Assembly (NCBI RefSeq): GCF_900101825.1
Contig: NZ_FNAG01000008.1
Span: forward strand, 1 to 64,000
Direction: 5' to 3'
DNA from: Aquimonas voraii
GTDB lineage: Bacteria > Pseudomonadota > Gammaproteobacteria > Xanthomonadales > Xanthomonadaceae
Length of the DNA stretch: 64,000 bases
Made by a program: the position numbers and the translations under genes. Of the stretch, positions 1 to 64,000 are shown one piece after another; position 1 is the stretch's first letter, and each line of letters begins with the position of its first letter. The notes beneath the pieces are model-generated. The model did no database searches, had not been told where the DNA came from, and saw only the letters and a list, made by a program, of their open reading frames with translations.

Positions 1-1056
1 AGCTACACGGTGACGCAGGGCGATATCGACGCGCAGGTGGCGATCAGCAACACCGCCACGGCGACGGGCACGCCGCCCAGCGGGCCGGCCCTGACCGCGA
101 CCGACACGGCCACCGTGCCGGTCACCGGCGCACCGGCTGCGCTCGCCTTCGACAAGACCGCCACACTGGGCGATACCAACGGCAACGCCACGGCGGATGC
201 GGGCGAAGTCGTTGCCTACACCCTCGTGGCGCAGAACAGCGGTGGTGTCACCCTGACCACGGTCAGCATCAGCGACCCGCGGCTGCCGAGCCTGAGCTGC
301 ACGCCGGCGCAGCCGACCACGCTGCTGCCGGGGGCGAGCCTCTCGTGCACGGGCAGCTACACGGTGACGCAGGCCGACTACGACGCGCAGCTGCCGATCG
401 TCAACACCGCGACGGCGAGCGCACAGCCGCCCTCGGGGGCACCCCTGACCCGAACCGACACGGCCAGCGTGCCAGTCACCGTCGCGCCGCCGGTGATCGG
501 CGTCAGCAAGGTGCTGCTCGCAGTGAGCGGCAGCTCGCCCTTCCTGCTCGACTACCGCATCCGCGTGCGCAACTTCGGGCGGGTGCCGCTCGGCAACGTG
601 CAGGTGACCGAGAACCTGCGCCAAACCTTCCCGCTGCCGGTCAGCTTCGAAGTTGTGTCAGTGAATGCGGGCGGTGGCCTTGCTGCGAATCCGGGCTTCG
701 ATGGCAGCGCCCAGACCCAGCTGCTGGCACCGGGAGGAAGCCTCGCCGTCGGGGCGGAAGCCGGCATCGATCTGAGGGTGAGGGTCACGCTGAGCGGTAT
801 ATCGGGCACCTTCAACAACGTGGTGATCGCCAGTGGCAGCGGCCCCGATGGGCGTAACACCAGCGATGACTCGGTGGACGGCAACAGCTCCGACCCGGAC
901 GGCAACGGACTGCCGGATGAGCAGTCACCGACGCCGGTGGACCTGCGTGCGCCGCGTGCGGTGGCGCAGATTCCGGTGGATCAGCCGCTGGCTTTGCTGT
1001 TGTTGATGCTGGCCATCGGCTTCGCCTCGATGCGGGCGATGCGACGAGGCGCTTGA
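1..1056 (+). CDS. Surface/secreted repeat protein (DUF7507/DUF11-type), 5' partial
   Basis: The frame is open from the left edge, so the N-terminus lies outside the window; 351 codons are visible. It contains repeating beta-rich domains of the DUF11/DUF7507 type. The stretch SYTVTQ-x-D-(I/Y)-DAQ occurs at base 1 and again at base 355, a 354-bp (118-residue) period with strong DNA-level similarity. Domain text such as VVAYTLVAQNSGGVTLT is typical of this family. The C-terminus has a short IP-V-D-Q-P segment, a hydrophobic stretch (about 20 residues) and a terminal MRAMRRGA basic tail, resembling IPTL-type C-terminal sorting/anchoring signals. Inference: a large exported adhesin- or S-layer-like protein held at the envelope by its C-terminus. 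Substrate or ligand unknown. Confidence 0.8.
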   Translation, partial: SYTVTQGDIDAQVAISNTATATGTPPSGPALTATDTATVPVTGAPAALAFDKTATLGDTNGNATADAGEVVAYTLVAQNSGGVTLTTVSISDPRLPSLSCTPAQPTTLLPGASLSCTGSYTVTQADYDAQLPIVNTATASAQPPSGAPLTRTDTASVPVTVAPPVIGVSKVLLAVSGSSPFLLDYRIRVRNFGRVPLGNVQVTENLRQTFPLPVSFEVVSVNAGGGLAANPGFDGSAQTQLLAPGGSLAVGAEAGIDLRVRVTLSGISGTFNNVVIASGSGPDGRNTSDDSVDGNSSDPDGNGLPDEQSPTPVDLRAPRAVAQIPVDQPLALLLLMLAIGFASMRAMRRGA

Positions 1057-1077
1057 ATCCGGACGCAGCGTGGAAAA

Positions 1078-1107
1078 GCAAAAGGCGGCCAAATGGCCGC
1101 CTTTTGC
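1078..1107 (+). terminator. Rho-independent terminator-like hairpin
   Basis: A perfect 13-bp stem (1078-1090 with 1095-1107) around an AAAT loop, A-rich on the left arm and TTTT within the right arm. It lies 22 bp after the stop of the repeat protein and can also serve the convergent minus-strand gene ending at 1195. Confidence 0.85.
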
Positions 1108-1194
1108 TTCGCGTGGTGTCGCCAAGCTTGAATCGCCCGACGTCTTGGGCGCAGCCGTATCGCTCTCCTCAAGCGCGAGCCGAGCAGCCTCTCC

Positions 1195-2049
1195 TCACAT
1201 CGTCAGCGCCTCTCCCGTCGGGCTGAGCAGCTTCAGGGGCGAAGGCGTGGGCGAGATCGGCACGCTGCTCCTGCGGCTCTCGGCTTCGCGCGCCAGGGCT
1301 TCCAGCGGACGCCCCAGCGGCGTCGACAGCTCGAACAGCACCGGCGTGTTCTCCGGGCGGCGCCCGCCGGTGCCGGCGTACATGCCGCTGATCGTGAACG
1401 TCATGGGCACCAGCATCTGATGTGCTGTGCCGTCCGTGCGCGGCTCGACGAAGTCGAAGCGCCAGCTCTGCACAGCCTCCACGGAAGCCCGCGCAAAGGG
1501 CTCGACCAGGTGCCGGTGGCGTCTCTCACTGCGGACGTTCCGGTTGAGCACCCGCGCGCTCACCGGCTCGGCGATCGCGACCCCGCCCTCGTTGTCCAGG
1601 GTCAGGCGCAGCAGCACTTCCGCAGCGATCCGGTTCCCCAGCGACTGAGCGGGATAGCGCGGTGGGGTGAGGTTCTGCGCCAGTGGCTGCCCGAACTCGG
1701 CGGTCGCCAGCACCAGCTGGTAGCCCGCTGCGGATTTCAGCTGGTCGAGGCGCGCATAGACCGAGGTGCGGATGCGGCGCGGCGTGCCGTCGAGCACGTA
1801 GGGCGCAAAGGTCCAGTTCTGCATCACCTGCAGGACCTTGGTTTCAATGCTCGGCAGCAACTGGTTGGGCTGCAGCTTGACCTGTTCGACGCGGCCGCTG
1901 GCGTCGACTTCGATGACGCCGGCGAGATGGATGGATTCGAGCACCTGCGCCTGCCCGGTGACGGCCGCCGTTTCGGCCAGGGCGGGCGGAGCGGGCACGA
2001 GCGGCGAGGCCAGGGCGGCCGCAAGTAGAACGGCAAGGGTCTTGTTCAT
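1195..2049 (-). CDS. Secreted TonB C-terminal-domain protein (paralog 1)
   Basis: A 284-aa protein. The start at 2049 was chosen because it gives a clear Sec signal peptide ([18 protein letters not shown]..., cleavage near ALAET); a longer frame upstream adds an arginine-rich stretch with no leader character. Two TonB_C-like halves follow: VEQVKLQPNQLLPS...WTFAPYVLDGTPRR near residues 50-95, and PPRYPAQSLGNRIAAEVLLR near 128-150 leading to VEAVQSWRFDF. There is no N-terminal transmembrane anchor or proline-rich spacer of classical TonB, so it is probably a periplasmic TonB_C-fold protein rather than an energy transducer. The next minus-strand gene upstream is a paralog with the same order of motifs. 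Function unknown. Confidence 0.75.
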   Translation of the reverse strand: MNKTLAVLLAAALASPLVPAPPALAETAAVTGQAQVLESIHLAGVIEVDASGRVEQVKLQPNQLLPSIETKVLQVMQNWTFAPYVLDGTPRRIRTSVYARLDQLKSAAGYQLVLATAEFGQPLAQNLTPPRYPAQSLGNRIAAEVLLRLTLDNEGGVAIAEPVSARVLNRNVRSERRHRHLVEPFARASVEAVQSWRFDFVEPRTDGTAHQMLVPMTFTISGMYAGTGGRRPENTPVLFELSTPLGRPLEALAREAESRRSSVPISPTPSPLKLLSPTGEALTM

Positions 2050-2299
2050 GGAGTCAGTCTCAGGAGTCAGCCAAGGAATGCAGGTCACGGATGAACCCGG
2101 CGGCGCCGGTCTCTGGCGGCGCGCGGGCGATGACGGCCGCACAGCCTTTGCGTGACGCGGTTCGCGCGCCCGCGCCAGCGGGTTGGACGGCGCGCGCAAG
2201 CATCGGCCGCGCCGCACGCGCATTGAACCTGTCAGATCTGACGGGGTGGCCTTGGCGGGTGATGTTCGGACGGCCCAGCTTCGGCGCTGCGCTGGAGCC

Positions 2300-3076
2300 T
2301 CAGCGCAGCATCGAGATCTGCATCAGGGTGCCCGGCGGCAGGCTGCGGCTGCGCTCGCGCAGGTTCTCCACGCGGATGCCGCTGCGCTCCAGCGCCGGGA
2401 AGGTCGAGGCCGGGAATTCGCGGGCCGCGCCGCCTTCCTCTTGCAGGGCGTAGTCGAAGGTGACCACGGCGTACTGGCGGCCCTCGGCGTTGGCCTCGGC
2501 CATCAGGATGGTCCAGCCGCGCACGCTGTCCTGGGCGCGCTGCAGGTAGTCCTGGATGGAGGCCTGGCGCTCGCGATCGTCGCCGCTGGCGCGCGGCAGG
2601 GCGCTCAGGACCACCGCCAGCGGCTCCGAGCCCAGCACCTTGCCCTGGGCATCCACTTCGACCAGCAGCCAGAGCAGGGCGCCATGGCCGCGCTGCATCG
2701 GCGCCTCGGGAAAGGGCAGGAAAGGCGCGGCCGTGGCGATCGGCTGGCCCAGCATCACCGTGGTGACCAGCAGCTTTCGTGCCTCGCCCCAGCCCTCGAA
2801 GCCGATGCGGAACAGGGCCGAGGTGCGCACGCGCCGGGCCTGGCCGTCGATCACCACCGGTTCGAAGCGCATGCGCCGCACGCTGTTGGCCACGCCCTCG
2901 CGCACATACGGCAAGAGCAGGCCGGCGTCGTGGATTTCGACCTTCTCGACGCTGCCGTCGGCGGCGAGGTCGAGGATGGCGTTCACCGCCAGCGCCTCAT
3001 CGGCCTGGGCGCGCGCAAAGGTGGCGACGAGGCAGAGGGCGAACAACAGGATCAGCTGGGATGCGCGCAGCAGCAT
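2300..3076 (-). CDS. Secreted TonB_C-like protein (paralog 2)
   Basis: About 258 aa from the start at 3076; 3103 is an equally possible start that adds an MRRFRRRLS n-region. The N-terminus (LLRASQLILLFALCLVATFARA) is a signal peptide. The body parallels the downstream gene: VEKVEIHDAGLLLPYV / MRFEPVVIDGQARRVRTSA / TTVMLGQPIATAAP correspond in order to segments of paralog 1, so the two look like a tandem duplication that has diverged widely. The second half lacks the clear PPxYP motif of paralog 1 and is more degenerate. No enzymatic motif seen. It probably forms a co-directional pair with the gene at 1195, separated by 250 bp. Role unknown; envelope function inferred. Confidence 0.65.
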   Translation of the reverse strand: MLLRASQLILLFALCLVATFARAQADEALAVNAILDLAADGSVEKVEIHDAGLLLPYVREGVANSVRRMRFEPVVIDGQARRVRTSALFRIGFEGWGEARKLLVTTVMLGQPIATAAPFLPFPEAPMQRGHGALLWLLVEVDAQGKVLGSEPLAVVLSALPRASGDDRERQASIQDYLQRAQDSVRGWTILMAEANAEGRQYAVVTFDYALQEEGGAAREFPASTFPALERSGIRVENLRERSRSLPPGTLMQISMLR

Positions 3077-3184
3077 GGAGAGTCTTCGTCGAAAGCGCCG
3101 CATCGCGCGGCCGGGCAGGCGAGTGTGCCAGAGCTTCCCGGTGCGGCCCCAGCGGGAGCGCCACAAAAGCGCTCGGCGCAAACA

Positions 3185-3213
3185 CGAACGGCGGCCATAA
3201 AGGCCGCCGTTCG
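3185..3213 (-). terminator. Terminator hairpin after etfA
   Basis: A perfect 12-bp stem (3185-3196 with 3202-3213) with a 5-base loop. Read on the minus strand it is followed by TGTTTG. It lies 28 bp past the etfA stop and separates the etf operon from the TonB_C-like genes. Confidence 0.75.
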
Positions 3214-3241
3214 CAGGGCACGCAGGCGTGGAAGCGAGGGC

Positions 3242-4180
<939 letters not shown>

Positions 4181-4204
4181 TCGAATCTCTCCCGTGTGGC
4201 CGGC

Positions 4205-4951
4205 TTACGCCAGGCCCTTGGCCTTCAGCGCCGAAACCAGCTCGGCAACGTCCTTCACCATCACGCCCTTCGAGCGCTTGGCCGGCGGCGCGTAGCTGAG
4301 CGTCTTCAAGCCGCCGCCCAGCGCCACGCCGAGGTCGGCGATCTGCAGGGTTTCGAGCGGCTTGCTCTTGGCCTTCATGATGTCGGGCAGCTTGATGAAG
4401 CGCGGCTCGTTCAGACGCAGGTCGACGGTGATCACCGCCGGCAGCTGCACCTTCAGCACTTCCAAGCCGGCATCGACTTCGCGGGTGACCGTGGCGGCGC
4501 CGTCGGCGACCTCGACCGCGCTGGCGAAGGTCGCCTGCGGACGGCCCCACAGCGTGGCCAGCATCTGCCCGGTCTGGTTGGCGTCGTCGTCGATCGCCTG
4601 CTTGCCGAGCAGCACGATGTCCGGCTGCTCCTTCTCGATCAGCTTGAGGAACACCTTGGCGGCTTCCAGCGGCGACACCGGCTGGTCGCTGACCACGTGC
4701 AGGGCGCGGTTGGCGCCCATGGCCAGGCCGTTGCGCAGATGCGCCTGGGCATCGGCCGGGGCGATCGTGGCGACCACCACCTCGGTGGCCACGCCCTTCT
4801 CGCGCAGGCGCAGGGCTTCTTCCAGCGCGATCTCGTCGAAGGGATTGGGCGAGAGCTTGACGCCATCGGTGACCACACCGGTGCCATCGGGCTTCACCTG
4901 GATGCGCACGTTGTAATCGACGACGCGCTTGTAGCCGACCAGGATCTTCAT
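4205..4951 (-). CDS. etfB: Electron transfer flavoprotein beta subunit
   Basis: A 248-aa, full-length EtfB. It opens with MKILVGYKRVVDYNVRI and has the SPNPFDEIALEEALRLRE segment typical of the beta subunit, then the AMP-binding region and the conserved LPAVITVDLRLNEPRF(I)KLP motif near residues 170-190, followed by MKAKSKP. It is the first gene of the etfBA operon. On the minus strand a TAGAAT hexamer (5016-5021) lies about 65 bp upstream and is a candidate -10, with no convincing -35. An AGGA lies 11 bases before the start. Confidence 0.97.
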   Translation of the reverse strand: MKILVGYKRVVDYNVRIQVKPDGTGVVTDGVKLSPNPFDEIALEEALRLREKGVATEVVVATIAPADAQAHLRNGLAMGANRALHVVSDQPVSPLEAAKVFLKLIEKEQPDIVLLGKQAIDDDANQTGQMLATLWGRPQATFASAVEVADGAATVTREVDAGLEVLKVQLPAVITVDLRLNEPRFIKLPDIMKAKSKPLETLQIADLGVALGGGLKTLSYAPPAKRSKGVMVKDVAELVSALKAKGLA

Positions 4952-5297
4952 CGGACTGCAGTTCCTATACGGGGGTGGAAGGGGCGGCCATGCGAGTGCC
5001 AGCCGAAACCCGGCGATTCTAACCGCGCGGATTTCGAATACCTACTCGATACCAGTCGCGAGTTCCGACTATGGCGGTGCCAGCGTGCGGCGGGCGTGTA
5101 GCGCACGCACGGAATGCTCGAAGCCGGAGTGCGCCCGGCAAGGGTCGAGCCCATGGTGGGCCAGGACACACCCTGTACAGGTGCGCGGGTCGCGGGGTGG
5201 GCCCTGGCCCACCTGGGCCTCCGCGCGCCCTGTCCTGCAAGCGCCGCCGCGGGCCACCCGGATTTCCAAGCGCGCCTCGGCCCAACCCCGGGTCGAC
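4952..5297. other. Intergenic region with REP-like palindromic DNA
   Basis: No gene seen in 346 bp. It carries the etfB leader and a candidate minus-strand -10 (TAGAAT, 5016-5021). From about 5150 it holds GGTGGGCC-type sequence: one copy near 5155, then a perfect inverted pair GGTGGGCC/GGCCCACC at 5196-5203 and 5206-5213. This resembles intergenic repeat units common in xanthomonads, but only this one copy is in the window, so that identity is inference. Confidence 0.45.
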
Positions 5298-6167
5298 TCA
5301 GCCGTGCTCGCGCAGCCTCTCGCGCAGCACGGCGACGAAGCGGTCGGCCGCCTCGGCCGCGGTGTGGAAGAACAGCGAGGGCTCGGTGAGTTCGAGCTCC
5401 AGCAGCTGGGGGCCCTTGGCCGAGGGCAGCAGGTCGACGCGGGCATAGGCGAGGCCCTGCACCGGCAGCGCGGCCAGCACCTGGCGCGCGGTCGCCATCT
5501 CCTGCGCCGAGGGCTCGCGGGCGGTGATGTGCTCGGCGGCGAACAGGGCGCGGGTCGGGCCCTCGCCGCGCTTCAGCAGCGGACCTTTGCGGATGGCGTG
5601 CGAGAACTTGCCGCCGAAGAACAGCAGGGCGGTTTCGCCGGCGCTGTCGACCTGGGCCAGATAGGGCTGCACCAGCACATGGCGGCCGGCATCCAGCAGG
5701 CGCTCGACGTGCTGCGCGGCCTGCGCCCGCTCGGAATCGACATAGCGCTGGGTGTCGCGCGAGCCCGCACCCACGGTCGGCTTGACCACGAACTCCGGCC
5801 AGGCCGGGAAGCCGTCCGCGCGTTCCCCCGGCGCGATGTAGAAGCTCTCGATGACCGGCAGGCCCTTCTTCGCCAGCTCGCCGAGATAGCGCTTGTCGGT
5901 GTTCCAGCGCACGATCTCCAGCGGATTGATCAGCCGCGTCTGTGCGCTCACTCGGGCGCACCAGGCCAGGAACTCCGGCAGGCGCTGGGTGTAGTCCCAG
6001 GTCGAGCGGATCAGCACCGCATCGAAGCGCGACCACGACACCGTGGCGTCATCCCAGACCAGGGTTTCATGGCCGATGCCGGCGCGGTCCAGGGCTTCGC
6101 GCAGCGGCGGCAGGTCCTCGTCGAGGTCGAGGGCGGGCAGGGTGGAGGCGAGCGCGATGCGGGTCAT
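5298..6167 (-). CDS. ATP-grasp family carboxylate-amine ligase-like protein
   Basis: A 289-aa protein starting at 6167; an upstream extension of the same frame is arginine-rich and not protein-like. It has the RimK/DcsG-like ATP-grasp layout: an N-terminal pre-ATP domain with the WDDATVSWSRFDAVLIRSTW motif, a nucleotide-binding lysine region (WPEFVVKPTVGAGSRDTQRY) near residue 130-150, and acidic metal-binding residues near the end (AYARVDLLPS and LELELTEPSLFF). These catalyse ATP-dependent joining of a carboxylate to an amine or thiol. The substrate cannot be read from sequence. A candidate extended -10 (TAGACT, minus strand, 6232-6237) gives a leader of about 58 nt. Likely a single-gene unit. 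Confidence 0.8.
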   Translation of the reverse strand: MTRIALASTLPALDLDEDLPPLREALDRAGIGHETLVWDDATVSWSRFDAVLIRSTWDYTQRLPEFLAWCARVSAQTRLINPLEIVRWNTDKRYLGELAKKGLPVIESFYIAPGERADGFPAWPEFVVKPTVGAGSRDTQRYVDSERAQAAQHVERLLDAGRHVLVQPYLAQVDSAGETALLFFGGKFSHAIRKGPLLKRGEGPTRALFAAEHITAREPSAQEMATARQVLAALPVQGLAYARVDLLPSAKGPQLLELELTEPSLFFHTAAEAADRFVAVLRERLREHG

Positions 6168-6312
6168 GGGTTGGGGATGTTCGAGTGGCGAGGAACGAGT
6201 TGAAAGAAACGGCTTGCGCGGGCTGGGGCGCAGTCTAGGCGAATCACGGGCCGCCAACGCGCGCCCTTGACTCGGTACTCTCTCCACTCGTTCCTGCTGG
6301 CGCTGCACCGAG

Positions 6313-6858
6313 TCAACGCGCCAACTCCCTCGCCAGCAGCCCCAGCAGCACGCTGTCCTGGGTGCGACCTCCCAGCCGATAGCGTTCACGGGCATAACCC
6401 TCGCGCTTGAAGCCGAGGCTCTCCAGCAGCCGCAGGCTGGCAGCGTTGTCCGGATCGGTGTCGGCCTCGACGCGCTGGATGCCGAGATTGTCGATGGCAT
6501 GCGCCAGCACCGCGGACACAGCCTCGCGCGCAAGCCCCTGGCCCCAGCGTGAGGGCTGCAGGGCGAAGCCGATTTCGCCGCGGGCATGCGCGCGGGACAG
6601 GGCGTAGAGCGTGACCGTGCCGATCAGACGGTCTTCGTTGCGCGTGGTGATGGCCCACTGCAGCAGCTGGCCGCTGGCCGCGCCGGCATGGATGTCGCGC
6701 AGGTAAGCCTCGGCCTGATGCCGCGCCTGCCACGGGCCGTGGCTCCAGTAGCGGGTGACTTCGGGGCTGGCGAACAGCGCGTAGAGCTCGTCGAGATCGG
6801 CGCCGCGCGGATGGCGCAGGACGATGCGTTCGCCTTCAAGCGTGGGCAGGGTCGCCAT
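6313..6858 (-). CDS. GNAT N-acetyltransferase (RimJ/RimL type)
   Basis: A 181-aa protein with start at 6858 ([17 protein letters not shown]). The family pattern is clear: beta-1 [20 protein letters not shown], the [20 protein letters not shown] acetyl-CoA pyrophosphate-binding segment (Q/R-x-x-G-x-A), then [21 protein letters not shown] and the terminal [15 protein letters not shown]. This is Acetyltransf_3, which includes ribosomal-protein Nalpha-acetyltransferases and many small-molecule acetylases; the substrate is not predictable. It starts 13 bp after the stop of the upstream LacI-type regulator gene, so the two are probably co-transcribed. Confidence 0.88.
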
Positions 6859-6871
6859 CTGCCGGCAGGCC

Positions 6872-7906
6872 TCAGCCGCCGCCGGCCGCGCCGCAGCTGC
6901 GGCGCACCACCAGCCGGGTCTCAAGCTCCCGACTCTGCGCTGGGCGGCGCTCGATCAGGTCGATCAGGGTCGACACCAGCACCGCGCCGGCGCCGCGCGT
7001 GTCCTGCTGCACGGTGGTCAGCGCCGGCTGGGCCAGTCGCGCCATCGGGATGTCGTCGAAGCCGGCCACGGCGACATCATCGGGCACCCGCAGCCCGCGC
7101 TCGGCAAGGGCCTGGATGGCGCCCAGCGCGATCAGGTCGGAGGCGGCGAAGATCGCATCGAAAGGCTCACCGCGGCGCAACAGTTCGCGCGTGGCGGCGA
7201 TGCCATCGGCCTCGCTGGACAGGGCGTCGACGCGCAGGCGCTTGGAGCAGGACAGCTTGGCGGCCTTGAGCGCGCGCTGGTAGCCGCGATGGCGGGCCTC
7301 GAACTCGGGGTAGCGCGGCGAGGCGTCGCCGAGGAAGGCGATCCGCTGCCGGCCCTGGGCGATCAGATGGCGCGTGGCCTGCTCGCCGCCGCTGGCGTTG
7401 TCGCTGCCGATCGACACGCCAGGCTGGTCGGCCTGCACCGCGCCCCAGCGCACGAAATGCGTGCCCTGGGCGACCAGCTGGTCGAGTTTCCGCCGGTAGG
7501 CTTCATAGTCGCCGTAGCCGAGCAGGATCAGCCCGTCGGCCTTCTTGGCGTCCTCGTAGTCGGCGTGCCAGTCGCGCGACATCTGCTGGAAGCTGACCAG
7601 CAAATCAAAACCGCGCGCGCCGCAGGCGCGGGTGATCGAAGCCAGCATGGCGTGGAAGAAGGGGTTGATCTGCGACTCGTCGCAGTTGGCGTCCTCGAAC
7701 AGCAGCAGGGCCAGCGTGCCGGCGTGCTGGGTGCGCAGGTTCGAGGCGTTCTTGTCGACCTGGTAGTTCAGCTGCTGCGCGATCGCCTTGATGCGCTTGC
7801 GCGTCTCGGCATTGACCAGCGGGCTGTCGCGCAGGGCGCGCGACACCGTCGGCTGGCTCACGCCCGCCATGTGGGCGATGTCGAACGAGGTGACCTTGCC
7901 TTTCAC
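6872..7906 (-). CDS. LacI-family transcriptional regulator
   Basis: A 344-aa protein with the standard two-part layout. The N-terminal helix-turn-helix is [20 protein letters not shown] (residues 8-27) followed by the hinge helix region ending near [12 protein letters not shown]. The rest is a periplasmic-binding-protein-like sensor domain: [22 protein letters not shown], and the conserved [20 protein letters not shown] and [16 protein letters not shown] segments. LacI regulators usually respond to sugars or sugar-like metabolites; no sugar transport or catabolism gene lies nearby, so target and effector are unknown. Its only likely operon partner is the GNAT gene downstream. Confidence 0.93.
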
Positions 7907-7980
7907 GTCAACCGGAACTGCTGCAGCGCGGGGGCGCTGAGTGTGGCGGCGTGGACTTGGGATGGCATTGTGCTCTGCAG

Positions 7981-8153
7981 CATCGCCGGCATTCGCCGGC
8001 GATGGGGGATTCGGGATTGGGATTCGGGATTGGGATTCGGGATTCGCATGCCGACCTGCGCCGCGAGGCCCATGCGGCGCTGCGTAGCTGAGCCCAGAGC
8101 CTTGTCGCGGGATTCAAGCGTCGGCCAATCCCGAATCCCCAATCCCGAATCCC
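7981..8153. repeat. Hairpin plus inverted GGGATT-type arrays
   Basis: At 7981-8004 is a perfect 10-bp stem-loop (loop ATTC). Next, 8005-8046 holds tandem GGGATTCGGGATTGGG units, and 8125-8153 holds the reverse-complement array (AATCCCGAATCCCC). The two arrays could pair into a long stem across about 80 bp. They lie between deaD and the lacI-type gene, both minus strand. Such arrays are frequent between xanthomonad genes; here they may act as transcription or mRNA-processing boundary. Confidence 0.7.
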
Positions 8154-8159
8154 GGCTTC

Positions 8160-10052
<1,893 letters not shown>

Positions 10053-10424
10053 GTTTTCTTTGCTCCACAAGGGGCTTGGAATCACGCACCTTGCAGGCCG
10101 GAGAACAGCGCTCGGGACGAGCCGCGCAGGTCAGTGCGGGGCAGCTCCCGTCCGCCTGTCGCATCATGCGATCAGGCCTGCGCGCGGCAGGAAGGGGACG
10201 GGGCGAGAGCGGAAACGACGGGGCCGAAAGGCGCACACGGGGTACAGCGGCGCGCAGTCTAGCAGGCGATCCGCGGAATTCGCGGCCGCGGTAGCCGCGA
10301 GATTCGGGCTGCGGTTCAGGCTTCCAGGACGGCGCAGACGATTCGAGCCGGCCGCGCACCCTGTTAGGCTGCGGCCACATCGCGCCGCCGCGATGCCTTG
10401 CGTCCACCATCCGGGGAGTGCGCC
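10053..10424. other. Divergent intergenic region: deaD leader and metalloprotease promoter
   Basis: No gene seen in 372 bp. On the minus strand an extended -10 (TGCTAGACT, hexamer 10256-10261) would start deaD mRNA near 10249 and give a 5' leader of about 200 nt; cold-induced deaD and csp genes are known for long leaders. On the plus strand TAGGCT (10365-10370) is a candidate -10 for the protease gene. The -35 elements are weak in both cases. Confidence 0.35.
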
Positions 10425-11306
10425 ATGCGCTGGGAACGTCTTCGCCGAAGCAGCCACGTCACCGACAGCCGAGGCCAGGGGCGTGGCGGCGGGCGCCTGC
10501 CGGGCGGCGGCAAGGGGCTCGGCCTCACCGGCATCGTGATCGTCTTCCTGCTGGCCTGGGCGATGGGCAAGAACCCGCTGGAGCTCTTGTCCCTGCTCGA
10601 TGGCGGCATGCCGGCCTCTTCCCCTGGCGGCAGCGCCGAGCAGCGCCTGCCCGACCCGCAGGACCCGGCCGTCGAATTCGTACGCGCCGTGCTCGGCGAT
10701 ACCGAGGATGCCTGGAGCGAGTTGTTCGCCGCCGCCGGCTCGCGTTACGAGCCGGCGCGCCTTGAAGTCTTCGAGAGCGGCGTCACCACGGCCTGCGGCT
10801 ACGCCTCGTCCGCCGTCGGCCCGTTCTATTGCCCGGGCGACCGCAAGGTCTACATCGACCTGCAGTTCTTCCGCGAGCTGGAGACGCGTTTCCGCGCTGC
10901 CGGCGACTTCGCCCAAGCCTATGTGATCGCGCATGAGGTGGGCCACCACATCCAGACGCTCACCGGCGTGTCGGCGAGGGTCAACGCGGCGCGGCAGCGC
11001 GGCGAGGAGGTCAAGGGAGACGGCGGCCTGCTGGTGCGGCAGGAGCTGCAGGCCGACTGCTATGCCGGCGTCTGGGCGCACTCGGCACAGCGTCGCTTCG
11101 ACATCCTCGAGCCTGGCGATCTGGAGGAAGCCTTGAACGCGGCCACCGCGATCGGCGACGACCGCCTGCAGCAGCAGGCGCAGGGACGGGTGGTGCCGGA
11201 CGCCTTCAGCCACGGCACTTCGGAGCAGCGGGTGCGCTGGTTCCGCCGCGGCTTCGAGCAGGGCGAAGTCGGCGCCTGCGACACCTTCTCGGCGACCCGA
11301 CTGTAG
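10425..11306 (+). CDS. ypfJ: YpfJ-type neutral zinc metallopeptidase
   Basis: A 293-aa protein with start at 10425 preceded by GGGGAG at the right distance. It matches the YpfJ (zinc metallopeptidase-like) family: an N-terminal glycine-rich cytoplasmic stretch, one transmembrane helix (residues about 32-48, LGLTGIVIVFLLAWAMG), and the zinc motif HEVGHH at 170-175, with the downstream acidic region LQADCYAGVWAH supplying a further ligand. Conserved ACGYASSAVGPFYCPGD precedes the active site. The family is membrane-anchored with unclear substrates. Likely monocistronic; an imperfect GCCTC/GAGGC hairpin follows the stop. Confidence 0.88.
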   Translation: MRWERLRRSSHVTDSRGQGRGGGRLPGGGKGLGLTGIVIVFLLAWAMGKNPLELLSLLDGGMPASSPGGSAEQRLPDPQDPAVEFVRAVLGDTEDAWSELFAAAGSRYEPARLEVFESGVTTACGYASSAVGPFYCPGDRKVYIDLQFFRELETRFRAAGDFAQAYVIAHEVGHHIQTLTGVSARVNAARQRGEEVKGDGGLLVRQELQADCYAGVWAHSAQRRFDILEPGDLEEALNAATAIGDDRLQQQAQGRVVPDAFSHGTSEQRVRWFRRGFEQGEVGACDTFSATRL

Positions 11307-11492
11307 CCGTCGCTTCGGGCAGACGGCGGCGCCTCGGGGCGAGGCCCCCTCGTGCCCCTGCCCTCATCTTGGCGCGGTCGGGTCTGCGCGTCCCGGCCGC
11401 GCGCAGCGTCTGGATTGGGGTCGGCAGGGGGGCGGCAGTCCCGCCACGCGAGACCACCGCACCCATCAGCGCAGCGTGTGGCCGGGGCGGGC

Positions 11493-13625
11493 TCAGGCTG
11501 CCCGTCGCAGGGACGGCTCGCCACCCAGGCGGAAGCCGGCCACGGCTTCCTGCAGCGCACGCGCATGGTCCTGCAGGCTGTTGGCCGCGGCGCTCGCCTC
11601 CTCGACCAGTGCGGCGTTCTGCTGGGTGGCCTGATCGAGCGCTTGCATGGTTTCACCCATGCCCTCGATGCCGCTGCTCTGCTCGATCGAGGCCGCGCTG
11701 ATCTCGCCCATGATGTCGGTGACGCGCTGCACCGCGCCCATGATGTCCTGCATGGTCGTGCCGGCGCGGGCGACCAGCTCGGCGCCCAGTTCGACCCGGT
11801 GGCTGGAGTCGTCGATCAGGCCCTTGATCTGCTTGGCCGCTTCGGCCGAGCGCTGTGCCAGCGAGCGGACTTCGCTGGCGACGACCGCGAAGCCGCGGCC
11901 CTGCTCGCCGGCGCGCGCGGCTTCGACCGCTGCATTCAGCGCGAGGATGTTGGTCTGGAAGGCGATGCCGTCGATCACGCTGATGATGTCGGCGATGCGG
12001 CGCGAGGATTCACTGATCGAGTCCATGGTCGAGATCACCTCGCCCACGACCTGCCCACCGGACTGGGCGACGCTGCCGGCGCCCTGGGCGAGCTGGTTGG
12101 CCTCGCGCGCGCGGTCGGCGTTGCGGCGCACGGTCTGGGTCAGGTCGGTCAGCGCATGGGTGGTGGCTTCGAGGTTGCCGGCCTGGGCTTCCGTGCGCGA
12201 GGACAGGTCGTCGACGCCCGCGGTGATCTCGCCGGTGGCGACGCGGATGGAGTCGGCGCGCTCGACGATGCCGGCCACGATGCTGCGGATGTTGGCGACG
12301 CTGCGGTTGGCATCGTCGCGGATGCGCGCGAACACGCCGGCGAAGTTCCCCTGCATGGAGGCGGTGAGGTCGCCCGAGGCCAGTGCGCCCAACAGGCGCG
12401 AGATCTCGGCGAGGTTGGCGTCGGCGGTCTGCATCAGGGTGTTCAGATCCTGGACCATCTCGCGGTAGCTGAAGGCGAAGCGCTCCGCCGCACCGCGTGC
12501 GCTGAAGTCGCCGGCGGCAGCGGCCGAGGCCAGACGCTTCACCTCGGCGCTGAACTCGACCAGGCTGGCCTTGGCGCCATCCATGCTGGCGCTGATGCGC
12601 GCCATGTCGCCGGGCAGGCGGGCCATGTCGCGCGAGAAGTCGCCGCGGGCGTAGGCATCCACCAGGTCCAGCATGTCGAGGCTGACCTTGATCGACGAGC
12701 CGAGCACGCTGTTGACGCCCTCGGCCATGCGGCCATAGACGCCAGGGAATTGCGAGGCCTCGATGCGGAAGCCCAGCTCGCCCCGGGCATGGCGGGCGGC
12801 CAGTTCCTCCTGCGCCTCGGTGAAACGCTGCAGCTGCTCCTGCATGCGGCGCATGGCCTGCAGCAATTGGCCGGTTTCGTCGCCGCGGGTCTGGCCGATG
12901 ATGCTGCCGAGGTCGCCCTCGCCGACGCGCTGTGCGACCTGCACCGCCTGGTTCAAGGGCTTGGTGACGCTGCGCACGATCCGCCAGGCCACCAGCGAGC
13001 CGAGACCGATGGCCAGGGCCGAGAGCAGCACCATCAGTTGGGCGAAGCCTTCGGCGGTGGCCGTGGCCTTCTTGGCCTCGACGCCGTTGCGCGCTTCCTG
13101 CAGGTCGATGAACTGATTGATGCGTGCCAGCCAGGTTTCGAAGGCGGGCTTGGCCTCGGCCAGCAGCAGGGCGTGCGCGGCCTCGCGTTCGCCGGCCGCG
13201 CGCAGGCGCCGGACTTCGACGATCAGCGGCAGGGTCTGGTTCTCGATGGCCTTGATCGAGTCGAGGATGGCGCGCTCCTCGTGGTCTCCCGTGTCCTCAT
13301 TCATGACCAGGGCGTCCAGTGGCGCCGCCGAGTCAGCATAGAACGCAGCCAGTCGATCGATCTCGCGGCCTGCGGCGTCCACGTCACTTTCGGCATCGAA
13401 CAGCACCACATCGCGCAGGGAAATCGCGCGGTCGTGGACGCTGCCGCGGAAGTTGATCGCGTAGCGCTGTTTGACGCTGTTGAGCTGGTTGATGGTCGAC
13501 AAAGCGCGCTCGATCTGGCCGACGCGCTCCACGCCAACGGCGGTGAGAGTCAGCATCAGCGCGATGACCAGGCCGAAACCGAGGGCGAGTCGCTGCCAGA
13601 TGCGCAGGTTGTGGAGTTTGGACAT
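11493..13625 (-). CDS. Methyl-accepting chemotaxis protein
   Basis: A 710-aa transducer with start at 13625. TM1 spans about 13-31, a periplasmic helical ligand domain about 32-192, TM2 about 193-214 and a HAMP domain at 215-267 ([20 protein letters not shown]). Two further HAMP-like segments follow ([17 protein letters not shown] and [20 protein letters not shown]), so HAMP-type modules are repeated before the signalling tip. The MCP core includes [20 protein letters not shown] and [20 protein letters not shown]. No CheR-tethering pentapeptide is visible at the C-terminus. No che or flagellar genes are nearby, so it is an orphan receptor feeding a pathway encoded elsewhere. Ligand unknown. 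Confidence 0.95.
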
Positions 13626-13960
13626 GGGAGGCTCCGGGGCGGGGGGGCTGCGGGGGGCGGGCTTGGATCGACTGTTGCTCTTGAGAGGATAGGCAGAAAC
13701 TATCAAAGAGCCGGAAGCGATCATCCCTGGCGACGCATAGGCAAGTCTCATGCCGCGAACTCGCCGGCGGCTGAGGCTTTGAATTTCGTGATTCCCGTCG
13801 AAAGACCCTCACCGTTTGGCCGCCGGCGAATCCACGCGACCAAGCGGCCCCCGCCGCTTTTCTGTCATCTGTCGGTGCGGCTCCGGCGCTGTGATGGGCA
13901 AGGCCGGGCTGGCCCTCCGGCATAATCGCGGGCTGACCCAATGCAGGCCCGGGAGCCGCC
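13626..13960. other. Divergent intergenic region between chemoreceptor gene and pgk
   Basis: No gene seen in 335 bp. It must hold promoters for the chemoreceptor gene (minus) and pgk (plus). I looked for a sigma-28-type flagellar promoter on the minus strand and found none that is convincing. Confidence 0.5.
13921..13926 (+). promoter_or_regulatory. Candidate -10 element for pgk
   Basis: CATAAT differs from TATAAT at one base and lies 34 bp before the pgk start, giving a leader of about 28 nt that contains GGGAG. No good -35 at 16-18 bp spacing. Confidence 0.4.
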
Positions 13961-15142
13961 ATGTCCATCCTCCGTCTCGCTGACCTCGACCTCGCCGGCA
14001 AGCGCGTGCTGATCCGCGAAGACCTCAACGTGCCGATCAAGGACGGCCGGATCACTGCCGAGCAGCGCATCCTGGCGGCCCTGCCCACGCTGAAGCTGGC
14101 GCTGGAGAAGGGCGCGGCGGTGATGGTCACCTCGCACCTGGGGCGCCCGGTCGAGGGCGAATGGAGTGCCGACGACTCGCTGGCGCCAGTGGCGGCGCGT
14201 CTGGCCGAACATCTGGGACGGCCCGTGCCGCTGGTCCGCGATTGGGTCGACGGTGGTTTCAGCGTGGCGGCGGGTGAGATCGTCCTGCTCGAGAACTGCC
14301 GCATGAATCGCGGCGAGGGCAAGGACGATGAAGCCCTGTCGAAGAAGTACGCGGCGCTCTGCGACATCTACTGCATGGACGCCTTCGGCACCGCGCACCG
14401 CGCGCAGGCCTCGACCCACGGCGCCATCCGCTTCGCCAAGGTGGCCTGCGGCGGTCCGCTCCTGATGGCCGAACTGGATGCCCTGGCCAAGGCCCTGGAG
14501 CACCCGGCGCGGCCGCTGCTGGCCATCGTCGCCGGCTCCAAGGTCAGCACCAAGCTGGAGCTGCTCGGCAACCTGGTCGGCAAGGTCGACCAGCTCATCG
14601 TCGGTGGCGGCATCGCCAACACCTTTCTGGCCGCGCAGGGCTTGGCCGTGGGCAAGAGCCTGTGCGAGGCCGACCTGCTCGACACCGCGCGTCAGATCCT
14701 CGCCGATGCCAAGGCCCGCGGCGCGCAGATTCCACTGCCGGTGGACGTGGTGGTGGCCCCGACCTTTGCCGCCGACGCGCCGGCCACGATCAAGGACGTC
14801 GACCGCGTGGGTCCGGACGACATGATCCTCGACATCGGTCCGGCCACCGCGAAGCAGTACGCCGAGATCATCGCCAAGGCGGGCAGCGTGATCTGGAATG
14901 GCCCGGTCGGCGTGTTCGAGTTCGACGCCTTCGGCGAGGGCACGCGCGCGGTGGCCGAGGCCATCCGCGACTCGCAGGCGTTCTCGATCGCCGGCGGCGG
15001 CGACACCCTGGCCGCGGTGGAGAAGTACGGGGTCGAGTCGGGCATCAGCTACATCTCGACCGGCGGCGGCGCCTTCCTGGAATTCTGCGAGGGCAAGGAG
15101 CTGCCAGCCGTGGCGGCCCTCAGAGCCCGCGCCTCGGCGTGA
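13961..15142 (+). CDS. pgk: Phosphoglycerate kinase
   Basis: A 393-aa, full-length glycolytic kinase converting 1,3-bisphosphoglycerate and ADP to 3-phosphoglycerate and ATP. The substrate-binding motif [16 protein letters not shown] is at residues 14-29, with TSHLGRP near 58-64. The hinge and nucleotide-binding region has [15 protein letters not shown], and the C-terminus has WNGPVGVFE and [16 protein letters not shown] precedes the start. It is the first gene of a run with the TrhO-like gene 8 bp downstream. Confidence 0.98.
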
Positions 15143-15150
15143 CTGCAGCG

Positions 15151-15942
15151 ATGACCCCGACGGTGCTCAACATCGCCGCCTATCACTTTGCCGATGTCGC
15201 GGAGCCGGCAGCGCTGCGCGCGCAGCTGCGCGCCCGCTGCGAGGCGGCGGGGTTGAAGGGCAGCGTGCTGGTGGCGCCCGAAGGTCTGAACCTGTTCCTC
15301 GCCGGCGGCGAGGCCGCGGTGGAGTCGGTCATCGCGTTCGTTCGCACCCAGCCCGGCTTCGCCGACCTGAAGGTGAAGCGCAGCTGGAGTGCGCACGTGC
15401 CCTTTGCCCGGCTCAAGGTGAAGCTGAAGAAAGAGATCATCGCCTTCGGACATGAGGCCTGCGTGCCGCGCACGCGACGCGCGCCAGCGGTGTCTGCCGA
15501 GCAGCTGCGCGCGTGGATCGCCCGCGGCAGCGATGACTCGGGACGTCCGCTGGTGCTGGTCGATACCCGCAACCGCGAGGAGCTGGCCTACGGTCACTTC
15601 GAGAACGCGATGCTGTTGCCGATCGACAATTTCACCGATCTCACCGCCGCGCTGGAGCCGCTGAAGCCCGGGCTGGCCGACGCCACCGTGGTCAGCTACT
15701 GCACGGGCGGCATCCGCTGCGAGAAGGCGGCGCTGTGGATGCAGGACGCCGGCTTCGCGAACGTGTTCCAGCTTGACGGCGGCATCCTGGATTACTTCGA
15801 GCGGGTCGGCGGCGAGGGCTGGCAGGGCGAGTGCTTCGTCTTCGATGCGCGCGTGGCTCTGAAGCCCGACCTCACACCGCGTGTCGATGCGCCGGTGCCC
15901 GAGCCGGTCGATCCGCTGGCGGCGCGGAAGCGCGCCGCATGA
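15151..15942 (+). CDS. TrhO-like rhodanese-domain protein (UPF0176)
   Basis: A 263-aa protein with start at 15151; a GTG at 15139 overlapping the pgk stop is an alternative. It has the TrhO (YceA) layout: an N-terminal acylphosphatase-like domain (LKGSVLVAPEGLNLFLAGG) and a rhodanese domain with active loop YCTGGIRCEKAALWMQ near residues 190-205. TrhO makes 5-hydroxyuridine at tRNA position 34. This protein is shorter than E. coli TrhO (about 350 aa) and lacks most of its C-terminal extension, so it may be a compact version or a related sulfurtransferase. The gene follows pgk by 8 bp and is probably in its transcript. Confidence 0.82.
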   Translation: MTPTVLNIAAYHFADVAEPAALRAQLRARCEAAGLKGSVLVAPEGLNLFLAGGEAAVESVIAFVRTQPGFADLKVKRSWSAHVPFARLKVKLKKEIIAFGHEACVPRTRRAPAVSAEQLRAWIARGSDDSGRPLVLVDTRNREELAYGHFENAMLLPIDNFTDLTAALEPLKPGLADATVVSYCTGGIRCEKAALWMQDAGFANVFQLDGGILDYFERVGGEGWQGECFVFDARVALKPDLTPRVDAPVPEPVDPLAARKRAA

Positions 15943-15964
15943 GCCGCGACGCGGGCCGCGATCC

Positions 15965-17128
15965 ATGAGGTCGACGGCGACCGTCGGCATTGTCGGCAGC
16001 GCAGGCGCCTACGGACGCTGGCTCGCGCGGTTCTTCGAGGCCGTGATGGGCTGTCGCGTGCTGGGCTGCGACCCGGCCGATCCCGCCGCCTGTTCGCTGG
16101 CCCAGCTGGTGGCGCACAGCGAAGTGCTGGTGTTCTCAGCGCCGATTGCGGAGACGCAGCGGCTGATCGATGAGGCCCGTGTCCTTGCCGGCGCGCGTGC
16201 GGCGGTGCAGCTGTGGATCGACGTGACCTCGATCAAGGCGGTGCCAGTCGCGGCGATGCTCGCATCGCCCGCCGAGGTGCTGGGGCTGCATCCCATGACC
16301 GCGCCGCCCAAGGCGCCCAGCCTGCGGGGTCGCGTGCTGATCAGCTGTGAGGCGCGCATCGACCGCTGGCGAACCTTCGTCGACGCCCTCTACGCAGGGC
16401 TGGAAGCCGAGCGCGTCGAGTGTGACCCTGCCCAGCACGATCGGGTGATGGCCCTGGTGCAGGCGCTGGTGCACGCGGGGCACCTGGCACAGGCGGGCGT
16501 ATTGGCGAAGCTTGCCGCCGACATCGGCGGTCCAGCTGCACTGTTCCCGTTCCGCTCGGCCTCGTTCGAACTCGATCTTGCGATGGCCGACCGCATCCTG
16601 GCGGGGAACCCGGCGATCTACGCTGGCATCCAGTTCGACAATCCCGCCGTGCTGCCCGTGCTCGACAGCCTCGCCGCTCGCGTGACGCGACTCCGTGAGC
16701 TGGTGAAGGAGGGCGATCGCGATGCCTTCGAACGCGAGTTTGTCGAGGCGCCGCGCGCGGCCTTCGGCGCCGACGAGATTGCCCGCGGCAACCATGGTTT
16801 CGAACAGGTGGGCTACCTGCTCGCCGATCTTGCCCACGTCGGTGCACTCTGCGTGCACCTGCCAGAGGACCGTCCCGGCTCGCTTCGCGCGCTGCTCGAA
16901 GTGTTTGAACAGAGCGCGGTGAATCTCGCTTCGATTCACAGCTCGCGCACCCCGTCGGGCGAGGTCCATTTCCGGTTCTCGTTCTCCCGTCCGCCCGATC
17001 CCGACACGCTCGCGCGGCTTTGTGCGGACATCGAGCGCGATGGCATCGGTCGCGTGCTTGCGCCAGTCGCCGCTTCGGCTGCGGCGTCGTATGACAAGTC
17101 GTCAACCCTCGCGAGGAACCCGACATGA
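15965..17128 (+). CDS. tyrA: Prephenate dehydrogenase with C-terminal ACT domain
   Basis: A 387-aa protein with start at 15965. The N-terminal NAD-binding fold has TVGIVGSAGAYGRWLARFF and the helical dimerisation domain includes the catalytic-histidine segment VLGLHPMTAPP and later ALVQALVHAGHLAQAGVLAK. The C-terminus is an ACT domain (HLPEDRPGSLRALLEVFEQS, then NLASIHSSRTPSG) of the kind used for feedback sensing of aromatic amino acids. Role: oxidative decarboxylation of prephenate to 4-hydroxyphenylpyruvate in tyrosine synthesis. It is 22 bp downstream of the TrhO-like gene and its stop overlaps the next gene's start (ATGA). Confidence 0.9.
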   Translation: MRSTATVGIVGSAGAYGRWLARFFEAVMGCRVLGCDPADPAACSLAQLVAHSEVLVFSAPIAETQRLIDEARVLAGARAAVQLWIDVTSIKAVPVAAMLASPAEVLGLHPMTAPPKAPSLRGRVLISCEARIDRWRTFVDALYAGLEAERVECDPAQHDRVMALVQALVHAGHLAQAGVLAKLAADIGGPAALFPFRSASFELDLAMADRILAGNPAIYAGIQFDNPAVLPVLDSLAARVTRLRELVKEGDRDAFEREFVEAPRAAFGADEIARGNHGFEQVGYLLADLAHVGALCVHLPEDRPGSLRALLEVFEQSAVNLASIHSSRTPSGEVHFRFSFSRPPDPDTLARLCADIERDGIGRVLAPVAASAAASYDKSSTLARNPT

Positions 17129-17658
17129 GTATTCGATACATCGCCTTTGCGGTCCTCTTGGCCGCGTCCGTTCGCGCGGCCTTTGCTCAGAGCCCGATCC
17201 CGCTGGAGGCCGGCGTCGATCGGCCCGGATCGGACATGGCCGAGATTGCGCTCGTCGATGCCGCCCCCCAGGACTGCGCCGCGCTCTGCGCAGAGCATCC
17301 CGAGTGCAAGGCCTTCACCTTCGTCGCGGCGGGGATACAGGGCGATTCCGCCGTCTGCTGGCTCAAGAACGCGGTGCCGACTCCCGTGGTCTCGGACTGC
17401 TGCACCAGCGGCGTGCGTGATGCCGGTTGGGTCTGGGGCGTCGATCGGCCGGGCAGCGACTACCGCGACTTCGATCTCGACCAGGAGGACCCCGCGCTGT
17501 GTCAGCAGGCCTGCCTGGAAGATGCGGCGTGCCAGGCGTTCACCTACGTTCGCCCCGGCCTCCAGGGCGATGCGCCTCGCTGCTGGCTGAAAGAGGCCGT
17601 GCCGGCCCCGATGACATCGGACTGTTGCGCCAGCGGCATCCTCGACAGGAGGCAGTGA
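17125..17658 (+). CDS. Secreted protein of two tandem PAN/apple-like domains
   Basis: A 177-aa protein with a signal peptide (SIRYIAFAVLLAASVRAAFA). The mature part is two copies of a 75-residue unit (225-bp period, starting at 17212 and 17437). Each opens GVDRPGSD, carries DC/LC-x3-C cysteines, AFTxV/Y-x-GxQGD, CWLK-x-AVP and ends SDCC-x-SG. The six-plus cysteines per unit and the CKAFTF core fit a PAN/apple domain, a disulfide-bonded carbohydrate- or protein-binding fold. It overlaps the tyrA stop by ATGA, so it is translated with an amino-acid biosynthesis gene it has no obvious link with. Confidence 0.82.
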   Translation: MSIRYIAFAVLLAASVRAAFAQSPIPLEAGVDRPGSDMAEIALVDAAPQDCAALCAEHPECKAFTFVAAGIQGDSAVCWLKNAVPTPVVSDCCTSGVRDAGWVWGVDRPGSDYRDFDLDQEDPALCQQACLEDAACQAFTYVRPGLQGDAPRCWLKEAVPAPMTSDCCASGILDRRQ

Positions 17659-17662
17659 AGCC

Positions 17663-18028
17663 ATGGGCGTCAGGCTGATGGGGCTGCGGGACGTGCCCGA
17701 GGATGAGCTCGCGGGCCTGGTGTCCACGCTGCAGACGGCGGGAATCGAGCATTACCAGAGCCCGCCCGGTCTGTTCGGGCTCTCGCCCGCTGCGCTGTGG
17801 GTGAAGCACGCAAGCGATCTCTCCGAGGCCCAGCGCCTGCTCGCCGAATTTCAGACGCAACGCGCAGAAGCCGCGCGGGCGGCCTGGCGCTCGGCGCGCG
17901 AGGCGGGCGAGGTCCCGGGCTTGTGGGCTTCGATTCGTGCGCGTCCCTGGCACACGCTCGGACTGATTGTCCTCGTGCTGGGTGTGCTGTTCGCCTTGAG
18001 CCTGCCCATGTTGGGTCTGGGCCGATAG
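17663..18028 (+). CDS. Small membrane protein, DUF6164-like
   Basis: A 121-aa protein. The N-terminal half (GLRDVPEDELAGLVSTLQTA, IEHYQSPPG, ALWVKHASDLSEAQRLL) is a soluble ferredoxin-like module resembling DUF6164/DUF2007 proteins, which are common and uncharacterised in xanthomonads. The C-terminus has one transmembrane helix (about residues 97-117, HTLGLIVLVLGVLFALSL). It begins 4 bp after the PAN gene stop and ends the pgk-trhO-tyrA-PAN run. Function unknown. Confidence 0.72.
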   Translation: MGVRLMGLRDVPEDELAGLVSTLQTAGIEHYQSPPGLFGLSPAALWVKHASDLSEAQRLLAEFQTQRAEAARAAWRSAREAGEVPGLWASIRARPWHTLGLIVLVLGVLFALSLPMLGLGR

Positions 18029-18050
18029 GGCGCGCGAGCGGGACCAAGTG

Positions 18051-18099
18051 GGAAGCTTTTGCGCCGGTGTGAACGATCCGGCCCGGGCGAAAAGCTTCC
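18051..18099. repeat. Long imperfect inverted repeat after the DUF6164-like gene
   Basis: The 17-nt arms 18051-18067 and 18083-18099 (GGAAGCTTTT on the left, AAAAGCTTCC on the right) pair almost perfectly, around a 15-nt loop. It could be a transcription end for the upstream operon or an operator site before luxR; it has no T-tract. Confidence 0.55.
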
Positions 18100-18259
18100 A
18101 GGCTATTGATTTGACGATAAAACGCTGGGGCTTCTCCGGGCGCGCTCAGCATCGGCCATCAAGGCGGAACGTTCATCCGCCTTTGCTATGTTGCGGTGGC
18201 GCCCCCCGCCGGATGCGCTGTGTTGATGACCCGGGGCGCGCTTCTGCGAGTAAGCAACT

Positions 18260-18997
18260 ATGGCCATGTCACTGCGCGCCCTGCGGGCCTTATCGAACGT
18301 TGGCAGCCCCGAACAGCTCAGTCAGGAGTTGGGCCGGGTCCTTGAACGCCTCGGCGTCGACCATTGGGTCTATGCGATCAACCTGCCCCTGGTGAACGAT
18401 CGCCAGAACCAGTACACCCTCGGCGACTACCCGATGGCCTGGGTCGAGCACTACCTCGCCAACGACTACCTGAAGATCGATCCGGTGGTCGCCCACTGTC
18501 ATGACAACAGCACGCCCTTTCTCTGGAGCGAGGCCCAGCTGCGCGCCCGCTGTGCTGTCGACCCCCACCACCAGCTGGTCAAGCGGATGTTCGAGGAGGC
18601 CGAAGGCTATGGGCTCGGTGCGGGCGTCAGCATTCCTCTGCACGGACCGGGGGCCTGCTGGGGCCTGATGTCCTTCGCGGGTCCGCGCGAGCGCACCGCG
18701 GAGATCGAACGCCGTCTGCCCGAGTTGATGCTGGTGGCGCACTACGCTCATGAAGCGGCGCGACCTTTCGCTCGCAGCCGCGCTTGCACCAGCACGCCCG
18801 AGCTCACCCGCCGCGAGCGCGAATGCCTGCACTGGGCGGCCGAGGGCAAGACCAGCTGGGAGGTCGGGCGCCTGATCGGTGTCAGCGAGCGCACCGCGAT
18901 CTATCACCTCCAGAACGCGGCGAAGAAGCTGGAGGTGAGCGGTCGCCAGGCCGCCGTGGCGCGCGCCATCTCGCTGGGACTCATCAGTCCATCCTGA
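18260..18997 (+). CDS. luxR: LuxR-family quorum-sensing receptor/regulator
   Basis: A 245-aa protein. The N-terminal autoinducer-binding domain keeps the residues that contact acyl-homoserine lactones in TraR/LasR: W61, Y65, D74, P75 and W89, plus the glycine-rich GYGLGAGVSIPLHG at 116-129. The C-terminal GerE helix-turn-helix (TPELTRRERECLHWAAEGKT, then EVGRLIGVSERTAIYHLQNA) spans about 180-240. These conserved residues, and a luxI homologue about 470 bp downstream on the same strand, make it a canonical AHL receptor rather than a diverged solo. ATG at 18266 is an alternative start. A strong terminator closes its transcript, so luxI has its own promoter. Confidence 0.93.
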   Translation: MAMSLRALRALSNVGSPEQLSQELGRVLERLGVDHWVYAINLPLVNDRQNQYTLGDYPMAWVEHYLANDYLKIDPVVAHCHDNSTPFLWSEAQLRARCAVDPHHQLVKRMFEEAEGYGLGAGVSIPLHGPGACWGLMSFAGPRERTAEIERRLPELMLVAHYAHEAARPFARSRACTSTPELTRRERECLHWAAEGKTSWEVGRLIGVSERTAIYHLQNAAKKLEVSGRQAAVARAISLGLISPS

Positions 18998-19052
18998 TCG
19001 CCCCCCGAGCCGCATGACTCCGGACGCCGGGGGAGGGTAGGCCGGAGGGAGT

Positions 19053-19089
19053 CCCCGGTTGCTGGGTCCAGCAACCGGGGTCTTTTTTT
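19053..19089 (+). terminator. Strong Rho-independent terminator after luxR
   Basis: A perfect 12-bp GC-rich stem (19053-19064 with 19069-19080), loop GGTC, followed directly by TCTTTTTTT. It separates luxR and luxI into independent transcripts. Confidence 0.93.
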
Positions 19090-19393
19090 GTGGCAGAGCG
19101 AGAGGCGCTGCGGCTCGGCACGTGAAGTCCAAACCCTGGGGTCGGGTGAAGGCCCGCGTGTCCTCGATGGCCTCGGGCGAAGCCGGCCATGCGCGCCTGC
19201 CACGCGGCGGACACCCATTCGCGCGGGTACGCACGCCAGCGACATGCCTCGCACCTGCCGGCGAGTTTGGATGCGGTCCGATGCTTGCTGGCAGCGCCGA
19301 GCTTACCCTGCCATGTCCCAGCGCCGCGTCCGACGATTCGCTGCAAACCCAGGCAGCAAGCGCCTTCGCGCGGGCGCTGTGATGCCCATCATC
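19090..19393 (+). other. luxR-luxI intergenic DNA without a clear gene
   Basis: No protein gene supported in these 304 bp. Open frames exist but lack start signals and read as arginine/alanine-rich high-GC noise. A small RNA or a target of another regulator could lie here; nothing in the sequence shows it. Confidence 0.4.
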
Positions 19394-19425
19394 CTGTCAG
19401 GTCCTACAGCTGTCGGAACCGACAG
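19394..19425 (+). promoter_or_regulatory. Two abutting lux/las-type boxes upstream of luxI
   Basis: Two 16-bp CT-N12-AG elements sit end to end. The distal one, 19394-19409 (CTGTCAGGTCCTACAG), is an imperfect dyad. The proximal one, 19410-19425 (CTGTCGGAACCGACAG), has perfect 7-bp arms. CT-N12-AG is the core of LasR/RhlR-type boxes. The proximal box ends 46 bp before the luxI ATG, which is compatible with LuxR binding next to a -35 region and positive autoregulation. No good sigma-70 -10 is seen, as expected for an activator-dependent promoter. Confidence 0.68.
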
Positions 19426-19471
19426 GGTGGCGCTCTGCTGGTCCTCCGCACTGTCGCGGAGGAGACCATCC

Positions 19472-20089
19472 ATGATCGAGATCAGCATTGCGCGCGCCGG
19501 TGAAGGTGCGCTGTCGGCCGGCCTGTTGGACAGTATGTTTCGTCTGCGTGCCGAGGTATTTCACCAGCGCTTGGGTTGGGATGTGAGGGTCGAACAGGGG
19601 CGGGAGCACGACTGGTTCGATCTGGTCGGCCCGCGCTACCTCGTTGCCCACAGTCTTGGCTCCCTGCCGCGAGCCTTGGGCTGTTGCCGGCTGCTGCCCT
19701 CGCAGGGCCCCAACATGCTGCGCGACGTGTTTCCCGAACTGTTGGACGGTGCGCCCGCGCCCGCGGCACCGGATGTGTTGGAGGTCAGCCGGTTCGCGGT
19801 GGCGGAGAACTGCACGGAGGCGGGCATCGGCTTCAGTGCGGTGCCGGCCGCCATGGTGGCCGCGGTTCTGCAGGACTCGGCGGCACGCGGTGCCAGTGCG
19901 GTGGTGGGAGTCACCAGCGCGGCCTTCGAGCGGATGCTGCTGGGGCTTGGCATTGAGCTGCGCCGTCTCGGTCGGGCTCGGCGCATCGGACGGGTCGTGA
20001 GCCTGGCCTTTGAACTGCCCCTGACTGCAGGCAACCTCCAGGCCGTTTCTCCGTACGCGCTCTCCAGCGGGACCGCACGCGCGGCCTGA
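19472..20089 (+). CDS. luxI: Acyl-homoserine-lactone synthase (LuxI family)
   Basis: A 205-aa protein starting at 19472 with an ideal GGAGGAG seven bases upstream. The residues invariant in LuxI synthases are in place: R26, F30 and W36 in FRLRAEVFHQRLGW, D47 and D50 in REHDWFD, R73 in GCCRLLP, F87 in MLRDVFPEL, and E104 and R107 in LEVSRFAV. The enzyme joins an acyl group (from acyl-ACP or acyl-CoA) to S-adenosylmethionine to make an AHL; acyl-chain preference cannot be read. Preceded by two lux-type boxes and partnered with the upstream luxR. Confidence 0.94.
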   Translation: MIEISIARAGEGALSAGLLDSMFRLRAEVFHQRLGWDVRVEQGREHDWFDLVGPRYLVAHSLGSLPRALGCCRLLPSQGPNMLRDVFPELLDGAPAPAAPDVLEVSRFAVAENCTEAGIGFSAVPAAMVAAVLQDSAARGASAVVGVTSAAFERMLLGLGIELRRLGRARRIGRVVSLAFELPLTAGNLQAVSPYALSSGTARAA

Positions 20090-20113
20090 GGCTGTCGGCA
20101 GCCAGGGTCAGAG

Positions 20114-20139
20114 GGCAGCGGGCCTTGCGGCCCGCTGCC
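20114..20139. terminator. Shared hairpin between luxI and the convergent DUF3050 gene
   Basis: A perfect 11-bp stem (20114-20124 with 20129-20139), loop TTGC, in the 58-bp gap between convergent stops. There is no U-tract, so it may act as an mRNA 3'-end stabiliser as much as a terminator. Confidence 0.6.
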
Positions 20140-20147
20140 TGCCAGGC

Positions 20148-20981
20148 TCAGAACGCGGTCGCCAACGCAGGTGTCTTGGCCGGTGCGCTGGCACCCAGCG
20201 AACGCAGGACTTCGTAGGCGCCATCCCAGAGCTGGTGGCGCGCGCGCAGGGCGTCGCTGGCCGCGAGTCGCGCCGCCTCAAGGCCCTGCGGATTGCGCTC
20301 CAGTTCCCTGCCGATCAGTCGCGCCGCGGCAGGGCCGTGGCTGTCAGCGTCGAGCTCGATATGGCGCTCCAGGTAGTAGACGAACTGCGGCGCATCCGAT
20401 GGCTTCAGCGACCAGCTGTCCAGCAGGCCTTGGAACATCGTGGGGATCACGTTCTCGCGGCCGTACAGGAAGCTCGCCATCACCTGCAGCCTGCTGCCGT
20501 TGAGCGCGGTGTCCATGGTGTGGCTGACGAACTCGCGCACGAACCAGGGGATGCTCTCGTCCGCCAGCGCCACGCTCAGCATCTCGCCGTCGCGCAGGGC
20601 GTCCATGAAGCGGTCGAAGACCCGGGTATCCGCCCCGACCTCGCGCATCGCGCCGAGGTAGAGATCCAGATGGCTGGCCGGGTGGCCATCGGCGCCAATA
20701 TCGCTTTCCTCTCCCAGCACGATGTCGTTGATGAGGCGAGCCGCCTCCGGGTTGGACGGCGGCATCCACGGGATCTGCGTGCAGGTCAATTCGTTCTGCA
20801 GGCGCTTGACCAGGGACATGAAGTCCCAGACCGCGAAGATGTGGATCTCCATGAAGGCACGAAGGTGCTCGCGCTCCTTCAGGGCGGCGAATACCGGATG
20901 GGTTTCAAGCCCCGCCCGCAGTTCGCGGATGTCGGACGTCAGAACCGGATCAGGCGTAGCGTGGCTGTGGGCGGTGCTCAT
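20148..20981 (-). CDS. DUF3050 family protein, haem-oxygenase-like fold
   Basis: A 277-aa protein I recognise as DUF3050. It is mainly helical and shows the spaced His/Asp/Glu pattern of haem-oxygenase-like proteins: MEIHIFAVWDFMSLVKRLQ (44-62), EESDIGADGHPASHLDLYL (91-109), GRENVIPTMFQ (174-184) and YLERHIELDADSHGP (203-217). Candidate metal ligands are E45, H47, E92, H104, E176, H207, D211 and H215. Relatives with this fold include non-haem di-iron oxidases/oxygenases; whether this one binds iron is inference. It is convergent to luxI, 58 bp away, with an 8-bp hairpin in its own leader (21016-21034). Confidence 0.8.
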   Translation of the reverse strand: MSTAHSHATPDPVLTSDIRELRAGLETHPVFAALKEREHLRAFMEIHIFAVWDFMSLVKRLQNELTCTQIPWMPPSNPEAARLINDIVLGEESDIGADGHPASHLDLYLGAMREVGADTRVFDRFMDALRDGEMLSVALADESIPWFVREFVSHTMDTALNGSRLQVMASFLYGRENVIPTMFQGLLDSWSLKPSDAPQFVYYLERHIELDADSHGPAAARLIGRELERNPQGLEAARLAASDALRARHQLWDGAYEVLRSLGASAPAKTPALATAF

Positions 20982-21252
20982 CGGGGACTCCTTTCACTGT
21001 GCACGGCGATAGAGGCCCTCCGCGGCGCGGAGGGTGCAGGGAACTCGATTCAGGTGGGCGCGACACGCCCGCAGGTGCTGATCAGTGGCACCCGGCAGCG
21101 CGCGATTCAGTGGCTATGCTCTCGACCGTCGCCCTGCATGGGTGCGGTAGCTGCTTGCGTGATGCACGCGGATCGTTTCTCGCCCGACCCGGCTGCGCGC
21201 TTCCCTGCGCGCAGCCGCCGTCGGCGGCAGGCTGCGGATGGATCCCGCAGCC

Positions 21253-21783
21253 TCAGTTCGGCTGGTACAGCGGGTACAGGCTGGCTTCTTCGCGCTGGAT
21301 GCGCTGGCTGAGCAGGCCGCCGACCACGGCGTAGTCGCGTAGGAAGGCGTCGCGCGTCGCCTCGTTGAAGGCGGCGCGCTGGTACTTCTTGACGAAATCG
21401 ACGACGCCGCGCGCGATCGCGTTCATCTCGCGGCGGAAGCTGCGGATCAGGGCGAGGTTCTCCTCGTCACCGATCAGCGAGTTCTCGACGTAGTTGTAGA
21501 AGCGCACGTTCTCGGCGATGACGTGGCTTTCGAGGCCGGTCTTGAACGCCACCAGCAGCGCGGGCAACTCATGGAAGCGACCGCGCTCGGCGACCTGGCC
21601 GATCTGCTGGAACAGCTCGACCAGATCGTGGTGGTCGTGCTTCAGCGTTTCGACGAGGCGCGAGTCGTAGGCGGGAACGCGGGCGGCGAGCGAACCCGCC
21701 GGTGCAGCGGCTCCACGCGCCGGCGGCGGAGCGGCGACGGCAGTGTTGTCCTGGCCCATCAAGCGCTTGACGAATTCAAACAT
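21253..21783 (-). CDS. Hemerythrin (HHE) domain protein
   Basis: A 176-aa protein; start at 21783 has GGGGAG 7-8 bases upstream. An N-terminal Ala/Pro linker (15-35) precedes a four-helix HHE domain. Likely iron ligands are H49, H51 or H52 (LKHDHHDLVELF), H71 in FHELPALL, H87 and E91 in LESHVIAENVRFY, with a C-terminal EEASLYPLY. Hemerythrin-like proteins bind O2, NO or iron, or repair iron centres. The final ligand position ends in Y/L instead of the usual H/E-rich stretch, so full di-iron binding is unsure. A hairpin (21211-21235) lies just past its stop. Confidence 0.85.
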   Translation of the reverse strand: MFEFVKRLMGQDNTAVAAPPPARGAAAPAGSLAARVPAYDSRLVETLKHDHHDLVELFQQIGQVAERGRFHELPALLVAFKTGLESHVIAENVRFYNYVENSLIGDEENLALIRSFRREMNAIARGVVDFVKKYQRAAFNEATRDAFLRDYAVVGGLLSQRIQREEASLYPLYQPN

Positions 21784-21942
21784 GGCGAATCTCCCCTGTG
21801 CTTCCGCGGACGGATACGGGAGAGAACAGTAGCCCGAGGCTGGACGGCAGGGCACCTGTCAGAAATCGCAGGTTGGTGGATTTCACGCTTTCACCTGCCC
21901 GACACGCGGGTCGGCGTGTCGGGCAGGCGATTGATGCCTGTC

Positions 21943-24900
21943 TCAATGCGCGTGCGGCACGCCCGATTTCGGGCAGTGGCAGGGCATGGTCGGGCCGTAC
22001 TCCAGGCCGAAGTTGCGGCCTTCGCGGTGGCGCTGCCAGAAGAATTCGGGCGCAGGGGCGCCACGGCCGCCGACTTCGGCCATGTCGGCGCCGAGGTCGA
22101 ACAGGCGGCCGCCGACCATCACCATCGCGGTATCGGCGCTGCGGCGGATGTCCTCCAGCGGGTTCGAATTCAGCACGACCAGGTCGGCTTTCTTGCCGGC
22201 TTCCAGCGAGCCGAAATACCGACCCAGGCCGATCGACTCGGCGCCATCGATGGTCGCCGCGCGCAGGGCCTCGAAGGGGGTGAAGCCGCCCTGGGTCAGC
22301 ATCCAGATCTCCCAGTGGTTGGCCAGGCCCTGCAGCTGGCCGTGGCTGCTGGTCTGGATGCGCACGCCGGCGTCGCGCAGCTGCTTGAGCGCCTTGGCGA
22401 CTTCGATGTGGTAGTAATCCCAGTCCGGAGCGGTCTCGCGGCGGATCGCGCGCGCATCCAGGGTCTCGCGCGGGAAATAGCGGTTGAGCCGCGGCTCTTC
22501 CCAGACGTTGTCGCGGGCGTACCACCAGTACTCACCGGAAAGGCCGCCGTAGCTGACGATCAGGGTCGGCGTGTTGCGCACCTTGGTGCCCGCCCACAGC
22601 TGCACCACGTCGCGGTACAGCGGCGCGATCGGCAGGTTGTGCTCCACGGTGCTGGCGCCGTCGAGGATCATCGTCAGGTTGTGGAAGAAGGTCGAGCCGC
22701 CCTCTTCGACCACCCGCATGCCCAGTTCGCGCGCGGCCTGGTTCACTTGCTGGCGCTGGTCACGACGCGGCTGGTTGTAGCTCTTCACGCTGAACGCGCC
22801 GTGCGCCTGCATGCGGCGCAGGTGCGAGCGGGCATCATCGAGGCCGTTGATCACCGCTTTGAAATCGCCGTCGGCGCCGTAGAGGATCGTGCCGGTCGAG
22901 AACACGCGCGGGCCGACCATCTCGCCGGCCTGCACCAGCTCCTTCTGGCTGAACACGAACTCGGTGGTGGCCGAGGGGTCATGCAGGGCGGTGACGCCGA
23001 AGGCGAGGTTGGCGTAGTAGGCCCAGTTCTGCTGCGGCACCACCCCCTGGCCGAAATGCGCGGCATGTGCATGCGCATCGACGATGCCGGGCAGGATCGT
23101 CTTGCCGCGCGCATCGATCACGTTCGCACCGGCCGGCACCTGCACGCTGGCGCTGGGGCCGACGGCCAGGATCTCGTCACCGCGCACCACGAGCGTGCCG
23201 TCCTCGATGACCTCCTCGCGGTTCTGCGCGTCGCGCATGGTGATGATGCGTGCGCCAGTGAACGCGATGACGTGGTCGGGGGCGTAGACCGGCAGTTCCA
23301 GGCCAACCTCGATGCCGCGGGCGTCCTCTGGTTTGGGCAGGTCTTTGGGCGCGCCCGGCAGGAAGGCGAAGGCGTCCTTGAGCTCGCGCGTGAAGTAGCG
23401 CTTGCCGACCATCCAGTGCAGGGCCTGCTCGCTGCCGCTGCCCGACCAATGGAAGTAGCTGCCGACGTCCTGGCTGACCTTGGCCACCGGGATCGCCTTG
23501 GTGTCCTTGCTGAGTTCGATGCTGCCGCCGGTCTGCGGCATCGGCGCGATGTAGGCGTTGAACAGTTCGGTGAACGCCACGAAGCGGCCGTCCGGCGAGA
23601 GCGCGATCTCGTTGACGTACTTCAGGTTGAACACCTCGCGCGGCTCTTCACCGTTCAAGCCGACCGACATCAGCTTCTTCGAGAGGCCGCCGCCGGTCAT
23701 GTAGTAGATGCGGCTGCCGTCGGCCGAGAACTGCGGGTTGTAGCCCTCGCGCGCGACGCGCACCGGCTCGCCGCCCGCGGCCGGCACCCAGAAGATGCCG
23801 CGCTCCTGCGCCCACAGGCTGCCGGTCAGGCCCGAGCCTGCGCTGCGCGCATAGACCACCTTGCTGGCATCCGGCGAGAAGCGCGGGTGGTAGTAGAAGC
23901 CCGGCCGCATCGTCAGGCTGCGGCGCTCGCCGCTGCTGAGATCCAGCACCAGCAACTCGCCCAGGTTGGCGTCGGTCCAGGTGGTGTAGAGCAGCTGGCG
24001 GCCGTCGGCGCTGTAGCTCGGCTCGTACTCGTAGACCGCGTCCTCGCGGCCCAGACGCTGCGGTGCGCCGCTTGGCAGGGTCTTGCGATACAGCTTGCCG
24101 ACCGCGTGGAAAACCATCTCGCCGCGGTCCGGACGGGTCGCCACGTCGCGGATCATGTCCGGCGCGAAGCGACCTTCGGGCAGGGTGATCTGCGGATCCA
24201 GCGCTTCGATGACGGTCTGCCGCACCTCGGCGCGGAAGGGAATGCGCTCGGCCGAGCCGTCGGCGGCGCTGACCTTCCACAGCCCGCCCTGGGCCCAGAT
24301 CACGATGGCGCTGCCGTCCGGCGTCCAGTCGAAGCCGGGGTAGGGGCCGAAGATCGACCAGGCTTCCTGCTGGTCGCGCGACAGGCCGTCCCACAGCGGG
24401 CGCTCCTCGCCGCTCAGCGAATCGAACACGTGCAGCACGGATTTGTCGCGGATGCGCTTGACGTAGGCGATGCCGCGGCCATCCGGTGCGGGCTCGGGCC
24501 GCACCGCGCCACCGGGGCCGCCAATCAGGTTGCTGACCTCGCCGGTCTCGCGATCCAGTCGGCGAATCGCGTAGATGCCCGCATGCGGATTCTTGTTGTA
24601 CTGGAAGAACGGCCCCTGGGTGACGTCTTCGCTGAAGTACACGTAGCGGCCGTCGGGGCTGATCGCCGGTTCACCCTGGTCCTGCTGGTCGTTCTTCTGC
24701 TTGGTCAGCTGCAGGCCGCTGCCGCCGGTGCGATGCCACATCCACAGCTCGCCCGCGCCCAGCGAGCGCTGGCCGGTGAAGTGCTTGCGCGCGATCAGGT
24801 AGTCGCCGTCCGGCGTCCACACCGCGTTGTTGGTCAGGCGGAAGTCTTCCTTGGTGACTTGGGTCGGTTCGCCGCCCGCCACCGGCATGCGCCAGATGTT

Positions 24901-25251
24901 GTTGCCGCCGCCACGGTCGGAGGTGAAGCTCACCTCGCGGCCGTCCGGCGAGAAGCGCGGCTGCACATCGAAGGCCGGGCCCGACGTCAGGCGTTTGGCG
25001 TCACCGCCCTCGATCGGCAGCAGATACAGGTCGCCGAGCAGATCGAACACCAGCTGGCGGCCGTCGGGGCTGACGTCGACGCTCATCCAGGTGCCTTCCT
25101 CGGTGGTGAAACGGATCTCCTGGGTCGGCCCGCGCAGTTGGCTGATGTCCCATTTCGAGTCATCGGGCTTGGGCTTGGCGTACAGGCTGGGGCTGGCGGA
25201 GGCGGCGGCGAGGCTCAGGGCCAGGCTGCCGATCAGGGTCAGGCTGCGCAT
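21943..25251 (-). CDS. TolB-like beta-propeller / amidohydrolase fusion protein
   Basis: A 1102-aa exported protein; the start at 25251 gives an AAAGGA site and a signal peptide (MRSLTLIGSLALSLAAASAS). Residues about 40-650 hold WD40/TolB-type propeller repeats, visible as recurring SPDGR motifs (VDVSPDGRQLVFD, RFSPDGREVSFTSDR, PAISPDGRYVYFSED). Residues about 680-1080 form an imidazolonepropionase-like amidohydrolase: metal motif VDAHAHAAHFG, a lysine in AFSVKSYNQP, histidines in STVEHNLP and QTSSHGQLQG, and the FEALRAATIDGAESIGLG and GSLEAGKKADLVVL signatures. Probably a periplasmic or secreted metal-dependent hydrolase; substrate unknown. The C-terminus (PCHCPKSGVPHAH) is His/Cys-rich. Confidence 0.88.
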   Translation of the reverse strand: MRSLTLIGSLALSLAAASASPSLYAKPKPDDSKWDISQLRGPTQEIRFTTEEGTWMSVDVSPDGRQLVFDLLGDLYLLPIEGGDAKRLTSGPAFDVQPRFSPDGREVSFTSDRGGGNNIWRMPVAGGEPTQVTKEDFRLTNNAVWTPDGDYLIARKHFTGQRSLGAGELWMWHRTGGSGLQLTKQKNDQQDQGEPAISPDGRYVYFSEDVTQGPFFQYNKNPHAGIYAIRRLDRETGEVSNLIGGPGGAVRPEPAPDGRGIAYVKRIRDKSVLHVFDSLSGEERPLWDGLSRDQQEAWSIFGPYPGFDWTPDGSAIVIWAQGGLWKVSAADGSAERIPFRAEVRQTVIEALDPQITLPEGRFAPDMIRDVATRPDRGEMVFHAVGKLYRKTLPSGAPQRLGREDAVYEYEPSYSADGRQLLYTTWTDANLGELLVLDLSSGERRSLTMRPGFYYHPRFSPDASKVVYARSAGSGLTGSLWAQERGIFWVPAAGGEPVRVAREGYNPQFSADGSRIYYMTGGGLSKKLMSVGLNGEEPREVFNLKYVNEIALSPDGRFVAFTELFNAYIAPMPQTGGSIELSKDTKAIPVAKVSQDVGSYFHWSGSGSEQALHWMVGKRYFTRELKDAFAFLPGAPKDLPKPEDARGIEVGLELPVYAPDHVIAFTGARIITMRDAQNREEVIEDGTLVVRGDEILAVGPSASVQVPAGANVIDARGKTILPGIVDAHAHAAHFGQGVVPQQNWAYYANLAFGVTALHDPSATTEFVFSQKELVQAGEMVGPRVFSTGTILYGADGDFKAVINGLDDARSHLRRMQAHGAFSVKSYNQPRRDQRQQVNQAARELGMRVVEEGGSTFFHNLTMILDGASTVEHNLPIAPLYRDVVQLWAGTKVRNTPTLIVSYGGLSGEYWWYARDNVWEEPRLNRYFPRETLDARAIRRETAPDWDYYHIEVAKALKQLRDAGVRIQTSSHGQLQGLANHWEIWMLTQGGFTPFEALRAATIDGAESIGLGRYFGSLEAGKKADLVVLNSNPLEDIRRSADTAMVMVGGRLFDLGADMAEVGGRGAPAPEFFWQRHREGRNFGLEYGPTMPCHCPKSGVPHAH

Positions 25252-25404
25252 CGGGTCGTCCTTTGCTGCTACGAGTGCAGGGGTGCTGCGACCGTCCCCC
25301 GGTCGCAGCGGATGCCGCATCGCGGCGGCGATCGGCAGGTCGTGAAGAATGCTCTTCACGCCCTGCGCAGGCATGGGCCGGAAGTCGCCGCGGAAGGCGG
25401 CCGC

Positions 25405-25410
25405 TAGAAT
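25405..25410 (+). promoter_or_regulatory. Candidate -10 element giving a near-leaderless queF mRNA
   Basis: TAGAAT matches the consensus at five of six positions and ends 7 bp before the queF ATG, so transcription would start at or within a base or two of the start codon. No Shine-Dalgarno is seen between them. The -35 is poor. Confidence 0.4.
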
Positions 25411-25417
25411 CCGCGCC

Positions 25418-26266
25418 ATGACTACGCACAGCTCTGGCGACTTCCACAGCGCCGCTCACGCTTCGACCCTGGGCAAGACGGTCGAATATGCCGACCATTA
25501 CGACGCCTCGCGTCTGTTCCCGATCCCGCGCGCCGCCAAGCGCAGTGAGCTCGGCATCGAAGCGCCGCCGCCGTTCGCGGGCGTCGACATCTGGAACGCC
25601 TGGGAGCTGTCCTGGCTGGATCCGCGCGGCAAGCCGAAGGTGGCGATCGCCGAAATCCGGGTGCCGGCGGACTCGCCCTGCATCATCGAATCCAAGAGCT
25701 TCAAGCTGTACCTGAACGGCTTCAACCAGGAGCGCATCGACGGTCGCGACGAAGTGCAAGCGCGCATCGAGGCCGACCTCTCACAGGCTGCCGGCGCGCC
25801 GGTGCGCGTGAAACTCAAGACGCTCGACGAGGCGGCGGCCGAGCCCATGGCCGAGCCCGCCGGTTTCTGCATCGATGAGATCGAAACCGACATCGATGTC
25901 TACGGCCCGCCGCGACCGGAACTGCTGAGTGCCGGCGACGACGTGGTCGACGAGCTGCTGGTCTCGCGGCTGCTGAAATCCAACTGCCCGGTCACCGGCC
26001 AGCCCGACTGGGCGAGCGTGCAGATCGGCTACCGCGGCCCGCGCATCGACCGCGAAGGTCTGCTGCGCTACCTCGTCTCCTTCCGCCGCCACGACGATTT
26101 CCACGAACAGTGCGTGGAGCGGATCTTCGTGGACCTGATGCGCCGGTGCGCGCCCGAGCGCCTCACTGTGCAGGCCCGCTACACCCGCCGCGGCGGCCTC
26201 GACATCAACCCCTGGCGCAGCACCCTGCCGGGCGAGCCGGGGAATGTTCGGGGGGCACGGCAGTAG
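25418..26266 (+). CDS. queF: NADPH-dependent 7-cyano-7-deazaguanine reductase
   Basis: A 282-aa QueF of the long, E. coli-type (bimodular) form. It reduces preQ0 to preQ1 in queuosine synthesis for tRNA. Signature elements: [14 protein letters not shown] (91-104) for NADPH binding, catalytic C190 and D197 in [19 protein letters not shown], and [16 protein letters not shown] near the C-terminus for substrate binding, then [12 protein letters not shown]. It is transcribed away from the amidohydrolase gene; the promoter appears to sit directly on the start codon. Confidence 0.96.
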
Positions 26267-26470
26267 CCGGTGAATTGTTTGCTCCGCCCCCTGGCGCGTC
26301 GCCGTGATCGATTCGCGCTCTCGATTGCGAATGGGAACACGTATGCTGAGTCGGCCATTCGCCCGGCGGGGTAGGTGCCCGTCCGACGCGCGTCGTTCTC
26401 CACGACAAAGCGCAGCCCGGAATGCGCTGCTTCGTGTCCCAACAACCAAATGCCCACGCGAAACCCATCC

Positions 26471-26941
26471 ATGCGCGATGCAAGTTCCGTCTTCTGCGCC
26501 CTCCTGGTCGCCGCTCTCGGCTACGGATCCAATGTCGAGGCGGAGGAGTTCTGCGAGCTCGGCATGAAGTCCTGTGCCGCAGGCTCGTACCAGCACGTCG
26601 CTGCGGGCGATCCCTGCGATTCCAGCGAGGGCCTGGTCTTCGGGACCTGTCGCGGGAGCGCTGAACCGCCAGATGTGGCCGAGTTGGTGTGCTATCCCGT
26701 TTACCCGAGATCGATGGACTGCCAAGTCTGGCCGCAGGGGCCGAATTTCACCTACACCTTCGTGACGCAAGGCAGCGTGCTCCCCTCGATAAGCGGCAGC
26801 ACGCCCTTTCCGTTCCAGTCGTATTCCTGCCCCAGCCCCGGCTCCAGCGGTGTCATGCACATCACCGTGACTTCACCGTTCGGTGTCTCCTCCAATGCGT
26901 CGATTCCGGTGGCCTGCACCGTGGATGCGTGGATCCAGTAG
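26471..26941 (+). CDS. Secreted cysteine-containing protein of unknown function
   Basis: A 156-aa protein, start at 26471 (26450 also possible). A signal peptide (MRDASSVFCALLVAALGYGS...) is followed by a mature part with eight cysteines (for example EFCELGMKSCAAGSY, GDPCDSS, FGTCRG, LVCYPVY, MDCQVW) that fits a disulfide-rich outer-envelope or secreted protein. The second half (FTYTFVTQGSVLP, MHITVTSPFGVSSN) reads as a beta-sandwich. I do not recognise a family. GC content is lower than its neighbours. It stands alone, between queF and the IS630 remnant. Confidence 0.6.
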   Translation: MRDASSVFCALLVAALGYGSNVEAEEFCELGMKSCAAGSYQHVAAGDPCDSSEGLVFGTCRGSAEPPDVAELVCYPVYPRSMDCQVWPQGPNFTYTFVTQGSVLPSISGSTPFPFQSYSCPSPGSSGVMHITVTSPFGVSSNASIPVACTVDAWIQ

Positions 26942-27151
26942 GTGCTGGGTGACCGGCCTACGTGCGCGATCGCGGGTACAGGCACGTCATCGCGGGCTGG
27001 GGCAACGCAGAGGAATTCAGCGTTGCCCCGCGCCACGGAGGGCGCACCCGCGGGTCGAGCACGCGATGCTTGATCCAGCGCAAGCGAGTCCGGACACGTG
27101 CCGGACTCGCGACCAGGGATCAAGGTCAGGTGGGACTGGACAAGTGACGCC

Positions 27152-27425
27152 CTAGGGGGCCTGTCTTGATCAGGTCGCGCGGCGTTTCGGGCTGATCAAG
27201 GACGGAGCAATACGGCGCGGCGCTTTCGAGAGCGTTTCACCGCTGATCAAGCGCATCGACCAGTCCCTCGAGAACGACCACGCCCGGTGCGAGCCGGTCC
27301 TCTGCACCGCAGGGGGCGACGAGGCAAGCGCGTAAGCGATTGGTGTGTCGTGAGGCGGTGCGGGCCTGCACCGGACCGCCGACTTGAAGAACTCCCCGGA
27401 AGGGAGGTTCTCAACACGCCGCTAG
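27152..27425 (+). mobile_element. Internally deleted IS630-family element (274 bp)
   Basis: Both ends are CTAG, the target/TA-duplication context used by IS630-family elements. The left end (27152 onward, CTAGGGGGCC) and right end (reverse complement CTAGCGGCGTGTTGAG) are imperfect inverted repeats. It keeps the last ~60 codons of a transposase and the 3' non-coding tail. The last 108 bp (27318-27425) align without gaps to 55750-55857, 91 of 108 identical by hand count. The terminal CTAG supplies the TAG stop of the kinase gene on the opposite strand. Confidence 0.72.
27156..27335 (+). pseudogene. C-terminal remnant of an IS630-family transposase
   Basis: The plus frame reads ...QVARRFGLIKDGAIRRGAFES, then VSPLIKRIDQSLENDHARCEP, ending in TAA at 27333-27335. 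This matches the IS630 transposase end, where (E/Q)xxRWFGLIT-x-x-AIRRG-x-F-x-SV is followed by a helix ending HNA-x-x-x-P. The catalytic DDE core is gone and a stop precedes the fragment, so it cannot encode an active enzyme. Confidence 0.75.
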
Positions 27426-29959
27426 ATGCCGGGTGTCTGCTGCAGGCGCTCCAGGCGCTGTTGAAGTTGCGCGCAACGCGGATCGATTGAGGCGTGCCCG
27501 GGGCGGCAGCCCAGGGCGGACGATTCCAGCAGCTCCCGCAGGGTGGCGGCTCTCGCCCTGCGGTTGGCGCTGCTAGCCACGGCGACTTCCCAGGCTGCTT
27601 CTTCCGGTCCGGAGAGCAGTGCCACGGCCTCTTCGCCACGGCCCTGCCGCGCCAGCACCCTCGCCAGCAGGGTTCTGAAGTGGAGTGCGAACGCGGACTG
27701 CGGCCCCATCCGCTCCGACTGGGTCCGTTCTGCGGCTTCCAATACCTGTCGCGCCTCCGCCAAGGATTCGGCGCTGCCAATCTGCAGCAGGGCGAGTCCC
27801 AGATTCAACTGCAGCCGAAGGTAGGTGTCGTCCGTCGGGCCGCGGATGTCCCGCAATCGCCTTGAGGCTTCTCTCATCGCCATGGCTGTCCCGGCGTGGT
27901 CTCCGAGCTGCGCTAGCGCTTCGCCCGCCCGTGCATGCACGAACGCGACCTGTGGGCTGGGGTCCCCGAAGAGCAGCTTCATCGAAGCGATCAGCTCATC
28001 ACGTTCGGTTTCGATCACGCTGGAACTTGAATCGCGCGCCAGCAGGGGAAGACGATCCATGCGGGTCTCCAGCACCCAGGCGTGCGCCTCGGGGAGCGAC
28101 TTCCTCTGCCACTCCAACATCGCGCCGAGCGCATCGAGCGCCTCCGAGCGGCGCCCCATGCGCAGAAGCGTCTGGGCATGTTGCCGGCGCAGCTCGTTGG
28201 CCAGATGGTTCTGCGGGTCGTCGGCCTCGGGATGGGAGAGTCCAGCCAGGGAGGCCTCGAACGCTTCTTGGTATCGAGTGCGTCCAAGCAAGATGCGCGA
28301 GGTGGCCAGATTCAGCGCCATGTCCGCAGGCGCGCCCGTGGCGAGATAGTCCGAGATCAGCGCTTCCGCTTCGTCCAGTCTGCGTTCGCGCGCCGCGGCG
28401 ATCGCGGCCACGAGACGCAGCTTGTTGGCTTGCTCTGGACGCGCGACTCCGCTGAGGGCGTCAAGCCCTCGACGAGCCAGTTCGAGAGCCTCGGTATTGC
28501 GGATATATTCGAGCTCGATGCTGCTGATCGAAAGCGCCAGATCGGCGAAAGTCGAAGGATCAGAGGTTTCGAGTGGCGCAATGCGTTGTGCGGCCGCAGT
28601 CATGATCTCCCGCGCGCCCACGAACTCCATCGAGCGACGCGCCGGGTCGGCCTGCAGGATCGACTGCTGCAGGATGTCCGAAACCAGAGTCGCGCGATTG
28701 CGCTCGGCAACAGCGGTTTCGCGTTGCCGCTCCGCCTCGTTCAGGCTTGCGCGCAGCGAGATCGCCCATCCGGCGAGGAGCGCGAGCGCCATGATCGAAG
28801 CGGCGAGACCTCCGCGATGCCGCTTGCCAAAAAGGTGCGCGCGGTAGAGGGCGCCCGAGGGGCGCGCCAGCACCGGAAAGCCATCCAGAAGCCGGCGCAG
28901 GTCCGCGGCCAGCGCATCGGCGCTGCCGTAGCGGTCCGCGGGCGACTTGCGCAGACATTTGTGGACGATGGCTTCGAGGTCGCGATTGATCTGGCTGCGG
29001 AACTCCGGCGAGACCGCGGCACTCAGCGGGTCCGGTTCGACGAACAGCAACTGCCGCTCGATGGCCGTCGGCCCCATGCCTTCAAACCTCAATGGGTCAC
29101 GCCCGCTCAACAGGCGATACATCAGCGCGCCGAGCGCATAGACATCCGTCGCCACCGTGACTTCGCCGCGGCTCCAGTACTCCGGTGCCGCGATGCCCGG
29201 CGTCATGAAACGATCCGAGGTTGCGGTGGCCTGGGTGGATTCAGCCTCATCCATCAGCTTGGCAATGCCGAAGTCGAGGAGCTTCACCCGCCCGCCGTCG
29301 GTCACCAGCACGTTGGAGGCCTTGATGTCGCGATGCACGATCAGGCGCTCATGCGCATGACTGACCGCCGCCAGCAGCTCCAACAAGAGCTCCAGCAGGG
29401 CCCGCAGGGAGGGTTTGCTTGCGGTCAGCCAGGCGTCGATAGGCTGGCCCTTGACCGCCTCCATCACGACCAGCGGGCGCCCGTCTGCAAGAGTGTCGGC
29501 ATCGATGAAACGGCACACGCCAGGATGATCGAGGCGCGCCAGGCTGCGCTGCTCGCTGAGGAAGCGCTCTTTCGCCGCGCCCGAGCGCAATCGCTCGGCG
29601 ATCAGCTTGAGTGCGACGGCGGGGGCATCGACCAGGCCCTCGCGACGCCCGAGATAGACCACCCCCATTCCACCCTCGCCGAGCTTGCCCTCGATCCGAT
29701 AAGCGCCCAATCGGCTCGGCAGATCGGTGGGCGGGCCGCTCTGCAGCGACTGGCGCAAGGCGGAGTGCAGATCTGACGTGCGCTCATGCTGCATCTCGCC
29801 AATCGCATCGGTATCGAGCATGCCCTGAAGCTGCGCCGCAAGCTGCGGGTCCTCTCGATGCAGCGATTCAAGCAACGCGCCTCTCGCCTGAGCGCCGAGA
29901 TCCAGGGCTGCGTTGAACAGTTCGTACAGTCGGCGATCCCGACCCGGGTCGTGGCTCAT
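27422..29959 (-). CDS. Membrane Ser/Thr protein kinase with TPR-like C-terminal sensor
   Basis: An 845-aa protein starting at 29959. After an N-terminal helical region, a Hanks-type kinase domain spans about 85-345: P-loop GEGGMG (94-99), K118, HRDIKASN (209-216) and DFG (229-231), with APEYWSRGEVTVATDVYALG. One transmembrane helix follows (GGLAASIMALALLAGWAISL, about 375-395). The C-terminal ~450 residues are helical TPR-like repeats, presumably periplasmic. It lies 16 bp downstream of an ECF sigma gene in the same operon; such sigma-kinase pairs work by phosphorylation of the sigma factor (as with EcfK/PknS in Xanthomonas citri). Its stop codon is part of the IS630-remnant CTAG. Confidence 0.93.
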   Translation of the reverse strand: MSHDPGRDRRLYELFNAALDLGAQARGALLESLHREDPQLAAQLQGMLDTDAIGEMQHERTSDLHSALRQSLQSGPPTDLPSRLGAYRIEGKLGEGGMGVVYLGRREGLVDAPAVALKLIAERLRSGAAKERFLSEQRSLARLDHPGVCRFIDADTLADGRPLVVMEAVKGQPIDAWLTASKPSLRALLELLLELLAAVSHAHERLIVHRDIKASNVLVTDGGRVKLLDFGIAKLMDEAESTQATATSDRFMTPGIAAPEYWSRGEVTVATDVYALGALMYRLLSGRDPLRFEGMGPTAIERQLLFVEPDPLSAAVSPEFRSQINRDLEAIVHKCLRKSPADRYGSADALAADLRRLLDGFPVLARPSGALYRAHLFGKRHRGGLAASIMALALLAGWAISLRASLNEAERQRETAVAERNRATLVSDILQQSILQADPARRSMEFVGAREIMTAAAQRIAPLETSDPSTFADLALSISSIELEYIRNTEALELARRGLDALSGVARPEQANKLRLVAAIAAARERRLDEAEALISDYLATGAPADMALNLATSRILLGRTRYQEAFEASLAGLSHPEADDPQNHLANELRRQHAQTLLRMGRRSEALDALGAMLEWQRKSLPEAHAWVLETRMDRLPLLARDSSSSVIETERDELIASMKLLFGDPSPQVAFVHARAGEALAQLGDHAGTAMAMREASRRLRDIRGPTDDTYLRLQLNLGLALLQIGSAESLAEARQVLEAAERTQSERMGPQSAFALHFRTLLARVLARQGRGEEAVALLSGPEEAAWEVAVASSANRRARAATLRELLESSALGCRPGHASIDPRCAQLQQRLERLQQTPGI

Positions 29960-29975
29960 GGGACGGAATGCGAGA

Positions 29976-30527
29976 TCAGAGATTCTCAGCCAGCCAAGCG
30001 CGCGCAAATCGCCACTGGCGACCGACAGTGGCCGTCGAGCTGCCCAAAGCCTCGGCGATCTCGTCGGTCTGGAAGCCAGCGAATACCTTGAGCACCACCA
30101 CCTGCGCGCAGGCCGGCTCGATCTCCGCGAGTCGGTTCAAGACCGCGTCGAGCCCCACCGCGGCCTGTGGATCCTCGCCGGGCGCCTGAGGTTCGGCCTC
30201 GATGACATCCATGGCCGTATGGGCCACGTCGCCGCCGCGCTTCTGGCTGGAGCGTCCGCGCAGATGGTCGATCAGCGTATTGCGGATCAGGACGCTTGCG
30301 ATCGCCAGGAACTGTGAACGGTCCACCCACTCGCGCCCATGGTCGATCTGCAGGCGCTCATAGGCGGAATGCAGAAGGTCGGTCGGCTGCAAGGTCACAG
30401 ACGGCCCCCGGCCCAGCTGTCGACGCGCCATGTCCTTGAGCAGCGGATACAGCGCCGAAAGGAGCGAATCGCGCGCGCTCTGTTCGCCAGCGCTCCATCG
30501 CCTCAGCAGCTGTGTGATGTCGGACAT
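29976..30527 (-). CDS. ECF sigma factor of the TIGR02999/SigK-like type
   Basis: 183 aa from the start at 30527, which has AGG eight bases upstream; ATG at 30533 adds two residues but has poor spacing. Region 2 is SALYPLLKDMARRQLG...LHSAYERL, with WVDRSQFLAIASVLIRNTLI; region 4 is RLAEIEPACAQVVVLKVFAG then TDEIAEALGSSTATVGRQW. This subgroup is usually encoded next to a Ser/Thr kinase, and here the kinase gene follows. No anti-sigma gene is present, so control is probably by phosphorylation. The regulon is unknown; a matched candidate promoter lies just upstream. Confidence 0.92.
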   Translation of the reverse strand: MSDITQLLRRWSAGEQSARDSLLSALYPLLKDMARRQLGRGPSVTLQPTDLLHSAYERLQIDHGREWVDRSQFLAIASVLIRNTLIDHLRGRSSQKRGGDVAHTAMDVIEAEPQAPGEDPQAAVGLDAVLNRLAEIEPACAQVVVLKVFAGFQTDEIAEALGSSTATVGRQWRFARAWLAENL

Positions 30528-30562
30528 GGGCATCGCCTGGGGGCTGGGAGACTCGAACCTTC

Positions 30563-30591
30563 ACTGTACGTGCGGGGACGGAGCCATCCAA
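30563..30591 (-). promoter_or_regulatory. Candidate sigma-70 promoter for the ECF-kinase operon
   Basis: On the minus strand TTGGAT (30586-30591) and TACAGT (30563-30568) are separated by exactly 17 bp, about 40 bp before the sigma gene. It is the only spot in the region with both hexamers in register; autoregulation by an ECF-type promoter is not excluded. Confidence 0.4.
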
Positions 30592-30696
30592 GCGGCGATC
30601 CGGGCAGTGGGCCTCGCGTACACTTCGCGGTGCGCGTGTTGCCCGATGTGATCTGCCGGCGTGGCGTCGCCGGAACCCGCTGTCCCGGACCCTCCC

Positions 30697-31470
30697 ATGA
30701 AGAGCAAGAACGAAATCGTTTCCAACTGGCTGCCGCGTTACACCGGCGTGGCGCTCGAGAACTTCGGTCAGCACGTGCTGCTGACCAACTTCGGTGGCTA
30801 CCTCGATGTGTTCGCCAAGCTGACCGGAGCCGAAATCGTCGGTCGCGACCGGCCAATGCCGAGCGCCACGCATGACGGCATCACCATGATCAACTTCGGC
30901 ATGGGCAGCGCCAATGCCGCGACGGTGATGGACCTGCTCTCGGCCTATGGGCCCAAGGCGGTGCTGTTCCTTGGCAAGTGTGGGGGGCTCAAGAGGAAGA
31001 ACCAGCTCGGTGATCTGGTGCTGCCGATCGCGGCGATTCGCGGCGAGGGCACATCCAACGATTACCTGCCCCCCGAGGTGCCGGCGCTGCCCGCGTTCGC
31101 CCTGCAGCGCGCGGTGTCGACCATGATCCGCGATCTGGAGCACGACTACTGGACGGGCACGGTCTACACCACCAACCGCCGCGTCTGGGAGCACGACGAG
31201 GAATTCAAGGCCTATCTGCGCAAGCTGCGCTGCATGGCGATCGACATGGAGACGGCCACGGTGTTTGCCGCGGGCTTCGCCAATTCGATCCCCTCGGGCG
31301 CCCTGCTGCTGGTGTCCGACCAGCCGATGATCCCTGAAGGGGTGAAGACCGAGGCTTCGGACAAGGTGGTCAGCGCCAACTTCGTCGAAAGCCATATCCA
31401 GGTCGGCATCGAGGCCTTGAAGCTGGTGCGTCGCCACGGCAAGTCGGTCAAGCACCTGCGCTTCGACTGA
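30697..31470 (+). CDS. amn: AMP nucleosidase (short form)
   Basis: A 257-aa protein matching the short AMP nucleosidase family (TIGR01721 type) rather than the 480-aa E. coli Amn. It is in the purine-nucleoside phosphorylase-like superfamily: GITMINFGMGSANAATVMDL (phosphate site), AVLFLGKCGGLKRKNQLGDL, and CMAIDMETATVFAAG with DQPMIPEGVKT near the active site. It should cleave AMP to adenine and ribose 5-phosphate, adjusting adenylate pools. TACACT at 30619-30624 is a possible -10. Divergent from the ECF sigma gene; monocistronic. Confidence 0.9.
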   Translation: MKSKNEIVSNWLPRYTGVALENFGQHVLLTNFGGYLDVFAKLTGAEIVGRDRPMPSATHDGITMINFGMGSANAATVMDLLSAYGPKAVLFLGKCGGLKRKNQLGDLVLPIAAIRGEGTSNDYLPPEVPALPAFALQRAVSTMIRDLEHDYWTGTVYTTNRRVWEHDEEFKAYLRKLRCMAIDMETATVFAAGFANSIPSGALLLVSDQPMIPEGVKTEASDKVVSANFVESHIQVGIEALKLVRRHGKSVKHLRFD

Positions 31471-31523
31471 AAATGCGCTTGCCCGCGCTTGCCCGCGCTG
31501 TCCGGCGACTCGGCCGTGCGCTC

Positions 31524-31549
31524 GCGCCGCTCTCGTTCGGGAGCGGCGC
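31524..31549 (+). terminator. Hairpin between convergent amn and Grx-fusion genes
   Basis: A perfect 9-bp stem (31524-31532 with 31541-31549) with loop TCGTTCGG, 54 bp after the amn stop. No T-tract. Serves convergent transcripts. Confidence 0.5.
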
Positions 31550-31578
31550 CGGGTGCCCAGGCGAAAGCCTAAACGCGC

Positions 31579-32508
31579 TCAGTAGCGCGGCACGCTCGGG
31601 TCGATCTGCTGCGACCAAGCCTCAATGCCGCCTTCGACATTGAACAGCTTGCGGAAGCCCTGGCCACGGAAGTGCTCGGCGGCGCGCGCGCTGGACACGC
31701 CGTGGTGGCAAAGGAAGGCCAGTTCGGTGTCCTTGGGCAGGGCCTCCAGTTCAGCGACGGTGCTCTCGTCCAGCACCCGGTGCGGGTGCGGGAAGGGCGC
31801 GTAGCCGCGATCGCTGGCCGGGCGCACGTCGATCACGGTGATGTCGCCGGCGGCGACTCGCGCGGCCAGGGTCTGCACGCTCATCGCCTGCACCGGCGCG
31901 GGTGCATTCGGATTGCGGATGCTCAATCCGGCGCCGCGCACATCCTCGACCCAATCGATCTCGAGGCCCTTGGCGCGCTGCGCCGAGGCCAGGTCGAAGT
32001 GCACGCGGATGCCTTCGGACTCGGACACGATCTCGCCGCCGGCCGCGGGCTTCAGCTGGAACTGCGCGTTGAAGCGCGGATCGATGGCCATGTGCAGTTC
32101 AAGCCCGGCGCCGCTGTCGGCCATGGCCGAGCGGATCGCTTCGGCGGCCTTGGGCGTGATGGTGATCGCGGGCGGCGTGCGGTCGGGCGGGGCGACGCCA
32201 AACAGGCCGTGCAGCTCGCCGGAATTCAGCATGCCCTCGATGATGTCGCTGCCGCCGACCAGCTCGCCATCGACATACAGCTGCGGAATCGTCGGCCAGC
32301 TGCCGAAGACCTTGATGCCCTCGCGGATCTCGCCATCCTCCAGCACGTCGACCGTGTGGAAGCTCTCGATCACTGCCTGCAGGGCCCCGACGGCCTTGGC
32401 CGAGAAGCCGCAGCGTGGCGCCTGGGCGTTGCCCTTCATGAACAGCACCACGCGGTGCTCGGACAGCAAGTTTTCGATGCGGGAGCGCAGGGCGGGGTCG
32501 AGGGACAT
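31579..32508 (-). CDS. Monothiol glutaredoxin / A-type-like / rhodanese fusion
   Basis: A 309-aa three-domain protein. Residues 1-105 are a Grx4-type monothiol glutaredoxin with active site CGFS at 33-36 and the FGSWPTIPQLYVDGELVGG substrate/GSH region, which normally holds a glutathione-ligated [2Fe-2S] cluster. Residues about 112-205 follow the HesB/IscA fold (AITITPKAAEAIRSAM, FDLASAQRAKGLEIDWVED), but the expected cysteines of A-type carriers are absent (VRGAGLSIRNPNAP). Residues about 213-309 are a rhodanese domain with C267 in FLCHHGVSSARA. Probably links Fe-S cluster handling with sulfur chemistry. Fusions of this type are known in xanthomonads; the loss of A-type cysteines implies a scaffold role. 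Confidence 0.9.
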   Translation of the reverse strand: MSLDPALRSRIENLLSEHRVVLFMKGNAQAPRCGFSAKAVGALQAVIESFHTVDVLEDGEIREGIKVFGSWPTIPQLYVDGELVGGSDIIEGMLNSGELHGLFGVAPPDRTPPAITITPKAAEAIRSAMADSGAGLELHMAIDPRFNAQFQLKPAAGGEIVSESEGIRVHFDLASAQRAKGLEIDWVEDVRGAGLSIRNPNAPAPVQAMSVQTLAARVAAGDITVIDVRPASDRGYAPFPHPHRVLDESTVAELEALPKDTELAFLCHHGVSSARAAEHFRGQGFRKLFNVEGGIEAWSQQIDPSVPRY

Positions 32509-32776
32509 GGACGGTTTCCAGGCGGACGTATTGAAGGATGAAAGTGTAGCGGCTGCCGGCTGAGGGCAGGGTGAGGGGGCGACCCGATGCCCGGGGCACG
32601 CGTCAATACGTGCCGGGCCTTGGCAAGCGCCAGCCGCTGGCGCCTGGACAAAGGGTCAGACGCGCGCCGGGCAGGGACCGAACGCGGGAAACCACGGGTT
32701 GGGGGCCGCCCACCGCTTGCGGCGCTAGCGGGGAACCCGCTGCAGTCCGCGTTTGCCGATCGCGAATCCCGACGCA

Positions 32777-33529
32777 TCAGACCCAGGCTGCGACCATCAC
32801 CCGCTTGCGGTGCACCAGCTGCTCGTAGCCATCGGCGGGCACCGGCAGCACCTCGACCCGCGAGAAGCCGATGCGCCGCAGAATCCACACCAGCGCTTCG
32901 GTGCTGGGCACCAGACAGATGCCGGTGGTGCTGGCCTCCGGGCCGTGGGTCTCTTCGGTCTCGTCGATGATGCCGAAGCTGCCCTTCAACGGACGCACGA
33001 AGCGATAGCTGCCGTAGTCCACCCAGCCGGTCAGGCCGGGCACCACCTGGGTCTCGATCACGCAGACATTCTTCGTCAGCGCGCGCGCCACGCGCAGCGC
33101 ACCTACGGGGTTTTCCAGGTGGTAGATCAGGCCAAAGCAGAGCACCAGGTCGTGCACGCCGAGGGCCGCGGTATCGAGCGCATGCACGTCGCTCTGGACC
33201 ACGTTGATCTGCGGCAGGCCCAGGGCATCGCGGATCAGCCGCGAATCGGCGACGTGCTCGTCGCGGGCATCCACGCTCAGCACCTTGCTGAACCCGGCCT
33301 GCGCCAGCTGCACCGAGAACCAGCCCTGGTGGCAGGCCAAGTCCACGGAGGTCAGCTGCGAGCGGTCGCCGGCGAACTCCTGCGCGATCAGCGCATCCAG
33401 CATCTGCGAGCGGGTGTGATGGATCGCATCCAGCGCACCGCCGTCATAGGTCGGCGTCATCGCTCCCGAGGGCAGCTTGAAGGGATAGAACCAGGTCTTG
33501 GCCAGCGCGCGCGATTCGAGTTCGGACAT
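32777..33529 (-). CDS. Class I SAM-dependent methyltransferase, CmoB-related
   Basis: A 250-aa protein with the SAM-binding Rossmann fold: motif I LTSVDLACHQGWFSVQLAQAG (residues about 60-80), VLSVDARDEHVADSRL, and motif post-I/II HDLVLCFGLIYHLENPVGAL. The N-terminus (KTWFYPFKLPSG) and the IYHLENP element resemble CmoB/DUF1698 tRNA carboxymethyltransferases, but it lacks the long N-terminal domain of CmoB (about 320 aa). Substrate therefore uncertain: tRNA or a small molecule. Single gene, minus strand. Confidence 0.82.
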   Translation of the reverse strand: MSELESRALAKTWFYPFKLPSGAMTPTYDGGALDAIHHTRSQMLDALIAQEFAGDRSQLTSVDLACHQGWFSVQLAQAGFSKVLSVDARDEHVADSRLIRDALGLPQINVVQSDVHALDTAALGVHDLVLCFGLIYHLENPVGALRVARALTKNVCVIETQVVPGLTGWVDYGSYRFVRPLKGSFGIIDETEETHGPEASTTGICLVPSTEALVWILRRIGFSRVEVLPVPADGYEQLVHRKRVMVAAWV

Positions 33530-33715
33530 GGAAGGGGTATCCGCGAAAGGGCACGTAGTTTAGTGGACGGCAGCCGCGAGCGAGATCCGCGCATGGGGTT
33601 GACGCCGGCTGAGCATGGGCTGGACGCTCGCCTCGGTCCTGCGGCAGGTGCCCTCCTTCGGTCCGTGACGCTCATCTCCCGCTGTGGAAGCGCGACGCGG
33701 GAACCTCGGCCCGTC

Positions 33716-34657
33716 CTACCGCCCCCACCAGGCGCCCGGAAAATAAACGCCCGGCGCCGGGCGCTCGCGGAACACCTCGTGGCGGAAGCGGAACAGTTCG
33801 GCCGGGCGGCCGCCGGTGCCGTGGTCCAGTCGACCCGTACCCTCGACCAGGCCGGCCGCTTCGATCAGCCGGCGGAAGTTCTGCTTGTGCACGCGCGCGC
33901 CCGCCAGCGCCTCGACCACGCGCTGCAGCTGGCCCAGGGTGAACTCCGGCGGCAGCAGCTCGAACACGACCGGGCGGTATTTCAGCTTGCCGCGCAGGCG
34001 GCCCAAGGCGGTTGCGAGGATGCGCCGGTGGTCTGCCGCCATCGCACGGCCCGAGCCGGGGGCGGATTTGCCTTCGCCGCGGTCGCGCAAGGCCTCGCCG
34101 ACGGCGCCGGCTTCCCACAGCAGTTCGTAGCGCTCCAGCGTGCGCTCGGGATCCCAGGGCGCGTCATCGAAGCCGAACACGAGATCGGCGCGCTCGCGCC
34201 GGCGCCTTTCGCGCCCCGCCCAGGCGTAGAGATGGGGCTTCAGGTCGCGGTCGATCAGCGCGGGGCGTCCGCTGCGCCAGTCTTCCCAAGGCAGGTAGGC
34301 GTACCAATTGGACCACTGCGCGGTGAGTTCGCGCGGCAGCGGCTGCTCGCGTACGAGGGCAAGGTAGGCAGTCGACACCACGCGCGCGCCGAGCTCGCGC
34401 TCGCGCGGGTCGCGCTCGCGGTCGCCGTAGGTGTAGAGCTGCTCGACATAGCCCAGCGGAAACCCGGTCTGCTGCTCGACCCAGTCGCGCAGGCCGCGTT
34501 CGATGGTCAGGTGCCTGGCCACGTCCAGCGGGCCGGAGGGCAGAGCCTCTTCGCCACCGGCCTCGCGCACGGTCAGCACGCGTGGCGTTTCGTCCGTGAC
34601 CGCGATGATCACGGCCTCGAGGCTGAGCAGGAGCAGGGTCGGAGCGGCGGCCGGCAT
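33716..34657 (-). CDS. Nudix-domain / winged-helix regulator (NrtR-like)
   Basis: A 313-aa protein. The N-terminal half is Nudix-like (LLLLSLEAVIIAV...PRVLTVRE, GLRDWVEQQTGFPLGYVEQL and YTYGDRERDPRE), but the GX5EX7REUXEEXGU box is degenerate, so hydrolase activity is doubtful. The C-terminal ~110 residues match the NrtR winged helix: KYRPVVFELLPPEFTLGQLQ, VHKQNFRRLIEAAGLV, GRPAELFRF. NrtR proteins sense ADP-ribose-type ligands and repress NAD genes; no NAD genes are near, so target genes must be elsewhere. Divergent from the VWA gene, leaving 165 bp for both promoters. Confidence 0.8.
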   Translation of the reverse strand: MPAAAPTLLLLSLEAVIIAVTDETPRVLTVREAGGEEALPSGPLDVARHLTIERGLRDWVEQQTGFPLGYVEQLYTYGDRERDPRERELGARVVSTAYLALVREQPLPRELTAQWSNWYAYLPWEDWRSGRPALIDRDLKPHLYAWAGRERRRRERADLVFGFDDAPWDPERTLERYELLWEAGAVGEALRDRGEGKSAPGSGRAMAADHRRILATALGRLRGKLKYRPVVFELLPPEFTLGQLQRVVEALAGARVHKQNFRRLIEAAGLVEGTGRLDHGTGGRPAELFRFRHEVFRERPAPGVYFPGAWWGR

Positions 34658-34822
34658 GGGCGCGGAGTATAGCGGCGGGCCGCCTGTGCTCTCTCCGACA
34701 ACGCCAGCTCACCTCGATCAACGGTCTTGAGTCATCGTCCTCCTGTCCTTCGCGCGCACCTTCTTCCGTACCCGAGGATGGCGGCTTCCAACCGCTTGCC
34801 CTGCCAATGAGAGAGATATCCG

Positions 34823-36571
34823 ATGCACCACACGACCGCGCGCGCCCTTGTCTGCCTGCTGAGCTGCCTGGGCACGGTAGCAAGCGCCAACGAAGCCACC
34901 CTGGTGGTGCTGGATGCCTCGGGCTCGATGTGGGGCCAGATCGAGGGCCGACCCAAGCTCGAGATCGCCCGCGAAACCCTGGCCGGCGCGCTGTCGGCAT
35001 TGCCCCCCGACGCCGAGATTGGCCTGCTGGCCTATGGCCACCGTCGCCGCGGCGACTGCGCCGACATCGAGCTGGTAGTACCGCCGGCCGTCGGCAGCGC
35101 CGATGCGATCAATGCCGCCGCGCGCGACATGAAGTTCCAGGGTATGACGCCGCTGACCGAGTCGGTGCGTCGTGCGGCGGTGGCATTGCGCCATACCGAG
35201 CGGGCGGCGCGGGTGGTGTTGATCACCGACGGCGTCGAGACCTGCGATGCCGACCCTTGTGCCCTCGGCGAGCAGCTGGCGGCCAGTGGCGTGGACTTCA
35301 CCGCGCATGTGGTCGGCTTCGGTCTGAGTGAGCAGGAGGGTCGGCAGGTGGCCTGCCTCGCCGAGCGCACAGGCGGCCGCTACCTGCAGGCCAATGATGT
35401 GGCCGCGCTGCAGGCGGCCCTGCAGCAGACCCTGGTCGAAGCGCCATCGCCTCCGCCCAGACCGATTCCCGAAGCGGCGCTCGAGGCGCCTGCACAGGCC
35501 GCCATCGCCAGCACGATCGAGGTCCGCTGGCAGGGCCCTGGCGATGCGCGCGACGATGTGCAGCTGTTCGATCCAAGCGCGGCGGAAGGCACCGGTCGTG
35601 TGCTGCGCAGCCAGCGCCTCAACCAGGACCGCGGCTTCGATACGCGCAGCGCGCGGCTGGTGATGGCCGCCGAGCCGGGCCGCTACGAGCTGCGCTACTG
35701 GCATGGCGAGCTGCAGCGCGTGTTGGCCCGGCAGCCGATCGAGCTGGTCGCGGCGGAAGTCAGCCTGGACGCGCCCGCGCAGGTGCCGATCGGCTCGACC
35801 TTCGTGGTCCGCTGGCAGGGGCCGGGCGCGGGCCGCGACGACGTGCAGATCGCCGCGGTCGGCGACGCGAACGTGGTTCGTCGCCAGCGTCTGAATCAGG
35901 ACCGCGGCTTCGAGCGCCGCGAGGCCAGTCTGCAGGCGCCCACGGTGCCGGGTCGCTATGTACTGCGCTACTTCAACGGTGAGAACGACGAGGTGCTGGC
36001 CGAGCGCGAGTTCGACGTGGTGGCCGCCGAGGTGGGACTGGATGCGCCGGCCGAGGTCGACATGGGGCGTCCGTTCACTGTCCGCTGGCAAGGGCCAGGG
36101 GCCGTGCGTGACGACCTGCAGATCACCGCCGCGGACGACACTCGGGTGATCCGTCGCCAGCGTCTCAACCAGGATCGTGGCTTTGCCAAGAATGAGGCGA
36201 GCATCACCGCGCCGATCGCCCCCGGTAGCTACACGCTGCGCTACTACAGCGGTACCGATGATCGCGTGCTGGTCGAACGCGCCTTTCTTGTGCGTGCGAT
36301 TGCCGTTGAGCTGGAGGCGCCCGACAGCGTTCCCGCAGGCCAGCGCTTCACCCTGCGCTGGCAAGGGCCGGGGGCGGTGCGTGATGACGTGCAGATCGTC
36401 GAGGCCGAAGACGACAAGGTGGTGCGGCGCCAGCGCTTGAACCAGGACCGTGGCTTCGCCAGCAACGAGGTCAGCCTGGTCGCGCCGGAGCAGCCGGGCC
36501 GCTACCGCCTGCGCTACTGGAACGGCGAGTCGAACACGGGTCTGGCTGAACGGCCGCTGCGGGTGGAGTAG
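34823..36571 (+). CDS. Secreted VWA-domain protein with four tandem repeats
   Basis: A 582-aa protein with a signal peptide (MHHTTARALVCLLSCLGTVAS). Residues about 25-205 form a von Willebrand factor A domain with a complete MIDAS: DASGS at 31-35, MTPLTES near 110 and ITDGVET near 137. A proline-rich linker leads to four beta-rich units of about 91 residues, each with RWQGPG-x-x-RDD(V/L)QI and RQRLNQDRGF and ending GRYxLRY(W/F/Y)NGE. The repeats look Ig-like. Likely an exported metal-dependent binding or adhesion protein. It lies alone between divergent and dusA genes. Confidence 0.9.
   Translation: MHHTTARALVCLLSCLGTVASANEATLVVLDASGSMWGQIEGRPKLEIARETLAGALSALPPDAEIGLLAYGHRRRGDCADIELVVPPAVGSADAINAAARDMKFQGMTPLTESVRRAAVALRHTERAARVVLITDGVETCDADPCALGEQLAASGVDFTAHVVGFGLSEQEGRQVACLAERTGGRYLQANDVAALQAALQQTLVEAPSPPPRPIPEAALEAPAQAAIASTIEVRWQGPGDARDDVQLFDPSAAEGTGRVLRSQRLNQDRGFDTRSARLVMAAEPGRYELRYWHGELQRVLARQPIELVAAEVSLDAPAQVPIGSTFVVRWQGPGAGRDDVQIAAVGDANVVRRQRLNQDRGFERREASLQAPTVPGRYVLRYFNGENDEVLAEREFDVVAAEVGLDAPAEVDMGRPFTVRWQGPGAVRDDLQITAADDTRVIRRQRLNQDRGFAKNEASITAPIAPGSYTLRYYSGTDDRVLVERAFLVRAIAVELEAPDSVPAGQRFTLRWQGPGAVRDDVQIVEAEDDKVVRRQRLNQDRGFASNEVSLVAPEQPGRYRLRYWNGESNTGLAERPLRVE
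35480..36571 (+). repeat. Four in-frame tandem repeats (273-bp period) within the VWA gene
   Basis: Units start at 35480, 35765, 36038 and 36311; the last three are exactly 273 bp and the first is 285 bp because it carries 12 extra bases. The AACCAGGA core within RLNQDRGF recurs at 35621, 35894, 36167 and 36440, exactly 273 bp apart. High DNA similarity in the cores suggests recent duplication or ongoing gene conversion. Confidence 0.95.
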
Positions 36572-36726
36572 AGGCGACACCGCCATGGATTGCTGTGGGC
36601 GTCGGCCCCGGACCGGCCCCGTCGACCACGGTGACTGCCCGCGATCGACGCGCCGGATGCAACCGCAGGCCCGGCCTTCAGCCGGCGCGCGCTACCCTAC
36701 GCGCCCCGAACCAGAGTCCGCCGCGC

Positions 36727-37725
36727 GTGCCCGCCGACTTCGCTGCCAGCTTTCGCCTCTCCGTCGCCCCGATGATGGACTGGACCGACCGCCACTGCCG
36801 CGTGTTCCACCGCGCGCTGGCGCCGCACGCGCGCCTGTACACCGAGATGGTGCATGCGCAGGCGGTGCTGCACGGCGACCGCGAGCGCCTGCTGGGATTC
36901 GATGCGGTCGAGCACCCGCTGGCCCTGCAGTTGGGCGGCAGCGAGCCGGAACGGCTGGCGCAGGCCGCGCGCATCGGCGCCGACTGGGGCTATGACGAGA
37001 TCAACCTCAATGTCGGCTGCCCCTCGGACCGCGTGCAGGCTGGCAGCTTCGGCGCCTGCCTGATGCTGGAGCCGCAGCGCGTGGCCGACTGCTTCGCCGC
37101 GATGCAGGCTGCGGTGAAGGTGCCGGTGACCATCAAGTGCCGGATCGGCGTCGACGACCAGGACGAGGCCGACAGCCTGTTCGGTTTCGTCGAAACGCTG
37201 ACGGCCGCCGGCTGCAGGACGTTCATCGTGCATGCCCGCAAGGCCTGGCTGCAGGGCCTGTCGCCGAAGGAGAACCGCGAGATTCCGCCTCTGAACTACC
37301 CGCTGGTGCATCGCCTCAAGCGCGAGCGGCCGGAGCTGCAGATCGCGATCAATGGCGGCATCGCCAGCGAGTCCGCGGTGCGGGAGCAACTCGTCCACGT
37401 CGATGGCGCGATGATCGGTCGCGCCGCCTACCACGACCCCTACCTGCTGCATCGACTGGATCGCACGCTGTTCGCGCCTGATGCGCCGCTGCAGACGCGC
37501 GAGGAACTGCTGCGTTCGCTGGAGCCGCACGTGCGCGAGCTGCAGGCGCGCGGAGTGATGCTCAAGCACTTCAGCCGCCACATCCTTGGCCTGTTCGCCG
37601 GCCAGCCCGGCGGCCGCCAGTTCCGCCAGATCCTGAGCACCGAGGCGCATCGGCCCGAGGCCGGTTGGGAGCTGGTCCAGCGCGCCTTGGCGGCGGTCGA
37701 GCAGCAGCAGGCGCGCGCGGCATGA
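36727..37725 (+). CDS. dusA: tRNA-dihydrouridine(20/20a) synthase
   Basis: A 332-aa protein from the GTG at 36727; upstream in-frame codons are arginine/proline-rich and not family-like. FMN-dependent DusA signatures: SVAPMMDWTDRHCRVFHR, LALQLGGSEPERLA, NLNVGCPSDRVQAGSFGACL with catalytic C98, and IKCRIGVDDQDEADSL; then FIVHARKAWLQGLSPKENRE and INGGIAS, all characteristic of DusA. It reduces uridines in the tRNA D-loop. A candidate -10 (TACCCT, 36693-36698) lies 29 bp upstream. Its stop overlaps the next start (ATGA). Confidence 0.95.
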   Translation: MPADFAASFRLSVAPMMDWTDRHCRVFHRALAPHARLYTEMVHAQAVLHGDRERLLGFDAVEHPLALQLGGSEPERLAQAARIGADWGYDEINLNVGCPSDRVQAGSFGACLMLEPQRVADCFAAMQAAVKVPVTIKCRIGVDDQDEADSLFGFVETLTAAGCRTFIVHARKAWLQGLSPKENREIPPLNYPLVHRLKRERPELQIAINGGIASESAVREQLVHVDGAMIGRAAYHDPYLLHRLDRTLFAPDAPLQTREELLRSLEPHVRELQARGVMLKHFSRHILGLFAGQPGGRQFRQILSTEAHRPEAGWELVQRALAAVEQQQARAA

Positions 37726-38624
37726 GCCCTTTCGAGGGCTTTGATGTCGCCGCTGCGCGTGCGTTGGCGGCAGATCGCCCGGCCTGCGCGCGTGCGGCCT
37801 TTCTGGTCTCGCCTGCGGGCTCGGAGCTCGCCGCACAGTCGGCCAGCGACAATGCCTACATGGACCTGAAGCAGGCTTTCAGCACCGACCGTGCGCGCGC
37901 CCAGCACCAGGCCCTGCAGCGGGCGCTCTCCAGCGAACTGCCGGCAATCTGCTTCGCTGGCGATCCGGATGCGCCGGACGGCTTGTTTCCGAACAATGTG
38001 TTCGCCACCACACCGGGCCGACTGATCATCGGTCGCATGCGTCATCCGGTGCGCCAGCGCGAGGCCGAGCGGCCGGACATCCGTGGCTTCTTCAGCGGGC
38101 TGCTGGGCTATGCCGAGCTGGACCTGCGCGCTGGGGAGGTCGGCGAGCTGACCGGCTCGCTGGTGATCGACCGCGCCCGCGGCATCGGCTATGCCGGCCT
38201 TGGCGAGCGCTGCACGCGCGCGGCCGCGCGATCGATGGTCGAGGCCTTCGGCCTGCGCGCGCTGCTGTGCGCGGAGCTTGCCGCCGGCGAGTACCACGCC
38301 AATGTCGTGCTGTCGGTGCTGGCTGGGCGCATGGCGGTGATCTGTGCCGAAGGCTTCGCCGACCCGGCCGCCGCCGAAGCGATCGCTGCCGTCTATGCGC
38401 CGCAGGTGCTGTGGCTGGAGCCGGCGCAGAAGAACGCCTTCGCGGCCAACTGCATCAGCCTTGCCCCCGATTCGGTATGGATCAGCGGGCGCGCAGCCGA
38501 CAGCCTGAGGCCCGACCAGCGCCTGCAGCTGGAGCGGGCCGGCTTCGCTTTGCGAAGCGTTGAACTCGACGAGATCGAGAAGGCCGGCGGCAGCCTGCGC
38601 TGCTGCGTGGCGGAAATCTTCTGA
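37722..38624 (+). CDS. ctlX: Amidinotransferase/arginine-deiminase-superfamily hydrolase (CtlX-like)
   Basis: A 300-aa protein in the ADI/DDAH fold. Typical elements: DGLFPNNVFATTPGRLIIG (substrate carboxylate/guanidine site), LTGSLVIDRARGIGYAGL, catalytic His in EYHANVVLSVLAG, and catalytic Cys in FAANCISLAPDSVW. This arrangement is that of CtlX-type hydrolases described for citrulline use and of dimethylargininases; the exact substrate (arginine, citrulline or methylated arginine) is inferred only from family. Overlaps the dusA stop by ATGA, so it is translated from the dusA message. An arginase gene lies 10 kb away but in a separate operon. Confidence 0.85.
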   Translation: MSPFEGFDVAAARALAADRPACARAAFLVSPAGSELAAQSASDNAYMDLKQAFSTDRARAQHQALQRALSSELPAICFAGDPDAPDGLFPNNVFATTPGRLIIGRMRHPVRQREAERPDIRGFFSGLLGYAELDLRAGEVGELTGSLVIDRARGIGYAGLGERCTRAAARSMVEAFGLRALLCAELAAGEYHANVVLSVLAGRMAVICAEGFADPAAAEAIAAVYAPQVLWLEPAQKNAFAANCISLAPDSVWISGRAADSLRPDQRLQLERAGFALRSVELDEIEKAGGSLRCCVAEIF

Positions 38625-38747
38625 CGCTCTGGTCCGCCCCTAGGGAAGCCCAGGACTGCGGCCGACTTCAGTACGGATTCACCCCCCGCTGGCGAGACTG
38701 GCCCCACGCTCCCGCCCACGGCCTCACTGGTCTAAGATCGCGCCTCC

Positions 38748-39062
38748 ATGATGTCCGCCCGCCTGCCCCTGCTGCTGATCGCCTTGCTGCTGCCCTGCGG
38801 CAGCGCCTGTGCGTCTGCCGATTCGGGCGAGGACATCCCTGAGCTTCCGCCTTCCGAAATCCGCGAGTCGGTTCGGCGAGTGGAGCAGGAGACCGGCGGG
38901 CGCGTGCTGCGGGTCGAGCCGGTCCGTCGCGGTGGCCGCGACACCTACCGCATGAAGGTGCTGACGCCCGAGGGACGCGTGCGTGTCATGCAGGACAATC
39001 GCCGAGACGATCGCCGCAGCGGCGGCCGCGGCGACGTGCCCGGGACCTTCCGCGACGAGTGA
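38748..39062 (+). CDS. Small PepSY-like periplasmic protein
   Basis: A 104-aa protein with a signal peptide (MMSARLPLLLIALLLPCGSACA). The mature part contains a PepSY-like helix-strand unit (IRESVRRVEQETGGRVLRVE, then YRMKVLTPEGRVRVM) and a charged Arg/Asp tail. Small PepSY proteins are often encoded next to two-component systems and may act as ligands or accessory sensors. Here it sits 90 bp before a PhoP-type response regulator gene. TAAGAT (38733-38738) is a -10-like hexamer so close to the ATG that the message would be nearly leaderless. Confidence 0.78.
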   Translation: MMSARLPLLLIALLLPCGSACASADSGEDIPELPPSEIRESVRRVEQETGGRVLRVEPVRRGGRDTYRMKVLTPEGRVRVMQDNRRDDRRSGGRGDVPGTFRDE

Positions 39063-39152
39063 GTACGATGACCGCACCCGCGGTACATCGCCGGCGACGC
39101 CCGAGGCGTCCGCCTTCCAACTTTCCAGTTCCCTGCATGAGGAGCCGATCCG

Positions 39153-39833
39153 ATGCGCATCCTGCTGGTTGAAGACGAAGCCCCGCTGCGCGAGACCCTG
39201 GGCGCCCGCCTGAAGCGCGAGGGCTATGCGGTGGACCTCGCCCAGGACGGCGAGGAAGGCCTGTACCTGGGGCGCGAAGTGCCCTTCGACGTCGCCGTCA
39301 TCGATCTCGGCCTGCCCAAGATGTCGGGCATGGACCTTGTGCGCGCGCTGCGCACCGAGGGCAAGAAGTTCCCGATCCTTATCCTCACCGCGCGATCGAG
39401 CTGGCAGGACAAGGTCGAAGGCTTGAAGTCGGGCGCGGACGACTACCTGGTCAAGCCTTTCCACGTCGAGGAGCTGCTGGCGCGGCTCAATGCCCTGCTG
39501 CGCCGCGCGGCCGGCTGGAGCAAGCCCTCGCTCGACTGCGGTCCGATCAAGCTGGATCTCGCCGCACAGACCGTGAGCGTGAACGGGCAGAGCGTCGACC
39601 TGACCAGCTATGAGTACAAGGTGCTCGAGTACCTGATGCTGCACGCGGGTGAGCTGGTTTCGAAGGCTGATCTCACCGAGCACATCTACCAGCAGGATTT
39701 CGACCGCGATTCCAACGTGCTGGAGGTGTTCATCGGCCGACTGCGCAAGAAGCTCGATCCTGACGGCGAGCTCAAGCCGATCGAGACGGTGCGCGGCCGC
39801 GGCTACCGCTTCGCGATCCCGCGCGACGAATAA
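39153..39833 (+). CDS. phoP: OmpR/PhoP-family response regulator
   Basis: A 226-aa protein. The receiver domain (1-117) has acidic residues E7/D8 (LLVEDE), phospho-acceptor D51 in VAVIDLGLPKMSG, T79 in LILTARSS and K101 in YLVKPF. The C-terminal winged helix (128-222) is of OmpR type: VDLTSYEYKVLEYLMLHAGE, SNVLEVFIGRLRKKL and TVRGRGYRF. It matches PhoP closely and is followed by a PhoQ-like sensor gene. Likely regulates envelope and Mg2+/antimicrobial-peptide responses as PhoP does elsewhere. Confidence 0.92.
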   Translation: MRILLVEDEAPLRETLGARLKREGYAVDLAQDGEEGLYLGREVPFDVAVIDLGLPKMSGMDLVRALRTEGKKFPILILTARSSWQDKVEGLKSGADDYLVKPFHVEELLARLNALLRRAAGWSKPSLDCGPIKLDLAAQTVSVNGQSVDLTSYEYKVLEYLMLHAGELVSKADLTEHIYQQDFDRDSNVLEVFIGRLRKKLDPDGELKPIETVRGRGYRFAIPRDE

Positions 39834-39859
39834 GTCGATGCTCATGGATCACCGCAAAG

Positions 39860-39881
39860 CCCGGCGCTCCGCGCCGGGTTT
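39860..39881 (+). terminator. Hairpin between phoP-like and phoQ-like genes
   Basis: A perfect 8-bp GC-rich stem (39860-39867 with 39871-39878), loop TCC, followed by TTT. It lies in the 87-bp gap between regulator and sensor genes and could partially terminate, giving more regulator than kinase. Confidence 0.55.
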
Positions 39882-39920
39882 CGCATTTGCAGTGGCGGCC
39901 TGCCGCGCGAGGGGCGTGCA

Positions 39921-41303
39921 ATGAGCGCACGCCGCGCGCTCTCCCTGCAGGGCCGCCAGCTGCTGGCGGCTGCGCTGGGGCTGGTCGCCTTCCTGAGTCT
40001 CACAGGCTTCGCTCTGGATCGCGCCTTCACCGAGGCGGCGGTATCGAACCTGCGAGAGCGCCTGCAGACCTATGCGCATGCCTATCTTGCCGGTGCCGAT
40101 CTTGCCCGCGGCGGTGAGCTGATCATTCCCGAAGTGCCGCCGGAGCCGCGTTTCCTGACCGGGGGTTCGGGCCTGTACGCGGCGGTGCGCTCGGAGAGTT
40201 TCAGCTGGGAATCGCCCTCGATGGTCTCGCGCAGCGTGCCCATGGCGATGGACCTTGCGATGGGCGAGGTGCGCTTCGAGGGGCCGCTCGACAGTGACGA
40301 AGGGCCGGTGTATCGCCTCGGCCTTGGCGTCGCCTGGACCAGCGAAGCCGATGAGGATGTCGATTTCTCGATCGTCATCGTCGAGACGGCGGAGGCGGTG
40401 GATGCGCAGGTGGCGGTGTTCCGCCGCACGCTCTGGGCCTATCTTGGCGCCGCCGCAGGTCTGCTGCTGGCGGTGCAGATCCTGATTTCGCGCTGGAGCC
40501 TGGAGCCGCTGCGTGCAGTGGTCGGTGAACTGGCCGAAGTCGAGCGCGGCGAGGTCGAACGCCTGCGCGGCGATTACCCGCGTGAGTTGGCCCTGCTGAC
40601 CAGCAACATCAACGAACTGATCGAAAGCGAGCGCGAGCACCTGATGCGCTACCGCAACACGCTCGGTGATCTCGCGCACAGCCTCAAGACGCCGCTCGCG
40701 GTGCTGCGCACACGCATCGAGGATGGGCGGGACGACGACATCGAGGGTCTGCGCGCCGATGTGCGCGAACAGGTTGCGCGCATGGACGGCATCGTCGCCT
40801 ACCAGCTCGCGCGCGCGGCGACCACGGGCCACCAGGTGTTCGCGGCACCGATCGCCATCGAGCCGCAGGTGGAGTCGCTGGTGCAGAGCCTTGAGAAGGT
40901 CTACGCCCGCAAGAACGTTCTTTGCGAGTTCGACCTGGATCCCACCGCGCGCTTCTATGGCGAGCTGGGTGATCTGCTGGAGCTGCTTGGCAATCTGCTG
41001 GAGAACGCCTTCAAGTGGGCCAACCACCGCGTGCTGCTGACCACGCAGACCCTCACCGTGGCGCCGCAACGCCGCGCCGGGCTGATGATCTCGGTCGAGG
41101 ATGATGGCCCGGGCATTCCGCCCGACAAGGTGGAGCTGCTGCTGCAGCGTGGCGTTCGCGGCGACGAGCGCGTGCAGGGACACGGCATCGGCCTGTCGAT
41201 CGTGCAGGACATCGTGCGCGCGTATCGCGGCGAGCTGTCCGTGGAGCGTTCGGAAGAACTGGGCGGCGCACGCTTCGTGCTGCGCTTCTCGCCGGCCGGC
41301 TGA
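39921..41303 (+). CDS. phoQ: PhoQ-like sensor histidine kinase
   Basis: A 460-aa membrane kinase. TM1 is at about 14-32 and TM2 at about 170-190, flanking a periplasmic domain of about 140 residues with acidic stretches (SDEGPVYRLG, SEADEDVDFS), a feature that fits divalent-cation sensing. After a HAMP-like segment comes the DHp box LAHSLKTPLAVLRTRIE with the phospho-histidine near 254, then the ATPase: NLLENAFKWA (N box), SVEDDGPGIPPDK (G1) and GHGIGLSIVQDI (G2). Partner of the upstream PhoP-like regulator, same strand. Confidence 0.92.
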   Translation: MSARRALSLQGRQLLAAALGLVAFLSLTGFALDRAFTEAAVSNLRERLQTYAHAYLAGADLARGGELIIPEVPPEPRFLTGGSGLYAAVRSESFSWESPSMVSRSVPMAMDLAMGEVRFEGPLDSDEGPVYRLGLGVAWTSEADEDVDFSIVIVETAEAVDAQVAVFRRTLWAYLGAAAGLLLAVQILISRWSLEPLRAVVGELAEVERGEVERLRGDYPRELALLTSNINELIESEREHLMRYRNTLGDLAHSLKTPLAVLRTRIEDGRDDDIEGLRADVREQVARMDGIVAYQLARAATTGHQVFAAPIAIEPQVESLVQSLEKVYARKNVLCEFDLDPTARFYGELGDLLELLGNLLENAFKWANHRVLLTTQTLTVAPQRRAGLMISVEDDGPGIPPDKVELLLQRGVRGDERVQGHGIGLSIVQDIVRAYRGELSVERSEELGGARFVLRFSPAG

Positions 41304-41357
41304 GCGGCGCCGCGCGCGAGGGCTGCAGTTCTGCAAAGGGCCCCGGCTGGCTGCCAC

Positions 41358-42143
41358 TCACTCCGGCTGGAGCGCGGGTGGCTCGGGCGCCAGCTCTGCC
41401 GGCGAAGGGCCGTAGAACGCGGCGAGGTGTTCGGCCACCGTCGGCAGCGCATCGCGCAGCACTTCCGGCGCCGAGAAATGGTATTCGCTGACGACCGCGA
41501 AGAACTCCTCTGGTGCCGTCGCTGCATAGGGGTCGATCCGCGTCTCGCGTTCGGCTTGAACCTCCGCGCACAGGGCATCGAAGGCGGCCTGGAAGTCGCG
41601 GGCCCAGGCGCGCTGGCGCGCGGCGGGCAGGGGAGGCGTGCCATCCAGCACGCCATCGCGCAGATCGAGCTTGTGGGCGATCTCGTGGGCGACCACATTG
41701 CAGCCCTCGGCGGGTTCGTCGAGGTCGAGCAGCACGTCTTCCCAGGACAGGATGAGGGGGCCTTCGCTCCAGGCTTCGCCCGCCAGCTCCTCGTCCCACT
41801 CGTGCAGCACGCCGGTGGGTTCATCCAACTGGCTGCGGCGTACGCGAAACGCGCCCGGATAGACCACGACCTCATGCCAGCCGCCCAGCCAGTGGCCGCC
41901 AAGATTCAGTATCGGCAGACAACAGAGCGATGCGATCAGGGCACGCTCGCGATCGCCCAGTTCAAGGCCGTGCACCGGTGTGATCGCCTTGCGCTGCAGG
42001 AAGCTTCCAGCCAGCGCGCGCAGGCGCCCCTGGGATGCCGGGTCCAGGCCTGCGATCAGGGCGCAGCGCGCGGAGACAGATTCGAAAATGGTTGCAGACA
42101 GCGTTTCACGGGCGCGCCGACCGCTCCACCAGCGGGAAAGCAC
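41358..42143 (-). CDS. mtfA: MtfA-family zinc metallopeptidase
   Basis: A 261-aa soluble protein of the MtfA/DUF980 family. The zinc motif is HEIAH within NVVAHEIAHKLDLRDG, with downstream glutamate in ATAPEEFFAVVSEYHF as the third ligand region. N-terminal FLQRKAITPVHGLELGDRER and YPGAFRV are family-typical. E. coli MtfA is a peptidase that binds and titrates Mlc, a glucose PTS regulator; no PTS or Mlc gene is here, so its substrate is unknown. Convergent with the phoQ-like gene. Confidence 0.9.
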   Translation of the reverse strand: MLSRWWSGRRARETLSATIFESVSARCALIAGLDPASQGRLRALAGSFLQRKAITPVHGLELGDRERALIASLCCLPILNLGGHWLGGWHEVVVYPGAFRVRRSQLDEPTGVLHEWDEELAGEAWSEGPLILSWEDVLLDLDEPAEGCNVVAHEIAHKLDLRDGVLDGTPPLPAARQRAWARDFQAAFDALCAEVQAERETRIDPYAATAPEEFFAVVSEYHFSAPEVLRDALPTVAEHLAAFYGPSPAELAPEPPALQPE

Positions 42144-42179
42144 GGCGATGACCTCGGTCTGGGGCCTCGGGTCTTGCGG

Positions 42180-42494
42180 TCAACGCACCATGCCGGGCAG
42201 GAAGGCGTTCCAGCGCGAGCTCGGCTTGGCCGGTGCGGGTGTGCTTGAGTCGCCGCCGCCCTGCGTCGGGGCACGCACGGGCACTGCGGATCCACCCACG
42301 GCCTGGAGACCTGCGGGCAGTTCGGCATCCTCAATCAGCGCTGGCTCCTGCGCGGCCGGCTCGACGCCAGCGGCAGCCTCGCTGCCGCACTCGTCCGCGG
42401 GCGAATCCATCGGCAGGACTTCAACCGCCGCAGCCGGCGCAGAGACAAGGAGCCACAGTAGCGAAGCGCTCAGGATCGTGCGGATCTGCGGCAT
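42180..42494 (-). CDS. Small secreted protein of unknown function
   Basis: A 104-aa protein; the start at 42494 has AAGGA six bases upstream (42500 would overlap the site). A signal peptide (MPQIRTILSASLLWLLVSAPAAA) is followed by an acidic Ala/Pro/Glu-rich low-complexity segment and a short C-terminal RWNAFLPGMVR. No family recognised. It lies 36 bp upstream of mtfA on the same strand and may share its transcript. Confidence 0.55.
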   Translation of the reverse strand: MPQIRTILSASLLWLLVSAPAAAVEVLPMDSPADECGSEAAAGVEPAAQEPALIEDAELPAGLQAVGGSAVPVRAPTQGGGDSSTPAPAKPSSRWNAFLPGMVR

Positions 42495-42717
42495 GAGCAT
42501 TCCTTGGACAGGGGCTGCGGAAGCGGGCGGGATCGCGGCCAGTGCTCTTTCCGACGTTCGGAATGAGACGCCGCGTCTGCGAATCACAGGCGGTCAGCTG
42601 CCCGAGTGTAGCGCGGGGGCGTTCAGAGAAAGTGAGGAAATGTCAATCGTCGATCGGGTTGCCCTGCGCTGTCGCAGCGCAGCGTGACCTGAACGGGGGC
42701 TCTGGCATCCTCGCCGA

Positions 42718-44553
42718 ATGGTTGCCGTCCTGAGTCCCCGCGCCCTTGAAGCGCCCGTCACCGCCGCACAGATGCGGCGTGCCCTGATTGCGGGCATGCG
42801 TCGCGTCGTCGAACGCCGCGAATTGCTGGATCGCATCAACGTTTTCCCTGTTCCGGATGGCGATACCGGCAGCAACCTCGCGTTCACCCTCAACAGCGTG
42901 CTGAGCCGCAGCCTGAGTCGCCGCTGTGCGGCGCTCGGTCCCCTGCTTCGGCAGGTGGCCGACGACGCCGTCGATGGCGCCCGCGGCAACTCCGGCGCGA
43001 TCCTGGCGCAGTTTCTCTCCGGCGTGTCCGAGCGAGTCGCCGACGCCGAGGTGTTGCCGCCCGATGAGCTCGCCGCCGCCGCTGCTGCCGGCGCGGACGC
43101 CGCCCGCAAGGCTCTGTCCGAACCGCGCGAGGGCACCATCCTCAGCGTCATTCGCGCCTTCGCCGATGGCATGTCGCGGGCCAGCGCCGAGGGCGCCCGC
43201 GACCTGCGCGAACGCTTCGAGCGCGCGCTTGACGCAGCACACGCGGCGCTGGCCGATACGCCCCGACAGCTCGCGGTGCTGCGCCAGGCAGGGGTGGTGG
43301 ATGCTGGCGCACAGGGCTTCGTCGACCTGCTCGAAGGCATTGCCGACTACCTGCGAACAGGCCGCCTGAAAGTGGCGGCACGGGTCGAGCATCTGGAAGA
43401 CATCCCATTTGCGGGAGCCGATCTCCATGAGGATGTCGACCCCGCACATCGCTGGTGCACCGAGTGCCTGCTCAGCGCCGAAGCGCTGGATGCCGAGGCC
43501 CTGCGTGCCGCCCTGACCGCGGCGGGCGCGGAATCGGTCGTGATCGCCGGCGGCCGTCAGCGCGTGCGCATCCATGCTCATGTCGGTGCGCCGGCGCAGC
43601 TGTTCGAACTGGCGGGTCGCTTCGGCAAGGTCAGCGCGCACAAGGCGGAGGACATGCTCGCCCAGCAGCACGAGGCGAGCCTGGCGCAGGCGGTGGCGGT
43701 GGTCACCGATTCGGGCGCCGACTATCCCGCCGAGTTGGCGCAGCGGCTTGGCCTGTCCGCGGTACCGGTGCGCGTCTCCTTCGGCGAGGAGGAGTTCCTC
43801 GACAAAGTCTCGATGAGCGCCGCCGAATTCCATCGGCGACTGAAGGCCAGCCCCGTCGCTCCCAAGACTTCGCAGCCGCCGCCGGGCGATTTCCGCCGTC
43901 AGTTCGAGACGCGCCTCTCGCACCACCGCGAGCTGGTCTATGTCGGCATCGCCCGCGCACTGTCGGGCACGCTGCAGGCTGGCGAGTCGGCGGCCTCCCG
44001 CGTCGCCGCCGAACGCATCCGCGTGGTCGATTCCGGGCATGCGAGCTGTGGCCAAGCCCTGCTGGCGATTGCCGCCGCCGAAGCGGCGGCGCGGGGGCTC
44101 GGTGCAGCGGAGGTCGTCGCCGAGGTGGAAGCCCTGCGCCCGCGCGTGCAGACCTGGGCCATCACCCGCGACGTGAGTTTCGCCGTGCGCGGCGGACGCA
44201 TTCCTGCCTGGGCCGGCAAGCTGGTGGCGGCGCTCGGGCTCACGCCGGTGGCGCGCGCCAAGCCCAGTGGTCGACTGGCGATCGCGGGCGCGTTGACGGG
44301 CGGGGCGCAGGTGGCGCCGGAGCGCTTCGCGAGGCATCTGCTCAAGCGGCTCGACGCGCGCCGACGCTGGCGTCTGCTGGTCGGCCACGTCGACTGCGCA
44401 GACGATGCGCAGCAGCTGGAACTCCGCCTGCGCGAGGCCCTGCAGGCCGATAGTTTCGGGGTTGTGGAAGTCGGCCCCGCGATTGGCGCGCATGCGGGCT
44501 CGGGCGCGCTGGTGGTCGGTCTGCTGGATCTCGGCCCGATCGATCGCGCCTGA
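42718..44553 (+). CDS. FakA-FakB fusion: DAK2 fatty-acid kinase and DegV fatty-acid-binding domains
   Basis: A 611-aa protein joining two proteins that are separate in Gram-positives. Residues about 15-215 are a DhaL/DAK2 kinase domain with the Mg-ATP motif FPVPDGDTGSN (43-53) and GARGNSGAILAQF (88-100). Residues about 240-315 match the FakA middle domain, keeping Cys/His positions (WCTEC 246-250, IHAHVG 285-290). Residues about 327-605 are a DegV/FakB domain: AVVTDSGADYPAELAQRLGL and TSQPPPGDF, the fatty-acid-carboxylate site. FakA/FakB phosphorylate free fatty acids to acyl-phosphates. The next gene, 76 bp downstream, is plsY, which uses acyl-phosphates. Confidence 0.88.
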   Translation: MVAVLSPRALEAPVTAAQMRRALIAGMRRVVERRELLDRINVFPVPDGDTGSNLAFTLNSVLSRSLSRRCAALGPLLRQVADDAVDGARGNSGAILAQFLSGVSERVADAEVLPPDELAAAAAAGADAARKALSEPREGTILSVIRAFADGMSRASAEGARDLRERFERALDAAHAALADTPRQLAVLRQAGVVDAGAQGFVDLLEGIADYLRTGRLKVAARVEHLEDIPFAGADLHEDVDPAHRWCTECLLSAEALDAEALRAALTAAGAESVVIAGGRQRVRIHAHVGAPAQLFELAGRFGKVSAHKAEDMLAQQHEASLAQAVAVVTDSGADYPAELAQRLGLSAVPVRVSFGEEEFLDKVSMSAAEFHRRLKASPVAPKTSQPPPGDFRRQFETRLSHHRELVYVGIARALSGTLQAGESAASRVAAERIRVVDSGHASCGQALLAIAAAEAAARGLGAAEVVAEVEALRPRVQTWAITRDVSFAVRGGRIPAWAGKLVAALGLTPVARAKPSGRLAIAGALTGGAQVAPERFARHLLKRLDARRRWRLLVGHVDCADDAQQLELRLREALQADSFGVVEVGPAIGAHAGSGALVVGLLDLGPIDRA

Positions 44554-44629
44554 GCCATCGGCGAGCGCGAGGCCGCCGTGTGCTGGCCTGCGCTTCCGTG
44601 GCGCCCTTCCGAACCCGCACACTAGGCCC

Positions 44630-45253
44630 ATGCTCCAATCCCTGATCGCTCTCCTGCTGGCCTATCTGCTGGGTTCGCTGTCCGGCAGCCTGCTGATCGG
44701 TCGCGCCATCGGCGTCGACATCCGCCAGAGCGGCAGCGGCAACGCCGGCGGCACCAATGCCTTCCGCACGCGAGGCTGGCGCTTTGCGCTCGGCGTGGTG
44801 TTGATCGACATCGGCAAAGGCGCCCTGGCCGCCGCGCTTGGCGCGTGGCTGTGGACTCCTGAGGCACTGCTGTCGGCGACTGACCTGGCTGGGGCCTGCA
44901 CCCTGGCGGCGGCCATCGGTCACACCTGGCCGGTGTTCTTCGGCTTCCGCGGCGGCAAGGGCGCGGGCACCCTGGTCGGCGGACTCTGCGTGGTCTGGCC
45001 GCTCAGCGTGGGCCCGGTGTTCCTGGTCTGGATGCTCTGTCTCGTGCTGACCGGCTATGTCGGGCTTTCGACCATCCTCGGAGCCGCTGTGCTGGTGCCG
45101 CTGGCGCTGTGGATCGCGCCAGCGCAGCTCGGCTTCGCCGTGGCTGCGGCGAGCTTCATCTTGTTCACCCACCGCAGCAATGTGCAGCGGCTGCTGCGCG
45201 GCACCGAGCACCGCTTCGAGCGCGTGCGCCTGTTCCATCGCCGGGCGGGCTGA
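44630..45253 (+). CDS. plsY: Glycerol-3-phosphate acyltransferase PlsY
   Basis: A 207-aa integral membrane protein of the PlsY family. Conserved glycine motifs are present: LLGSLSGSLLIGR with SGSGNAGGTNAFRTRG (glycerol-phosphate/acyl site), HTWPVFFGFRGGKGAGTLVG, and TGYVGLSTILG. Five or more membrane helices are visible. It transfers an acyl group from acyl-phosphate to sn-glycerol 3-phosphate to make lysophosphatidate, the first phospholipid step. Directly downstream of the FakAB fusion, and 11 bp before birA. TAGGCC just before the ATG is a weak -10-like hexamer. Confidence 0.95.
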   Translation: MLQSLIALLLAYLLGSLSGSLLIGRAIGVDIRQSGSGNAGGTNAFRTRGWRFALGVVLIDIGKGALAAALGAWLWTPEALLSATDLAGACTLAAAIGHTWPVFFGFRGGKGAGTLVGGLCVVWPLSVGPVFLVWMLCLVLTGYVGLSTILGAAVLVPLALWIAPAQLGFAVAAASFILFTHRSNVQRLLRGTEHRFERVRLFHRRAG

Positions 45254-45264
45254 GGCCGGCGGAA

Positions 45265-46050
45265 ATGAGCGAATCGATCGCCGCGCTGGCCGAGCGCACG
45301 CAGCGAGCACTGGCGGCGGCTGACCCTGCGCCGCCGCAGCTGCAGTGGGTGGCGGTGACGGAGTCCACCAATTCCGATCTGCTGGCTGCAGGCCCGCCAC
45401 CGCCCGAGGGCGCAGTTCGCGTGGCCGAGCGGCAGACGGCTGGCCGAGGGCGCCTGGGTCGTCGCTGGCAGTCGCGCCCTGGGGGCAGCCTCTGCCTCTC
45501 GATGGCGCTGCCATGGCCTGGTGGCATCACCGCTGCGGTCGGCGCCAGCCTGATCGCCGGTCTGGCGGTGGCGGAAGCGCTGCGCGGACTTGGCGCAGTC
45601 GATGTGGGCCTCAAGTGGCCCAACGATCTGTGGGCCCGCGAGCGCAAGTTGGGGGGGCTGCTGGTCGAGGTCGGCGGGCGTTCCGACGGCGTGTTTCTGG
45701 TGATCGGACTGGGCCTCAACCTCGACCTGCCGCGCGACTTCGAGGCCGAAGTCGAGTGGATCGCCCTCGCCGATCTGGGGCTCAAGCCCGACCGCGCCGA
45801 GCTGGTGGCGGCCCTGGTGCGGCAGCTGCGTACCCGTCTCTGGCAGATGCAGGCGCAGGGATTAGGCGACCTGCTGCCGCACTGGGAGCGTCTTGACGTG
45901 CTTCGCGGGCAGCCGGTGCAGATGCTCGCGGGCGAGCAGCGCTGGCCCGGTCGCGCGCTGGGACTGGCCGCGGATGGCGGGCTGCGCGTCGAGCATGCCG
46001 ATGGCGTGCGGGTCTGGCACAGCGGCGAAGCCAGCCTGAGGCCGGCATGA
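45265..46050 (+). CDS. birA: Biotin-[acetyl-CoA-carboxylase] ligase (group I, no HTH)
   Basis: A 261-aa biotin protein ligase without the N-terminal winged helix of E. coli BirA, so it is a pure ligase, not a repressor. Catalytic motif AERQTAGRGRLGRRW (biotinyl-AMP loop), then LKWPNDLWARERKLGGLLVE and VIGLGLNLDLP in the core, and a short C-terminal SH3-like domain (GRALGLAADGGLRVEHADGV). GGAAATG at the start gives a close Shine-Dalgarno. Its stop overlaps coaX (ATGA). Confidence 0.94.
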   Translation: MSESIAALAERTQRALAAADPAPPQLQWVAVTESTNSDLLAAGPPPPEGAVRVAERQTAGRGRLGRRWQSRPGGSLCLSMALPWPGGITAAVGASLIAGLAVAEALRGLGAVDVGLKWPNDLWARERKLGGLLVEVGGRSDGVFLVIGLGLNLDLPRDFEAEVEWIALADLGLKPDRAELVAALVRQLRTRLWQMQAQGLGDLLPHWERLDVLRGQPVQMLAGEQRWPGRALGLAADGGLRVEHADGVRVWHSGEASLRPA

Positions 46051-46844
46051 AGCCGCGCCTGCTGCTGGATCTGGGCAATACCCGCCTGAAGTGGGGCTTG
46101 GCGCTGCCGCCGGATGCGGAGCACCCGGACTGGCGGCTCGGCGAGGTGGCCGCGCTTGCCCATGCCGGCCCGGATTTCCTGCCCGCGTTGGAACACGCCC
46201 TGCGCGGGCTGCCCGAACTCGACAGCGTGCATCTGGTGGCCGTCACCGCAGAGGCGACGGTGGATGCGATCCAGCGTTGCGTCGCCGCCTCGGTGCGGGT
46301 GCAGCGCCCCGGCCTGCTTCGAGCGCGCACCCAAGCCGAAGCGCCCACCGCGCGTGGCCCGGTGCTGCGCTGCGCCTATCCACGGCCGGGGCATCTCGGC
46401 TCCGACCGCTGGCTCAGCCTGCGCGGGGCGCTGGCGATCGCTGCCCCGCCACTCTTGGTCGTCGGCGCCGGTACCGCTCTGACCATCGATGCGATCGACC
46501 GCGACTGCCGGCATCTCGGCGGTCTGATCCTGAGCGGCATCGCCACGATGCACGAGGCCCTGCTGGCGCGTGCGCCGCATCTGCGCATGCCCGGCGGCTC
46601 ACCTGGGCTCGGGGCTTTCTGGGCGAATGACACCGCGCCAGCGGTCGCCATGGCGCCCTGGCAGGCGGCGGCGGGGCTGATCGAGCGCGCTCGGCGACAG
46701 CTGGAGCGCGACGCCGGTGAGGTGCCCGGTGTGCTGCTGGCGGGCGGTGACGCCTCAGGCATCGCGCCGCTGCTGGAGTGTCCCGTGCGTGTCGAGCCTG
46801 CCCTGGTGCTGCACGGTCTGCTGCAGGCCGCGGTGCACGACTGA
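46047..46844 (+). CDS. coaX: Type III pantothenate kinase
   Basis: A 265-aa enzyme of the CoaX family, making 4'-phosphopantothenate in the first step of coenzyme A synthesis. ASKHA-fold motifs: LLLDLGNTRLKWGL (phosphate 1), SDRWLSLRGALAI, and VVGAGTALTIDAID (phosphate 2), then GGLILSGIATM. The birA-coaX arrangement with ATGA overlap is common in Gammaproteobacteria. The SPOR gene follows 78 bp on. Confidence 0.94.
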   Translation: MKPRLLLDLGNTRLKWGLALPPDAEHPDWRLGEVAALAHAGPDFLPALEHALRGLPELDSVHLVAVTAEATVDAIQRCVAASVRVQRPGLLRARTQAEAPTARGPVLRCAYPRPGHLGSDRWLSLRGALAIAAPPLLVVGAGTALTIDAIDRDCRHLGGLILSGIATMHEALLARAPHLRMPGGSPGLGAFWANDTAPAVAMAPWQAAAGLIERARRQLERDAGEVPGVLLAGGDASGIAPLLECPVRVEPALVLHGLLQAAVHD

Positions 46845-46922
46845 AGCCTGGTCGCCCGGCGGGGCTGGGACGCCCTGCTATCCTGCGCGCCCGTTCCGTG
46901 CCCGATCGACCTCCCGACCCCG

Positions 46923-47582
46923 ATGCTGCCCCGCGTGCTCGTCCTGCTGCTGCTGCTCATGAACGTCGGCGTCGGCGCCTGGTGGTTCCTGCGCCCGGAG
47001 CACGAGCCGCGCCGCTTCGCGCCGACCGAACCGGCCGTGCCGGGCCTTGAGTTGCTGAGCGAGCATGAGACGCGCGGCATGGTCGGCGAGCTGGCGGAGG
47101 CGCCGCAGCCGATCGCGCCCAGTGCCGATGCGGTGTGCGAGCGGATCGGCCCCTTCCTGACCCAGGCCGACCTGCGCCGTGCGGTCGGCGCCTTGACCCC
47201 GGTCGTGCAGCGCATCCAGTTCCGCGAGACCCGTGCCCTGGCCCGCCGCGGCTACTGGGTCTACATGCCTGCGCAGCCGACTCGCGACGCCGCGCTCGCC
47301 ACCGCGCGCGAATTGGCGGCCCAGGGTTTGCGCGACTACTACGTCGTCACTGCCGGCGACCGGCAGAACACCATCTCGCTGGGACTGTTCCGCGAGCTCG
47401 CGAACGCCCGACAGCGCCAGGCCGATGTGCGTGCGATGGGCTTCGGCGCGGAGCTCGGCGAGCGCACCGAGGAAATCCCGCAGTACTGGGTCGACATCGC
47501 CGCCGACCCGCGCTTCGACTGGCGCGCCCAGCTCGGCGGCTATGCCGGCGTCGATTCCAGCCGAATCGACTGTGAAACCTGA
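46923..47582 (+). CDS. SPOR-domain membrane protein
   Basis: A 219-aa protein with an N-terminal membrane anchor (VLVLLLLLMNVGVGAWWFL, about 5-24), a charged linker, and a C-terminal SPOR-like domain near 110-190 (YWVYMPAQPTRDAALATARE, DYYVVTAGDRQNTISLGLF). SPOR domains bind denuded peptidoglycan at division sites. An extended -10 candidate (TGCTATCCT, hexamer 46879-46884) lies about 40 bp upstream, so it may be transcribed separately from coaX. Confidence 0.82.
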   Translation: MLPRVLVLLLLLMNVGVGAWWFLRPEHEPRRFAPTEPAVPGLELLSEHETRGMVGELAEAPQPIAPSADAVCERIGPFLTQADLRRAVGALTPVVQRIQFRETRALARRGYWVYMPAQPTRDAALATARELAAQGLRDYYVVTAGDRQNTISLGLFRELANARQRQADVRAMGFGAELGERTEEIPQYWVDIAADPRFDWRAQLGGYAGVDSSRIDCET

Positions 47583-47679
47583 AGGCTGGGGCAGGGGATG
47601 GCGCCCTCGCCGCAGTGCATCCGGGCGGCATGCGGCAGAAGTCCCGGTCAGGCGATCCCGAATCGCGCCCTCAAGACGC

Positions 47680-47685
47680 TACAAT
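47680..47685 (+). promoter_or_regulatory. Candidate -10 element of tRNA-Thr
   Basis: TACAAT, five of six consensus bases, ends 11 bp before the tRNA 5' end, with a GC-rich discriminator. No clear -35 at 17 bp. Confidence 0.45.
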
Positions 47686-47696
47686 CCCGGCTCCGT

Positions 47697-47772
47697 GCCG
47701 GCATAGCTCAGCTGGTAGAGCAACCGCCTTGTAAGCGGTAGGTCGTCCGTTCGATTCGGACTGCCGGCACCA
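47697..47772 (+). tRNA. tRNA-Thr (anticodon TGT)
   Basis: 76 nt with encoded CCA. Acceptor arms GCCGGCA (47697-47703) and TGCCGGC (47762-47768) pair fully. The D-loop is AGCTCAGCTGGTAGAGC, the anticodon stem ACCGC/GCGGT frames loop CTTGTAA with anticodon TGT, and the T-arm has GTTCGATTC. It reads ACA and related threonine codons. Confidence 0.97.
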
Positions 47773-47821
47773 CTCTCGCAGCCCCGCGCTGCCCGATCGA
47801 CCCCCAGCGTGGCCCGAACGC

Positions 47822-48202
47822 GTGAGCATCGACGGTTTTGACTCCCTGCTGGCCCTGTACCGACTGGCGCTGAAGGACAAGCGCCTGAAGCTGCGCCGCT
47901 ACATGGCCTCGATCCGCGAAGCAGCCAGCAACGAGGCCGCAGAGGCGGATGTGACCGAGCTGCGCGGCATGCTGCACAAGATGGCGGGCTCGGCGGGCGC
48001 TTACGGTTTCCCCGAGGTCAGCGACAAGGCCCGCGCCATCGAGCGCCAGTGGATCGCCTGGATCAAGTCGCCTGCCGAGGCGCGTCGTCCCGTGCAGGCG
48101 CTGTGCGCCGAGCTGCTCACGCCGACGCTGGAGTTGCTCGTGCTGATCGACAAGGCTATCGCCGCCGCCTCGCAGGCGACCGAGGAGCAGGAAGACCCAT
48201 GA
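47822..48202 (+). CDS. Histidine phosphotransfer (Hpt) domain protein
   Basis: A 126-aa single-domain helical protein from a GTG start. The Hpt signature LRGMLHKMAGSAGAYGFPEV places the phospho-histidine at residue 52, with downstream DKARAIERQW completing the helix pair. Hpt proteins relay phosphate between hybrid kinases and response regulators. No kinase or regulator is adjacent, so the partners are elsewhere. Its stop overlaps the arginase start by ATGA, an odd pairing. Confidence 0.87.
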   Translation: MSIDGFDSLLALYRLALKDKRLKLRRYMASIREAASNEAAEADVTELRGMLHKMAGSAGAYGFPEVSDKARAIERQWIAWIKSPAEARRPVQALCAELLTPTLELLVLIDKAIAAASQATEEQEDP

Positions 48203-49143
48203 GCTCGAACCGTTTCCCGCCGGTCAGCCTGATCGGCGTCCCGACCGACATCGGCGCAGGCCATCGCGGCGCCTCGATGGGGCCTGAGGCCCTGCGCGTC
48301 GCCGGCCTTGGCGAAGCCCTGGTTGCGCGCGGTCTGGAGGTGCACGACCGCGGCAACCTGCGCGGACCCTTCAACCCCTGGCAGCCGCCGCACGAGGGCT
48401 ATCGCCATCTGGAACAGGTGGTCGAGTGGAACACGGCGGTGATGCAGGCTGTCGAGGCCGAGCTGAAAGCCGGGCGCATGCCGATCATGCTGGGCGGTGA
48501 CCACTGCCTCGCGGTCGGTTCGATCACCGCCGTCGCCAAGCACGTGCGCGCGCAGGGCAAGAAGCTGCGCATCCTTTGGCTGGATGCGCATGCCGACTTC
48601 AACACCTCCGAGCTCACGCCCAGCGGCAACGTCCACGGCATGCCGGTGGCCTGCCTCTGCGGCATGGGGCCGCGCGCGCTGACCCATCTCGGGGGCAGCA
48701 TTCCGGCGATTAGTCCGGACCAGGTCAAACAGATCGGTATCCGCTCGGTGGACGAGGGCGAACGTCGCCTCGTGCACGAGGCCGGCCTCGACATCTACGA
48801 CATGCGCTACATCGACGAAGTCGGCATGAAGCGGGCGATGGAGGAAGCGCTGGAAGGGGTCGACGCCGACACCCACCTGCACGTCAGCTTCGACGTCGAT
48901 TTCCTCGATCCCGGCATCGCACCCGGCGTCGGCACCACGGTCGAGGGCGGGCCGAACTACCGCGAAGCCCAGCTGGTGATGGAGATGATCGCCGACACCG
49001 GCCGCATGGCCTCGCTCGACATCGTCGAGCTGAACCCGGCGTTTGATGAGCGCAACCGCACGGCGCGGCTGGCGGTCGACCTGGTCGAGAGCCTGTTCGG
49101 CAAATCGACCCTGATGCGCGATCCGCAGCGCGAGGCGCGTTGA
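48199..49143 (+). CDS. rocF: Arginase
   Basis: A 314-aa ureohydrolase. Manganese-binding motifs are intact: GGDHC (99-103), DAHADFN (129-135) and SFDVDFLDP near 233-241, with GTTVEGGPNYREA and SLDIVELNPAFDERN further on. N-terminal IGVPTDIGAGHRGASMGPEA is arginase-typical. It hydrolyses arginine to ornithine and urea. No other arginine-catabolic gene is adjacent; it is translationally coupled to the Hpt gene. Confidence 0.94.
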   Translation: MSSNRFPPVSLIGVPTDIGAGHRGASMGPEALRVAGLGEALVARGLEVHDRGNLRGPFNPWQPPHEGYRHLEQVVEWNTAVMQAVEAELKAGRMPIMLGGDHCLAVGSITAVAKHVRAQGKKLRILWLDAHADFNTSELTPSGNVHGMPVACLCGMGPRALTHLGGSIPAISPDQVKQIGIRSVDEGERRLVHEAGLDIYDMRYIDEVGMKRAMEEALEGVDADTHLHVSFDVDFLDPGIAPGVGTTVEGGPNYREAQLVMEMIADTGRMASLDIVELNPAFDERNRTARLAVDLVESLFGKSTLMRDPQREAR

Positions 49144-49183
49144 CGCGCGCTTGACCGCGCTGAATCCTCGCAAGCCTTGGCGC

Positions 49184-49212
49184 TGACGGTCGGGCGAAGG
49201 CGCTGCTAGGCT
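49184..49212 (+). promoter_or_regulatory. Candidate promoter for the entericidin gene
   Basis: TGACGG/CTGACG-type -35 (49183-49189) and TAGGCT -10 (49207-49212) with 17-18 bp spacing, about 40 bp before the start. Confidence 0.35.
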
Positions 49213-49252
49213 GCTGCCCCCGCTTTTCGCGGCGATTGCCGCCGGAGATCCC

Positions 49253-49393
49253 ATGCGCATCTCGAAACCAGTCTGGCGCCTTGCGGCGCTCGCGCTCGGC
49301 CTGCTCGTGTTGGCCGGCTGCAACACCATCCAGGGCGCCGGCAAGGACTTGAAACGTGCCGGCGAGAAGATCGAAGAGGCCGCGCGCCGCTGA
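49253..49393 (+). CDS. ecnB: Entericidin-type small lipoprotein
   Basis: A 46-aa product starting at 49253. The lipoprotein signal has a Lys/Arg n-region, a hydrophobic core and the lipobox LLVLAGC. The mature 22 residues ([18 protein letters not shown]...) match entericidin A/B, where N-T-x-x-G-x-G-K-D is nearly invariant. In E. coli EcnB is a toxic membrane lipoprotein opposed by EcnA; only one is present here, and in xanthomonads single copies are common, so a toxin role is doubtful. Confidence 0.9.
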
Positions 49394-49424
49394 GCGCGCC
49401 GCGCCCCCACCCCCAAGAGGCTCC

Positions 49425-50759
49425 ATGTCCCGCACCCGCGTCCTTACCGGCATCACCACCACCGGCACCCCGCACCTCGGCAACTACGTCGGCGCGATCC
49501 GCCCGGCGATCGCCGCCAGCGCCGACCCCAATGTCGACGCCTTTTTCTTCCTCGCCGACTACCACGCCCTGATCAAGTGCGACGAACCGGCACGCATCCA
49601 GAGCTCGCGCATGCAGATCGCCGCGACCTGGCTGGCGGCAGGGCTGGACCCGGAGCGCGTGCACTTCTACCGGCAGTCGGACATCCCCGAGATTCCCGAG
49701 CTGACCTGGCTGCTGACCTGCGTCACCGCCAAAGGGATGATGAACCGCGCGCATGCCTACAAGGCCGCGACCGACGCCAACGAGGCGGCCGGCGAGGATG
49801 CCGATGCCGGCGTCACCATGGGCCTGTTCAGCTATCCCGTGCTGATGGCGGCCGACATCCTGATGTTCAACGCGCACAAGGTGCCGGTGGGCCGCGACCA
49901 GGTGCAGCACATCGAGATGGCGCGCGACATCGGCGCGCGCTTCAACCATCTGTTCGGCCAGGGGCGCAGCTTCTTCACCCTGCCGGAGGCGGTGATCGAG
50001 GAGTCGGTCGCGACCCTGCCCGGGCTCGATGGCCGCAAAATGTCGAAGAGCTATGACAACACCATCCCGCTGTTCGAGGGCGGCGCCAAGGCGCTGAAGG
50101 AGGCCGTGGCCCGCGTGGTCACCGACTCGCGACTGCCCGGTGAGCCCAAGGATCCCGAGGCCAATGCGCTGGCCCTGATCTTCGATGCCTTCGCCAGCGC
50201 CGACGAGGCCGCGGCCTACCGTGCGGACCTGCGTGCCGGCCTGGGCTGGGGCGAGGCCAAGCAGCGTCTGGTCGAGCGCATCGAGCGCGACGTGGCGCCC
50301 ATGCGCGAGCGCTACCAGGCCTACATGGCCGATCCGCAGCGGCTGGAGGACATCCTGCAGGCTGGCGCCGCCCGCGCCCGCGCCATCGCTGCGCCGCTGC
50401 TGGCGGAGCTGCGCGAGGCGGTGGGCCTGCGCCGGTTCGTCGGCGTTTCGTCCAAGCCCGCGCCGGCGAAAGCCGAGCGCGAAGCCCTGCCGCAGGTGAA
50501 GCAGTACCGGGAGGCCGACGGCCAGTTCTACTTCAAGCTGCTCTCGGCCGAAGGCGAACTGCTGCTGCAGAGCGAGGGCCATGCCTCGCCCAAGGAGGCG
50601 GGCCAGGCCCTGCAGCGGTTGCGGCAGTGCGCCCCGGCTGATCTCGCTGAAGCCCTCGGCGGACGAGTGGGCCCTGCCGAGCAGGAGCGGATCGCCAGCG
50701 CCTTCGCCGCACTTGAGGCTGCAGAAGCAGAACGCAAGGCCAAGGCTGCGGGCGGCTGA
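49425..50759 (+). CDS. trpS: Tryptophanyl-tRNA synthetase with extra C-terminal domain
   Basis: A 444-aa class I synthetase. The HIGH-like motif is TPHLGNY, and KMSKS occurs in [10 protein letters not shown]; the tryptophan/ATP core and anticodon region follow. TrpS of E. coli is 334 aa. The extra ~95 residues at the C-terminus include [20 protein letters not shown] and [12 protein letters not shown], resembling one copy of the YegP/DUF1508 fold, then an acidic/basic helix. Its role is unknown. Start at 49425, 31 bp after the entericidin gene. Confidence 0.95.
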
Positions 50760-51419
50760 AGACTGCTGGCACGCGCTGATCTGGTGCCCTGGGAAGATCT
50801 GAGCCATCCCCCCTGGCGTTGTCAGGGGCTGCGAGTCCGCTGCAGGTCCGCCCCGTTCGGCTGCTGCACGGCGCGCCTCTGCTGCCTCCGCTCGCGCTGG
50901 ATCAAGCAGGCGCGTGAATGACCCGGGATCGCGCCGGCCTTGTGCCCGGAGGCGGCCATGCGTCAGAGCATTCCCGGAGGTTGTAGGGCCGGCCCGGATC
51001 ATTGCGGCGCCCGCGTCCAGGCGCGGCGGGCTCCGGGACTTCTGTCGGCAGAGGTGGCGCGCGAGGGTCTGGCTGTGGCCAAGCTCCGCGGCGCGGCCGA
51101 CGGGCGCGTTGCGCGCTCAGTGGCTTTCCGTGCGCTTGCCTCTTCGCTGACCTCGGCCGATCGCTCTGGCAGCGCAGTCTTGCGCCTTGCAGCACGCGCA
51201 TGTGGGGCGGGCTCCGCCAGTTCGTGTCGGAAACCCCCCGATTGCCGGGCTTTTACGATCGATTTCGCGTTTTGACGAGACTGCGCAGAATGTGACGCGG
51301 TGTGTCAGCGGCGTTTCACTGCCGTTTATCGGGGCTGCGGCCAGCGACAAGTTTTCAAATGTTTAGCCCGAGGTAGAGTGAACAAACGTTTCACCGCTCT
51401 TCCCATCCGGGGAACTCGC
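50760..51419 (+). other. Long intergenic region before the DUF1800 gene
   Basis: No gene supported in 660 bp; open frames here are arginine/proline-rich noise. From about 51245 to 51400 the base composition is clearly more AT-rich than its surroundings, with TTGACG at 51272 and TTTTCAAAT near 51352. This probably holds the promoter/operator of the DUF1800-DUF1501 operon. GTTTCAC occurs twice (near 51312 and 51388). No -10 in correct register was found. Confidence 0.45.
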
Positions 51420-53741
51420 ATGACCTACACACGTTTTTCCAGTCTGATCCTGGGCCTGGCAGGCTTGACCTGCTCGTTGTTCTCAGCCGAGAGCAAGGCC
51501 GATGACCCGCTGTTTTCCAACTCCTTCGAGGTGGCTTTCGACCTGCCGACCTCGGACGCGGAGGCGGTGCGCTTCCTCAATCAGGCCACGTTCGGTGCGC
51601 GCCCGCAGGACATCCCGATCGTGCGCTCGCAGTCGGTCTCGGGCTGGCTCAATGGCCAGCTGAATCACCCCACGGTGACACTGTCGCGCGCTTGGCTGGA
51701 GGCGTATGCCGCGGCCCTGCCCGCCAACAGCAGCGTCAACCAGGATGCGCGCCTCCACCGCTGGTTCGATGTCGCCGTGACGGCCCCCGATCAGGTCCGT
51801 CAGAAGGTGGCCTACGCCCTGTCCCAGATCGTGGTGGCCTCCGACCGCGATGACTTCCTGGCCGGCGAGCCGATCCAGATGGCGGAGTGGAACGACATCC
51901 TCGTCCGCAACGCGCTGGGCAACTACCGCACGCTGCTGCGCGAGGTGACCTACAGCCCGATGATGGGCCGCTACCTGACGCATCTGCGCAATCGCAAGTT
52001 CGAGCTGGTGCGCAGCACCAGTGGTGGCAACACGACCTTCACCGCCGGCAACAACGGCGTGCAGCCCGACGAGAACTACGCCCGCGAGATCATGCAGCTG
52101 TTCTCGATCGGCCTGGTCGTGCGCGGCGACGACTTCTACACCACCTTCGCCGATCCGCAGAACCCGCAGGTGCTGCAGACCACCTACGACGAAGACGACA
52201 TCTCCGAGCTGGCGCGCTTCTTCACCGGCCTGTCCTACCAGTGCACCCAGGGTGTCTCGGTGGTGGGTGGGGTCCCGCTGGAGCGCAACTGCGGCTCCAA
52301 TTCGACCACGGCCTGCACGGGTATTGGCTGCCGCTTTGGCAACGGCGGCAACCGCTTGTTCGGTAACAGCCCGCCGCGCGACCCGTTGAATCGTGGCCTG
52401 ATCCACCCCGACTGGTACCGCCCGCTGGTCTGCTATCCGCGCTACCACGACAACGGTCGCGACACGAGCGGCGCCATCATCGAAACCGATACCGGCAGCT
52501 TCTCTCTGCCGCCGGGCACGCCCACGCCCGAGAAGACCCTGACCCTTGGCAGCTCGCAGGGCGTCCGCACCCTGACCGTGCAGCCGAGCTTCCTCGACGG
52601 CTCGCCGCTCAACTGCCACGCCAGCAACCTGAACGAAGCCCAGCAGCAGGCTTGCATCGATTACTGCGAGGGCAGCATCGATGCGGTCGTCGACCTGTTG
52701 TTCAACCATCCGAACACGCCGCCGATGGTGGCGCGCCAGCTGATCCAGCGTTTGGTCACCTCCAACCCCAGCCCTGCTTACGTGCGGCGCGTGGCGGAGG
52801 TCTTCGCCAACAACGGCAACAATGTGCGCGGCGATATGAAGGCGGTGGTGCGGGCGATCCTCATCGACGAAGAGGCGCGCCGCCCGCATGGCGCCGCCGG
52901 CCAGCCGGTGGACTTTGGGAAGGTGCGTGAGCCCATGCTCAAGCTGGTAGCCCTGTGGCGCCACTTTGGCGCGGTTTCAGGTGATACCGCCCTGTTCCCG
53001 AACCAGAACCCGCAGGGCAGCCCGGCCACGGCCAATCCGCTGGCAGGCCAGCCGGCCCTGCGCCGCTGGGGCCCGACCAACCCGCAGAACGAGTACCAGC
53101 AGCGTCCGCTCGGTGCGCCTACGGTGTTCAACTTCTTTGAACCCGACTATCGCCAGCCTGGCACGGTCACCGAGCGCGGCCTGTTCTCGCCCGAACTGCA
53201 GATCATCCACGAGGTCACCTCGGTGGCGGCGGCCAATGATCTGTTCGCCCGCCTGTGCTCCGGCTATGGCGGCAACAGCAACAACTGCGGCTCCGGCGCC
53301 CTGACCGGCGGACCGACCTCGCCGACGCCGCCCGACGCCAACAACAACCCGCCGAACAGCCGCGCCTACTTCCCGATCGCGCAGATCGACCAGATCCCGG
53401 CCCGCGTCGCCGAGCGCTCCACCGCGGCCGAGCCTGCCGTGGCCGACGATCTGGCTCTGATCGAGTTCTTCAACGTCCGGCTGATGGGCGGAACGATGTC
53501 GGGCAGCGTGCCGGCGGACTTCAGCTGCAGCAATACAGGTACGGGCATGAAGAGCGTGCTCATGAAGGCGATGCGTTGCTCCGCCACCTGGAACAACGCG
53601 ACCGTGGCCAGCATCAACACCGCCCTCAACGGTGGCACCAATGGCACTTCGAATGGCAACCAGCAGCAGCGCCAGCGCCGCAAGGCCCTGTACCTGATGC
53701 ACCTGATCGCCATCTCGCCCGAATACAGCACCCAGCGCTGA
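51420..53741 (+). CDS. DUF1800 family secreted protein
   Basis: A 773-aa protein with start at 51420 (GGGGA upstream) and a signal peptide (MTYTRFSSLILGLAGLTCSL). Just after it is DDPLFSNSFEVAF, resembling the F-x-x-GFE motif of the neighbouring cytochromes. DUF1800 elements: FLNQATFGARPQDI, LSQIVVASDR, NALGNYRTLLREVTYSPMMG, DENYAREIMQLFSIG (a conserved DUF1800 signature) and MVARQLIQRLVTSNPSP, GAPTVFNFFEPDY. Function is uncharacterised. Conserved next to DUF1501 proteins in many bacteria, as here (11 bp gap). Confidence 0.93.
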   Translation: MTYTRFSSLILGLAGLTCSLFSAESKADDPLFSNSFEVAFDLPTSDAEAVRFLNQATFGARPQDIPIVRSQSVSGWLNGQLNHPTVTLSRAWLEAYAAALPANSSVNQDARLHRWFDVAVTAPDQVRQKVAYALSQIVVASDRDDFLAGEPIQMAEWNDILVRNALGNYRTLLREVTYSPMMGRYLTHLRNRKFELVRSTSGGNTTFTAGNNGVQPDENYAREIMQLFSIGLVVRGDDFYTTFADPQNPQVLQTTYDEDDISELARFFTGLSYQCTQGVSVVGGVPLERNCGSNSTTACTGIGCRFGNGGNRLFGNSPPRDPLNRGLIHPDWYRPLVCYPRYHDNGRDTSGAIIETDTGSFSLPPGTPTPEKTLTLGSSQGVRTLTVQPSFLDGSPLNCHASNLNEAQQQACIDYCEGSIDAVVDLLFNHPNTPPMVARQLIQRLVTSNPSPAYVRRVAEVFANNGNNVRGDMKAVVRAILIDEEARRPHGAAGQPVDFGKVREPMLKLVALWRHFGAVSGDTALFPNQNPQGSPATANPLAGQPALRRWGPTNPQNEYQQRPLGAPTVFNFFEPDYRQPGTVTERGLFSPELQIIHEVTSVAAANDLFARLCSGYGGNSNNCGSGALTGGPTSPTPPDANNNPPNSRAYFPIAQIDQIPARVAERSTAAEPAVADDLALIEFFNVRLMGGTMSGSVPADFSCSNTGTGMKSVLMKAMRCSATWNNATVASINTALNGGTNGTSNGNQQQRQRRKALYLMHLIAISPEYSTQR

Positions 53742-53752
53742 GGATCTCATCC

Positions 53753-55429
53753 ATGTCCCGCATCCACTTCAACAAGCGCCGTGACTTCCTCAAGGGTGCC
53801 GCCTGCATGGCGGCATCGGGCGCCGCCTCGACCTTCGTGCCGCAGCTGTCGATGATGGGCACGGCGCTGGCCCAGAGTGCGCCGACCGGCTACAAGGCCC
53901 TGGTCTGTATCTACCTGTCGGGCGGCAACGACTCCTGGAACCTGCTCATTCCCGGCGACAACAGCACGCCCGTGCCGGTCACCGGCCGTGATCCGATCGC
54001 CGGGCAGACGGCGACGCCCTACGGCTGGTACGTCACCTCGCGTGGCGGACAGTTCCAGGGCAACGCGGCTGCTCTTGGCCTGATCCGTCCCGGAGCTCCG
54101 GATGCCGGAACCTCTTTCCTGCCTCCGGCTTTGGGGATTCTCGGCAATCAGTACGGCCTCAATCCGGCCGTGCCCGAATTGCAGCAGCTGTTCAACGATG
54201 GCCGTCTGACCTTCATGGCCAACGTCGGACCGCTCGTGGAGCCGCTGCGGCGACAAGGCATCAACAGCTTCCGACGCCCCCCGCAGCTTTACTCCCACAA
54301 CGACCAGACCAGCCTTTGGCAACTGGGCGCCGGCCGTGCGCCCGGAGATCCGGCCGGTTGGGGCGGTCGCATGGCTGGCCGGCTACTGGGGGCACCGCCG
54401 ACCAACGGTCTGGCTCCGTGCATCTCGATTTCGGGGCAGGCCAAGTTCCTGGTCGGCGAGTACCCGTCGGGCCAGAACCTCTTCCCCTACCGCATGTCGA
54501 CCAGTTCGAGTTCGCCCTCGGTCACCCTGGGCAACTACAGCGGCACGGGCTCCGAGGCCGGCAACCGTCGTCGCGCCGCGCTCCAGGAGCTGCTGGACGT
54601 CACCTATCCGCAGGCGTTCACCGGTGCCTACGGCGAGATTCTGGATCGCTCCCTGGGTCTGGCCAGCAGCGTCAACGGCGCGATCACCGGCCTGACCAGC
54701 GGCACCAATGCCACCACTTATGCCGCCTTCAATACGGCCGTGGCCGCCATTCCGAACACCAGCATCGGCAACCAGCTCCGGCAGGTAGCGCGGATGATCG
54801 CGGTCAGCCGCCTGTCCGGCAGCCCGGTCCAGGCCAATCGTCAGGTGTTCTACGTCAGCACGGGCGGTTATGACACCCATGGCGGACAGATCCCTGCAGC
54901 GCGGCCAACCAACGGTGTCTGGAACGGACACCAGGGCCTACTGCAGCAGGTCGCTCAGGCCATGAAGGGGTTCAACGATGCGCTGGAGGCGCTGAACGGC
55001 ATCTCCGGCTACAGCGGCGTGCGCAACGAGGTGGTCACCTTCACCATGAGCGAGTTCTCCCGCACGATCAACTCCAACGGCAATGGCACCGACCATGCCT
55101 GGGGTGCCGTGCAGATGGTGATGGGTGCCCCCGCCTCGCAGGGTGGCCCGCTGATCGGTGGCCAGATCTACGGCCGCTATCCGCTGCAGCTGCTCAACCG
55201 CACCTATCCCGGTACCCAGCCTGACCAGTACGGCGAGTGCTTCAACCGCGGCGAGTTCATCCCGACCATGGCGGTCGAGCAGATGTCGGCGACAATGGCG
55301 CGCTGGATGGGCATCAGCAACGCCGATCTGCCGCTGATTTTCCCGAACATCGACACCTTCGCCAGTGCGCACCCGAATCAGGGTGTGATGGCCTACAACA
55401 GTCGTACGGTGCCCTTCCTCGCGATCTGA
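53753..55429 (+). CDS. DUF1501 family protein, Tat-type signal
   Basis: A 558-aa protein with an N-terminal twin-arginine-like signal (NKRRDFLKGAACMAASGAAS), implying export of a folded, perhaps metal-bound, protein. DUF1501 proteins are distant relatives of the alkaline phosphatase/sulfatase superfamily: ALVCIYLSGGNDSWNLLIPG at the start, SHNDQTSLWQLG, STGGYDTHGGQI and TFTMSEFSRTINSNGNGTDH, with the conserved His/Asp for metal binding. Catalytic substrate unknown. It follows DUF1800 and is closed by a strong terminator. Confidence 0.93.
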   Translation: MSRIHFNKRRDFLKGAACMAASGAASTFVPQLSMMGTALAQSAPTGYKALVCIYLSGGNDSWNLLIPGDNSTPVPVTGRDPIAGQTATPYGWYVTSRGGQFQGNAAALGLIRPGAPDAGTSFLPPALGILGNQYGLNPAVPELQQLFNDGRLTFMANVGPLVEPLRRQGINSFRRPPQLYSHNDQTSLWQLGAGRAPGDPAGWGGRMAGRLLGAPPTNGLAPCISISGQAKFLVGEYPSGQNLFPYRMSTSSSSPSVTLGNYSGTGSEAGNRRRAALQELLDVTYPQAFTGAYGEILDRSLGLASSVNGAITGLTSGTNATTYAAFNTAVAAIPNTSIGNQLRQVARMIAVSRLSGSPVQANRQVFYVSTGGYDTHGGQIPAARPTNGVWNGHQGLLQQVAQAMKGFNDALEALNGISGYSGVRNEVVTFTMSEFSRTINSNGNGTDHAWGAVQMVMGAPASQGGPLIGGQIYGRYPLQLLNRTYPGTQPDQYGECFNRGEFIPTMAVEQMSATMARWMGISNADLPLIFPNIDTFASAHPNQGVMAYNSRTVPFLAI

Positions 55430-55451
55430 ACGAGGTCCGCCGCACACGCAC

Positions 55452-55486
55452 AAAGGAGATGCCGGCATTGCCGGCATCTCCTTTTT
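55452..55486 (+). terminator. Strong terminator after the DUF1501 gene
   Basis: A perfect 15-bp stem (55452-55466 with 55470-55484) with a 3-base loop; AAA on the left and TTTTT on the right. It ends the DUF1800-DUF1501 operon. Confidence 0.93.
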
Positions 55487-55699
55487 CGTAGGCCGGCCTT
55501 TGCGGGTGATCTTTGCTGGGTTGCCGCGCCATCAACACCGCCGGAATCCAGCTGGCGCACGAGCCTTTGCGAGCCTGGCGGAAAGGTCTGCGGTTCCGAG
55601 CACGCAAGGGCAGAGGAGAAGCGCGGGCGCTGGACGGCTTGCCGGACGACCAAGTCTGTCGAGCGGGCTGAGATTCCCCGAGTGCGCAAAGCCTGCCCG

Positions 55700-55857
55700 C
55701 TAGCCGGCTGTTGAAAATCAGCCTGCTAGCGGGCAGGGATGGCCGGGACGACGAAGCCGGCGCCTAGGCGATTGATGTGTCCTGAGGCGGTACGGACCTG
55801 CGCCGGACCGCCGACTTGAAAAACTCCCCGGAAGAGCGTTTTTCAACACGTTGCTAG
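55700..55857 (+). mobile_element. MITE-like IS630 derivative (158 bp)
   Basis: CTAG flanks both ends. The left end (CTAGCCGGCTGTTGAAAA) and the right end read in reverse complement (CTAGCAACGTGTTGAAAA) match at 14 of 18 positions as terminal inverted repeats. The interior keeps only the last codons of the transposase (GAC GAC GAA GCC GGC GCC TAG) and its 3' tail, and is colinear with 27318-27425. The terminal CTAG supplies the TAG stop of the opposite-strand cytochrome gene. Confidence 0.72.
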
Positions 55858-56387
55858 GGGCTCGGACGCCGAATGCTCTCGAAGCCTCCGATGAACAGGC
55901 GAACACCGCCGGGGCTGTCCGGCATCAGCGCGCCGCTCGCGATCCAGTCGTGCACCAGCGCCTGCAGTTCCGGGCTGGGGCTGAGGCCCAGCGGCATGCG
56001 TCCACCAAACGGCGGCGTGGCGCAGTTGAGTTTCAGGAACAGCGAACTTGCAAGCGGCTCGCGTGGGCGCACGCGAAGGATCGGATTCGCAGACGCGTCC
56101 CCGGCGGATGCCACCCCGCGCTCCTGCGCGCCCAGCAGGTTGGAACGGGCATTGGCGAAGCTGAGGCTGAGGTTGCCCGAAGAGCCGTGGCAGACCGTGC
56201 AGCGCTGTTCCTCGGATTCGAGCAGCGGACGGATGTCAGCCTCGAAACTGACGTCGTAGCGAATCGGATAGGTGCTGGCAGGCAGTTCGTCACAGCCGGC
56301 TGGCAGGGTCTGCGCGCCCGCGGCCAGCGTGGCCGACAGTCCGAAGGCAAGGGCCGCGCAGCGGGCGAACTGCAGATTTGGATTCAT
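55854..56387 (-). CDS. Exported mono-haem c-type cytochrome-like protein (1)
   Basis: A 177-aa protein; start at 56387 (56393 is possible). Signal peptide near ARCAALAFGLSATLAAGAQ, then a haem motif CTVCH in EEQRCTVCHGSSGNLSLSF. The following GxRV/LRVRPREP-x-x-SxLFLKLNC and RMPLG are features of planctomycetal cytochrome (PSCyt1-like) domains, which frequently accompany DUF1501/DUF1800 proteins. The C-terminus ends VRLFIGGFESIRRPSP, with an F-x-x-GFE motif. It lies convergent to the DUF1501 gene across 424 bp. Confidence 0.85.
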   Translation of the reverse strand: MNPNLQFARCAALAFGLSATLAAGAQTLPAGCDELPASTYPIRYDVSFEADIRPLLESEEQRCTVCHGSSGNLSLSFANARSNLLGAQERGVASAGDASANPILRVRPREPLASSLFLKLNCATPPFGGRMPLGLSPSPELQALVHDWIASGALMPDSPGGVRLFIGGFESIRRPSP

Positions 56388-56433
56388 GGGCATGGCGTGT
56401 CCGCTGGAAAGGGATGCGTAACGGGTGAAGCCT

Positions 56434-57054
56434 TCAGCGACCAAGGGCCACATTGCGCTGGAAACGCTGCGACTCATGGCCGTCGCGGAAGATCACATCG
56501 CTCAGGGGGAAGCCGTCCTCGTCGAAGCCGCGCGCGCCCTGAGCGATCCAGTCGTACACCGCGGCCCGTAGCACGCGCGGAATCCTCACCAGCACATCAC
56601 CGTCTGGGGGCGGCATGAACTGTTCGGTCGGTGGCGGCGTACAGTTGATCTGCGCGTACAGCAGGCTGGCCTCGGGGTTCCGGGGCCGCACGCGAAGCGC
56701 GTTCGGATCGCGGTTGCTCGCCTCATTGACGAGCGAGAGTCCCCCGATCTGGGGGTCGTCGAGCTGCAGATCGCCAGCGTTGGATGCGTTGGATGCATTG
56801 TGGCAACCGACACAGCCACCGGACAGCCAGACGTCGTGGATATCGCGGATTGGGCCGGGCAGGCCGCTGCCGGGCAGGTCGTACTGCATGCCGTAGGTGA
56901 TCGGGATATCCGACAGGTCCTCGCAGTCGCTGCCGAGCGGCTGGGTTGAGACCGCGTTCGCGCCGGCCGGCCACGCCAGCGCCAATTGAGCGTAGCCGCC
57001 CAGCAGCAGGGCGAGCAGGACGGGCAGCAATTTCAGTGAGTTCATGGGGGTCAT
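56434..57054 (-). CDS. Exported mono-haem c-type cytochrome-like protein (2)
   Basis: About 206 aa from 57054 (57045 also possible; neither has a good ribosome site). A signal peptide (NSLKLLPVLLALLLGGYAQL) precedes a domain with haem motif CVGCH in SGGCVGCHNASNAS, then ALRVRPRNPEASLLYAQINC and FMPPPDGDVL. These parallel the neighbouring cytochrome in order, so the two are paralogs. The C-terminal region has DVIFRDGHESQRFQ, a variant of the F-x-x-GFE motif. Encoded 46 bp upstream of cytochrome 1 on the minus strand, likely one operon. Confidence 0.85.
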   Translation of the reverse strand: MTPMNSLKLLPVLLALLLGGYAQLALAWPAGANAVSTQPLGSDCEDLSDIPITYGMQYDLPGSGLPGPIRDIHDVWLSGGCVGCHNASNASNAGDLQLDDPQIGGLSLVNEASNRDPNALRVRPRNPEASLLYAQINCTPPPTEQFMPPPDGDVLVRIPRVLRAAVYDWIAQGARGFDEDGFPLSDVIFRDGHESQRFQRNVALGR

Positions 57055-57262
57055 GTGACGAAGTGTGACGCAAGCGGCCCAGCTTGCCCAACGCTGCGGC
57101 CGGCTTCCGTGAACTGTGGCGGGTTCCTGTGTTCGCGCGGGCGTCGCGATCCACGGTCCCGTGAACGGAGGGTGCGGCGGCATCGGGGCGCGAGCAGAAT
57201 CGAAGGCGCTGGCGCCCGCGCGTTGCGCGGGAAGACGCCGGCGGAAGGCAGAGGTCGCGGTG

Positions 57263-57571
57263 TCAGTACTTGCCGGGCCGCAGCACGTCGACAGCCGCAA
57301 AGAACAGGCTCAGGCCGAAGTTGGCGCCGTACTCGGCCAGCACGTGCGCGGCGATGCGGTCGGCGACCTCGGCTTCGCAGATCACCTTCATCTCGATGCT
57401 GCGGTCGGCTTCCCAGCTGCCCTCGCGGATGCCGCTGTGGCCGGCGCCGCGCACGTCATACACCGTGTAGCCGTGCGCACCGAGCCGGCGCACGTCGCGC
57501 GCCAGCGATTTCTCCAGCGCGGCCTCGGCAATGATGACCAGCAGGGTGCGCGGATGTTTGGGCAAGGTCAT
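57263..57571 (-). CDS. sbtB: SbtB-like PII signal-transduction protein
   Basis: A 102-aa PII-fold protein. Order: TLLVIIAEAALEKSLARDVR (beta-alpha), GYTVYDVRGAGHSG (T-loop region), and IEMKVICEAEVADRIAAHV with a C-terminal FFAAVDVLRPGKY. SbtB proteins bind adenine nucleotides and control the bicarbonate transporter SbtA. It is encoded with its start codon overlapping the sbtA stop (ATGA), strong support for a partner role. Confidence 0.88.
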   Translation of the reverse strand: MTLPKHPRTLLVIIAEAALEKSLARDVRRLGAHGYTVYDVRGAGHSGIREGSWEADRSIEMKVICEAEVADRIAAHVLAEYGANFGLSLFFAAVDVLRPGKY

Positions 57572-58509
57572 GCGGGTGCGCCTCCCAGCCAGTGCGCGAG
57601 CTTCAGGTAGAGGGGAATGCCGAGGATCACGTTGAACGGGAAACTGATGCCCAGCGCGGCGGTGATCGACAGCGCCGCATTGGCCTCGGGCACCGCCATG
57701 CGCATGGCGGTAGGCGCGGCGATGTAGCTGGCGCTCGCTGCCAGCGTGGCGAGGATGGCGATGCCGCCGACCGACAGGCCCAGTGTCATGCCCGTCAGCG
57801 CGCCCAGCACGGCGAGCAAGGGCGGGAAGCCTGCGCCGATCAACAGCAGTCGCGGCCCGAAGGGCCCGATCTCGCGCAGCCGGCCGCCGGCCACCAGCCC
57901 GAGTTCGAGCAGGAACAGGGCCAGGATGCCGCGGAAGGGATCGATGAAGACCGGGGCGATGGCCTTGCTGCCCTCGACGCCGGCAATCGCGCCGATGGCC
58001 AGCCCGCCGGCCAGCAGCAGCACGGACTTGCCGAACAGCACCTCATGGCCAAGCGCGCCCCAGCGCACGTCCTTGAGCCGTGACATCCGCGCCAGCAGGA
58101 TGCCGGCGACCAGCGCTGGCGCTTCCATCACCGCCACCCACAGCGCCGCGTGCGATTCGTAGGCGACGCCTGCGCGGTCCAGCGCGGCCGTCGCCACCGC
58201 GAAGGTGACCACGCTGACCGAACCGTAGTGCGCCGCCAGCGAAGCGCTGTCTGCGCTGGCGAAGCGCAGCAGGCGCAGCGCGGGGAACAGCAGCAGCGGG
58301 ATCGCGAAGCCCAGCGCCATGGTCGCCGCTACCTGCGGCAGCAGTGCGCCGAGCGAGTGCTTGGACAGCTCGATCCCGCCCTTCAGGCCGATCGCCAGCA
58401 GCAGATAGATCGACAGCACCTCGTAGACCGCTTCCGGCAGGCGCAGGTCGGATTTGGCCAGGCGCGCGACCAGGCCCAGCAGGAAGAACAGGACGACGAC
58501 ATCGAACAT
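57568..58509 (-). CDS. sbtA: SbtA-like sodium-dependent bicarbonate transporter
   Basis: A 313-aa, multi-pass membrane protein of the SbtA/DUF897 family with about ten helices. Characteristic segments: LLLAIGLKGGIELSKHSLG, FASADSASLAAHYGSVSVVTFAVATAAL (inverted-repeat core with conserved serines), and LGISFPFNVILGIPLYLKLA. SbtA imports HCO3- with Na+ in cyanobacteria; members also occur in heterotrophs. It starts 88 bp from, and divergent to, the esterase gene and is translationally coupled to sbtB. Confidence 0.9.
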   Translation of the reverse strand: MFDVVVLFFLLGLVARLAKSDLRLPEAVYEVLSIYLLLAIGLKGGIELSKHSLGALLPQVAATMALGFAIPLLLFPALRLLRFASADSASLAAHYGSVSVVTFAVATAALDRAGVAYESHAALWVAVMEAPALVAGILLARMSRLKDVRWGALGHEVLFGKSVLLLAGGLAIGAIAGVEGSKAIAPVFIDPFRGILALFLLELGLVAGGRLREIGPFGPRLLLIGAGFPPLLAVLGALTGMTLGLSVGGIAILATLAASASYIAAPTAMRMAVPEANAALSITAALGISFPFNVILGIPLYLKLAHWLGGAPA

Positions 58510-58597
58510 GGGCGCGGATGCTGTCACGCGGCCCGCTCCAGACGCCAGCGTTTGCGCGCCAGCACCTACACTGCGCGCTCCACCAATGGAGACACCC

Positions 58598-59269
58598 ATG
58601 CTGGACTGCATCGAGATCGAGACCGGCAAGCAGCCCCGCCACAGCGTGCTCTGGCTGCATGGCCTGGGGGCCGATGGCCACGACTTCGAACCCATCGTGC
58701 CCGAGCTGACGCGCGCGGGCTGGCCGCCGCTGCGCTTTGTGTTTCCGCATGCGCCGGTGCGGCCGATCACCTTGAACGCCGGCATGCGCATGCGCGGCTG
58801 GTACGACATCCAAGGCCTCGAGCTGATGGCGATCGAGGACGAGCCCGGCATCCTGGCCTCGGTGGCCGCGGTCGAGCGTCTGATCGCGCGCGAGCGCCAG
58901 CGCGGTGTCGACAGCCAGCGCATCCTGCTGGCCGGATTCTCGCAGGGCGGGGCGGTGGCCTTGGCCGCCGGGCTTACCCACCCCGAGCGCCTTGCCGGCC
59001 TCGTTGCCCTGTCGACCTATCTGCCGATCGCGGCCCATATCGAAGCGCAGCGCGCACCGATCCAGGCGGGTCTGCCGGTGTTCATGGGCCACGGCGCCGT
59101 CGATCCGATCGTGCCGCAGATGCTGGGGCTGGCCGCGCGGCAGCGCCTGCAGACTTGGGGCCATCCGGTCGACTGGCACAGCTACGGCATGCCGCACAGC
59201 GTCTGCGCCGAGGAAATTCGCGATCTCTCCGGATGGATGGAGCGGCATCTGCTGGGCGAACAGCGGTAG
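58598..59269 (+). CDS. estB: Carboxylesterase/phospholipase family serine hydrolase
   Basis: A 223-aa alpha/beta hydrolase of the EstB/abhydrolase_2 type; ATG at 58598 has GGAG seven bases upstream (58586 is an in-frame alternative). Oxyanion region WLHGLGADGHDF, nucleophile serine in LLAGFSQGGAVAL, acid in GHGAVDPIVP and histidine in GMPHSVCAEE. Hydrolyses short-chain carboxylic esters in vitro in relatives. TACACT at 58567-58572 is a -10 candidate. The histidine-kinase gene follows 35 bp downstream. Confidence 0.92.
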   Translation: MLDCIEIETGKQPRHSVLWLHGLGADGHDFEPIVPELTRAGWPPLRFVFPHAPVRPITLNAGMRMRGWYDIQGLELMAIEDEPGILASVAAVERLIARERQRGVDSQRILLAGFSQGGAVALAAGLTHPERLAGLVALSTYLPIAAHIEAQRAPIQAGLPVFMGHGAVDPIVPQMLGLAARQRLQTWGHPVDWHSYGMPHSVCAEEIRDLSGWMERHLLGEQR

Positions 59270-59304
59270 CGGTGCGCGTGCGGGCGGCAGGCATACTTCC
59301 GCAG

Positions 59305-60372
59305 ATGCACAGCGCCCCGCTCGACGACTGGCTGCCTGACTTCTGCCGCGTGCCCACCCTGTTCGTGGTGATGGTTGCCGCGCAGATCATCGTGCTGGCC
59401 GCCGTGCTCATGCCGGGCGCGGCCGGCGACCCCGCCGACGCGGGTTCGCGCCTGTTCGTCGCCAGCCTGTTCGCGCAGTGGCTTGCCCTGCTGGCGACCG
59501 TGCTGTTGTGCAAGCTGCGCCCGCTGGTGCTGCGACTGCGGCCGCGCCTGCTGTCGATCGCCGCTGGCTGGTCGGTGCCAACACTGGCCAGCCTGATCGG
59601 CGCCAGCGTGGTGCATCAGCTCGACATCACGCTGAAGCTGGGGCTGACCGTGCCGGCCGGTCACGGCCTGCAGTTCGCGCTGTCCTGCGCGGCGGTGGCG
59701 GGCCTGCTGTCGGCGGCGCTGCTGCGCTACTTCTACGTCCAGCAGCTGTGGCAGGCGCAGGTGCAGGCCAGCGCGCGGGCCGAGGTCCGCGCACTGCAGG
59801 CGCGCATCAGGCCGCATTTCCTGTTCAACAGCCTCAACAGCATCATCAGTCTCGTGCGTCGCGACCCCGCCACCGCGGAGCGCGCCATCGAGGACCTCTC
59901 CGAGGTCTTCCGCGCCGCCCTGGGGGCAGGGCAGGGCGACTGGTCGCTGGCCGAGGAGTTCGAACTGATCGACCGCTACCTTGGCATCGAGCGGCTGCGT
60001 CTGGGCGAGCGCCTGCGTCTGCGCATCGATCTCGAGCCCGGCTGGCCGCAGGCGCTGCGCCTGCCGCGCCTGTTGCTGCAGCCGCTGGTCGAGAACGCCA
60101 TCCTGCACGGTGTCGCGCGCCTGCCCCAGGGCGGCGAAGTCCTGATCGAACTTCGCTGCGTCGATGGCGGTGTGCGCGTCGAGATCGGCAATCCCTGCCC
60201 GTCGCAAGGCGCTGCCAGCGGCGGCAATCGGCACGCCCTGGCGAGCATCGAGCAGCGTCTTCAGCACTTCTTCGGCCCGACCGCGTGGATGACCGTGGTG
60301 CCGGCCCCCGACTACTATGCGGTGACTTTATGGATGCCCCGGAATCCCGCGGTGCCGTCCTCGACGTCCTGA
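59305..60372 (+). CDS. algZ: LytS/AlgZ-type sensor histidine kinase
   Basis: A 355-aa membrane kinase. Four hydrophobic helices lie in the first ~150 residues. The histidine-kinase internal region (His_kinase) has RPHFLFNSLNSIISLVRRDP with the phospho-acceptor His, then LPRLLLQPLVENAILHGVAR (N box) and a short ATPase domain ending in [11 protein letters not shown]. It is the partner of the LytTR regulator gene, which it overlaps by 43 bp. In Pseudomonas AlgZ/AlgR controls alginate, twitching and virulence genes. Confidence 0.92.
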   Translation: MHSAPLDDWLPDFCRVPTLFVVMVAAQIIVLAAVLMPGAAGDPADAGSRLFVASLFAQWLALLATVLLCKLRPLVLRLRPRLLSIAAGWSVPTLASLIGASVVHQLDITLKLGLTVPAGHGLQFALSCAAVAGLLSAALLRYFYVQQLWQAQVQASARAEVRALQARIRPHFLFNSLNSIISLVRRDPATAERAIEDLSEVFRAALGAGQGDWSLAEEFELIDRYLGIERLRLGERLRLRIDLEPGWPQALRLPRLLLQPLVENAILHGVARLPQGGEVLIELRCVDGGVRVEIGNPCPSQGAASGGNRHALASIEQRLQHFFGPTAWMTVVPAPDYYAVTLWMPRNPAVPSSTS

Positions 60373-61094
60373 TCGTCGATGACGAGCCCCTCGCCCGCCA
60401 GCGCCTGCGCGACCTGCTCGCTGGGCTCGGCCATGTGCGCGTGGTCGGCGAGGCCGGCGACGGCCGCGAGGCGTTGGACGCCTGCGCCCGGCTGATCCCT
60501 GATGTGGTGTTGATGGACATCGCCATGCCGGTGATGGATGGGCTGGAGGCCGCGCGCCATCTGGCCGCGGACCCGACGGCGCCGGCGGTGGTGTTCTGCA
60601 CCGCCTATGACGAGCATGCCCTGGCCGCCTTCGAGGCCCGCGCCATCGACTATCTGCTGAAACCCGTGCGCGCCGAGCGCCTGGCTGCGGCGCTGGAACG
60701 CGCCCGCGCGCTGGGCCGCGCGCGCGCCAACGAGCGCCTGCAGGCGCTGCCGAAGACGCAGGCGCGCACCCACCTCTGCGCCCGGCTGCGCGGCAGCCTG
60801 CGCCTCATTGCCGTGTCCGACATCGTCTACCTGCAGGCCGAGGAGAAGTACGTCGTTGTCCATCACCTCGGCGGCGAGGACTTGGTCGAGGATTCGCTGA
60901 AGGCGCTCGAACAGGAGTTCCCCGAGCGTTTTCTGCGCATCCACCGCAACTGCCTGGTCGCCCGCAGCGAACTGCGCGAGCTGCGTCGCGGCAACGATGG
61001 CCAGGTCCATGCCCTGCTCAAGCGCAGCCCGGACGCACTTGAGATCAGCCGCCGCTGCCTGCCCCAGATCCGCCAACAGCTGAAGCACCTATGA
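60330..61094 (+). CDS. algR: LytTR-family response regulator (AlgR-like)
   Basis: A 254-aa protein with start at 60330. Receiver domain: [19 protein letters not shown], phospho-acceptor D in [15 protein letters not shown] in [10 protein letters not shown] and K in [11 protein letters not shown]-terminal LytTR DNA-binding domain: [35 protein letters not shown]. The algZ overlap (43 bp) and the hemC overlap (ATGA) make an algZ-algR-hemC run, an order conserved in Pseudomonas and xanthomonads. AlgR binds direct repeats at target promoters. Confidence 0.93.
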
Positions 61095-62008
61095 CCCGAA
61101 CCCTGCGGATCGCCACCCGCAAGAGCGCGCTCGCGCTGTGGCAGACCGAACACGTCGCGGCCCGCCTGCGCATCCTCCATCCCAGCCTGGACATCCAGCT
61201 GGTGCCGCTGTCCACCCGCGGTGACGAAGTGCTTGATCGCTCGCTGTCGGCCATCGGCGGCAAGGGCCTGTTCCTCAAGGAACTTGAAGAGGCGATGCTG
61301 CGCGGCGAGGCCGACCTCGCAGTGCACTCGCTGAAGGATGTGCCGATGGCCCTCGAAGGGCCTTTCGTGCTGCCCGCCGTGCTGGAGCGCGCCAACCCCT
61401 TCGATGCCTTCGTCAGCAACGTCTTCACGGACATCGAGGCTCTGCCGCAGGGGGCGCGTGTCGGTACCTCTTCGCTGCGCCGTCGCGCGCAGCTGAAGGC
61501 GCTGCGGCCTGACCTCGACATCGTCGACCTGCGTGGCAATGTCAACACCCGCTTGGCCAAGCTCGATGCCAGTGAGTACGCTGCCATCGTGCTGGCCTGC
61601 GCCGGGTTGGAGCGGCTCGGCTTCGATGCACGCATCCGCGCCCGACTGGAGCCGCCCGCGTTCCTGCCTGCAGCCTCGCAGGGGGCGATCGCGATCGAGT
61701 GCCGCGAGGATGCGCAGGAGGTTCGCGCCCTGCTGGCGCCGCTCGACCATGCGCCGACGCGCCGCTGCGTGGACGCCGAGAGGGCGATGAACCTGGCCCT
61801 GGGCGGCAGTTGCCACGCCGCCATCGCGGCCTACTGCATCGAGCATGGCCAAGGCCTGCGTCTGCGCGGCTGGGTGGGCGATGCGCACAGTGGCGAAGGC
61901 ACGGCGGTCGACGTCGAAGGTGAGTCGTACTCACCCGCGGCGCTTGGGCTCAAGGCTGCCGAGGCGCTGCGCGCGCAGGGCGCCGAGCGCCTGCTCGCCA
62001 GCGCCTGA
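61091..62008 (+). CDS. hemC: Porphobilinogen deaminase (hydroxymethylbilane synthase)
   Basis: A 305-aa protein polymerising four porphobilinogens to hydroxymethylbilane in haem synthesis. Signature elements: [39 protein letters not shown] and [30 protein letters not shown], and the dipyrromethane-cofactor cysteine in [12 protein letters not shown]. Overlaps algR by ATGA, so it is translated from the same message. Confidence 0.97.
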
Positions 62009-62054
62009 GTGTCGGCCGCCCGGGGCGAGCGCACCCGATGAGTCCCCAAACGAA

Positions 62055-62090
62055 GCGCGGCCGACGAAGTCCTGGCTTCGTCGGCCGCGC
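62055..62090. terminator. Shared hairpin between hemC and the DUF481 gene
   Basis: A perfect 15-bp stem (62055-62069 with 62076-62090), loop TCCTGG, in the 118-bp gap between convergent genes. Neither side has a U-tract; it is probably a bidirectional 3'-end structure. Confidence 0.7.
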
Positions 62091-62126
62091 AGGTCCTGAT
62101 TGGCGGGCGGGGAGCCGCAGTGACGA

Positions 62127-62873
62127 TCAGCGGAAGGCGTAGACCAGATTGATCGTGGTCAGCAGGTCGGTGCTCTTGGTGCCCGGAGTGGTCTCGCTGT
62201 TGTAGCGGGCTTCAAGGCCCGCCTTCAGGGCGAGCTTCTCGGTCATCGAGACGGCTACGCCCAGCTCGTTCTGGGCGAAGGTGTTGTCCTCGCCGCTTTC
62301 CACCAGCAGCACGTTGGTGAGTTCGGTGGTGTCGGTGAGCACGCGGCGGAAGTCGAGCGCGCCGCGGGCGATCGCGTTGTTCTCGGTCGCGCCCGTCGAT
62401 GCGAGCTTGGCGCGGCGATAACCGGGGCCGACCTGGGCGCGCAGGTGTCCGGATTCGGTGTCGTAGAGGGTGTAGCCGAAGCCGATCGAGACGGTGCTCT
62501 GGCGCTCGTAGGTGCCGAAGTCGTCGCGCTCATGGCGCAGGGCGCTGATCCAGGAGGCGCGCTCGTTCATCTTGAAGGCGCTCGACGCGTGGGCTGACCA
62601 GCGATTGGCGGTGGTTTCGAACAGCGTCTCGGCCTGACCGTCGTCGTCGAAATCGCCGCGGATCTCGCCCTTGGCGCGCAGCATGCTGACGCCGAACGCG
62701 TGTTTCCAGCGCTCGTCTTCGTTGACGAAGTCGAGCTTGGCGTTCAGGTTCTCCGAGCGCGCATTGCCGCGGGCTGCCGCCAGGCCGAACTCGCCGGTGC
62801 CGGTCCAGTCCTGCGCCTCGGCGACGGCAGGCAGTGCGGCAAGCAGGGACATCAAGAGCAGGGTCGAGCGCAT
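62127..62873 (-). CDS. DUF481 (YdiY-type) outer-membrane protein
   Basis: A 248-aa protein with a signal peptide (MRSTLLLMSLLAALPAVAEA). The rest is amphipathic beta strand typical of DUF481/YdiY: GTGEFGLAAARGNARSENLN, SIGFGYTLYDTESGHLRAQV and GPGYRRAKL, with a C-terminal INLVYAFR ending in an aromatic-Arg tail. The family forms a beta-barrel-like outer-membrane protein of unknown role. Convergent with hemC. Confidence 0.87.
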   Translation of the reverse strand: MRSTLLLMSLLAALPAVAEAQDWTGTGEFGLAAARGNARSENLNAKLDFVNEDERWKHAFGVSMLRAKGEIRGDFDDDGQAETLFETTANRWSAHASSAFKMNERASWISALRHERDDFGTYERQSTVSIGFGYTLYDTESGHLRAQVGPGYRRAKLASTGATENNAIARGALDFRRVLTDTTELTNVLLVESGEDNTFAQNELGVAVSMTEKLALKAGLEARYNSETTPGTKSTDLLTTINLVYAFR

Positions 62874-62970
62874 GGGAACCTCGTGGACGTGGATGTGAAG
62901 GCCTTCGCGGCGCCGCGCAGACTGGTGGCCAGCGCTTGAATTGCGGGTGAATCCTCGGGGTGGGCGGCGG

Positions 62971-64000
62971 TTACAGCGGCCAGAACACCGGGATGAAGGC
63001 GACCGCGATGGCCCAGAACAGCAGGTTGAGCGGCACGCCGATTCTCACGAAGTCGATGAACCGATAGCCTCCCGCGCTGTAGACCATGGTGTTGGTCTGG
63101 TAACCGACCGGCGTGGCAAAGGCGGTGGAGGCCGCGAATGCCACGGCGACCACGTAGGCCGAGGGATTGACGTCCATGCTGTGCGCCGCCGCGATCGCCA
63201 CGGGGGTGAGCAGAACGGCCGAGGCGTTGTTGCTCATGAACTCGGTCAGCACCGCGGTCATCAGGTAGATCACGGCCAGCGCGGCGATCGGTCCCCAGCC
63301 ACCGACAAGGTCGAGCGTGCGATCGGCGAGAAAGGCCGCGGCGCCGCTGCTCTGCAAGGCCACGCCCAGTGGCAGCACGCCGGCCAGCAGCATGATCACG
63401 CGCCAGTCGATCGACTCGTAGAGTTCCTTGGATTCAAGACAGCGGAACACCACCAGGGCGATGCAGCCGAGAATGGATGCGGCGACGATCGGCAGAATGT
63501 CGAGCGTCGCAGCCGCCACCACGGCGGCCATGATCGCCACCGCTGTCCATGCGCGTCGGCTGGAGGCGGGGCCTTCATCGCGCTCACTCAGTACGACCAC
63601 GTTCGGGTTGGCGCGCAGGTGAGCCATCTCGCTGGGGCTGGTGAGCATCAGCAGGATGTCACCGACCGCCAGCTCCACATCTCGCAGCTTCTCGCGCAGC
63701 ACCTCGCCGCGGCGATGGATGGCGAGCACGGTGGCGTTGTAATGCCAGTTGAACTCCAGCGCGCGCAGTGACTGGCCGATGAAACGCGAGCCTGGCGCGA
63801 CCATGACTTCGGTAAGGACCTGGTCATCGCCGCGGAACTGCTCATCACGCAGCTTGAACTCAGGCTCCAGTTCGAGTCGCGCACTGGCCTTGAGGCCGCT
63901 CAGCTTGCTCCAGTCACCGCGTGCCAGAAGGATGTCGCCTTCCTGCAGCTTCTGCGCGCGCGGCGACCAGATCTTCTCCTCACCACGCAGCAGTTCCAGC
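62971..64000 (-). CDS. SLC13/DASS-type permease with RCK_C (TrkA_C) domains, 5' partial
   Basis: The frame is open to the right edge, so the N-terminal part is outside the window; 342 codons are visible. The first ~125 residues hold two TrkA_C-like soluble segments (KLQEGDILLARGDW, KLRDVELAVGDILLMLT), placed between halves of the transporter. Then 7-8 membrane helices with EFMSNNASAVLLTPVAIAAA and YQTNTMVYSAGGYRFIDF, the SLC13/ArsB-like substrate motifs. The family exports or imports divalent anions such as sulfate or dicarboxylates with sodium; the RCK_C domains suggest regulation by a ligand. Substrate not readable. Confidence 0.88.
   Translation of the reverse strand, partial: LELLRGEEKIWSPRAQKLQEGDILLARGDWSKLSGLKASARLELEPEFKLRDEQFRGDDQVLTEVMVAPGSRFIGQSLRALEFNWHYNATVLAIHRRGEVLREKLRDVELAVGDILLMLTSPSEMAHLRANPNVVVLSERDEGPASSRRAWTAVAIMAAVVAAATLDILPIVAASILGCIALVVFRCLESKELYESIDWRVIMLLAGVLPLGVALQSSGAAAFLADRTLDLVGGWGPIAALAVIYLMTAVLTEFMSNNASAVLLTPVAIAAAHSMDVNPSAYVVAVAFAASTAFATPVGYQTNTMVYSAGGYRFIDFVRIGVPLNLLFWAIAVAFIPVFWPL

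Follow-up and report, generated by a model that had tools for sequence, protein, structure and literature searches.

A luxR-luxI pair and a conserved, presumed hemerythrin-DUF3050 operon under predicted quorum-sensing control in Aquimonas voraii and related Lysobacteraceae

The locus and its proteins

We analysed a stretch of 64,000 nucleotides from Aquimonas voraii (contig NZ_FNAG01000008.1, positions 1 to 64,000), called the window below. A preliminary description of this DNA had placed luxR, a terminator, two lux boxes and luxI on one strand, with a convergent DUF3050 gene, and we found all of these in place. The true unit has one gene more. It consists of luxR and luxI, which read forward, and DUF3050 and a hemerythrin gene, which read in the opposite direction. 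The features are as follows.

1195..2049, - strand: predicted regulon gene for an exported protein with a TonB_C domain, downstream of the 2229-2244 box
2229..2244, no strand assigned: further lux box CTGTCAGATCTGACGG, predicted regulon; conserved island in a congener
18260..18997, + strand: luxR, AHL-binding transcriptional regulator (PF03472 and PF00196, PDB search, key residues)
19053..19087, + strand: intrinsic terminator 3' of luxR (stem 19053-19080, then a T-run)
19393..19426, + strand: two tandem lux boxes (cores 19394-19409 and 19410-19425), conserved in relatives
19472..20089, + strand: luxI, acyl-homoserine-lactone synthase (PF00765, LasI match, invariant residues)
20114..20139, no strand assigned: perfect hairpin, GGCAGCGGGCC-TTGC-GGCCCGCTGCC, between the convergent luxI and DUF3050 genes
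20148..20981, - strand: DUF3050, predicted HamA-like heme-oxygenase-like di-iron oxidase, 277 aa (PF11251, HamA match, ligands)
21253..21783, - strand: hemerythrin HHE protein gene (PF01814), present in all DUF3050-luxI loci examined
21854..21873, - strand: lux box ACCTGCGATTTCTGACAGGT upstream of the hemerythrin gene, matched in 19/19 loci

In the luxR terminator, 9 of the 12 base pairs of the stem are GC and a T-run follows, and the hairpin at 20114-20139 is likely a terminator shared by luxI and DUF3050. Upstream of luxR, at 18051-18099, lies a 17-nt inverted repeat with a 15-nt loop. No known RNA was matched in the region in Rfam. A foreign origin of the locus was rejected; its GC content is uniform at 0.66-0.70.

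LuxR (245 aa) carries an autoinducer-binding domain (PF03472, E 1.3e-38, 132 bits) and a LuxR-type HTH (PF00196, E 1.5e-14, 53.8 bits), both above the Pfam cut-off. In a PDB search it was LasR/RhlR-like, and its acyl-HSL pocket residues align with those of LasR. LuxI (205 aa) matched PF00765 in Pfam (E 1.1e-30, 107 bits against a cut-off of 24) and LasI in the PDB (E 3.7e-28). The key residues listed previously were confirmed letter by letter in LuxR (W61, Y65, D74, P75, W89) and in LuxI (R26, F30, W36, D47, D50, R73, E104, R107), and those of LuxI were invariant across 20 relatives. LasR and LasI of P. aeruginosa, the best PDB sequence matches of the two proteins, are also encoded by a luxR and luxI gene pair. 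Each sequence feature of an AHL system that we looked for was found, and we infer, as had been proposed, that the organism makes and senses an AHL. Because a search of the whole 4.43-Mb genome yielded neither another luxI nor a further gene for an AHL-binding domain, this appears to be its only AHL pair.

As a LuxR/LuxI system, the pair is unremarkable. Nor is AHL signalling new to this bacterial family: Lysobacter brunescens OH23 is reported to have a working pair, LbsR/LbsI, and AHLs were detected there (PMC6902743). The reported identities of LbsI and LbsR to their P. aeruginosa counterparts are 38% and 33% (PMC6902743). By their published description they are likewise a luxR-luxI pair, and the text of that paper makes no mention of a DUF protein or a heme oxygenase (PMC6902743).

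The other two proteins of the unit were also matched well above their Pfam cut-offs: DUF3050 to PF11251 (E 8.1e-82, 274.8 bits against 22.2) and the hemerythrin to PF01814 (46 bits against 25.3). The AlphaFold2 model of DUF3050 (pLDDT 88.7) has a heme-oxygenase-like fold, and its best match was PDB 9vwb, titled 'HamA, a Heme-Oxygenase-Like Enzyme' (47% identity, TM 0.82/0.91). Residues E92, H104, E176, H207, D211 and H215 were invariant across 26 proteins and are predicted to be the di-iron ligands, by analogy with CADD (PMC4520260). UndA, CADD and other heme-oxygenase-like di-iron oxidases have the same helical fold and ligand set (PMC4520260), but are only 13-17% identical to DUF3050. Fold, matches and ligands together place DUF3050 among the heme-oxygenase-like di-iron oxidases of the HamA type, and it would be active as an enzyme.

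Distribution of the four-gene unit

It had been stated that a full AHL pair is less usual in xanthomonads. Our survey agrees with this, as 30 of the 395 family genomes that we sampled have a luxI. By identity to the window LuxI these genes form two sets, 23 at ≥53% and seven at ~30%. The seven (G072, G130, G167, G271, G302, G379 and G400) have no DUF3050 in reach. In the first set, DUF3050 adjoins luxI in 22 of 23 cases, and the one remaining luxI reaches the end of its contig. The association is nearly as tight from the other side: among the 24 clear DUF3050 genes in these 395 genomes, 22 are beside luxI and two are in genomes without luxI. In a second collection, the first set includes Lysobacter daejeonensis, L. 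spongiae, L. penaei, L. maris, L. aestuarii, L. chinensis, L. psychrotolerans and Pseudomarimonas arenosa.

Two individual genomes deserve mention. In G016 (L006 / L024), a single-contig assembly, the clade luxI is interrupted near codon 71 by an in-frame TGA, which may be decay or a sequence error. In G125 (L045), a DUF3050 gene without luxI adjoins genes that by eye resemble those for OleA and a haloalkane-dehalogenase-like hydrolase.

We took every coding-like frame in 26 kb of the window and looked for it in the loci of 18 named relatives. Only luxR, luxI, DUF3050 and hemerythrin were matched, each in 18/18 loci, and the hemerythrin gene was found in all DUF3050-luxI loci examined. The preliminary description had allowed that luxR and luxI might prove to be unrelated neighbours in close relatives; this is not so, and the pair is kept together. 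The evolutionary distances of the four proteins are correlated (r 0.80-0.91). In Lysobacter the block is adjoined by rplM-rpsI, which are not near it in the window genome. In one MAG locus (L100) the order is rearranged, with DUF3050 between luxR and luxI, and the four genes are still together. Most Lysobacter loci have flanking synteny in common too, and the 22 luxI-DUF3050 cases are therefore not independent; the independent genomic contexts number about three, namely Lysobacter, the window genus and Pseudomarimonas.

The idea of one clade for all luxI-linked DUF3050 was rejected: 19 of 20 such proteins fell in one group, and that of Pseudomarimonas is at an unresolved fork. A class-wide linkage was likewise rejected: 26 of 369 sampled Gammaproteobacteria have DUF3050, and only the window genome among them has luxI within 1.5 kb. 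Thus, the linkage is a family trait. DUF3050 was also not found near the LuxI (36-46% identity) of Nitrosospira, Nitrotoga, Bosea, Pseudomonas and other loci. We found no description of the luxI-DUF3050-hemerythrin unit in the open-access papers searched, a limited set.

Lux boxes and the predicted regulon

The lux boxes at luxI are adjacent 16-bp dyads, CTGTCAGGTCCTACAG (19394-19409) and CTGTCGGAACCGACAG (19410-19425), within a stretch (19393-19426) that is 45 bp before the luxI start codon. The single box at 21854-21873 is 70 bp before the hemerythrin start codon. To compare 19 loci, we searched the 220 bp before each gene for the best match to the 12 fixed bases of the box and accepted up to three mismatches of 12, a threshold that shuffles pass at 6%. 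A match was found upstream of luxI in 19/19 loci and upstream of hemerythrin in 19/19. A box directly before DUF3050 or luxR was rejected, with matches in 1/19 loci each, which is the chance level. The hemerythrin box is closer to the consensus than the luxI boxes, and in seven of the 19 loci it is a perfect ACCTGT-N8-ACAGGT. It starts 85-116 bp before the start codon in 18/19 loci; in the 19th it is at 44 bp, with the start codon there uncertain. The hemerythrin box has been retained despite a mean LuxI divergence of 39%, and control upstream regions are without a box.

The earlier suggestion that DUF3050 may be under quorum-sensing control stands only in part. There is a conserved lux box before the hemerythrin gene upstream of it, but none before DUF3050 itself. 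DUF3050 is probably the second gene of a hemerythrin operon. The gap between the two genes is 271 bp in the window, ~270-290 bp in its genus and ~60 bp in L. daejeonensis, and co-transcription is not certain because of its length in the window genus.

A genome from the same taxonomic order without a luxI match, G046 (L069), has DUF3050 and two hemerythrin genes, and no lux box was found before this DUF3050-hemerythrin group. From this genome, the enzyme pair may predate its quorum-sensing control.

The boxes extend beyond the locus. The palindrome CTGTCRGATCYGACAG, with up to two mismatches, occurs at 16 sites in the window genome against one for a reversed-pattern control, a count that is partly circular because the pattern was learned there. 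In the congener G003 there are 27 sites against 0. A related pattern gave 31 sites over 14 luxI-bearing genomes, 0 in 16 family members without detected luxI (by protein search, with 13 of the 16 additionally listed without a PF00765 match) and one control match over all genomes scanned. With the window genome set aside, 20 of these sites are left in 13 luxI-bearing genomes, and they are the independent evidence. Seven of the 14 luxI-bearing genomes have no match to the exact pattern, because box sequences drift between genera. Taken together, these counts indicate that the genome carries a real lux-box regulon.

Seven sites are at orthologous positions in G003, and several are islands of identity in otherwise diverged DNA; the pair L207/L249 is weak. 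Such an island is the 2229-2244 box, before the exported TonB_C gene at 1195-2049. Genes near the sites encode the TonB_C protein, a LodA_N-domain protein, a TPR protein, a cadherin-domain protein, an SpvB/FG-GAP protein and a subtilase, with gene starts and target assignments approximate. The box L211 (G000:C33:57179) is upstream of a protein with a C-terminal LodA_N match and is conserved at two places in G003. The LodA_N / quinoprotein lysine oxidase family makes H2O2. A perfect box lies directly 3' of the subtilase stop codon and is retained in the congener (L182 / L235). Another perfect box (L184 / L222) follows a histidine-kinase-like gene, ~200 bp before the gene for a 63-aa exported peptide, which had no Pfam match.

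A model for the unit and its output

The genes, the boxes, their conservation and the co-occurrence with luxI are read directly from the DNA, and on this basis we propose a model. LuxI would make an AHL, as its family and residues suggest. Once it has bound the AHL, LuxR would occupy the two boxes ahead of luxI, in a positive feedback loop, as well as the single box ahead of hemerythrin. There it would act as an activator rather than a repressor and switch on the presumed hemerythrin-DUF3050 operon, which converges on luxI. LuxR may also act at some 15-25 other sites, many of which have genes for exported proteins nearby. DUF3050 and hemerythrin would be the dedicated, conserved enzymatic output of the AHL system. 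We are confident in this view of a self-contained four-gene AHL module with a wider regulon. The luxR-luxI pair travels with the hemerythrin-DUF3050 operon and very probably switches it on, and this regulation is well supported by sequence alone.

What the operon does can be approached through the relatives of DUF3050. HamA, PvfA and MgoB are parts of clusters that make diazeniumdiolate signals (PMC5878181, PMC10194917, PMC3298696), and they have the DUF3050 domain as in the window, MgoB being recorded as DUF3050. The ham cluster also has an AHL link, as it is reduced in a mutant of the AHL receptor cepR. When a hamA mutant was fed a dihydrosydnone N-oxide intermediate, fragin and valdiazen were restored (PMC11659414), which places HamA ahead of this point in the pathway. 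The ham, pvf and mgo genes, however, share their operons with genes for an NRPS and an AurF-like N-oxygenase, whereas the partner of the window DUF3050 is hemerythrin. There was no PF11583 match for an AurF-like N-oxygenase in the window genome, and AurF was absent from 13 of 15 other luxI-DUF3050 genomes tested. At the locus, no NRPS (HamD/MgoA) is beside DUF3050, whose neighbours are hemerythrin and luxI. We therefore rejected a place within a complete ham/pvf/mgo pathway; with AurF absent, DUF3050 here would be a family member that works outside the diazeniumdiolate pathway.

It is quite possible, at a little below an even chance in our judgement, that the operon makes no signal at all and is a density-triggered protection against O2, NO or redox stress. 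Hemerythrin would bind O2 or NO, and DUF3050 would consume O2, NO or a reactive by-product. The hemerythrin domain, above its cut-off beside a di-iron oxidase fold, is consistent with this, as are the DUF3050-hemerythrin pair that stands alone in G046 and the predicted regulon site before a LodA_N-domain gene. On the other hand, HamA, the closest characterised relative, sits in biosynthetic signal clusters (PMC5878181, PMC11659414). More tentatively, a HamA-type oxidase with hemerythrin and without NRPS or AurF could make or modify an N-O or NO-derived small metabolite.

The tight linkage and co-occurrence of DUF3050 with luxI would also fit an oxidation or degradation of the AHL acyl chain by DUF3050, shaping or ending the signal, and UndA, which acts on fatty acids, is among its structural neighbours. 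We consider this improbable: UndA is matched only remotely (13% identity), DUF3050 is downstream of the hemerythrin gene and not part of the luxI transcript, and two family genomes keep it without luxI. That the four genes are adjacent through shared ancestry alone and are functionally unconnected, as the long flanking synteny of most Lysobacter loci might suggest, is very hard to reconcile with a unit that is intact in differing surroundings, a linkage that survives in the rearranged L100, and a hemerythrin box that was kept while LuxI diverged.

In sum, what is new here is the conserved quorum-sensing-controlled hemerythrin-DUF3050 operon, as the luxR-luxI pair is of an already known type. 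A family known mainly for DSF signalling and LuxR solos gains a concrete AHL circuit for which a regulon can be predicted, and the hemerythrin-HamA pair is one named, conserved target whose function becomes directly askable. As DUF3050 enzymes are unexplained in the valdiazen and leudiazen pathways, this stripped-down, two-gene setting may ease the finding of their reaction. Last, the unit suggests a specific new output of bacterial communication; if the operon does yield an N-O or NO-derived metabolite, this would be a second chemical message or a metallophore under AHL control in the Lysobacteraceae.
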